Part shown: positions 1-35,238 of the stretch, in pieces | How the letters are laid out: each line of letters begins with the position of its first letter | How positions within the stretch are numbered: the stretch's first letter is position 1 | Origin: Bacteroidales bacterium | GTDB lineage: Bacteria; Bacteroidota; Bacteroidia; Bacteroidales; UBA932 | Direction of reading: 5' to 3' | Assembly (NCBI GenBank): GCA_009784635.1 | Contig: WRBG01000002.1 | Span: 1-35,238, forward strand | Length of the DNA: 35,238 bases | Notes under the pieces: generated by a model | Seen by the model: only the letters and a program-made list of their open reading frames with translations | What the model was told of the DNA's origin: nothing | Database searches by the model: none | Program-made: the position numbers and the translations under genes

Positions 1-783
1 GTAGAGGTCAACGTATTCGCCGCTCAATAATTCGCCGTCCATGCCGTCTTCCAAAAGTATTGACAGGTCCGAAGCGCCAATTCCCCATGCGTATCCCCTA
101 TTTCCGAGCATACTAAGCTCATTTTTGTTCACATAAAGTGCAAGGTAATGATTCATATCGGGTACTTCCACACGGACAGAAACCGGCCAATACCTGTTGG
201 GATAGCTTTCATTCCAGTTCTGGTTTCCTATATTGTTGAGTCCATAACCAACTGTTCCAATTTCTCTTACACCATTCATTAAAACCTGCGCCGAGGTATC
301 CATACCGGCCCAAACGGCAGGAGCCGCAGGCATCACCGAAGTAGAAACGGCCATCGGGTATCCTTCCACGTCCACTTCAAGGCGGTAAACACTTCCGGGA
401 CGGGTGGCAACTCCGCTTAACCTCCGGCTGAAACCGTTTTGCCCCCACCTCCAGTTATCGCCAAATTGGGTTATATCTGTAGACATGTCAAACGGGCCCG
501 GTATGGAGAGGAGCAGCGCGCCGTCTTCAAACAGGCGTATTTCACCGCTGCGAATGTTATCGTATTTAAGTCGTACCCGTTGACTTTTTGCCAGCGAATT
601 GCCTTCCATAAGCGTGATGTCAAAAACACCGGTTCTGCCATCGAGTATGGCGGTAACAGACAGTTTAGGCGGAAAATCGAGGCGTTCAATATCCAATTCC
701 CTTACCATGGTAAAGTCGCAAGCCACAAGAAAAAACAGAGCGTGAAGAAGAACGAATAACGATTTAGTGTTCAATATTTTCAT
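1..783 (-). CDS. DUF4249-like lipoprotein, C-terminus truncated by window edge
   Basis: Open minus-strand frame from ATG at 783 to the window edge (MKILNTKSLFVLLHALFFLVACDF...), lipobox-like LVAC; sits directly downstream of a TonB receptor, the usual DUF4249 context. Not in the ORF track because it runs off the edge. Confidence 0.7.
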   Translation of the reverse strand, partial: MKILNTKSLFVLLHALFFLVACDFTMVRELDIERLDFPPKLSVTAILDGRTGVFDITLMEGNSLAKSQRVRLKYDNIRSGEIRLFEDGALLLSIPGPFDMSTDITQFGDNWRWGQNGFSRRLSGVATRPGSVYRLEVDVEGYPMAVSTSVMPAAPAVWAGMDTSAQVLMNGVREIGTVGYGLNNIGNQNWNESYPNRYWPVSVRVEVPDMNHYLALYVNKNELSMLGNRGYAWGIGASDLSILLEDGMDGELLSGEYVDLY

Positions 784-817
784 GTTTTTTGATTTTTTAT
801 TTATGGAATCTCCACGT

Positions 818-3244
818 TTAGAATTTAAATTGGAAACTCAGAGACGGGATTATCGGAAACAGGCTGTATTGCATGAATCTAAATTCGCCCCATCTATCTT
901 TTTCTATATTTATATGATACGGATTTTTGCGGTTGTAGGCATTGTATACGCTCCATACCCAGCGACTTTCGCCCCACTTCCTTTGCTTGATAAAGGAGAG
1001 GCTTGCATCTAAACGATGGTATGGTTCCATGCGGTATCCATTGCGTTCGCCGTACTCAATATATTGATATGTGAGTCCCGAAGCAGCCCCTGTAAGAATC
1101 GGATGATTCACATCAAATACGCCTACGGGCAGCGTGATGCAGTTGCCCGAACTGTATACCCAAGTAATGGAAACATCAATGTCGCGCTTCTCTCTTTTGA
1201 TACGCTGCATCAAAACGATGCTGAAGTCGTGGCGGCGGTCGTATTTGTAGGGGAAACGCTTGCCGTCGTTCAATTCGTCAAAGTGACGGTCTGACCACGA
1301 CAGCGTGTAGCCTGCCCATCCCGTAAAACTGCCGCTCTTTTTCTCGGCAAACAACTCCATGCCGTAGCTGCGGCCGGTGCCTTGCAGGAGCTTTTGCTCC
1401 CAATCCTCGTCAATGTTTAAGAAGCTGGAGCCTTCTCTGTAATCCAGCACATTCGTTAATGTTTTGTAATATCCTTCGAGGCTTATTTCGTAATCTTCCC
1501 TATGGTTGTGAACAAATCCCAGGGCTATCTGGTCCGCTTTCTGCGGACGCAACAGCTCGGTGGCAGGAACCCACAGGTCTCTGGGAAAACCTCCGGCGTT
1601 GTTGGTCAGTAAGTGTACGTATTGTGCCATGCGCGAATAGGAAGCTTTGGCGGAAAGTTGCGGGCTAATCAAGTATCGGGTAGAGATACGCGGTTGCCAT
1701 ACGTTGTAGAAACTGTCGCCCATGCCGTATGCCGACCAGTGTAGCCCGACGTTGGTTTTCAGACGCTCGGTCAGCCGGATATCATCCTCTACATAAACGC
1801 TGTATTCCCATGCGTAGCGTTTGGAGGCGCCAAAATCGCGGCTTCCTGTCGTATCGCGGAGGGAAACCCTGCCCGGATTAAACGTGTGGTAAATGGCGCC
1901 GGCGCCAAAACGAACATAATGGTTAGGAGACGGAATATAATCGAACGCAATCCTCCCGCTCCGGTCCTGTATGCCATAGTTGTTGCGCAACTCGGAAAAG
2001 TTATGAACGGGAACTGTTTGGCCGCTGACGGAATGTGTTTGTTCACGGTCGTTTTTTCTACTGAAATTGTCGCGAAATCGGCTATAAGCCAGCGCAGTAT
2101 TGACGAACAACCGGTTGGTAATCACATAATTCCATCGTAAGGTTGTCATGAAGTTGCCCCATTGCATACTAAAATCCATCTTGTCGGTACCCGAAATGAT
2201 ATTGTCGTGTTCGTATTTGTATTTGCCGATTCCATACATCTTGTCGTCTCCCATGTAGGCGCTGAGGTAGATTCGGCTTTTATCCGAAAATTTGTGGTTG
2301 ATTTTTGCGGTCAAGTCGTAGAAATAGAAGCCGGCTTTGGAGATTTCGCCCTGCATATTTATGTGGGCATCGCTTCCCGGGTCTTCTGCCATGCTGCTTA
2401 ACGCACCAAGGGCGGGTCTCATCAACAAGTCCGCGTACGTGCGCCTGCCCGACACAATGAATGATGTGCGGTCTTTTACAATAGGGCCTTCCAAAGTTAG
2501 GTTGCTCCACAGCAGTCCAATGGCGCCCTCGCCGCGAAATTTTTGCATATTGCCCTCTTTCATGCTGATGTCGAGTACAGACGAAACACGTCCTCCGTAC
2601 CTTGCGGGGAAACCGCCCTTGTAGGCTTCCATGCTATTGATGGCGTCTCCATTGAACATCGAAACAAAGCCCAGCAGGTGTGATGTGTTGTATATGGGCA
2701 CTCCATCCAGCAAAACCAGATTTTGGTCCGGACTGCCGCCACGTACATGCAATCCGGTGCTGCCCTCATTGCCCGACTGTATACCGGGCGTCAGTTGCAA
2801 AGCCCTCATCACGTCTGTTACGCCCAAAGCGGCGGGAAGTGATTTTATCTGCGCTATAGGCATGCTTATCAAGCTCATCTGTGAACGCTCCCCTGTACGC
2901 AATGCGGCGGTAACTATAGCTTCCTGCAGGTGATGTCCTTCTGCAAGGTTTAGGTTAATCACCGTGTCGCGGTAAAGCTGGAAATGGAAAACTTGCGTGC
3001 GGTAGCCCATATACGAATATACAAGTTCCACCCTGCCTTCGGGCAGCGTCAAGCTGTAAAAACCAGCCCGGTTGGTAGAAGCAGCTGTCATATTGGTTTT
3101 ATCGTACACCGTGGCGCCAATCAGACTTTCGCTGCTCAAACTATCTGTCACGTAGCCGCTGATGGTATGCCGCGGCGCCCTTTGCGCAAAAGCGCCGAAC
3201 ACCAAAACAGACAATAATACAACAGCGCATAGATATTTCATCAT
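818..3244 (-). CDS. TonB-dependent outer-membrane receptor with N-terminal carboxypeptidase-regulatory-like domain
   Basis: Signal peptide, ISGYVTDSLSSESLIGATVYD..., plug motif LQLTPGIQSGNEGSTGLHVRGGSPDQNLVLLDGVPIYN, C-terminal aromatic SLSFQFKF. Confidence 0.93.
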   Translation of the reverse strand: MMKYLCAVVLLSVLVFGAFAQRAPRHTISGYVTDSLSSESLIGATVYDKTNMTAASTNRAGFYSLTLPEGRVELVYSYMGYRTQVFHFQLYRDTVINLNLAEGHHLQEAIVTAALRTGERSQMSLISMPIAQIKSLPAALGVTDVMRALQLTPGIQSGNEGSTGLHVRGGSPDQNLVLLDGVPIYNTSHLLGFVSMFNGDAINSMEAYKGGFPARYGGRVSSVLDISMKEGNMQKFRGEGAIGLLWSNLTLEGPIVKDRTSFIVSGRRTYADLLMRPALGALSSMAEDPGSDAHINMQGEISKAGFYFYDLTAKINHKFSDKSRIYLSAYMGDDKMYGIGKYKYEHDNIISGTDKMDFSMQWGNFMTTLRWNYVITNRLFVNTALAYSRFRDNFSRKNDREQTHSVSGQTVPVHNFSELRNNYGIQDRSGRIAFDYIPSPNHYVRFGAGAIYHTFNPGRVSLRDTTGSRDFGASKRYAWEYSVYVEDDIRLTERLKTNVGLHWSAYGMGDSFYNVWQPRISTRYLISPQLSAKASYSRMAQYVHLLTNNAGGFPRDLWVPATELLRPQKADQIALGFVHNHREDYEISLEGYYKTLTNVLDYREGSSFLNIDEDWEQKLLQGTGRSYGMELFAEKKSGSFTGWAGYTLSWSDRHFDELNDGKRFPYKYDRRHDFSIVLMQRIKREKRDIDVSITWVYSSGNCITLPVGVFDVNHPILTGAASGLTYQYIEYGERNGYRMEPYHRLDASLSFIKQRKWGESRWVWSVYNAYNRKNPYHINIEKDRWGEFRFMQYSLFPIIPSLSFQFKF

Positions 3245-3283
3245 ACTTCAATTAATATTTGTTTCTTATTCTTAAAAGCAATA

Positions 3284-3319
3284 AGAGGGCACAAAATTAG
3301 GCATAACTCCACGCCCTCT
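3284..3319 (-). terminator. Hairpin between RiPP precursor and TonB receptor gene
   Basis: AGAGGGC (3284-3290) pairs with GCCCTCT (3313-3319); minus-strand continuation TTATTGCTTTT is T-rich. Confidence 0.5.
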
Positions 3320-3375
3320 CATAATTACATTGGATTGAATACCTAAAGCAAAGTCAATCATCTTGCAGTACATAT

Positions 3376-3627
3376 TTAATGACACGTTCCATCAGCATCA
3401 TTTTCGCAGTCAGCATACGTTTGAGGTTCGGCATCACTAAGCGCACCACTGGTGGTGCCACCGCCCCCAGTGGGACAGGAGTTGCTTGGACAGCCATTAT
3501 TGCACCATGAAAAGCCCATACAACCCCAAACACTCGTAATTATCGTCCCGCCCTTTACTTGACTCAGATGGTTATCGTCTAGACTTGAAATCTGTTCCCT
3601 CTTTAAAACTAATTTATTCCTATTCAT
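3376..3627 (-). CDS. Bacteroidetes GG-leader RiPP precursor (lanthipeptide-like), 83 aa, six Cys in predicted core
   Basis: Leader MNRNKLVLKREQISSLDDNHLSQVKGG followed by 56-aa core TIITSVWGCMGFSWCNNGCPSNSCPTGGGG...DCENDADGTCH; adjacent LanC gene. Confidence 0.8.
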   Translation of the reverse strand: MNRNKLVLKREQISSLDDNHLSQVKGGTIITSVWGCMGFSWCNNGCPSNSCPTGGGGTTSGALSDAEPQTYADCENDADGTCH

Positions 3628-3770
3628 TTTATTTATTTTTTCTTGTTTATACTGTGATTATTATAGATATGACGACCACAGACATCGTAATCTCTGCCTT
3701 TTATGCCAAGACACATAAGACAGAGGCTGCATGAATATTTGAAGGTGAATAAGTGCCATAATAGTACCGT

Positions 3771-4976
3771 TTAGATTAAAAACACGGATTCGTCCCAATG
3801 AATCAATTTGGGATTTTGAAAACTAAGGAGGGTTGAACCTACACCCGAAATGCCGACAAGCAGGTCAAGCGGATGTTCTTTATTGCCCTCTGTGAACACA
3901 TACCCGACAACTCCCTCCGTTTCATTACCCAGCAAAAGGGTCCTTTTTAACCAGTAATTGGCTGCTTCCTCAAAGTAACTATTTTGGGTTTCATAATATA
4001 ATCTATTAAATATGTGCGTAATACCTGATGCTCCATGACAAAATCCTGCATCTTTTACGCGAGTTTCTGTATCGTTTCTCCTTTGAGCAACCTGTTCCAG
4101 CATGCGTATTGCATCAATCTGCACCGGAAAAACCGACGACACGTGAAAAAGAATGTATAAAGCAGTCAAGTCTCCGTAGCACCAAGCAAGCCGCGACATG
4201 TTCTGCTTACTGTCAAACTGCGATATTTTATCATATTCTATCGAAAAAGGAAAATATGAAGGAACTCCCGAGCCATTCATGTGGTCAAGCATGAAGGATA
4301 TATTTTCCCGCATCATTTCACTGCACTTTTGAGGTAAAATGTGTTGTAAATAACACTTATACAGAAAAAATAATGTGCCCGGTATTCCATGCGCCAATCC
4401 AAAATCTACTATTTCTTTTTTACTTTGCGGTCTTACCCGTCTCCATGTTAGATAGCCTCCCACATTTTCCCTGTCATGATATAGCCCATTTATTATACTT
4501 TCAACAATACTGAAATTTCCCCTTTTTAGAAAATAAAAGCCAATACCAACCGCGTGATGAAGCTGGTCATATTCTTTTTTTTCTATCATTAACTTCGCGT
4601 ATTGCAAAAGAACCTTGTCAATATCAGACAAGTAATCATCTAAATCTATCTCTATTAAATCATTTTCCTTCAAGTAAATAATCAACCATGCAAATCCGGC
4701 TATGCCGGAACAGTAGGAAACCATAGCTGCTTTTCCTGTATAAATCTTTTCGTTTATTAGACCAATTGTTTGATTCAACTTATCTAAAAACCTTGCATCA
4801 TCCGAGTTTCTATAAAATAAAGACAACAATAACCCCACTCCCGCCAAACCATCCAACAAGCCAACCTTGTCGGTATAATCCAAGTTACAACTCAACAGAT
4901 ATTCGCCTATTTGCTTTTGCTTACGATTAACCTGTGGCAGAAGCTCGTTGTCAATTTTTATAGTCGCTAAACACAC
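3771..4976 (-). CDS. LanC-family lanthionine synthetase C-like cyclase
   Basis: LanC motifs GLAHGIPG, AWCYGD, FCHGASG (Cys, Cys-His zinc ligands). Start in track is GTG; exact start uncertain. Confidence 0.92.
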   Translation of the reverse strand: MCLATIKIDNELLPQVNRKQKQIGEYLLSCNLDYTDKVGLLDGLAGVGLLLSLFYRNSDDARFLDKLNQTIGLINEKIYTGKAAMVSYCSGIAGFAWLIIYLKENDLIEIDLDDYLSDIDKVLLQYAKLMIEKKEYDQLHHAVGIGFYFLKRGNFSIVESIINGLYHDRENVGGYLTWRRVRPQSKKEIVDFGLAHGIPGTLFFLYKCYLQHILPQKCSEMMRENISFMLDHMNGSGVPSYFPFSIEYDKISQFDSKQNMSRLAWCYGDLTALYILFHVSSVFPVQIDAIRMLEQVAQRRNDTETRVKDAGFCHGASGITHIFNRLYYETQNSYFEEAANYWLKRTLLLGNETEGVVGYVFTEGNKEHPLDLLVGISGVGSTLLSFQNPKLIHWDESVFLI

Positions 4977-5136
4977 CTTTATCGCATTTTATTATTTGCG
5001 ACGAAGATAAATAAAACGATTTAATCTGACAACTACACAACCGTGTACATTTTGACTGCCTTGTATTGCGTTCATTTTTAAGGCATACTGAATTATTCCC
5101 GAATTATCTTGTGTTTTTCTCTATATTTCCCGAGTT

Positions 5137-6048
5137 TTACTCCGTCAATTTTCCTGTTCTTATCGCGTATCGTATTGTCCACTCTCCTACGCCTTCCCGT
5201 ATTGCAATAGAATTGACGCTACAACCTTTGTTCAACTCGTCCTGTACACGCAAGAGCTTTTCCGGCGTCATCGGTCGCCGCTGCTTCTTGGGTTCCGTAT
5301 TTTTTTTCTGTTTGGGATGATTGGGATAATCAAATATCAACCGATGATTAAATGCATAAATAACGGACTCAGTTATAGAATTGGTTTTCAGTTTTTTGAA
5401 AATAGCCCTCTTTCTACTCTGGTAAGCATGATACGAAATGCACAACTTGTTGGCTGCCTCCATGCCTATTTTCCCACGATGGACCAATCTCAGCACCCCC
5501 TTTTCTTGCTCGCTAAGCATCGGTATCCTCCTTTTTATCCATTCTTTACTTTCCAACACAAATTCTTCATAATCTACACCATCAGTATAATGGGCGCACA
5601 GACACCCGGATTTATTTAATACCGAGCTTGACAGCAAGCACAAGCCAAACTGTAGCCGTTTATTGACAAATACAGGTCTTAATTTGTGGTAAATCATCAT
5701 GTGCCTTGATTGATGCTTCATGCGGACGGTAAATGAAAAATAATCAAGAGCGCCCAAGTCATTCATATCAGACATGCGCTGCCGGATAACATCCAGCGCC
5801 TCCATCAACAACAGCAGGTCGTCTGGATGAATCACTTTCGAGAAAAAATTGTATCCCAACGACAAGACTTGTTCTACGGTGTGGCCGCAAAGAAAGAGCG
5901 GGTTGTTAGCCACAAAGTAGAAGCCTCGTTTGGAAAAGTCAATCACATACATTGCCTCCATACTGATGGCTGCAAAGTCGTTCATACCGAATGGTATCTG
6001 GTCGTTGAGCGGTGCAACAAAATCTATTTGAGAATCATCTATATTCAC
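5137..6048 (-). CDS. PAS-like sensor / LuxR-type HTH regulator with additional C-terminal HTH
   Basis: N-terminal PAS-like region (FFSKVIHPDD), central LSEQEKGVLRLVHRGKIGMEAANKLCISYHAYQSRKRAIFKKL, C-terminal MTPEKLLRVQDELNKGCSVNSIAIREGVGEWTIRYAI. Confidence 0.7.
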   Translation of the reverse strand: MNIDDSQIDFVAPLNDQIPFGMNDFAAISMEAMYVIDFSKRGFYFVANNPLFLCGHTVEQVLSLGYNFFSKVIHPDDLLLLMEALDVIRQRMSDMNDLGALDYFSFTVRMKHQSRHMMIYHKLRPVFVNKRLQFGLCLLSSSVLNKSGCLCAHYTDGVDYEEFVLESKEWIKRRIPMLSEQEKGVLRLVHRGKIGMEAANKLCISYHAYQSRKRAIFKKLKTNSITESVIYAFNHRLIFDYPNHPKQKKNTEPKKQRRPMTPEKLLRVQDELNKGCSVNSIAIREGVGEWTIRYAIRTGKLTE

Positions 6049-6110
6049 GATTGTAGCGTAAAGTCGTTACCGCAAAAATACAAAAATGCCCGAATTGAAA
6101 GGATTTTATG

Positions 6111-6118
6111 TATATTTG
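6111..6118 (+). promoter_or_regulatory. Bacteroidetes -7 element (TATATTTG) 4 nt before the likely ATG of the response regulator
   Basis: TATATTTG-TAGG-ATG(6123); matches TAnnTTTG. Confidence 0.6.
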
Positions 6119-6122
6119 TAGG

Positions 6123-7439
6123 ATGAAAACGAAGGTTCTGATTGTAGAAGATGACGCTGCTTTTGGAGCCATGCTTAGGGCGTGGTTTGAGCGCAATGGG
6201 TATCAGACGGCGCTTTGTACAACGATTGCGGCTGCCAAACAGGAACTTACAAAAAATCGCTACCACCTCCTTTTGAGCGACCTGCGGCTGCCCGACAGCG
6301 ATGGCATTATGCTTTTGCAATGGGTAAGGGAGCAACATATGGCCACGCCCGTAATCATCATGACCGGATATGCGGAGGTTCAAAGCGCTGTGGCGGCCAT
6401 TAAGTTGGGCGCAGAAGATTATCTGGAAAAACCCATTGTGCCGGATGTACTCAAAGAAAAGATAGAGAACGCTTTGGCAAAACATAAAGGGATGGTTACG
6501 CCGCATGTTATGCAGGAGAAAAAAGAAGCGTCCCAAATTGTGCTTGGACACAGCGCTATAGCCAGACAGGTGTACGACCATATTACACGGGTGGCTCCCA
6601 CCAAAATGTCGGTGTTAATCCTTGGCGAGAGCGGTACGGGCAAGGAATATGCGGCCAAGATGATTCATAACCACAGCCCAAGGAAAAATAAACCTTTTAT
6701 TGCGGTTGACTGCGGCAGTCTTTCCAAGGAACTTGCCCCCAGCGAACTGTTTGGACACATCAAGGGGTCTTTCACATCGGCCATTGACAACAAAACGGGC
6801 GTCTTTGAGCTGGCAAACGGCGGAACGGTGTTGTTAGACGAGGTGGGCAACCTGCTCTACGAAGTACAGGCGCAATTACTCAGAACTTTGCAGGAGCAGA
6901 AAGTACGCCCTGTGGGTTCTGCAAAAGATATCCCCATAGATGTACGCATTGTGGCCGCCACCAACGAAGATTTGGAGTCAGCCATTGCCGAGGGACGTTT
7001 TCGCGAAGATTTATATCACCGCCTCCATGAATTTTCGCTCTTTATTCCGCCATTGCGCAACAGGGAAAACGACATCAGCCTGTTTGCCCATGAGTTTTTG
7101 AGAGAGGCCAATGATGAGTTGGCGCGCAATATACAAGGGTTTAGCCATCAAACTATTACCCTGCTTGAAAAGCACCACTGGAGCGGCAACCTTCGCGAGC
7201 TGCGTAATGTGGTCAGGCGCGCTGTACTCTTTGCCAAGGGAGACCATATTGTTCTTGACGATTTGCCTCTTTTAAGCGAACCTAAATCTCAAGACTTTAC
7301 CCTTTACCCCGGCAACGAAAAGGGGCAGATAGAAGCAGCGCTGCACAAAGCAAGGGGCAACAAAACCTTGGCGGCGCAACTCCTTAAAATTGACCGAAAA
7401 ACACTTTACAATAAGATGCACGTCTACGGCATCAAATGA
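6123..7439 (+). CDS. Sigma-54-dependent response regulator (REC-AAA+-Fis, NtrC/AtoC type)
   Basis: MKTKVLIVEDDAAFGAML, GESGTGKE Walker A, GSFTSA (GAFTGA variant), Fis-like C-terminus GNKTLAAQLLKIDRKTLYNKM; start set to MKTK at 6123 rather than 6108. Confidence 0.95.
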   Translation: MKTKVLIVEDDAAFGAMLRAWFERNGYQTALCTTIAAAKQELTKNRYHLLLSDLRLPDSDGIMLLQWVREQHMATPVIIMTGYAEVQSAVAAIKLGAEDYLEKPIVPDVLKEKIENALAKHKGMVTPHVMQEKKEASQIVLGHSAIARQVYDHITRVAPTKMSVLILGESGTGKEYAAKMIHNHSPRKNKPFIAVDCGSLSKELAPSELFGHIKGSFTSAIDNKTGVFELANGGTVLLDEVGNLLYEVQAQLLRTLQEQKVRPVGSAKDIPIDVRIVAATNEDLESAIAEGRFREDLYHRLHEFSLFIPPLRNRENDISLFAHEFLREANDELARNIQGFSHQTITLLEKHHWSGNLRELRNVVRRAVLFAKGDHIVLDDLPLLSEPKSQDFTLYPGNEKGQIEAALHKARGNKTLAAQLLKIDRKTLYNKMHVYGIK

Positions 7440-9636
7440 CGATGGAAAGTATCTTTTCCACATCCTCCCGCCATCCCTCATATTCGCTGTTCCGGTGGGC
7501 GTCCATTTTGCGCAACTCCTCTGTGGGATAGCCTAATTGGGCAAACATCGGAAATATTTTGTGGCAAACGGCTTGAGCTTGCGCAAAGTTGTTGTGGGCA
7601 ACCGCTTCCTTGAGTATAGAGAAGTTTTCTGTGGTGGAAACGCGAAAAAGCGACATGATTTCGTCCCGACTATCTCCCAAAAGTTCATCGCAAGGGCCGC
7701 CCTCGCCTGCCACTTCGCGTAAAGATTCTATGGTAAACGGTTTTGCCAAAAAGTGGGAAAACCCAAGCTCCGCCGCTTTTTGCGCAGAAAAGTCGGCGCG
7801 TCCCGTCATGACCGCCACGGGAACGGCCCCCGCCACTTGACGCAGTACATCCAATCCCGAAATATCGCCCATCTCCATGTCGGTAATAACAAAATTGTAG
7901 TCGTTTTCCACCACCTTGTGTCCCAACCTTAAAAGCATGTCGGATACTATTTTTACCACTACCGGATTGTCGTCATAAATCTTGATCCTTTTGGCTCCTT
8001 GAGGTACCTCGACCTGCGCATATTCGGCCGGAATAGCCACCGTAACAACAGTCCCCTCCCCCACTTGGGAACTGAGGGCGATGCTCCCCCCTAATAATTC
8101 TGTAATTCCATGAACTACAAACATTCCCAAGCCTGTTCCCTCTGCCGCCGAACTATTTTCCTCAATCCGGCTAAAGGGTTTAAAAAGTTGAGACTGCTTT
8201 TGGGGAGGAATGCCCATCCCCGTGTCTTCTACCTTGATATGGAGCCGGTTTTTGTCGAATGTGGCGTTGAATGTAACGGAGCCTGCTTGGGTATATTTAA
8301 TGGCGTTGGATACAAGGTTGATTACCATCTGCTTGAGCTTTACCCTGTCGGTGCGGATTCTTACATCGTCCGCCACAAACGAGAAGGCAAGCGATTTTTG
8401 ACTCGCCAATGGGAGGAACATATTGTGGATATCTTCAAATAAGTTCTTGATATTGAAGTCAGAATCACTTTTTAAAAGGGTGCCTCGTTCCAAGCTCGAA
8501 AACCCCAAAAGGTTCTCAAGCATCGCAAGGATATGTTCTGACGAATTTTGCATGGAGCGCACATTGGGGTCGCTCTCCATGAGCGCCAGATAGCCCATCA
8601 TGGATTGGAGCGGGGTTTTTACATCGTGCGATACGGCAAGGAGCAGCCGGTGGCGACTCTCCATAATCCGGCGGGTACACTCATGGGCGGCTTCTAAGGC
8701 AAGACGGGCTTCGCGTCCCTTATTTATATCTGTGATTATCAGAATAATAAAAACAAGAATGATGGCCAAGCCAAAAACGCCCCCAATGCTGGAATAGACA
8801 TAGTTGCGCCATATGGCCTCCTCGCCGGTATCAATCATCGTTAAGATGGAATGGAGCGTCTCTTTGTGAAACTCAAGAAGCAACGCAAAGATTTCCATAT
8901 TTATATCTCTGTTTGAGGAGATTAACTCTGCCACCCGCCTTTCTATCGTTCTCAAATTTTCTTCATAAATTCTTTGCGCTTGCTGTGCAAGACGTTCTTC
9001 TTGATACACCACGGTAAGGTTGTCTTGAACCGTTTTGACGGTATCGGCCCGCTGATTCACCACAATGGTAACTGCGTCTCTACTTGGATTGAACACCTCG
9101 CCCAAACGTCTGAGAAGTCCCTTTCTGGGCAATTCGCTCACTACCGTATCTTGGACGGCGCTAGAGGCATGTTGGATATTCTCGCTCGAATGTGGCGCAA
9201 TTTCCGGCTTCCGTTCAGCCGTTAATCCAATTCGTCCGCCATCGGTAAATTGCCGGTTTAACTCCGTAACATTCTGCATCTGTTCGTGGAGCAAAAATGC
9301 AATCCGCTGCAATTTCTCCTCCTCCGCGGGTTTGAACGCCGCAATGGTATCTATCAATTTCTCGATGGAGCCAACAGATAGGGTATAATCGTTCAGATAA
9401 TTTCCATTTCTTGTAGATATAAAGAGGCTTACCGACGATTGCGCATCGTTGACCGCAACCATCAAATCATTGACAGCCAATAAAAGCACCTGCTGGCTTT
9501 CTATCTCGAGGCGTTGAAAGGAAATATTTTTGCGAAGGGCGTTGAGATACAAGGTCATGGCAACCACCGCCAAAGCAACTATCAAATAGATAATCGCCGC
9601 TTTAAATCTAATTTTAAATTCAATACTCTTTCCCAT
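7432..9636 (-). CDS. Hybrid sensor histidine kinase / response regulator with C-terminal Hpt-like domain
   Basis: HisKA LLAVSHDVKTPLQSMMGYL, HATPase N/G boxes (NLVSNAIKYT, DTGMGIP, GTGLGM), REC with YDDN, ITDMEM, MTG, AKPF, then Hpt-like VCHKIFPMFAQLG. Confidence 0.93.
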   Translation of the reverse strand: MGKSIEFKIRFKAAIIYLIVALAVVAMTLYLNALRKNISFQRLEIESQQVLLLAVNDLMVAVNDAQSSVSLFISTRNGNYLNDYTLSVGSIEKLIDTIAAFKPAEEEKLQRIAFLLHEQMQNVTELNRQFTDGGRIGLTAERKPEIAPHSSENIQHASSAVQDTVVSELPRKGLLRRLGEVFNPSRDAVTIVVNQRADTVKTVQDNLTVVYQEERLAQQAQRIYEENLRTIERRVAELISSNRDINMEIFALLLEFHKETLHSILTMIDTGEEAIWRNYVYSSIGGVFGLAIILVFIILIITDINKGREARLALEAAHECTRRIMESRHRLLLAVSHDVKTPLQSMMGYLALMESDPNVRSMQNSSEHILAMLENLLGFSSLERGTLLKSDSDFNIKNLFEDIHNMFLPLASQKSLAFSFVADDVRIRTDRVKLKQMVINLVSNAIKYTQAGSVTFNATFDKNRLHIKVEDTGMGIPPQKQSQLFKPFSRIEENSSAAEGTGLGMFVVHGITELLGGSIALSSQVGEGTVVTVAIPAEYAQVEVPQGAKRIKIYDDNPVVVKIVSDMLLRLGHKVVENDYNFVITDMEMGDISGLDVLRQVAGAVPVAVMTGRADFSAQKAAELGFSHFLAKPFTIESLREVAGEGGPCDELLGDSRDEIMSLFRVSTTENFSILKEAVAHNNFAQAQAVCHKIFPMFAQLGYPTEELRKMDAHRNSEYEGWREDVEKILSIVI

Positions 9637-9640
9637 GCTA

Positions 9641-9648
9641 CAAATATA
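9641..9648 (-). promoter_or_regulatory. Bacteroidetes -7 element (TATATTTG) for the hybrid histidine kinase
   Basis: Minus strand TATATTTG-TAGC-ATG(9636), same spacing as the partner response regulator. Confidence 0.6.
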
Positions 9649-9769
9649 GCAATAAATTATTTAAAGCGGGGAAATTTACGCAATATTCCACACATTTCTA
9701 CACTTGTCAAAACAAACGGAAATTACATAATTATTTAATATACAGCATATTTTTATGAAATCGAAAAAG

Positions 9770-9784
9770 TGGCACAGTCGTTGC
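9770..9784 (+). promoter_or_regulatory. Sigma-54 (-24/-12) promoter
   Basis: TGGCAC-AGTCG-TTGC: GG-N10-GC; close to TGGCACGN4TTGCW; intergenic, next to an NtrC-type activator/HK pair. Confidence 0.78.
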
Positions 9785-9795
9785 GTATTTACTTG

Positions 9796-9894
9796 AAAGA
9801 GTAATAAACCTAAATTTGAAAAAATAAACCTAAGTCGTTTTGTTGGATTTAAGCGCAGGGGTCGTTCGCAAAAAAGGGCGACCCCTTATTTATT
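9796..9894 (+). ncRNA. Candidate sigma-54-dependent small RNA (~100 nt)
   Basis: Begins 12 nt after the -12 element and ends in GGGGTCG(9858-9864)/CGACCCC(9879-9885) hairpin + TTATTTATT; no convincing ORF; contains two AATAAACCTAA copies. Confidence 0.5.
9858..9894 (+). terminator. Intrinsic-terminator-like hairpin
   Basis: 7-bp G/C-rich stem GGGGTCG/CGACCCC followed by TTATTTATT. Confidence 0.6.
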
Positions 9895-9915
9895 GACGGA
9901 TTTCATGTATATTTG
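9893..9915 (+). promoter_or_regulatory. Bacteroidetes housekeeping promoter for rsfS-ftsH-cdsA-psd
   Basis: TTG (9893-9895) and TATATTTG (9908-9915), directly after the hairpin. Confidence 0.5.
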
Positions 9916-9929
9916 CAGGCCATTTACAT

Positions 9930-10322
9930 ATGCTTATGACAAAACAAGAACACATTGCTGTCCAACAGCCGGCGCCTACTCATGATGAACTTAGAGTCAT
10001 TGCAGAAGCCATGCTCGACAAAAAGGCCCAACAGGTCTGCTCTTTGGACCTGCGTAAACCCGGAGCTTCTATCTGCGACTATTTTGTAATCTGTAACGCC
10101 GATTCCGGTACTCAAGTGGCGGCTATTGCCGAACACATAGAAGATAAGATGTACGCCCAATGCCGCCGTAGTCCCCGCCGCAGCCAAGGCAAGGAAAACG
10201 CTTTTTGGATTATTATGGACTACGGAGATATTGTGGTTCACATCTTTCAAACGACTTACCGGTTGTTTTACCGCTTAGAAGAACTCTGGGCCGATGCAGA
10301 AGTCAAACACTATACCGAATAA
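9930..10322 (+). CDS. rsfS: Ribosome silencing factor RsfS
   Basis: LDLRKPGASICDYFVICNADSGTQVAAIAEHIEDKM...WIIMDYGDIVVHIFQTTYRLFYRLEELWADA. Confidence 0.93.
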   Translation: MLMTKQEHIAVQQPAPTHDELRVIAEAMLDKKAQQVCSLDLRKPGASICDYFVICNADSGTQVAAIAEHIEDKMYAQCRRSPRRSQGKENAFWIIMDYGDIVVHIFQTTYRLFYRLEELWADAEVKHYTE

Positions 10323-10324
10323 TT

Positions 10325-12247
10325 ATGCCCAAACAAAATACCCCCCCTCCAAAGCCGACCAAAACTAATATACCCAAGCCCAATTATATGTGGATATATG
10401 CGGGTCTGCTTGCCATGTTGTTCTATATTTGGTTTAGCCATGACAGCAGTTCGCCGGTAAAAACCGAATGGTTAGTAGTAAAAGAGGTGATGATTCCCTT
10501 GGGAGATGTGGAAAAAGTAGTCTACATCAGCAATATAGGACAAGCTAATATCTACTTGAAGAAAGACAGGTTAGACAAATACGAGGAAGACAATATCCCC
10601 CAAAAGCCGCCCCATTTTTATTTTATTGTTCCGGGAAACTCGGATTTGGAAACCAAATTGGAAGAAGCGAGGGAACAGCTTGAACCGGACCTGCGGTTTG
10701 GGATAGAAGTGGATAAACAAAACAACTTTTTCAGTAATTTGCTCGACTGGTTGTTGTTGCCTATCTTGTTGATTGCGGTTTGGATTTTTATGTTCCGCCG
10801 TATGTCTCGGAGTATGGGCGGCGCGGGAGGCATGGGCGGAGGCATCTTCAGCGTAGGCAGGTCGCAGGCCAAACTGTTTGACAGAGACAATACCGGAAAG
10901 GTAAACTTTAAGGATGTGGCCGGATTGGAAGAAGCCAAGATAGAGGTGATGGAAATCGTAGACTTTCTCAAAAATCCCCAAAAATATACCAGTTTGGGCG
11001 GGAAAATCCCCAAAGGAGCCTTGTTGGTAGGCCCTCCGGGGACAGGCAAAACCTTGTTGGCAAAAGCCGTAGCGGGAGAAGCCAATGTTCCGTTCTTTTC
11101 CATTTCGGGCTCTGACTTTGTAGAGATGTTTGTGGGCGTGGGCGCTTCGCGGGTGAGAGACCTGTTTCGTCAAGCCAAAGAAAAAGCCCCCTGTATTGTG
11201 TTTATCGATGAAATTGACGCGGTAGGACGGGCACGCAGCAAAAACGCCGGGTTTACCTCAAACGATGAAAGGGAAAATACATTAAATCAATTGCTTACAG
11301 AAATGGATGGCTTTGGTTCCAACAGTGGAGTCATTATTTTAGCCGCCACCAACCGCGCCGATATTTTGGACAAGGCCCTCATGCGGGCGGGCCGCTTCGA
11401 CCGCCAAATCCACGTAGACTTGCCCGAACTCAAGGAACGGTTAGAAATATTTAAGGTACACCTGCGGGGACTCAAATTAATGGATGGTTTTGACATTGAG
11501 TTTTTGTCTAAGCAAACGCCGGGGTTTTCGGGGGCCGATATTGCCAACGTGTGCAACGAGGCCGCCTTGATTGCCGCCCGCAATGGCAAAAATTCGATTG
11601 AAAAACAAGACTTTTTAGACGCCATTGACCGGATTGTGGGGGGATTGGAACGGCGCAGCAAAATCATCAGTCCACAGGAAAAACGGACGATTGCTTTTCA
11701 CGAAAGCGGCCACGCCACCGTGAGTTGGATGCTTGAGAACGCCAATCCCCTGCTCAAAGTAACGATTATTCCAAGAGGCAGGTCCTTGGGCGCCGCTTGG
11801 TATCTGCCCGAAGAGCGACAGATTACCACTATGGAACAAATGCTCGACGAGATGGCTGCCGTCTTGGGCGGACGGGCGGCAGAAGAATTGGAAATCGGAA
11901 AAATCTCTACCGGAGCCATGAACGACTTAGAGAAAGTAACCAAACAGGCTTATGCCATGGTTGCCTATTTAGGTATGAGTAAAGAAATCGGCAACCTCTG
12001 CTTTTTTGATTCCTCGGAGGGGGCCGGTTATAACCTTACCAAGCCTTACAGCGAAAAAACGGCCGAACTCTTAGACGCCGAGGTCAAGAAATTGATTGAA
12101 GATTCCTACGCCCGTGCCCTCAATGTATTGAAAGAAAATCGGGAAGGCTTGGTTAAGTTGGCAGAATTGCTGTTGGAACGCGAGGTGATTTTTGCGGAAG
12201 ACCTCGAACATATTTTTGGCAAACGCAAAACATCGGCTCATGCTTAA
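10325..12247 (+). CDS. ftsH: ATP-dependent zinc metalloprotease FtsH
   Basis: GPPGTGKT Walker [14 protein letters not shown] region [25 protein letters not shown] zinc site; start moved to [11 protein letters not shown] after the rsfS stop. Confidence 0.97.
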
Positions 12248-13070
12248 AACCCTTATCATACGTAGTCTGAGTGGATTGATATTCATGGCCGTCATGATAA
12301 CGGGACTGTTGCTGCATCCCACGCCCTACGTCCTGCTCATGATGCTGGTTACGGGTATCATGACCATGGAATACTTTCGCATGACATTGGGCAAACAACA
12401 TGCTTTTGCCCAATTTGCCGTCATTTTGGGAGGCTGGATGCTTTTTGCCCTCTTTTACTTATCAATGCGTTACCATATTCCGGCTGCATGGTTCCTCTTG
12501 CTGGTCTTGCCGCTCTCTACCGTATGGATTAGCCTGCTCTATCAAAAAAACGAGCAAGCCTACCAATCAGCTCCTTGGCTCTTTATCCCCTTGATTTACA
12601 TCGCGCTCCCATTTGCGCTAACCAATATCCTCGTATTTAATCAAATGGGTATCTTCTCCGGAAAGTTGTTGCTGGCTTTGTTTATCCTGCTTTGGGTCTC
12701 CGATGTGGGGGCTTATGTTTTTGGTATGGGTTTTGGGCAAAAGAACGGGCATAAGCTGTTTCCCCGCCTTTCTCCCAAAAAATCGTGGGAGGGTTTCTTT
12801 GGAGGCCTTGTCACCGCCCTTATCGCCGGCTACATCCTGCATCTTGTCCATTGGTTGCCTTATCATTGGATACACTGCCTTGTTTTGTCCTTGCTGCTGC
12901 ATGTTTGTGGGGTATGGGGCGACTTGGCTGAATCTCAACTCAAACGCTATTTTGGCCAAAAAGACTCGGGAAAAATCATGCCCGGCCACGGCGGCCTGTT
13001 AGACCGTTTTGACGGCGCGTTGCTCGCTTTTCCCGTTGCCATTGCCTACCTTAAACTTCTATCTATTTAA
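12240..13070 (+). CDS. cdsA: Phosphatidate cytidylyltransferase
   Basis: C-terminal CdsA signature SPKKSWEGFFGG...WGDLAESQLKRYFGQKDSGKIMPGHGGLLDRFDGAL; start at 12240 overlaps ftsH by 8 bp. Confidence 0.95.
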   Translation: MLKTLIIRSLSGLIFMAVMITGLLLHPTPYVLLMMLVTGIMTMEYFRMTLGKQHAFAQFAVILGGWMLFALFYLSMRYHIPAAWFLLLVLPLSTVWISLLYQKNEQAYQSAPWLFIPLIYIALPFALTNILVFNQMGIFSGKLLLALFILLWVSDVGAYVFGMGFGQKNGHKLFPRLSPKKSWEGFFGGLVTALIAGYILHLVHWLPYHWIHCLVLSLLLHVCGVWGDLAESQLKRYFGQKDSGKIMPGHGGLLDRFDGALLAFPVAIAYLKLLSI

Positions 13071-13076
13071 AAAACA

Positions 13077-13736
13077 ATGACTATACATAAAGAAGGATAC
13101 AAAATAGTGGCCATCGGTTTTACCGGATTGATTATTGCCGGATTGATGGTCTATTGGTTTCTCCATGCCGATTACCGGATTAGCTGGCCCCTTTATATGC
13201 TGCTGATGGGCATCGGCCTTTTTTTATTATTCTTTTTTCGCAAACCGAATCGCGCTTTTCATGTTGACCCAAAGGCAATCATCTCCCCTGCTGACGGCAA
13301 AATAGTCATCATTGAAAAAGTAGTCGAACAAGAATACCTCAAGGAGCACCGGATACAGGTCTCCGTTTTTATGTCGGTTTTTAACGTCCACGTAAATTGG
13401 TTTCCGGTCAGCGGCAGGATAGAATACGCCCGGCACCACAACGGCCATTTTCATGTGGCTTGGCATCCCAAATCCTCGGAACAAAACGAACGCACTACCG
13501 TAGTTATCAATCAAGGCGGCAAAAAAATACTCTTTAGGCAAATTGCCGGACTCATCGCCCGCCGGATTGTGAGTTACGCCAAGGTAGGCAAGGAAGTACC
13601 CCAATGCGGTCAAGCCGGATTTATCAAATTTGGCTCGCGGGTAGACCTGCTCCTGCCCTTAAACAGCAAAATCGCGGTAAAAAAGGGACAAAAGGTCAAA
13701 GGCGGCCAAACCGTCATTGCCTACTTAGCCGACTAA
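13077..13736 (+). CDS. psd: Phosphatidylserine decarboxylase family protein
   Basis: ISPADGKIV, FMSVFNVHVNWFPVSG, KFGSRVDLLLP (GS autocleavage site). Confidence 0.94.
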   Translation: MTIHKEGYKIVAIGFTGLIIAGLMVYWFLHADYRISWPLYMLLMGIGLFLLFFFRKPNRAFHVDPKAIISPADGKIVIIEKVVEQEYLKEHRIQVSVFMSVFNVHVNWFPVSGRIEYARHHNGHFHVAWHPKSSEQNERTTVVINQGGKKILFRQIAGLIARRIVSYAKVGKEVPQCGQAGFIKFGSRVDLLLPLNSKIAVKKGQKVKGGQTVIAYLAD

Positions 13737-13747
13737 GGATTGGGGAA
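13725..13747. repeat. Left copy of 23-bp perfect direct repeat TTAGCCGACTAAGGATTGGGGAA (psd 3' end)
   Basis: Identical to 16828-16850. Confidence 0.97.
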
Positions 13748-13758
13748 CGATTGCCGTT

Positions 13759-15063
13759 TTACTTTATCTCTTCAAAGACTACTCGGTGCTTACTGAGTTT
13801 TCTGCCATCAATGACGGTATCAGCCGTAACTACTTTCATGGTATACTTAGTAGTGTCATAGTTAAACTGTAGGTTGCCATCATCGCCCCTTTGAACATCC
13901 ACATCATCGGGAAATGATTTAAGAAAATTTTGCTCTTTAATCAGTTGTTCATTAATCCACTGTTCATTATTCAATAGATTACCTGTTACATCCTGCTTTC
14001 CTTGTGTTCCGCCCACTTGATTTTTTCCTACTGCTTTTTCTAATTCAAATAAGACCAAAGTTATATCCAAATCCGGAGTAGTCGCAATAGCCCACATTGT
14101 ACTATCATCGTCCGAAACACACAAGTAGCTGCATGGTATATCTAATGCATATTCTTTTACAAGAACGCCATTCCAGTCAAAAATGCGCAATATCTTGCCC
14201 TCAAAATTAGGGGTTATACCCTGTTCAAGAAATGTTTTGCCACTAAATATTGCATATACAAAGTTATCAGTGGCATAGGTCGCAATATATCCACGCTTTC
14301 CGTTTGCATTGTACGCCACGCCTCCATCGGATACTTCTTTGTACGAGGGATACTCATTTTCAATTTTAGCAATCGGTTTAATATTATTGTGTTCAATTTC
14401 ATAAAAATGAATGATTTCTCCTTGATAAGAAGAATAAACAAACTTGTTTTTTGACGGATTTGCAGCAAGCGTGCCTTGATATGCACTTGACCTAATTGCC
14501 AATTGGCGTTCACTGTTATCTTGATACGGGTATTCAAAAAAAGTATTAACCGGCGTGCCGGTTGAATCCGCTAATAAAAACATTCCTTCATCAAATGAAA
14601 GTCCAATATATTGATTGAATGATGTTTTAATTATTCGGGAGAGGCGCCCTTGAATTTTTATTGCCTTATCTATGGCTACTCCTTCATGCTCATTGGGAAT
14701 CCTAAATTCGTAATAAGTAGTTGACATCATATCCCATACTCCAACAGTTTGATTATTGAGGTATTGAATAGAATAGGGCATCAAAAATTCATTCGGCCCA
14801 CGTCCTTTGTTTCCAAAATGAAACAAAGTTTGCGATGACTCGGTTTGTTTTAAACAAAAGAAAGGTTGCATAGATGGGGCGTATTCTATCCCCACGATAT
14901 TGTCTTGAGAAAATGCAAGAAAGCCTCCAATACCAATGAAATGCTCACTCATGTCAATCGTTTGATGATTGAGTATGAGCATGGGGTCTGTCTGTTCATT
15001 ATTTGAACAGCTGCACAAAAAAAGGAAGCAAATAATCTGAATAAAAAATAATCTGTACTTCAT
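13759..15063 (-). CDS. 6-bladed beta-propeller (BF3164/TolB-like) lipoprotein
   Basis: Start at MKYRLFFIQIICFLFLCSCSNN (lipobox); FGNKGRGPNEFLMPYSIQYL is typical of Bacteroidales propeller lipoproteins. Confidence 0.75.
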   Translation of the reverse strand: MKYRLFFIQIICFLFLCSCSNNEQTDPMLILNHQTIDMSEHFIGIGGFLAFSQDNIVGIEYAPSMQPFFCLKQTESSQTLFHFGNKGRGPNEFLMPYSIQYLNNQTVGVWDMMSTTYYEFRIPNEHEGVAIDKAIKIQGRLSRIIKTSFNQYIGLSFDEGMFLLADSTGTPVNTFFEYPYQDNSERQLAIRSSAYQGTLAANPSKNKFVYSSYQGEIIHFYEIEHNNIKPIAKIENEYPSYKEVSDGGVAYNANGKRGYIATYATDNFVYAIFSGKTFLEQGITPNFEGKILRIFDWNGVLVKEYALDIPCSYLCVSDDDSTMWAIATTPDLDITLVLFELEKAVGKNQVGGTQGKQDVTGNLLNNEQWINEQLIKEQNFLKSFPDDVDVQRGDDGNLQFNYDTTKYTMKVVTADTVIDGRKLSKHRVVFEEIK

Positions 15064-15090
15064 GGGTATGGTGTTTTGGTCTATCATAAT

Positions 15091-15124
15091 AGGTTGTATG
15101 ACGAATGACTTCGCCATACAACCT
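15091..15124 (-). promoter_or_regulatory. Near-perfect long hairpin between the NVEALA peptide gene and the propeller gene
   Basis: AGGTTGTATG (15091-15100)/CATACAACCT (15115-15124), inner CGAA-TGAC-TTCG; no U-tract. Confidence 0.7.
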
Positions 15125-15148
15125 TTCTAACCAGTTAGTAGTATCGGT

Positions 15149-15397
15149 TTAGATATAAACCCGATAACCCGTATCAAATATGGGACCAAATTGAACACAA
15201 ATTACTGGCATGGGATAAAAAGTACAGTAAAACCACCCATCGCTATCATCGTCATTGTCATTAGGGTCATCAGCCAATGCTTCTATATTTGCCAGCATTG
15301 CATCCGAAAACTTATCCGATGAGTTAAGTCCTACATTAAATGCAGCTACGGCTGCAATTACTAAAGCGGCGATTCCGCCTAAGATTTTCTTTTTCAT
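15149..15397 (-). CDS. NVEALA-domain small exported peptide (82 aa)
   Basis: MKKKILGGIAALVIAAVAAFNVGLNSS...LANIEALADDPNDNDDDSDGWFYCTFYPMPVICVQFG...: N-terminal hydrophobic signal plus N(V/I)EALA motif. Confidence 0.85.
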   Translation of the reverse strand: MKKKILGGIAALVIAAVAAFNVGLNSSDKFSDAMLANIEALADDPNDNDDDSDGWFYCTFYPMPVICVQFGPIFDTGYRVYI

Positions 15398-15445
15398 AAT
15401 ATTGTGATTTATAGTTTATTTAAAAATATTGTTTTTATAAGTTTT

Positions 15446-16336
15446 TTACTCGTATACGCTTCCGTTTATCGTCAATTTGAAGGATGTTTCTTGTATATTA
15501 CAATAAACCTCAAGCGTTTTGCTGAAGTAGCCCGTTTCGTCGGGCGTCATTTCAATACGGACATTTGCTGTTTTTCCCGGTTCAATCGGACGCCTATCCC
15601 AATCAACATTTGCACATCCACAGGAAGTAGAAACGTGGAAAATGATTAATGGATAGCTTCCGGTATTCGTAACGGTGAAAACAGCAGGATTGGAACTGTC
15701 TTTTTGAATAGTCCCATAGTTATGCACCGATTTATCTACTTCGATAGTAGTAAGTATTGTCTGCTCTATGTCCTGTCCACCAATTTGTGATTTATACAAG
15801 TCCCAAATTTTCCGGTTTAATACCGGATTGCCAATCATTAGCACTTTATTATCTCTATCCAAAAGGAAGCACTGGTATTGCATCGCCTGCGGGAAATGAT
15901 TCAACCGATTAACTGTACCGTTAACGTCCATAAATACTGGATAGTCAAATTGGTTTCTTGCAAATAGAAAAACCATCTCGTTCACACTTTTAGGTTGGAA
16001 AAAAAGCAGAAATCCAACTTTTCCACGAAATAAACTGTCGGCTTCTTCCATCAATTGTTTCCACTCAAACAATTTCAATCGGCAATCGCTGCATCCCGCA
16101 GAGTCAACATACATTAGGATTTTAAATTCTTTATTGAAAAAATCATTGCAAAATCCCAACGGCGCTTCTTTACCTGATACATAGCATGGTATACTCTCTA
16201 TAAACAGGATTTCTTTTCCTGTCCATTCATTGACCATTTTTGCTATTTCATTCTGCTTTCTATTATCCTCGCAGGAACAAAGGGAACAAACGGCAATCAA
16301 TAGAAACCAGAACAATTGTTTTTGAGGTATAACCAT
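15446..16336 (-). CDS. Lipoprotein with thioredoxin-like region (CSDC) and C-terminal DUF1573 domain
   Basis: Lipobox AVCSLCSC; DSAGCSDCRLKLFEW; C-terminal NYGTIQKDSSNPAVFTVTNTGSYPLIIFHVSTSCGCANVDWDRRPIEPGKTANVRIEM. Confidence 0.85.
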   Translation of the reverse strand: MVIPQKQLFWFLLIAVCSLCSCEDNRKQNEIAKMVNEWTGKEILFIESIPCYVSGKEAPLGFCNDFFNKEFKILMYVDSAGCSDCRLKLFEWKQLMEEADSLFRGKVGFLLFFQPKSVNEMVFLFARNQFDYPVFMDVNGTVNRLNHFPQAMQYQCFLLDRDNKVLMIGNPVLNRKIWDLYKSQIGGQDIEQTILTTIEVDKSVHNYGTIQKDSSNPAVFTVTNTGSYPLIIFHVSTSCGCANVDWDRRPIEPGKTANVRIEMTPDETGYFSKTLEVYCNIQETSFKLTINGSVYE

Positions 16337-16406
16337 TTTGTTTTAATCGTTTGAGAAAATTTAGGAAAACACTCCCTTTGTTGGATTACGAAAATCTTCA
16401 TGTTTC

Positions 16407-16441
16407 TTGGCCGTTGCTGCAAGGGAGACAACAACGGCCAA
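16407..16441 (-). promoter_or_regulatory. Hairpin in leader of DUF1573/NVEALA operon
   Basis: TTGGCCGTTG (16407-16416) / CAACGGCCAA (16432-16441), perfect 10-bp stem. Confidence 0.6.
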
Positions 16442-16480
16442 TCTCTCAAAGTCATTCTTGCCCAACTGCCAAATATCAGG

Positions 16481-16497
16481 CGCGGCAAAAGGCCGCG
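16481..16497 (-). promoter_or_regulatory. GC-rich hairpin in the same leader
   Basis: CGCGGC-AAAAG-GCCGCG. Confidence 0.55.
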
Positions 16498-16640
16498 ACC
16501 TTACCAATATGCTACCCCGCTTCATTGTTCGAAAATAAAGCGGTGAAAAACGTGGGCCAAATACAACAATCCCCCTATCGGAATCAATGTGAAAGAACGC
16601 AAAAAGCCTGCATATAAAAATATGCAAGTATCTACGAATG

Positions 16641-16695
<55 letters not shown>

Positions 16696-16827
16696 AAGTC
16701 TACATTTTCAGCAACTTTCTTGCCGATTCTGTCAACATGCAGATATATTTTGAACTTTTTCATAATCCCTGCAAATCTATAAAAAAGTTTTATGACAACC
16801 AAAAAAACGTTTATGGAGGATGCCGGA

Positions 16828-16850
16828 TTAGCCGACTAAGGATTGGGGAA
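16828..16850. repeat. Right copy of 23-bp perfect direct repeat (pyrF 3' end)
   Basis: TTAGCCGACTAAGGATTGGGGAA, identical to 13725-13747. Confidence 0.97.
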
Positions 16851-17658
16851 GCAGGGCGCTCATTTTTTGGGTCATTTCCTTGGCCCGAAGGCCGGCGGCA
16901 TCGGCAAAGTGCCGGCTGTTGTCGGCAAAAATAATCCCACGAGACATATTGACTAACAGTCCGCAGGAATCATTCATTCCATTTTGGACTACCTCCTCCA
17001 AACTTCCTCCTTGGGCCCCTACTCCGGGCACCAATAGAAAATGTTCGGGAAGCAATGCACGCACCCTAACCAACTGTTGGGGATGGGTGGCTCCGACTAC
17101 AAACATCAGTTGCTCTTTGGCGCCAAGGGTGCAGCTCTTTTGGATTACTGCTTCATACAGGGGTTGTCCGTTGGCAAGGAGCTGAAGTTCAAAATCAGAG
17201 GCCCCGGAATTAGAGGTTAGGGCCAAGATAATCGTCCATTTTTCCTTGTATTCGAGAAAAGGAGTCAGTGAGTCCGTGCCCATATAGGGGGACAAAGTAA
17301 GCGCATCTACATTCATTTCCTCAAAAAAAGCCCGGGCATAATGTTTGGCCGTATTGCTTATATCGCCTCGCTTGGCGTCTGCAATAACCAATATATTGGG
17401 ATGGCGCTCACGAATATAGGATACAGTTTGGGATAATTGTGCCCAGCCGTTTGTGCCTTCTGCTTCGTAAAAAGCTGTGTTGAGCTTATAGGCTACGGCA
17501 TAAGCGGCTGTGGAGTCTATAACCTCCTTGTTGAACAAAAATAAGGCTTGGGGATGGAGTTGCAGATGGGCCGGCAGCAGCGACCGGTCGCTGTCGAGGC
17601 CCACGCATAAAAACGAACGCTTTAGGCCGATTTGTTCAACTAACTGATTATATGTCAT
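16828..17658 (-). CDS. pyrF: Orotidine-5'-phosphate decarboxylase (type 2)
   Basis: FLCVGLDSD, VIADAKRGDISNTAKHYARAFFE, LLVPGVGAQGG, VNMSRGIIFA. Confidence 0.95.
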   Translation of the reverse strand: MTYNQLVEQIGLKRSFLCVGLDSDRSLLPAHLQLHPQALFLFNKEVIDSTAAYAVAYKLNTAFYEAEGTNGWAQLSQTVSYIRERHPNILVIADAKRGDISNTAKHYARAFFEEMNVDALTLSPYMGTDSLTPFLEYKEKWTIILALTSNSGASDFELQLLANGQPLYEAVIQKSCTLGAKEQLMFVVGATHPQQLVRVRALLPEHFLLVPGVGAQGGSLEEVVQNGMNDSCGLLVNMSRGIIFADNSRHFADAAGLRAKEMTQKMSALLPQSLVG

Positions 17659-17731
17659 ATCTTATTTCTTCTATGCGCTCAATCCATTTTTGGTCGCCGG
17701 CTACCAACTTCGGCCGCCGTATTCCCCATGC

Positions 17732-18817
17732 TCATGCCTCGCTCTCCTTCAATCGTTCTGCATTCTCCGCAATTTGCAGTTGGTCAATTACTTCTTGAAT
17801 CGCCCCATCCATAAAAACCGGAAGGTTATACATGGTGTAGTTGATTCGGTGGTCGGTTACACGGCTTTGGGGATAATTGTAGGTGCGGATTTTAGCCGAG
17901 CGGTCTCCGGTGGAAACCATGGTTTTACGCTGGGAGGATATCTCGTTCAGATATTTTTCGTATTCCATATTGTAGAGCCGGGTACGCAATTCGGCCAAGG
18001 CCTTGTCGTAGTTTTTCAACTGGGATTTTTCGTCTTGACACTGTACCACTATGCCCGTGGGAATATGGGTTAGGCGAATGGCCGAATAGGTGGTATTTAC
18101 CGACTGCCCGCCCGGACCCGACGAGCAGAAAGTGTCTTTACGTATGTCTTTTTCGTTTAATTCAATATCGAACTCGTCCGCTTCGGGCAATACCGCCACA
18201 GAAGCCGCCGAGGTGTGTACCCTTCCTTGTGTTTCGGTCTGGGGCACGCGCTGCACGCGGTGTACCCCGCTCTCGTATTTCATTACTCCATATACTCCCG
18301 TACCCGAAATTTTGCAAATCACTTCTTTAAAGCCGCCGGAAGTGCCCTCGGAGGTGCCGGTTATTTCCATCTTCCACCCCCTGCGCTCCACAAATTTAGC
18401 ATACATTCTAAACAGGTCTCCCGCAAAAATAGAGGCTTCGTCGCCTCCGGTTCCGGCGCGGATTTCGAGGATGGCATTTTTGGCATCTTGAGGGTCGGTC
18501 GGAATCAGCAGCATCTTGATTTCTCCTTCCACGCCGGGGATGGCTTCCTCCAACAAAGCAATTTCTTCTTTAGCCATCTCCCTCATCTCCTCATCCTTTT
18601 CCACAGCCAATAACTCCTTGGCCGAAACAAGGTTATCCAACATCAGTTTATACTTTGCCCCCGCCGCCGCCAAAGGCTCCAATTCGCGATATTCCTTATT
18701 CAACGCCACATAACGCTTCATATCGGATACCACATCGGGCTGGGCCAACTGATTGGCAAGGTTTTCGTATTTGTCTTTCAGTCCCAGTAATTTATTTAAC
18801 AAACTGTTGTCGCTCAT
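17732..18817 (-). CDS. prfA: Peptide chain release factor 1
   Basis: EIRAGTGGDEASIFAGDLFRMY, SSGPGGQSVNTTYSAIRLTHIPTGIVVQCQDEKSQ. Confidence 0.97.
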   Translation of the reverse strand: MSDNSLLNKLLGLKDKYENLANQLAQPDVVSDMKRYVALNKEYRELEPLAAAGAKYKLMLDNLVSAKELLAVEKDEEMREMAKEEIALLEEAIPGVEGEIKMLLIPTDPQDAKNAILEIRAGTGGDEASIFAGDLFRMYAKFVERRGWKMEITGTSEGTSGGFKEVICKISGTGVYGVMKYESGVHRVQRVPQTETQGRVHTSAASVAVLPEADEFDIELNEKDIRKDTFCSSGPGGQSVNTTYSAIRLTHIPTGIVVQCQDEKSQLKNYDKALAELRTRLYNMEYEKYLNEISSQRKTMVSTGDRSAKIRTYNYPQSRVTDHRINYTMYNLPVFMDGAIQEVIDQLQIAENAERLKESEA

Positions 18818-18898
18818 ATCCTAAAATTATCCTGCAAAGATAGGAAAACTTTGCTTCGCGTACATAAAGCATTACCTTTACGCAAAATATTACAACCC

Positions 18899-20119
18899 AT
18901 GAAAAGAATCCTTATCCTTTGTACGACCGGACTGCTTTTTGTCTCCTGCGGGAACAATAACGTCCTTACTCCGGGTATCTGGAGGGCTGCCCTGCTTACG
19001 GAGCATTCCGTAGAAATTCCTTTTAACTTTGAACTGGAACTGTCGCCTGCCGACACGCTCATGTACATCATTACAGGAACAGACCGATATAAAGTCAAAG
19101 ACATCAGCATGGTCGGAGATTCCATGTTTATCAATCTGCCTTTGTTCAGCGCAAAATTTGCCCTGCTTTTAGAGAACGGAGCGCTAAACGGGAACTTTAT
19201 CCGCTCGTCCTATACCATGCCGGTGCGTATGGTCCCCGGAGACGCAAACCGGTTTAAAGTAACCAAAGGAGACGCCTCCCAAGCCGCCGGCCGGTGGCTG
19301 ATTAGCTTGAATACCCGGAATGGCGTCCGGGAAATTATCGGGGAATTTGAAGAACACGAAGAAAAAGTAACCGGTTCGTTTTTGACGCCTACCGGAGATT
19401 ATCGCTTTTTTGAGGGAACGGTAAACCACCAAAACCAACTGATGCTTTCTTCTTTTGACGGGAGCTTTGTACGCCTCTTTTTGGCTGATATTAACGGCGA
19501 CCGGTTGGAAAACTTGAAAATGTACTCCGGAAGTAGCGGATTAGAAGAAGGTTCGGGCATCAAAAATCCGGATGCAGCCCTTCCGGACGCCTATGCGGTT
19601 ACAGGGTTAAAAAAGGGATATACAAGTCTTGGATTCTCTTTTCCCAATGTAGACGGAGTCCCTGTTAGTCTTAAAGACGAGCGCTTTACAAACAAGGTTG
19701 TGGTGGTGCAGATTAGCGGCTCGTGGTGCCCCAATTGCTTGGACGAGAGTCGTTTTTTAATGGAGATGTACCGTAAATACGCGCCCAAGGTAGACATGCT
19801 CTGCCTCGCATTTGAGCGCGTTACCGATTTTGAGGAGGCCAAAAAAGAGGCCATGAAACTGGCAACTACGGCGGGCATCGAATACGACGTATTGATTACC
19901 GGCCACAGCTCATCCGCCGTACAGACCGCCCTTCCCGAATTGGACAATTTTAGGTCGTTCCCCACTACCATCATCATAGACAAGAAGGGAGAGGTCAGGC
20001 AGATTCATTCGGGTTTTTCCGGCCCCGGAACCGGCATACACTACCGTAACTATGTACAAAAATTTGAAGAATTTATAAACAAGCTACTCGCAGAGCCGGA
20101 TGTAAAACCCAATTCATAA
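18899..20119 (+). CDS. TlpA-family redoxin lipoprotein
   Basis: MKRILILCTTGLLFVSCGNN lipobox; VVVQISGSWCPNCLDESRFL active site; FPTTIIIDKKGEVRQIHSGFSGPGTG. Confidence 0.9.
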   Translation: MKRILILCTTGLLFVSCGNNNVLTPGIWRAALLTEHSVEIPFNFELELSPADTLMYIITGTDRYKVKDISMVGDSMFINLPLFSAKFALLLENGALNGNFIRSSYTMPVRMVPGDANRFKVTKGDASQAAGRWLISLNTRNGVREIIGEFEEHEEKVTGSFLTPTGDYRFFEGTVNHQNQLMLSSFDGSFVRLFLADINGDRLENLKMYSGSSGLEEGSGIKNPDAALPDAYAVTGLKKGYTSLGFSFPNVDGVPVSLKDERFTNKVVVVQISGSWCPNCLDESRFLMEMYRKYAPKVDMLCLAFERVTDFEEAKKEAMKLATTAGIEYDVLITGHSSSAVQTALPELDNFRSFPTTIIIDKKGEVRQIHSGFSGPGTGIHYRNYVQKFEEFINKLLAEPDVKPNS

Positions 20120-20128
20120 ATACATTCC

Positions 20129-20605
20129 CTACTCGTACTGAGCAAGTATGTCTTTCAGTTGATTTGCCTCTACACGTCCATGCACCTTTTCGCCTATCAT
20201 CACCACGGGAGCCAAGCCGCAGGCGCCCACGCAGCGAAGACAATTCAAGGAGAATTTTCCGTCCGGAGTGACGCCTCCTACCTCAATGTCCAACTCCCGT
20301 TTGAGGCCGTCCACAATCTTTTCGGCGCCCCGCACGTAACAGGCGGTGCCCATACATACGGCAATGGGGTATTTCCCTTTGGGTTTCATGGTAAAGAAGG
20401 CGTAGAAAGTTACCACTCCATACACCTTGGCAACCGAAATATTCAACTCCTTAGCAATAACCTGTTGCACCTCGGCAGGCAGGTAGCCAAAGGCTTCTTG
20501 GGTTTTATGGAGGACGTTGATAAGTTCTGACGCCTGATTATCGAACGATGCACAGATGTCTTTAATGGTTTGTATTTGGCAGTCTTGTAAAACTGTTGTG
20601 TTCAT
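20129..20605 (-). CDS. hydC: Electron-bifurcating [FeFe]-hydrogenase subunit C (NuoE-like 2Fe-2S)
   Basis: VYGVVTFYAFF, CMGTACYVRGA, CLRCVGACGLAPVVMI; hydB-hydA-hydC order. Confidence 0.92.
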   Translation of the reverse strand: MNTTVLQDCQIQTIKDICASFDNQASELINVLHKTQEAFGYLPAEVQQVIAKELNISVAKVYGVVTFYAFFTMKPKGKYPIAVCMGTACYVRGAEKIVDGLKRELDIEVGGVTPDGKFSLNCLRCVGACGLAPVVMIGEKVHGRVEANQLKDILAQYE

Positions 20606-20617
20606 GGTAATGGTTGA

Positions 20618-22369
20618 TTATTTCGATTTGTCAAAATAGTGTGTATGCAATAGATGATGCGCTTTTTCGCTCAGCGGACTCCCAAGAAATTCTTCGTACA
20701 ATTTCTTTATGTACGGATTTTCGTGCGATTTGCGGACAGGCTTTTGGGCGTCTTCGCGATACAGCGCCTCATGGCGTGCTTGGAGGATGTGGGACTCTCC
20801 ATGGTGGAGCGGTTGCCCACCACCGCCGATACAACCGCCCGGACAGGCCATGATTTCGATGGCGTGGAAGTTGTATTGACCCGACCGGATTCCGTCGAGC
20901 AGTTTGCGTGCGTTGCCCAATTGATGGGCAATACCAATATTGATTTTGGTGCCGTTGAAGTCAACGGTAGCCATGCGAATCCCCTCTAAGCCCCTAAGTT
21001 CACGAAAATCTACCTGCTCCAATTTTTTGCCTGTAAATATCTCATAGGCAGTACGTACTGCGGCTTCAATCACCCCGCCGGTTGTTCCAAAAATAACGCC
21101 CGCGCCGGTAGATTCGCCCATCGGATTATCAAATTCCGCATCGGATAAAGCCTTAAAATTGATGTTGGCCTCGCGGATAAGGTGGGCCAATTCTCTGGTA
21201 GAAAGGGCAAAATCTACATCGGGATTGCCGTTGACTTTAAATTCGTCTCGTTGACATTCGTATTTCTTTGCCAAACAGGGCATAATCGATACTACCACCA
21301 AATCTTCGCGTTTTACGCCTAATTTATCGGCTAAATAAGTTTTGGCCACTGCTCCAAACATTTGCTGGGGAGAACGGGCGGTTGAAGGCACGTCGAGCAT
21401 GTCGGGATAGTTGTATTCAAAGAAGTTCACCCAAGCCGGACAGCAGGAGGTTAAAATCGGAAGTTTCACATTCTTGTCGCCCTCAAGGAACTTGGAAATA
21501 CGTCCCAACAATTCCGCTCCTTCTTCCATGACGGTCAGGTCTGCGGCAAAATCGGTATCGAATACATAATCAAAGCCCATTTCTTTTAATGCAGCCGTCA
21601 TTTTTCCGGTAACCAAAGTACCGGGCTCCATACCAAATTCTTCGCCCAAGGCAGCGCGAACAGCCGGAGCGGTTTGTACAATCACCGTCTTGGCAGGGTC
21701 TGCTAAGGCTCGGATTACCTTTTGGGTTTGGTCTACTTCTGTTAGGGCGCCGGTGGGGCAAACCGCCACGCACTGTCCGCAGAAGGTACAGGGCGAGTCA
21801 ATCAAATCCCGCTCAAAAGCCGGAGCAACCACCGACATGAATCCGCGGTTCACGGCGTGAAGGGCGCCTACGGTTTGGATTACATTACAAGCCGTTTCGC
21901 AACGACGACACATGACGCATTTATCCATATCGCGGATGATGGAAGGCGACATATCTTTGCGATAGGTTGACATTTCGGCGTTTTCTACCGAGTGGATTTC
22001 ACGGATGCCCAATTGCACCGACAGGTCTTGCAGTTCGCAACGTCCCGATTTAGGGCAAATCAAACAGTCTTTGGGATGGTCCGAGAGAATCAGTTCCAAT
22101 ACCGTTTTGCGGGCATTGAGCACTCTGGGAGAATGGGTTTTAATGACCATGCCTTCTGTGCAGGTAGTTACGCAGGAGGGCACCAAATTACGGCGTCCGG
22201 CTACTTCCACCACACAAATCCTGCATCCGGCAGGATGATTTTTGAATCCCACCGCTTCTAAATTCATATAGCAGAGCTTGGGAATGTCAATGCCTATCTG
22301 CTTGGCAGCATCGTACACAGTAGTATTAGGAGCTACTTCTACGGGTTTTTTATCTATCGTAACTTTCAT
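20618..22369 (-). CDS. hydA: [FeFe]-hydrogenase catalytic subunit A
   Basis: N-terminal NuoG-like 2Fe-2S, ferredoxin clusters (CVMCRRCETAC, CTFCGQCVAVCPTGA), H-cluster motifs TSCCPAW, MPCLAKKYE, ACPGGCIGGGGQP. Confidence 0.96.
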   Translation of the reverse strand: MKVTIDKKPVEVAPNTTVYDAAKQIGIDIPKLCYMNLEAVGFKNHPAGCRICVVEVAGRRNLVPSCVTTCTEGMVIKTHSPRVLNARKTVLELILSDHPKDCLICPKSGRCELQDLSVQLGIREIHSVENAEMSTYRKDMSPSIIRDMDKCVMCRRCETACNVIQTVGALHAVNRGFMSVVAPAFERDLIDSPCTFCGQCVAVCPTGALTEVDQTQKVIRALADPAKTVIVQTAPAVRAALGEEFGMEPGTLVTGKMTAALKEMGFDYVFDTDFAADLTVMEEGAELLGRISKFLEGDKNVKLPILTSCCPAWVNFFEYNYPDMLDVPSTARSPQQMFGAVAKTYLADKLGVKREDLVVVSIMPCLAKKYECQRDEFKVNGNPDVDFALSTRELAHLIREANINFKALSDAEFDNPMGESTGAGVIFGTTGGVIEAAVRTAYEIFTGKKLEQVDFRELRGLEGIRMATVDFNGTKINIGIAHQLGNARKLLDGIRSGQYNFHAIEIMACPGGCIGGGGQPLHHGESHILQARHEALYREDAQKPVRKSHENPYIKKLYEEFLGSPLSEKAHHLLHTHYFDKSK

Positions 22370-22382
22370 ATTATCTATCTAA

Positions 22383-24245
22383 TTATTGGATGATTATTGC
22401 ATTGAATTTACATTTTTCAAAGCAGGCGCCGCAACGGATACATTTATCTTGATTGATGAGGTGCGCCAGTCGTTTTTCTCCGGTGATGGCATTGGTGGGG
22501 CAGGCTTTGATACAGGCCGTGCAACCGATGCACTTTTCCGGAATGATAAAATACTGTTTCAATGCCTTGCATTGGCCGGCGGGGCACTTTTTGTCCCGCA
22601 CATGGGCTAAGTATTCGTCGTAAAAATAATCGAGGGTCGAGAGTACGGGGTTGGGCGAGGTCTGGCCCAATCCGCAAAGCGCCGTGTCTTTAATTACGAA
22701 GCTCAGATTGCGCAAATAATCCAAATCTTCTTCTGTGCCCCTGCCCCTGCATATCCTGTGCAACAACTCGTGTAAGCGTTTGTTTCCTACGCGGCAAGGC
22801 GAGCATTTTCCGCAGGATTCCTCCACGGTAAATTCAAGGTAAAACTTGGCGATGGCCGGCATACAGTCGTCTTGGTCCATCACAATCATGCCTCCCGAAC
22901 CCATCATCGAGCCGGCGGCAGTTAGGTTTTCGTAATCAATAGGCGTGTCCAAATGCTTTTCAATCAGACAGCCACCCGAAGGGCCTCCCGTTTGCACGGC
23001 TTTGAACTGTTTGTCGCCTTTGATGCCGCCTCCGATTTCAAAAATAACTTCGCGGAGGGTAATCCCCATAGGCACTTCTATCAAGCCCACATTATTGATT
23101 TTTCCGGCCAATGCAAATACCTTGGTACCTTTGGACGTTTCTGTTCCGATGCTTGAAAACCATTCGTGGCCTTTAAGGTAAATCGCCGGCACATTGGCAA
23201 ATGTTTCTACATTGTTCACGTTGGAAGGCTGACCCATATAGCCCGATTCGGCGGGGAAGGGCGGTTTTACGGTTGGTTCGCCACGCTCGCCTTCCATAGA
23301 ATGAATCAGAGCTGTTTCTTCTCCGCAGACAAAGGCGCCGGCTCCGTAACGCAATTCAAGCTCAAAAGCAAAACCGCTTCCAAAAATATCTTCGCCCAAA
23401 AAGCCGAAGTCTCGCGCCTGCTCTATGGCAATTTGCAAACGCTTGATTGCCAAAGGATATTCTGCGCGGATATACACCAAGCCTTTGGACGCCCCAATAC
23501 AGTAGCCGCAGATAGCCATGGCCTCAATCACAGAATGTGGGTCGCCTTCGAGAATCGAACGGTCCATAAAGGCGCCGGGGTCTCCTTCATCGGCATTACA
23601 TATTACGTATTTTTGGTCGGCCTTATTATTATAGGCGTATTCCCATTTGAGGCCGGCGGGAAAACCGCCGCCGCCCCGACCTCGAAGTCCGGACTTTTTC
23701 ATAATGTCTATGGCCTCGACTTGGGACATCTTGAGCACTGCGCCCAAAGCGGCATAACCATCTCGAGCAATATATTCGTCCATGTTTTCGGGGTCAATAA
23801 AACCGCAGTTGCGCAGGGCTATCCGGATTTGTTTATGCTTGGACTCATCTTTTGCATCAATCGTTTGATAATCAACTGGCAAAATGCCATTAATCTCCTC
23901 TCCCCGCTTGATATATTTGTCCACAATTTCAACGGCCTTTTGGGTATTTACGTAGCCGAACACTACCGGCTCGCAGCCGGGTTTATGCACTTCCACAGTC
24001 GGTTCGGCATAGCAGTAGCCTACACAGCCGACTTGACTTACCACAGCATTTAGGTTTTCCCTTTCCATTTTTTCGAGAAAGGCATTCATGGTCTCACGAG
24101 CGCCCGAAGCAATGCCGCAAGTAGCCATACCTACTTTGACTTGCACCATACCAGCGTCGTCGTTACTTTTTGGGTGGAGCCGGGGGTTGTTAACTACCTG
24201 CTGTTTCCTATTGAGCAGGCCTTCCAGCGACCTAATTTTATTCAT
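22383..24245 (-). CDS. hydB: Electron-bifurcating [FeFe]-hydrogenase subunit B (NuoF-like)
   Basis: GLRGRGGGGFPAGLKWE, NADEGDPGAFMDR, ESCGKCSPCRVG, C-terminal 2x[4Fe-4S]; start at MNKIRSLEGLLNRKQQ (24245), not 24554. Confidence 0.95.
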   Translation of the reverse strand: MNKIRSLEGLLNRKQQVVNNPRLHPKSNDDAGMVQVKVGMATCGIASGARETMNAFLEKMERENLNAVVSQVGCVGYCYAEPTVEVHKPGCEPVVFGYVNTQKAVEIVDKYIKRGEEINGILPVDYQTIDAKDESKHKQIRIALRNCGFIDPENMDEYIARDGYAALGAVLKMSQVEAIDIMKKSGLRGRGGGGFPAGLKWEYAYNNKADQKYVICNADEGDPGAFMDRSILEGDPHSVIEAMAICGYCIGASKGLVYIRAEYPLAIKRLQIAIEQARDFGFLGEDIFGSGFAFELELRYGAGAFVCGEETALIHSMEGERGEPTVKPPFPAESGYMGQPSNVNNVETFANVPAIYLKGHEWFSSIGTETSKGTKVFALAGKINNVGLIEVPMGITLREVIFEIGGGIKGDKQFKAVQTGGPSGGCLIEKHLDTPIDYENLTAAGSMMGSGGMIVMDQDDCMPAIAKFYLEFTVEESCGKCSPCRVGNKRLHELLHRICRGRGTEEDLDYLRNLSFVIKDTALCGLGQTSPNPVLSTLDYFYDEYLAHVRDKKCPAGQCKALKQYFIIPEKCIGCTACIKACPTNAITGEKRLAHLINQDKCIRCGACFEKCKFNAIIIQ

Positions 24246-24369
24246 ATTAATCTTTGTTTTAAAAAATTTAGGGCCGTAAAGGTAGAGATTTTTTTTGTAA
24301 CGGCAAAAAATAAAGGCCACCCGGTGGGGGTGTAGATTCAACAACCGGTACCGGGCTTCGACAATACGG

Positions 24370-25455
24370 CTACCGGAGTTGAGGCGTTTGCGAGGGAGGG
24401 CTGTAGGTGTAATCCCTTGGCAGCATATCTCCAAGCCGCTGTTCACCCATACGGCCAAAGAACATAAGGTTGTCAATGGTGTCGGGATTCCCAAACTCAT
24501 CCACAGAAAATCGATTGGTAAGAAAAACAAGCTCAGAACGGAAGTTTCTTTCATCCATAATGTTGATAACTCCGTACACAGGTCCTTCCATCACCCTGTC
24601 GTGACTGCGCCTTAAATTGGTATGGGGAATAATCAACACTGTACGCCGAGGCGATGCACTGGTGATTACAAAGTATTGCTCCGTATCAATCTTGGTAAGT
24701 CTATTGAAAATTCTGAATTTTGATTCTTCTAATGTATTGTCAACAAGATTTTTAAAAAAATATCTCGAAGAACGAAGATGGGTTTCATCCCTCCGCGTTT
24801 TGAACCTGATGTTGTAGGGGCTTTGGTCAACAAAGGAGGACGTTCCTTTGAATGAAACACTGATTGCCTTTTCCATACTCAACGTATGTTCGGTATATTG
24901 AATGCTAAAACTGCGCAAATCAAAAGTAACGCGATAAGCCAAATATCTGTTTTCGACAATAATAGGTTCAAGGGAATATCCTGTTAACGTATTGGTGGAA
25001 CGACTATAGCTCAATACTATATCATCTTCGTTTACAATGATGCAAGATTGACCGGCTGCGCTCATGCCCAAAAACTGTTCCTTGAATACTTTCATCTTTG
25101 CTTCGCGTGGGAACCACTCCCGCTCTGCTACTACTCTGGCTTCCTGAAGTATATTTGTTTTTTCCCTTAGAAAGAACGCTTTTTCAAGGCGCTCGAACGG
25201 GGGCTTAATGACCAAGGATTCGTATGACAAATGACTAAATATCAAGTCAGCATTCATTGCCTGATTGACAACAAGTCTAAAATTTCCGTCTCTATCCGAA
25301 GTGGTAATAGTGGATGTTCCATCTAAATAAATAACTACTCCGGGAATTGTTTCCCTTGTTCTTGAGTCATATACGGTGCCTTCTAAAACTTGGGCATGTA
25401 TCTTGCAGAACGTCAAGAAACTGATAATACAGATAACTATCTTCGTGGAAATCAT
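24370..25455 (-). CDS. Exported protein with carboxypeptidase-regulatory-like N-terminal domain
   Basis: Signal peptide MISTKIVICIISFLTFCKIHAQ; VLEGTVYDSRTRETIPGVVIYLDGTSTITTSDRDGNFRLVV. Confidence 0.8.
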   Translation of the reverse strand: MISTKIVICIISFLTFCKIHAQVLEGTVYDSRTRETIPGVVIYLDGTSTITTSDRDGNFRLVVNQAMNADLIFSHLSYESLVIKPPFERLEKAFFLREKTNILQEARVVAEREWFPREAKMKVFKEQFLGMSAAGQSCIIVNEDDIVLSYSRSTNTLTGYSLEPIIVENRYLAYRVTFDLRSFSIQYTEHTLSMEKAISVSFKGTSSFVDQSPYNIRFKTRRDETHLRSSRYFFKNLVDNTLEESKFRIFNRLTKIDTEQYFVITSASPRRTVLIIPHTNLRRSHDRVMEGPVYGVINIMDERNFRSELVFLTNRFSVDEFGNPDTIDNLMFFGRMGEQRLGDMLPRDYTYSPPSQTPQLR

Positions 25456-25465
25456 GACGATAAGG

Positions 25466-26581
25466 TCAAAAACTCTTTATATAGCATCGCCGCCGCATAA
25501 ATTTTTTGTTGTCGTACTCGCTCCAGACATTAACCGCTACATTGGTTTCTACCTGTGGATTGGAAATCCCTATCTTGATTTTTCTTTTGATAAAGGCATC
25601 ATTCAAGTAGACGTGATAAATCGACGACAGTCCTTTCTTTTGCCAGCTGGGATGGGCTCCGTTCAGCATCAAGTCAATGGAATCGTAGAAAAAATAGGCT
25701 TTTAAAATATGGAACCAGCCAAAAGGAAAGAGTCGGCCTTTGGCCTTTTGAAAGCCCTTGGAAAGGCTGGGGAAGCAGATGGCAAAAGCCACAATATTAT
25801 CTTGAGGGTCAAGAACAAAACAAGTCAATTCTTTACGAATCATACGCAAATAAAGGGAGGCTCCCGAGTTGATTTCGTCTACCGTAAGCGGAATAAAGTT
25901 ATGCACCGACTTAAAGCTCTCGTTATAGGTCTCAAAAAACTTTCCGGCCAATTGCTTCAAGATTTTCTTATTCTTAAAATCGAATATTCTGAGGTTGTAT
26001 TTTTCCAAAATGAGTTCGTTGATTCGCTTCACCTTATCGGGAATATCTTGAGAAGCATTCATTTCATACTGCATCCAATCTAATTCTTTTTCAAAGCCCA
26101 ATTCTTCCATGATTCGGAAATAGTAGGGATGGTTGTAGAGGCAGTTTATAGGAGGAATCTTATCGAAGCCTTCTATCAACATGCCTTGACGGTTCCATGT
26201 ATTAAAGCCCAACGGCCCGTGCATTGTGGTCATGCCCATTGATTTGCCCCATGTTTCTACCTGATGAAGCAGGGCCTTGGCCACCGCAATATCGTCTATA
26301 AAATCAAACCAGCCGAAACGTATCCGCGTGTGGTTATACAAATCGTTGGCACGAGGGTTTACAATGCCGGCAATCCGTCCCGCGATTTGTCCGTTCTTGT
26401 AAGCCAGCCAAAGTTTCATGGAACAATAGGCCAAAGACGGACTGCCGCTCAAGGTTTTCATTTCGTCAATCCTCAAAGCCGGAACATAGTATTTGTTGTC
26501 TTTATACAGTTGGGCGGGAAAATCCACAAAACGCCTAAGGTCGCGCCTATCTATTACTTCTTTAATTTGAATATCCATCAA
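25466..26581 (-). CDS. GNAT-like acyltransferase family protein
   Basis: FVDFPAQLYKDNKYYVPALRIDEMKTL..., IAGRIAGIVNPRAND..., resembles conserved Bacteroidetes N-acetyltransferase-like proteins. Confidence 0.6.
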   Translation of the reverse strand: MMDIQIKEVIDRRDLRRFVDFPAQLYKDNKYYVPALRIDEMKTLSGSPSLAYCSMKLWLAYKNGQIAGRIAGIVNPRANDLYNHTRIRFGWFDFIDDIAVAKALLHQVETWGKSMGMTTMHGPLGFNTWNRQGMLIEGFDKIPPINCLYNHPYYFRIMEELGFEKELDWMQYEMNASQDIPDKVKRINELILEKYNLRIFDFKNKKILKQLAGKFFETYNESFKSVHNFIPLTVDEINSGASLYLRMIRKELTCFVLDPQDNIVAFAICFPSLSKGFQKAKGRLFPFGWFHILKAYFFYDSIDLMLNGAHPSWQKKGLSSIYHVYLNDAFIKRKIKIGISNPQVETNVAVNVWSEYDNKKFMRRRCYIKSF

Positions 26582-26608
26582 TCTATATTTTTGAACAAGC
26601 TAAGGTAA

Positions 26609-27340
26609 TCATTTTTGTGAAACCGACAAAAGCAAGCCATCCACCGCCGCTTGAGCGCACACGCAGCCAAACACCGCCGGCAAGTAGGAAATGCTGCCCA
26701 CCTGAGATTTTTTGTTGCGTTCTTCGCATGGGATAATAGCTTTAGTATCGGGAAGTTCAATGGAAAAAACAGCTTGAAATCCTTTGTTTATTCCTAACTT
26801 GCGCAATCGTTTGCGCAGCATAAAGGCCAACGGACAGTTGTAGGATTTGGAAATATCGGCAAGCCTCACCATGGTGGCATCTCGTTTGGCGCCGGCGCCC
26901 ATGGAGCTTACCAAGGGAAGTCCCTGTTTCATGGCCGCAGCAATAAGGGCGATTTTGGGAGAAAGGGTGTCTATGGCGTCTACAACAAAGTCTAACGGGC
27001 GATTCACTACCAAATCCGAAGCCGAAGATTCGTCAATATACAGGTCTATCGCCTCCAAGACTATTTGGGCATTGATATCGCGGAGTCTGGCGGCCATCAG
27101 TTGGGTTTTGGGCCGGCCCATGGTACTCTCCAAGGCTAATAATTGACGGTTGCGGTTGGTCAAGCTGATTATATCGTTGTCTACCAAAACCAAATGTCCG
27201 ACCCCTACCCGCGCCAGCATTTCGGCTGCATAAGCCCCCACCCCGCCCAATCCGGCTACCAACACCCTGCTTTGTTGCAGTTTTGCTAAAGCCTCGGCGC
27301 CCAAGAGCCATTCGGTACGGGTCAACCAATGCTCATTCAT
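26609..27340 (-). CDS. tcdA: tRNA threonylcarbamoyladenosine dehydratase (ThiF/E1-like)
   Basis: RVLVAGLGGVGAYAAEMLARVGVGHLVLVDNDIISLTNRNRQ; SMGAGAKRDAT. Confidence 0.9.
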   Translation of the reverse strand: MNEHWLTRTEWLLGAEALAKLQQSRVLVAGLGGVGAYAAEMLARVGVGHLVLVDNDIISLTNRNRQLLALESTMGRPKTQLMAARLRDINAQIVLEAIDLYIDESSASDLVVNRPLDFVVDAIDTLSPKIALIAAAMKQGLPLVSSMGAGAKRDATMVRLADISKSYNCPLAFMLRKRLRKLGINKGFQAVFSIELPDTKAIIPCEERNKKSQVGSISYLPAVFGCVCAQAAVDGLLLSVSQK

Positions 27341-28124
27341 CGCCTGTTATGCTTTTAGCCCGCTCCCAAATTTCATCCATTTCCCCCAAGGTCATTTCTT
27401 TTAAAGACCTGCCTTTTTTAATCGTTTCCCGCTCCAAATAAGCAAAACGCCGCATAAACTTCCGGTTGGTGAGTTCAAGGGCCGTTTCGGGATTGATTCC
27501 GTAAAGGCGGGCGACATTCACCAAGGAAAAAAGCAAATCCCCAAACTCCGCCTCCATCTGTGGCGAATCATCTCTTTTTTGCGCCTCTTTAAATTCGGCC
27601 AATTCTTCTTCTACCTTATCCCAAACCTGCGCTCTCTCCTCCCAGTCAAAACCTACCGCTCTGGCCTTATCCTGCATCCGGTAGGCTTTTATCAAGGCAG
27701 GCAGACCCAAAGGCACGCCGGATAACACGGCTTTATTTCCACCTTTCTCCGTTATCTTTAGGGCTTCCCAATTTTCTACCACCTCTCCCGAATCCCTAAC
27801 CGCCCGCTCCCCAAAAACATGAGGATGGCGGTAGGTTAACTTTTCGGACAATTTTTGTATGACGTCTTCCATGCTAAAGGTCTGCTGTTCAGAGCCGATT
27901 TTTGCGTAGAATACAATATGCAACAACATATCGCCCAACTCCTTGGCAATGCCCGTATGGTCTCGCTCCAAAATGGCTTCACTCAGTTCGTAGGTCTCCT
28001 CTATGGTTAGGGGACGCAGGCTTTCTATGGTTTGCTCTTTATCCCAAGGACATTTTTCTCTAAGCGCGTCCATAATATCCAACAGTCGGCCAAAGGCCTT
28101 TAAGGTTCTATCTCTTTCGTTCAT
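27333..28124 (-). CDS. mazG: Nucleoside triphosphate pyrophosphohydrolase
   Basis: LREKCPWDKEQTIESLRPLTIEETYELSEAI, KELGDMLLHIVFYAKIG. Confidence 0.95.
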   Translation of the reverse strand: MNERDRTLKAFGRLLDIMDALREKCPWDKEQTIESLRPLTIEETYELSEAILERDHTGIAKELGDMLLHIVFYAKIGSEQQTFSMEDVIQKLSEKLTYRHPHVFGERAVRDSGEVVENWEALKITEKGGNKAVLSGVPLGLPALIKAYRMQDKARAVGFDWEERAQVWDKVEEELAEFKEAQKRDDSPQMEAEFGDLLFSLVNVARLYGINPETALELTNRKFMRRFAYLERETIKKGRSLKEMTLGEMDEIWERAKSITGDE

Positions 28125-28884
28125 AAAATTTTATTCGTATTTCCGAATGGGTATCCATACTTTCTAACTGGGCCAAATTGGCTTTGTTGATGGCTATTTC
28201 CAAGCACCCCACGCTGTTAAACAGTGCCAGCATTTGGCCGTCGGCCACCTCGTCGTAGCCGCCTACTATGCCCTCTAATCTGGCAAAAGTCCCCCGTACA
28301 AAAATTTCAAAAGCCCGCCCTTGGCATACCTTTATAAAGAGGGCCCGACTGATGTTGGTGATGGCGTTTCCATAAGAATCTATATACACCACCCGACCCA
28401 CGATTTCCGAAGCGCTGTACACCGGACGACCGGGGGATTCGGTTTGCAGGACACAGGATTTGGTTTCTGATTCCACACGGCCCTCCACAATGGCCGCCAC
28501 CGCTCGGGTAAAAAGCAAAAGCGAGGCAAAGGAATAGGGGCCCACAGGTACGGGAAGCGCAAATGCCTCAGCAGGAGGGTCGTCAAAAAGCAAACTAAAG
28601 CGACCGTCGTTCAAGCCCACAAAATAATGGTCCCGCGCATATACAATCACCATGGGCACCAAAGGTTGGGGCTCGCACTGCACCGCAATCAAATGGATGC
28701 TGCCCGGTGGAAAATGAGCAAAAGCATGCCTCAGCACAAAGGCGCATTGCACTATATCAAAACTCCTGATTTGATGTGATATATCTACTATTTCCACTCC
28801 GGGACATCGGGAGCGGATAGCCCCTTTGAGGCTGCCTGCATAATAATCCTGCAGGTTCCAATCGGAAGTAAGGGTGACAAGCAT
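28108..28884 (-). CDS. SAM hydrolase / SAM hydroxide adenosyltransferase (DUF62) family
   Basis: TLTSDWNLQDYYAGSLKGAI, DISHQIRSFDIVQCAFVLRHAFAHFPPGSIHLIAV, YIDSYGNAITNI. Confidence 0.88.
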   Translation of the reverse strand: MLVTLTSDWNLQDYYAGSLKGAIRSRCPGVEIVDISHQIRSFDIVQCAFVLRHAFAHFPPGSIHLIAVQCEPQPLVPMVIVYARDHYFVGLNDGRFSLLFDDPPAEAFALPVPVGPYSFASLLLFTRAVAAIVEGRVESETKSCVLQTESPGRPVYSASEIVGRVVYIDSYGNAITNISRALFIKVCQGRAFEIFVRGTFARLEGIVGGYDEVADGQMLALFNSVGCLEIAINKANLAQLESMDTHSEIRIKFYERKR

Positions 28885-28997
28885 GCAGCCGGCAAATAAT
28901 AATAAATATACAAGGTATAACGATACAAAGGTAAAAAAGAATTCCTATTTTTACGCCCGATTATCTGTATGCCCCAATCCCGAATAATACCTTTTAT

Positions 28998-30305
28998 ATG
29001 ATACCTCAACATTTTAAATTTGTTAGCGCCGATGAGGCGGTACGGGCCGTACAATCCGGCGACCACATCCACTTGAGCAGCGTGGCCAGCGCCCCCAAAG
29101 TATTGATTGACGCCCTTTGCCGCAGGGGAGACGCAGGAGAGCTACGAAATGTGTATATACACCACCTGCATACAGAAGGCAACGCGCCTTATACCGAGGC
29201 TAAATATCAAGGCATCTTTCAACACCATGCTTTTTTTGTGGGCGGCAACGTGCGCAAAGCCGTACAGGCCGGTTACGCCGACTATATTCCCATCTTCTTG
29301 AGTGAGACCCAAAAACTCTACCGAAGCGGAACCCTCCCCTGTAACGTGGCCATGATTCAGGTCTCTCCCCCCGATAAGCACGGGTATGTGTCGCTGGGAA
29401 CATCCGTAGACGCCACGCTGGCCGCTATGGAGTGCGCCCGTCATGTAATTGCCGTAGTAAACAAATACGTACCCCGCTCTTTTGGAGACGCCATGATTCC
29501 CATGAGCCGCATCAACATTTTTGTTGAAGCCAATCTCCCCTTGGAACCGGCGCATTTTAGCGAGCCGACTCCCGAAGAGGCTACCATTGGAAAACACTGT
29601 GCCGCCTTGATAGAGGACGGAGCTACGCTGCAAATGGGCATAGGCTCTATTCCCAATGCGGTGCTGTTGCAGTTGGAACACCACAAAAACTTGGGCATCC
29701 ACACCGAAATGTTTGCCGACGGGGTTTTGACCTTGGTGAAAAAAGGAGTGGTCAACGGAAAAGCCAAAAATATTGACAAGGGTAAATTGGTATCCACCTT
29801 TTTGATGGGCTCTCAAGAGGTCTACGATTTTATAGACGACAACCCCATGGTGGCCATGATGGATGTGGGTTATACCAATGACCCCTTTATTATTGCCAAG
29901 AATCCGCGGGTAACGGCCATCAACTCTGCATTACAGGTGGACTTAACCGGACAGGTCTGCGCCGACTCTTTGGGTACCGTTTTTTACTCAGGCGTAGGCG
30001 GACAATTAGATTTTATCTACGGAGCTTCTCTTTCTCAAGGAGGTAAAGCGATTATTGCCATGCCTTCCGTTACCCCAAAAGGACTCAGCAAAATCGCCCC
30101 CGTACTTCATTCCGGAGCCGGAGTGGTGACAACCCGCAGTCATATTCGTTGGTTAGTAACCGAATACGGAGCTGTCAATCTTTATGGAAAGTCGTTGCAG
30201 GAACGGGCCAAACTAATCACCGGCATTGCCCATCCCGACCATCGCGAAACTTTAGACAAAGCTGCGTTTGAGCGCTTTGGGCCGCATTATCATTTTATGG
30301 GATAA
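28998..30305 (+). CDS. Acetyl-CoA hydrolase/transferase (4-hydroxybutyrate CoA-transferase-like)
   Basis: QMGIGSIPNAVLLQL, HTEMFADGVLTL, SGVGGQLDFIYGAS, VTEYGAVNLYGKS. Confidence 0.92.
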   Translation: MIPQHFKFVSADEAVRAVQSGDHIHLSSVASAPKVLIDALCRRGDAGELRNVYIHHLHTEGNAPYTEAKYQGIFQHHAFFVGGNVRKAVQAGYADYIPIFLSETQKLYRSGTLPCNVAMIQVSPPDKHGYVSLGTSVDATLAAMECARHVIAVVNKYVPRSFGDAMIPMSRINIFVEANLPLEPAHFSEPTPEEATIGKHCAALIEDGATLQMGIGSIPNAVLLQLEHHKNLGIHTEMFADGVLTLVKKGVVNGKAKNIDKGKLVSTFLMGSQEVYDFIDDNPMVAMMDVGYTNDPFIIAKNPRVTAINSALQVDLTGQVCADSLGTVFYSGVGGQLDFIYGASLSQGGKAIIAMPSVTPKGLSKIAPVLHSGAGVVTTRSHIRWLVTEYGAVNLYGKSLQERAKLITGIAHPDHRETLDKAAFERFGPHYHFMG

Positions 30306-31396
30306 GCGCTACCCACAGCATCTTCTCCGTCTTCCTTGTCTTCCTCAATGAAGTCGGTTCTTTCGACTTTAATGTAATAGACCAAGGGACTAAAAGTAAG
30401 ATGCCGTGGTGTATCACTGTTGCCCGCTCCATAACCCAAACCGGAGTAGAAAAAGAACACCGCCTCTTCTCTGTTTTTCATGCTAAAGATGGCTTGGGAG
30501 AATCCTTTCACTGTGTCTTCAAAAACCCCATCCTCCCTACACTCGCCTGTCATTGCCTCATAAGTCCTGCGGGGTTCGTATATGTCATACTTTTTGGCCG
30601 AATCGGCTATATTGGTGTCAAAAACAAAACCGTCCAATAATCGTCCTATATACCAATAATTTACCCTGTTTCCTGTTTTCAAAGTATCGCCGGCGCCTTC
30701 TTTCAATGTCTTTTTGTAAAATCCATAAGACAGAGAGTCAATGCCCGGATAGTATTTGTCGCGGTAGGACTCTAAAGAATCTATCTGAAACTGTTCGATG
30801 TCGGCAATCACCTTTACCACCTCTATGTCGTACACAACAGTAGTCAAGTTCTGGGGGCCGCCGTAGCCGTAAGAAGACAGCCATGAAGGCAGCCAAATAC
30901 GCCTTTTATCGCCCTCCCTCATGTCCAAGAGCATTTCGTCAATTCCTTCATACAAAGCGTATACACCCGCCACCCACAACTCAGGGCCGTAATAAGTAGA
31001 TTTTTTGTAGGTACCCAACTGCTTGGCTATGGCTTCTTCCGATGAACGCACGTCTTCAATGGTGCCATATGTGTCGTATGGGTCGCGCTTAGACTCAATG
31101 AGGTAATCTTCATTGAAATCCAAATAGGCATAGCGCACGTATACAAAATTTTCCTTATCCACCGGCGTTCCCGTTCCTTTGGCCTTAATCATATAATACA
31201 TACCCGAAGGAGTCTTATGCAGTGTGTCTAAGTATTTCACCTGCACACGGGCCGCCAAAATCCGCTCCTCTATGGAACGGGCGCTTTCATTTACTTCCCG
31301 GGCGCAGGAAAAAGGGAGTAATGCCAAAAGGGGCAGTAAAGGCGGAAATCTGTGGAAAACACGGGAAAACAAGGAGGGGGTTTGCATATTCATCAT
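30290..31396 (-). CDS. FKBP-type peptidyl-prolyl isomerase-like lipoprotein, apparently two-domain
   Basis: Lipobox ALLPFSCAR; two FKBP-like segments (VYALYEGIDEMLLDMREGDKRRIWLPSWLSSYGYGG; LKEGAGDTLKTGNRVNYWYIGRLLDGFVFDTN). Confidence 0.75.
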   Translation of the reverse strand: MMNMQTPSLFSRVFHRFPPLLPLLALLPFSCAREVNESARSIEERILAARVQVKYLDTLHKTPSGMYYMIKAKGTGTPVDKENFVYVRYAYLDFNEDYLIESKRDPYDTYGTIEDVRSSEEAIAKQLGTYKKSTYYGPELWVAGVYALYEGIDEMLLDMREGDKRRIWLPSWLSSYGYGGPQNLTTVVYDIEVVKVIADIEQFQIDSLESYRDKYYPGIDSLSYGFYKKTLKEGAGDTLKTGNRVNYWYIGRLLDGFVFDTNIADSAKKYDIYEPRRTYEAMTGECREDGVFEDTVKGFSQAIFSMKNREEAVFFFYSGLGYGAGNSDTPRHLTFSPLVYYIKVERTDFIEEDKEDGEDAVGSAYPIK

Positions 31397-31420
31397 AGAT
31401 TAAAAGGGCAAAGTTAGGAT

Positions 31421-31957
31421 TTATTCTTTTTTAACGATACGTTCTATCCACAGTTCAAACAATAAAGGAGACATTTTGGGAACAATGCCCACTTGGTTGT
31501 TGCCGAATCCGTATTTAGAAGTACATAGTACAAAGGCATGTTCTTTGGCCCGCATTCCAATCAGACCGGCATCCAATCCCGAAAAATAATAGCCGCTGCC
31601 TACCGTATTTTTGCCGTAATCTTTGGGTAGTTCCGAGAGAGGCCAAGACAGAGACACGCCGTCCGGAGGATAGGCGGCAAAAAGCGTCCCTCTGTTCCCC
31701 GCCGGAGAGAAGATGTAGGCGGCATAATAAAAGTGTACCGAATCTCCGGCTGCCAAGGTATCGCCTATGCCCTGCTGCAATACCACCCTGCTGGCGGCGC
31801 CCCGATAAATCACCGTATCCTTCACCAACTGGTTAATAAAGGCATCAATGTTTTTCTCCTGCTGGCTTAATTGGTTTTCCTCGTCCTGCTTGGTGCAGAA
31901 ACAGCCCAACATCAAAAGCGGGAGCGACCATAAGTATCTCCAAAAAGTGCGCATCAT
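31421..31957 (-). CDS. FKBP-type PPIase-like lipoprotein
   Basis: LMLGCFC lipobox; GDSVHFYYAAYIF... GLDAGLIGMRAKEHAFVLCTSKYGFGNNQVGIVPKMSPLLFELWIERI. Confidence 0.85.
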   Translation of the reverse strand: MMRTFWRYLWSLPLLMLGCFCTKQDEENQLSQQEKNIDAFINQLVKDTVIYRGAASRVVLQQGIGDTLAAGDSVHFYYAAYIFSPAGNRGTLFAAYPPDGVSLSWPLSELPKDYGKNTVGSGYYFSGLDAGLIGMRAKEHAFVLCTSKYGFGNNQVGIVPKMSPLLFELWIERIVKKE

Positions 31958-31960
31958 ATT

Positions 31961-32998
31961 TTATTTGTCTGCAATTATCGGGCCAAAGATTTCTTCAAGG
32001 GCTTGCAATATCTTGGCAGGAAGCTCCGCAAAGGAGCAATAAAGCCTGCCGCCCGCCGCCTGCCTGTGTCCGCCTCCGTTAAAAAATCGTCTGGCTATTT
32101 CATTTACGTCCACACTATTGCGAGACCTGAGCGAAACCCTGATAAACTCCGGGGTTTCCACAAAGAGTATGGAAATGTCTACCTGTGCCATATGGAGGGG
32201 AATATTTACAAATCCTTCCGTATCTCCGGGTCTAAAACCGAACCGCGCCTGCTCCGACATGCTAAGCATCATATATGCAGCTGGATATGGCTTTACCAAG
32301 ACCATCCGGTTGCATACCGCATGGCCCATTAAACGCATGCGGCCTTCCGAGAAAGCGCCAAACACCTGTTGCTGCACCTCCTCTTTGCAAACGCCCAAGT
32401 GCAACAAAGCGGCTGCCACCTCAAAGGTTTCCGCCGTTACGGAATTGGCAAAATTATTGGTATCGGTCATCAAGCCCACGTACAAGGGCCGGGCAATTGC
32501 AGGCGGAAAATCAGCCAACATATTCAGCTGGCATATTAACCTGTAAACCAATTCGCAGGAAGAGCTTAACTCGGGGCGGGAAAAGACCATGTCAAATTCC
32601 TTGCTTACAGGGTTGGGATGATGGTCTATCAACACCTTGGGCTTGGACAGCCTCTTTACTGAGTTACCAACAGCATCCAAACGACTTAGCATATTTATAT
32701 CCAAGCAAAAAACAGCATCGGCCGCCTGAAGTATCTGCCTGCACAGTTGGGGGTCGTGTTTATACACCTTTATCTTGTGTAGTGGGTCCTTATCCAAAAA
32801 AGCCAAAAAGGCGGGATATGGAGAGGGAACGATGGCATGCACCTCCATGCCCAGCGCCCTAAGAAAACCGGCAAAACCCTGTAAAGCGCCCACAGCGTCT
32901 CCATCGGGATATACGTGGGTAAGCAACACTGCTTTTTTGATCCGCTTTAAAAGCGCAGACAATGGAGCTAATTCTATTTCATTAAATAACAAATACAT
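31961..32998 (-). CDS. nrnA: DHH-family oligoribonuclease / pAp phosphatase
   Basis: THVYPDGDAVGA, CLDINMLSRLD, IDHHPNP, FFNGGGHRQAAGG. Confidence 0.93.
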   Translation of the reverse strand: MYLLFNEIELAPLSALLKRIKKAVLLTHVYPDGDAVGALQGFAGFLRALGMEVHAIVPSPYPAFLAFLDKDPLHKIKVYKHDPQLCRQILQAADAVFCLDINMLSRLDAVGNSVKRLSKPKVLIDHHPNPVSKEFDMVFSRPELSSSCELVYRLICQLNMLADFPPAIARPLYVGLMTDTNNFANSVTAETFEVAAALLHLGVCKEEVQQQVFGAFSEGRMRLMGHAVCNRMVLVKPYPAAYMMLSMSEQARFGFRPGDTEGFVNIPLHMAQVDISILFVETPEFIRVSLRSRNSVDVNEIARRFFNGGGHRQAAGGRLYCSFAELPAKILQALEEIFGPIIADK

Positions 32999-33064
32999 AT
33001 ATAAATTGCTTTGGAGGCTGTAAGGGTTGGTTTTTTTTAATATTCACTGCAAAGATAAAAAAAG

Positions 33065-33095
33065 TTGCAGAGGTAAATTTTTTATTTTACTTTTG
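33065..33095 (+). promoter_or_regulatory. Bacteroidetes housekeeping promoter
   Basis: TTG (33065-33067), N20, TACTTTTG (33088-33095). Confidence 0.6.
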
Positions 33096-33132
33096 CACCA
33101 TCAAGCACGAATATATAAAACCTTGTAATATA

Positions 33133-33738
33133 ATGAAAAAATTATTAGTCATTGTGATTCTCCCCGTCCTAATCATTGTGTTGGGATATTTGATTGTGGA
33201 CAGCATCTCCAAGCCGGTACGCTTTAACCAAGAGCAAAAAAGAAGGCAGGCTGTGGCCATTGAACGATTAAAAGACATCCGCACCCTTCAGGTTGCCTAC
33301 AAAACCCAGTTCGGCCAGTTTACCGATAATCTGGATACCCTTCTTGATTTTTACTACAACGGGCATATCTCGGTTATCAGGCAGGTGGGTTCTTGGGACG
33401 ACTCCCTTGCCGTAGCACAAAAGAGGGTATTCCGCGAGACCATTAATATCCCCGTGCGCGATAGCCTGCTCAAACATTCCGGATTTATGATTGACTCCAT
33501 CCGCTACATTCCTTTCTCCGGAGGCAAGGAATTTGAAATGGCCGCTGCAATCCGGACGGTTTCCGGGGTACCTGTGCCTTTGTTCGAGGCCGTGGCGTCT
33601 TTCGACTACCTCTTGCGGGGCTTGGACCGCCAGTCGATCGTTAACCTCAAAGCTGACTTCCTTGATAGAACCGGTACTCCGGGTTTAAGGGTGGGTAGTG
33701 TAGAAGCGCCTAACAACAACGCGGGCAATTGGGAATAA
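33133..33738 (+). CDS. Conserved hypothetical protein with N-terminal membrane segment
   Basis: MKKLLVIVILPVLIIVLGYLIVDSI, no cysteine at the end of the segment; upstream of DUF3822-rsmD. Confidence 0.8.
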   Translation: MKKLLVIVILPVLIIVLGYLIVDSISKPVRFNQEQKRRQAVAIERLKDIRTLQVAYKTQFGQFTDNLDTLLDFYYNGHISVIRQVGSWDDSLAVAQKRVFRETINIPVRDSLLKHSGFMIDSIRYIPFSGGKEFEMAAAIRTVSGVPVPLFEAVASFDYLLRGLDRQSIVNLKADFLDRTGTPGLRVGSVEAPNNNAGNWE

Positions 33739-33742
33739 ATTT

Positions 33743-34579
33743 ATGCCTCATATAATCAATAAGCGTATTGATTTATCCGGGTCTGCCCTATATAGATTAT
33801 CCATTCAAGCCGATTTGAATGGATTTTCTTTTGCCGTTCTGGACGATACAACCGCAAGTTGTCGGATGTTGCATAGCTATGCCCTTCCTGCATGTTCAGA
33901 TTATGATGAACTCTATACGGAAACTGCTGTTTGGTGCAAAAAATTCTTGCCTGCCCAAGTCCCTTACGTCTACGCGCATTGCTCCTTTTGCGCCCCCTCC
34001 TTTACCTTAGTCCCCAACGAGGTATTTGTACCGGAAAAAGCGGCTCAATTTCTTCAATCCATCCATCAGATTAATGATTTGGACGAAGTATCCTTTTATA
34101 CCTTGCCGGAATTAAACGCCGTTTGCATCTACTCTATTCCAAACACCCTTACCTCTCCTATCCTAAAGGCCGTTAAAAAGACCCATTTTTATTCTGTTGC
34201 CATACCTTTGATTAGAATCGCCCTTTCCCTTCCCGGACACACACGGGCTTTGTTTTATTACCATAACGACCATCTCTATCTGGGGCTTATGAGAGAGCAG
34301 GAATTATTGCTGTGCAACGCCTATGAAGCGCCTCAAGCCAATACCGCCTTATATTTTCTGTTTCTGTCCCTCCACCAATGGCAACTGAATCCCGAATCCA
34401 TCCTGCTGTATATAGCCGGACAATGTTCCAAGTCCCTCATCCAGCTGCTCAGTCGTTATTTTCCCAAGATTATCGCACTTTCAGACGCTAAAATCATGCT
34501 TCAGTCTCAGGAATTGAATATGCGATACAGCCTTATGCTTCATCCTGTTCCCCCATGCGCATCATCGGAGGCCTCTTAA
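33743..34579 (+). CDS. DUF3822 family protein
   Basis: YRLSIQADLNGFSFAVLDDTTASC...; immediately upstream of and overlapping rsmD, as typical for DUF3822. Confidence 0.75.
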   Translation: MPHIINKRIDLSGSALYRLSIQADLNGFSFAVLDDTTASCRMLHSYALPACSDYDELYTETAVWCKKFLPAQVPYVYAHCSFCAPSFTLVPNEVFVPEKAAQFLQSIHQINDLDEVSFYTLPELNAVCIYSIPNTLTSPILKAVKKTHFYSVAIPLIRIALSLPGHTRALFYYHNDHLYLGLMREQELLLCNAYEAPQANTALYFLFLSLHQWQLNPESILLYIAGQCSKSLIQLLSRYFPKIIALSDAKIMLQSQELNMRYSLMLHPVPPCASSEAS

Positions 34580-35100
34580 AAGGGAGGGAAGTCCACGCTC
34601 CAAAACTGACGGCCCGTCCAACCACGGATTTTGCCAAAGAAGGGTTGTTTAATATACTTGCCAATCAATACGATTTTGAAAGCCTACAGGTCCTTGACCT
34701 TTTTGGAGGCAGCGGGAGCATTAGTTTTGAATTTGCTTCCCGCGGCTGTCCTCAAGTAACATGCGTGGAGATAAACCACATACATGCCTCCTTCATCAAG
34801 GAGACCGCCATGCGACTCGGATTAAAGGCCATACGGGTGGTTCGGCATAATGTTTTTGACTTTATCCCTATCTGCACCCAAAGCTACGACCTTATTTTTG
34901 CCGACCCTCCTTTTGACCTGCATCAGTTGACCGGTTTGCCCTCGATAATCCAAACGGCCTCCCTGCTTAGGCCGGGCGGTTGTTTCATCTTGGAACACTC
35001 CGGAGCTTTTGATTTTAGCCAAGAGTCGGGCTTCCGGAAGATGAGGAAATACGGCCAAATTCACTTTAGTTTCTTTTCCTTTGAACCGCCAACCGCATAA
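34555..35100 (+). CDS. rsmD: 16S rRNA (guanine966-N2)-methyltransferase RsmD
   Basis: MRIIGGLLKGREVHAP, LDLFGGSGSISFEFASRG, LIFADPPFDL. Confidence 0.95.
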   Translation: MRIIGGLLKGREVHAPKLTARPTTDFAKEGLFNILANQYDFESLQVLDLFGGSGSISFEFASRGCPQVTCVEINHIHASFIKETAMRLGLKAIRVVRHNVFDFIPICTQSYDLIFADPPFDLHQLTGLPSIIQTASLLRPGGCFILEHSGAFDFSQESGFRKMRKYGQIHFSFFSFEPPTA

Positions 35101-35114
35101 ATTTGTCTCAAAAA

Positions 35115-35146
35115 TTTGTACGGTCAATAAAATATCCCTACATTTG
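35115..35146 (+). promoter_or_regulatory. Bacteroidetes housekeeping promoter for tRNA-Asp
   Basis: TTTG (35115-35118), N20, TACATTTG (35139-35146). Confidence 0.7.
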
Positions 35147-35162
35147 CATCCCCAAATAACCC

Positions 35163-35236
35163 GGTTTGGTAGTTCAGTTGGTTAGAATACGTGCCTGTCA
35201 CGCACGGGGTCGCGGGTTCGAGTCCCGTCCAGACCG
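35163..35236 (+). tRNA. tRNA-Asp (GTC)
   Basis: GGTTTGG acceptor pairs with CCAGACC; D-arm TAGTTCAGTTGGTTAGAATA; anticodon loop CTGTCAC; T-arm GCGGGTTCGAGTCCCGT. Confidence 0.97.
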
Positions 35237-35238
35237 CA

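Follow-up and report, generated by a model that had tools for sequence, protein, structure and literature searches.

A LanC–precursor pair near a contig end as the probable front part of a split-LanB class I lanthipeptide system in a Bacteroidota-type bacterium

Does a lanthionine cyclase gene that adjoins a Cys-rich GG-leader precursor, with no dehydratase gene on the same stretch of DNA, belong to an ordinary class I lanthipeptide system, or does its product catalyse another kind of reaction? The question is raised by a locus in a window of 35,238 bp, which is the entire contig C2 in the assembly of a Bacteroidota-type bacterium. This assembly is a draft (1.87 Mb, 215 contigs, 90.6% complete), and the genome (G000) was examined by profile searches and by reading of selected stretches. 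A sequence-only reading had left two possibilities, a dehydratase acting in trans or encoded left of the window, and a LanC performing a different thiol-based reaction. The analysis presented here indicates that the window very probably holds the leading portion of a conventional class I lanthipeptide system of the Bacteroidota type, in which LanB is split and the leader ends in GG. Regarding the position of the dehydratase gene, a LanB just left of the window has roughly an even chance and a LanB acting in trans a somewhat smaller one, while loss of LanB or other chemistry shares the small remainder.

The precursor and the cyclase

The features of the locus are collected in Table 1. On the minus strand, a gap of 143 bp separates LanC from the precursor that adjoins it. 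The precursor leader, MNRNKLVLKREQISSLDDNHLSQVKGG (27 aa), reaches 27.5 bits against NCBIfam NF038153 (lant_leader_L1a), and since the curated cut-off of 22 is passed, the precursor ORF is not due to chance. The same leader, MNRNKLVLKREQISSLDDNHLSQVKGG, aligns with those of precursors from complete clusters, and the core is rich in Ser, Thr and Cys. Both genes proved real and lie at the coordinates first given, and the class-I-like GG leader and the 56-aa core with six Cys are as first read from the DNA letters. The hairpin beyond the precursor has a 19-pair stem, a 4-nt loop and the tail TGCTTTTAAG; the fold of the region is modest (z = -1.84).

Table 1. Genes and elements at the lanthipeptide locus (window positions)
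Feature	Position	Strand	Description
Putative lipoprotein, truncated by contig end	1..783	-	ORF open at left end of window
TonB-dependent receptor with CarboxypepD_reg-like domain	818..3244	-	PF00593, PF07715, PF13715
Hairpin with T-rich tail, directly 3' of precursor	3281..3322	-	Putative terminator or attenuator
LanA precursor	3376..3627	-	83 aa: 27-aa L1a leader ending GG and 56-aa core, 6 Cys
LanC, class I lanthionine cyclase	3771..4976	-	401 aa, GTG start, every zinc ligand present
LuxR-type (GerE) regulator, immediately upstream of LanC	5137..6048	-	PF00196; weak PAS-like match

The precursor also matches TIGR04149, the radical SAM GG peptide model, at 20.0 bits, and contig C72 of the same genome encodes a TIGR04148 maturase (443 bits, cut-off 300). 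These two matches would suit a substrate of a radical-SAM RiPP pathway in place of a lanthipeptide precursor, an explanation that is nevertheless the least probable of those weighed. The class I leader model is above its cut-off, whereas the radical-SAM target model is below its own (25 bits); lanthipeptide precursors of complete clusters show the same sub-threshold TIGR04149 match; and the C72 maturase has a GG peptide of its own nearby. On C72, this separate radical-SAM RiPP cluster (L119, positions 488-679 and 2033-3295) comprises a GG-leader peptide with a Cys-rich core (CCCCSCGC) and the TIGR04148 maturase. The left end of C72 matches a fragment of the window regulator.

The window LanC scores 131.8 bits against PF05147 and covers model positions 5-346 of 350, and its profile matches include NisC and other solved LanC-type proteins (8byk, LanC-like). 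Its zinc ligands, C266 (AWCYGD) and C313-H314 (FCHG), are invariant across an alignment of 12 LanCs, in agreement with the initial description of a complete, stand-alone LanC bearing all three ligands. The protein is divergent: its identity to relatives does not exceed 32% and it forms a long branch in the LanC tree, which counts against its assignment to an ordinary system. Since this branch is unplaced and the sequence too divergent, the tree gives no decision between a dehydratase in cis and one in trans. A second 'LanC' of the genome, on contig C1, is an M15-peptidase-like/LanC-like fusion. Because it lacks the zinc ligands, it was rejected as an additional cyclase of the ordinary type.

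Contig ends and the dehydratase genes

By profile, the window contains no LanB, LanB-C or C39-ABC gene, and genome-wide searches placed none on C2. The earlier observation that no LanB, LanM, C39 peptidase or exporter is visible in 35 kb is thereby confirmed, but the window is a whole contig. Its left edge, 3.4 kb past the precursor, is the contig end, so that a missing LanB beyond it says nothing. Similarly, a dehydratase gene downstream of the precursor would be off-contig, because the receptor gene and the cut lipoprotein gene fill C2 to its end. The receptor may have a role in the lanthipeptide system; the lipoprotein ORF matches no Pfam or NCBIfam family above cut-off. Elsewhere on C2, window positions 20618-24554 carry genes for an iron-only hydrogenase and a NuoF-like subunit, which belong to ordinary metabolism and are unrelated to the lanthipeptide locus, and a tRNA-Asp (GTC) lies at the right contig end (35163-35237).

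A genome-wide search for LanB and C39 genes, proposed along with the initial reading, gave a divided result. Three LanB-C tails were detected with the LanB-C profile (C1:37260-37433, C83:8052-8225 and C83:3712-3975), together with three PF03412 (C39) matches. LanB-N was found in this genome neither with Pfam PF04738, for which no control gave a match, nor with a profile built from six relatives, which did find it in sister genomes. This absence of LanB-N from the whole assembly, set against the success of the same search in sister genomes, weighs against the preferred reading.

The tails at C1:37260-37433 (E 2e-25) and C83:8052-8225 (E 1e-24) comprise the C-terminal 58-61 aa of a PF14028-type protein. 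Both lie at right contig ends; over 156 bp they show 98.7% identity, and their terminal 123 bp are exactly the same. Contigs that stop at the same base within a shared exact stretch are typical of an assembler meeting a repeat that exceeds its word length, and 123 bp would equal k-1 for an assembler k of 124. As both tails end with their contigs in this shared 123-mer, an assembly break and not a gene truncation is indicated. The simplest reading is a LanB cassette that occurs twice or more in near-identical form and was lost from the bin. Judging from these terminal sequences, an intact LanB-C gene likely lies behind the C1 and C83 tails.

Two observations temper this explanation. The first is the lack of any sequence overlap: a search with the left end of C2 against the other contigs returned none, and none links C2 to C1 or C83. 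The second is the third LanB-C copy (C83:3703-4113), a true fragment that lacks its front and is located between lipoprotein genes and leuS; cassette copies therefore also decay, and the tails at the ends of C1 and C83 could be fragments too. The locus around this copy (L053, G000:C83, 3703-6750) places the LanB-C fragment beside two tandem PKD/Big_2/FGE-sulfatase-type lipoprotein genes, 78% identical in DNA. The truncated copy, as a sign that cluster parts decay in this very genome, would also fit a decayed cluster, of which LanB was lost in the lineage and LanA and LanC are remnants. Such decay is improbable, given that the LanC and LanA frames are intact, that catalytic and leader residues are conserved, and that the other two tails point to a break in the assembly.

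Furthermore, candidate genes for export are present on C1. Downstream of its LanB-C tail and in the same direction, this contig encodes a transglycosylase, the M15-peptidase-like/LanC-like fusion, a glycosyltransferase, a C39-ABC protein and HlyD (L006, 12169-19437). Compared with the exporter of the complete cluster in G002, the C39-ABC protein, with HlyD beside it, gives 1475 bits. Together with the LanB-C tails at two other contig ends, this matching exporter pair favours the first of the two original possibilities, in which the dehydratase either acts in trans or is encoded beyond the left edge. In a genome of the same genus (G002:C102, L055), an intact LanB-C gene is followed by a transglycosylase-amidase fusion; peptidoglycan enzymes recur beside LanB in the genus.

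Lanthipeptide loci in related genomes

In the suggested neighbourhood analysis of LanC homologues, complete split-LanB clusters were recovered from genomes of the same genus and family. In one same-genus genome, a single contig (G001:C12) encodes LanC, precursor, LanC, LanB-N (765 aa), LanB-C (286 aa), C39-ABC and HlyD, and in another (G002:C27) a precursor is followed by LanC, LanB-N, LanB-C, C39-ABC and a partial HlyD. Two family members (G026:C2 and G065:C19) likewise carry the full set of cluster genes. In G002:C27, LanB-N (497 bits against PF04738) and LanB-C (222 bits against PF14028) are separate proteins, and the dehydratase is therefore split in this lineage.

Across the 393 genomes of the order, LanB is present in 17 of the 18 genomes other than the present one with a LanC of full length (at least 330 bits), compared with 26 of 393 overall (counts from tables). 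Thus, LanC presence predicts LanB almost perfectly in the order. The sole exception, G343, encodes C39-ABC, HlyD, two precursors and two LanCs on a contig that breaks off about 115 bp beyond the second LanC. Given this co-occurrence and the contig stop in G343, no arrangement is established in which a LanC of this type lacks a LanB altogether. In addition, when public genome contigs with LanC were scanned for close relatives, only three distant loci emerged, with LanB downstream of LanC in all three.

These counts bear directly on the second original possibility, that the window LanC works entirely without a dehydratase partner, catalysing a different Cys/thiol reaction on the precursor. The divergence of the protein and an assembly without LanB-N would agree with this proposal, as would a PF13575 search for a LanM-type dehydratase that returned no match, a weak result because no control gave a match either. 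Several lines of evidence oppose it, and it is very unlikely: LanB-C tails and C39-ABC/HlyD genes occur in the same genome, LanC and LanB co-occur almost without exception in the order, the zinc site is conserved, and the leader family accompanies LanB clusters.

A LanB encoded at a distance deserves more weight. LanC and the precursor, perhaps with the receptor genes, could form a unit of their own, one of several scattered precursors served in trans by a single split LanB elsewhere; the chance of this is real, though a little short of even. Two relatives display loci of this kind. On a 125-kb contig of one (G255:C65; L109, 6811-10633), a precursor, an S41 peptidase and LanC lie inside the contig and LanB is on C71; in the other (G198:C120; L110, 5870-7575), a precursor and LanC lie inside the contig and LanB is on C186. 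No LanB was present in the stretches read at L109 and L110. On G255:C71 (L113, 5490-8434), eleven tandem L1a-type precursors are situated between LanC and LanB. A second L1a precursor is also encoded in the present genome (L075, C30, 13743-14006), with four core Cys and behind a SusD-like gene, and neither LanC nor LanB was found within 13.7 kb downstream of it. These LanB-free loci of relatives and the C30 precursor make a LanB shared in trans realistic, and the hairpin after the window precursor would suit a short LanC-LanA transcript.

On the other side stands the locus nearest to the window by its regulator (G002:C196, same genus), which consists of a regulator 46% identical to that of the window, LanC, precursor and an S41 peptidase, with LanB about 3 kb downstream. 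The order regulator-LanC-precursor is common to both loci. Moreover, in G082 (L035) an outer-membrane protein gene sits between LanC and LanB, a layout that C2 ends too early to show, and in G104 (L028) an apparent CarboxypepD_reg-type outer-membrane protein gene, identified by inspection, starts directly after LanC and is cut by the contig end. Both arrangements make a receptor gene behind LanC and LanA compatible with a LanB further on. In G104 and G122, the contigs that separately carry LanC and LanB do not dovetail.

Proposed maturation and comparison with known systems

In an ordinary class I system of the split type, as preferred here, the dehydratase would be encoded in the same genome, with the LanB-N gene and most of the LanB-C gene absent from the assembly; near-identical copies of the cassette break contigs, which would account for the loss. 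We infer from the neighbouring evidence that an intact LanB exists in this genome and acts on the window precursor, and the ring chemistry and export route are predicted in the same way. Ser and Thr of the precursor would be dehydrated with glutamyl-tRNA by the split LanB, that is, by a LanB-N glutamylation protein and a separate LanB-C elimination protein. In the LanC family, cyclisation takes place at the zinc site, while C39-ABC proteins with HlyD cut the leader after GG and export the product. The zinc site of the window LanC would accordingly add Cys thiols to the dehydroamino acids, forming (methyl)lanthionine rings, and a C39-peptidase ABC exporter could then cut after GG and export the product with HlyD; genes for both are present in the genome, and their pairing with this precursor is presumed. 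An antimicrobial role would be the default guess for a lanthipeptide product.

Altogether, the locus would add one member from an uncultured lineage to the class I lanthipeptides with a GG leader and a split LanB. The case is relevant to apparent orphan LanCs near contig ends in general, as a LanB cassette that occurs repeatedly can interrupt a draft assembly; an orphan-looking LanC by a contig end is therefore no proof of dehydratase-free chemistry. Because relatives carry LanC-precursor satellites without a nearby LanB, the idea that several precursors share one LanB can be put to the test.

Compared with the complete same-genus clusters (G001:C12 and G002:C27), the window has in common LanC and an L1a precursor, which are there joined by LanB, LanB-C, C39-ABC and HlyD. 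In contrast, the LanCs of these clusters are about 30% identical to that of the window, and no TonB receptor follows their precursor. Genome mining published in 2020 described Bacteroidetes class I LanAs whose leaders carry the motif LxLxKx5L and end in GG, with C39 proteases close by (PMC7268733), and the LanB family as dehydrating Ser/Thr using glutamyl-tRNA (PMC7268733). Split LanBs, as in pinensin, also feature in that account (PMC7268733); the likeness to the split LanB of the pinensin cluster is drawn from this description. The window contig differs from the described type in lacking LanB, and its LanA core and LanC are divergent in sequence. Shared with this type, to which the leader family NF038153 belongs, are the leader motif LVLKR-x5-L (R for K), the GG site, the stand-alone LanC, C39-ABC and HlyD in the same genome and a split LanB in the genus. 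The window locus thus fits the description of Bacteroidetes class I lanthipeptides, with R for K in the motif, and is of a kind already known.

Follow-up and report, generated by a model that had tools for sequence, protein, structure and literature searches.

A candidate sigma-54-dependent small RNA adjoining a hybrid kinase gene in a Bacteroidales bacterium

Transcription of the Vibrio Qrr RNAs is sigma-54-dependent, and GlmY and GlmZ act through RapZ. The Qrr sRNAs are under the two-component system LuxPQ-LuxO, with its NtrC-type regulator, and GlmY/GlmZ are under the two-component system GlrK/GlrR, with a sigma-54 promoter (PMC7602753). In Pseudomonas, CrcZ is an RpoN-dependent RNA encoded beside the gene of an NtrC-type activator in the two-component system CbrA/CbrB, and in P. 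aeruginosa NrsZ, which has a pairing target, depends on RpoN and NtrC and adjoins ntrC (PMC8395346). Within Bacteroidota, F. psychrophilum has known sigma-54 promoters (PMC9723704), and the Bacteroides thetaiotaomicron RNAs GibS and FopS are built of a short single-stranded 5' part and an intrinsic terminator (PMC11697453). A limited search of the open-access literature found no sigma-54-dependent sRNA in Bacteroidota.

Here we analyse a window of 35,238 nucleotides (the whole stretch of DNA studied) from the 1.87-Mb, 215-contig genome of a Bacteroidales bacterium, whose gene content and nearest named relatives agree with that order, and in which the first-pass annotation had proposed an RpoN-controlled sRNA upstream of rsfS-ftsH. 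At the sequence level, the promoter, an enhancer-like repeat and a predicted short, terminated, non-coding transcript sustain the proposal of an RpoN-controlled sRNA, while its tie to rsfS-ftsH did not hold. The features of the locus are:

6108-7439, plus strand: NtrC-type response regulator, proposed activator (Pfam PF00072, PF00158, PF02954)
7432-9636, minus strand: hybrid sensor histidine kinase (Pfam HisKA, HATPase, partial receiver)
9641-9648, minus strand: TATATTTG, -7 box of the kinase's own promoter
9686-9702, no strand assigned: TTCCACACATTTCTACA, proposed enhancer (UAS) for the NtrC-type regulator, of a repeat type common to the kinase clade
9770-9784, plus strand: sigma-54 promoter TGGCACAGTCGTTGC, full -24/-12 consensus
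9796-9893, plus strand: candidate small RNA of ~98 nt
9803-9813, plus strand: first copy of AATAAACCTAA, possible pairing seed
9823-9833, plus strand: second copy of AATAAACCTAA, possible pairing seed
9857-9895, plus strand: intrinsic terminator, 11-bp stem (9857-9886) and U-rich tail TATTTATT
9908-9915, plus strand: TATATTTG, -7 box of a separate rsfS promoter

Control region, candidate RNA and proposed module

The GG-N10-GC spacing first read at 9770-9784 is present at exactly these coordinates, where the sigma-54 consensus, for which we used TGGCAYN5TTGC, is matched in full. When the 293-nt intergenic region was shuffled 3000 times with its dinucleotides preserved, a full-score sigma-54 site arose in 3 shuffles and a TTCCACA-type repeat in none. 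Genome-wide, the consensus occurs 17 times, versus 6 for the reversed control.

The repeat at 9686-9702, which like the two AATAAACCTAA copies and an internal -7-type box had gone unnoticed in the first-pass annotation, is the sole exact TTCYACAN3TTCYACA in the genome. We gathered relatives of the kinase through its sensor domain, drawing on genomes of the family and of the order and on a named genome collection. In their divergent intergenic region, TGTGGAA/TTCCACA repeats spaced at a period of 10 bp precede a sigma-54 site, and the distance from UAS to promoter is 84-86 bp in this genome, in two others of its genus (G001 and G002) and in Azobacteroides. Among 56 distinct regions upstream of kinase relatives, a sigma-54 site was found in 13 of the 14 with the repeat versus 6 of the 42 without it (Fisher p = 1.7e-7, computed without correction for relatedness), and several of those 6 belong to the clade but have a repeat that is degenerate or a kinase start that is mis-set. 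Counterpart sites can be imperfect (the promoter ends in GT in G001 and starts with CGG in G002), and the gene across the intergenic region varies among kinase relatives, being carB, 5S rRNA, tryptophanase or a gene for small exported proteins.

The NtrC-type regulator consists of a receiver, an AAA+ domain with a GSFTSA loop and a Fis-type HTH. The hybrid kinase has a weak CHASE3-like sensor and a C-terminus that is possibly Hpt-like; Pfam called no Hpt in it, and a weak Hpt was found in three relatives. Its own -7 box matches TAnnTTTG and lies in the same place in G001 and G002. The genome encodes a single RpoN, along with four sigma-54 activators that score strongly. In relatives, orthologues of the regulator adjoin the kinase, with an identical GSFTSA loop and a closely similar HTH. 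As no second exact copy of the repeat occurs in the genome, the adjacent NtrC-type protein, named as the probable activator in the first-pass annotation, is supported as the putative activator, and it likely activates the sigma-54 promoter.

We placed the start of the RNA at 9796, 12 nt below the promoter GC, and its end at ~9893 from the terminator. As had been claimed, an ORF-free stretch of ~100 nt ends in a terminator: neither ATG nor GTG occurs within 9785-9895, and the stem comprises 11 pairs, its efficiency as a terminator being uncertain because the U-run is interrupted. The segment 9796-9893 folds at -24 kcal/mol (z -2.5), with the terminator contributing most. No Rfam family (Qrr, CrcZ, GlmY, P11 and GibS included) reached its gathering cut-off for this RNA, the best sub-threshold scores being 25.7 versus 70 bits for P11 and 20.5 versus 115 for GibS. 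We rejected an identity with P11, whose match is sub-threshold and best aligned over the sigma-54 promoter itself; the match spans this promoter because the P11 model contains a TTGGCACA...TGC stretch.

We consider it probable that these elements form a dedicated signalling module, leading from the kinase through the NtrC-type regulator, the repeat and RpoN to a ~98-nt base-pairing sRNA. Comparison established the promoter, the enhancer-like repeat, the absence of an ORF, the terminator and the association with the kinase, and we infer phosphotransfer, binding, transcription and RNA function. Judging from domain make-up, the membrane hybrid kinase would sense a signal and phosphorylate the regulator, which would bind the TTCCACA-type repeats that separate the kinase gene from the promoter and, once bound, trigger a start by RpoN-RNA polymerase at ~9796. 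The product would be a ~98-nt non-coding RNA terminating at 9857-9895 that most likely base-pairs with targets, perhaps via the two AATAAACCTAA repeats. In the ancestor of the genus, this RNA would have taken the place of a small exported protein under the same enhancer and promoter.

The complement of the seed, TTAGGTTTAT, is not enriched in the genome (4 other sites versus 21 for the reversed control); one of these sites, in L188, is intergenic and precedes a terminator. In a duplex scan of 17 window genes, for some of which the start codons were approximate, the DUF1573, NVEALA and lanthipeptide genes ranked best (0.01-0.02 versus mononucleotide shuffles); given the few genes and the mononucleotide shuffles, we did not find these pairings convincing.

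Several other loci were seen in the window and the genome. A second perfect sigma-54 site in the window, TGGCACGATATTTGC (16681-16695, minus strand), is directly followed by ~19 AG repeats (whole span 16643-16695), and the genes downstream of it encode a DUF1573 protein, an NVEALA peptide and a TolB-like propeller; an AG repeat in the start region could confer phase-variable expression. The cluster at 818-6048 looks like a RiPP locus, with a TonB-dependent receptor (818-3244), a class I lanthipeptide-type precursor (3376-3627), a LANC-like protein (3771-4976) and a LuxR-type regulator (5137-6048). On contig C7, TGGCACGCTTTTTGC (L103 258-272) precedes rpsP, standing in the intergenic gap ~200 nt ahead of the start codon, and is a possible origin of a second sigma-54 transcript; L103 also contains TTAGGTTTTAGGTTAAG, which is partly complementary to the repeats of the candidate RNA. 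On contig C19 (L018), TGGCATTGCTTTTGC stands just upstream of groES, with the start codon 64 nt after the first base of the site; in B. thetaiotaomicron, groES is stated to depend on sigma-54 (PMC12316311). An intergenic stretch on contig C215 (L188 1501-1580), flanked by two opposite-strand genes, carries CTTAGGTTTATTT, which matches the complement of the candidate RNA over 13 nt, together with a strong terminator, and is possibly a further small RNA.

Protein and RNA outputs of the promoter

In most relatives, the promoter is followed by a gene for a small protein of 73-308 aa with a signal-peptide-like start (Azobacteroides, Dysgonomonas and others). This protein belongs to no Pfam family, and its AlphaFold model, of moderate confidence (pLDDT 72), gave weak matches to periplasmic DUF2874/PepSY-like structures, none of them below E 0.001. 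One genome (G381; L134 3-320 and 662-886) has two tandem small exported lysine/glutamate-rich proteins below a sigma-54 promoter, which suggests a duplication of the promoter's output gene.

Such an ORF is absent from this genome, from G001 and G002, from G084 and G026, two species of genus g24, and from an outlier, G536, all of which carry instead a short stretch ending at a terminator. The exported-protein form was not found at our locus, where the 9785-9895 stretch below the promoter has no ATG or GTG, and a search run without a positive control found no homologue of the small protein in the genome. In the kinase tree, this genome groups with G001 and G002 in a single supported clade that lacks the ORF, and the ORF-bearing Azobacteroides is its sister, while G084 with G026, and G536, are placed elsewhere; as several long branches leave deeper placement unsure, the number of output switches is not fixed. 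The small exported protein is the commoner and probably the ancestral output of the promoter. We suggest, tentatively, that the enhancer and sigma-54 module may have switched its output from exported protein to regulatory RNA more than once, yielding the first Bacteroidota sigma-54 sRNAs, each lineage with its own sequence.

In the two g24 genomes, a conserved candidate sRNA lies in the gap that separates the kinase gene from tryptophanase (L086 4654-4774, minus strand; L087 8660-8785, plus strand; block GTTCTTTAGATAGTGTTAGTTAATTGTTCCTGGTTTA). Their RNAs share a 37-nt identical block, and a compensatory pair change distinguishes their terminators. Because of this identity and the covarying terminator, set between flanks that are far more diverged, the predicted g24 RNA is probably functional. 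A model of it, searched against 399 family genomes, matched convincingly only its two source genomes and did not match ours; a weak hit in G065 (31 bits) was taken as chance.

Comparison of our RNA body with those of G002, G001, G084 and G026 gave p values of 0.014, 0.15, 0.28 and 0.78, respectively, and the bodies of the three same-genus genomes do not align. A DNA search with our region in 60 relatives returned this genome as the sole real match, with fragments of 22-29 nt elsewhere. Covariation in related genomes, put forward earlier as a check on the RNA, was seen in the g24 terminator; the sequence of our RNA is conserved in none of the genomes compared. Dedicated terminators occur only in this genome and in g24. 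A convergent gene lies opposite the terminator in G001 (5S rRNA), G002 (carB) and G536 (an ORF), and the terminator, being shared with it, may not have evolved for the RNA; we rejected the G001 terminator as a dedicated one, as it is that of the convergent 5S rRNA gene read from the other side.

As the protein is the commoner and probably ancestral output, a relic must be weighed, in which deletion of the small exported protein gene left the promoter and terminator behind and the transcript has no function. The presence of the exported protein at this place in most of the clade and in the sister lineage Azobacteroides, the failure to detect a homologue in our genome and the unconserved sequence of our RNA all fit such a loss. 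For our genus the argument in favour of function is an indirect one. A dead promoter, however, is expected to decay, yet the three species of the ORF-less clade keep the repeat, the promoter, if in imperfect form in G001 and G002, and their spacing while their fourfold-degenerate kinase sites are only 29-39% identical, near saturation; moreover, the g24 RNA is itself strongly conserved. We judge the relic unlikely and prefer the module with a functional RNA.

The rsfS-ftsH neighbour and remaining alternatives

The candidate RNA had been described as lying upstream of rsfS-ftsH, with a separate rsfS promoter at 9893-9915. Of this promoter, the -7 box stands, having equivalents before rsfS in three same-genus genomes. 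The usual -33/-7 spacing is longer than 12 nt, and the proposed -33 half is weak because the TTG at 9893-9895 is just 12 nt from the box. The genes upstream of rsfS differ among same-genus genomes, with birA in that position in G001 and G003, and the genomes examined showed no sigma-54 site upstream of rsfS. The position upstream of rsfS-ftsH did not prove to be a meaningful link, as the downstream neighbours vary by lineage and the kinase stays. We rejected rsfS synteny as the key to the candidate unit, given the gene's own promoter and its other upstream neighbours within the genus; the rsfS context of the candidate RNA is incidental, and the predicted unit goes with the adjoining hybrid kinase gene.

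It is improbable that the sigma-54 site is a stress promoter or leader for rsfS-ftsH, from which transcription passes the hairpin as an attenuator and raises FtsH. Such a role would suit the position of rsfS on the same strand, ~135 nt below the inferred start, and the interrupted U-run of the terminator. In F. psychrophilum, moreover, protein quality-control genes are driven by sigma-54 (PMC9723704), and in B. thetaiotaomicron the groES gene is (PMC12316311). However, the rsfS -7 box is present also in relatives that lack the sigma-54 unit, and the gene below the unit changes between lineages.

We find it very improbable that the short RNA is made from an internal housekeeping-type box, or from both promoters with the sigma-54 site as the minor one: TAAATTTG at 9811-9818 is an exact TAnnTTTG, but a single such box per ~100 AT-rich nt is not rare and a -33 partner is absent at the usual distance. 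A chance consensus match without function seems the least likely reading, for although some TGGCAYN5TTGC matches fall within genes, the repeat and a full site occurred together in 0 of 3000 dinucleotide shuffles of the 293-nt region and counterpart sites lie in the same place across genera.

Comparison with known systems

If the proposed module is real, Bacteroidota too use the circuit that links a kinase, an NtrC-type regulator, sigma-54 and an sRNA. The locus would then be a test case for the birth of sRNA genes, one promoter giving a protein in some genera and an RNA in others, and the g24 RNA offers a short conserved block as a query for target prediction.

The candidate shares with GibS and FopS the order of its host and the layout of a 5' part and an intrinsic terminator; it differs in its sigma-54 promoter, whereas FopS has a housekeeping promoter and GibS another motif (PMC11697453). 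Qrr RNAs exist in several copies; the candidate matches no Rfam family at the gathering score, and GlmY/GlmZ are unrelated to it in sequence. NrsZ, with NtrB/NtrC, is ~226 nt long, is processed, responds to nitrogen and is likewise unrelated in sequence. CrcZ is alike in being an RpoN-dependent RNA that adjoins the gene of its NtrC-type activator, as is predicted for the candidate; it differs in being 407 nt long, in sequestering Hfq and in belonging to another phylum, whereas the candidate is ~98 nt, divergent from the kinase gene and unrelated in sequence. Taken as a non-coding, terminated unit read from DNA, the candidate would be an sRNA of the CrcZ, NrsZ, Qrr and GlmY kind.
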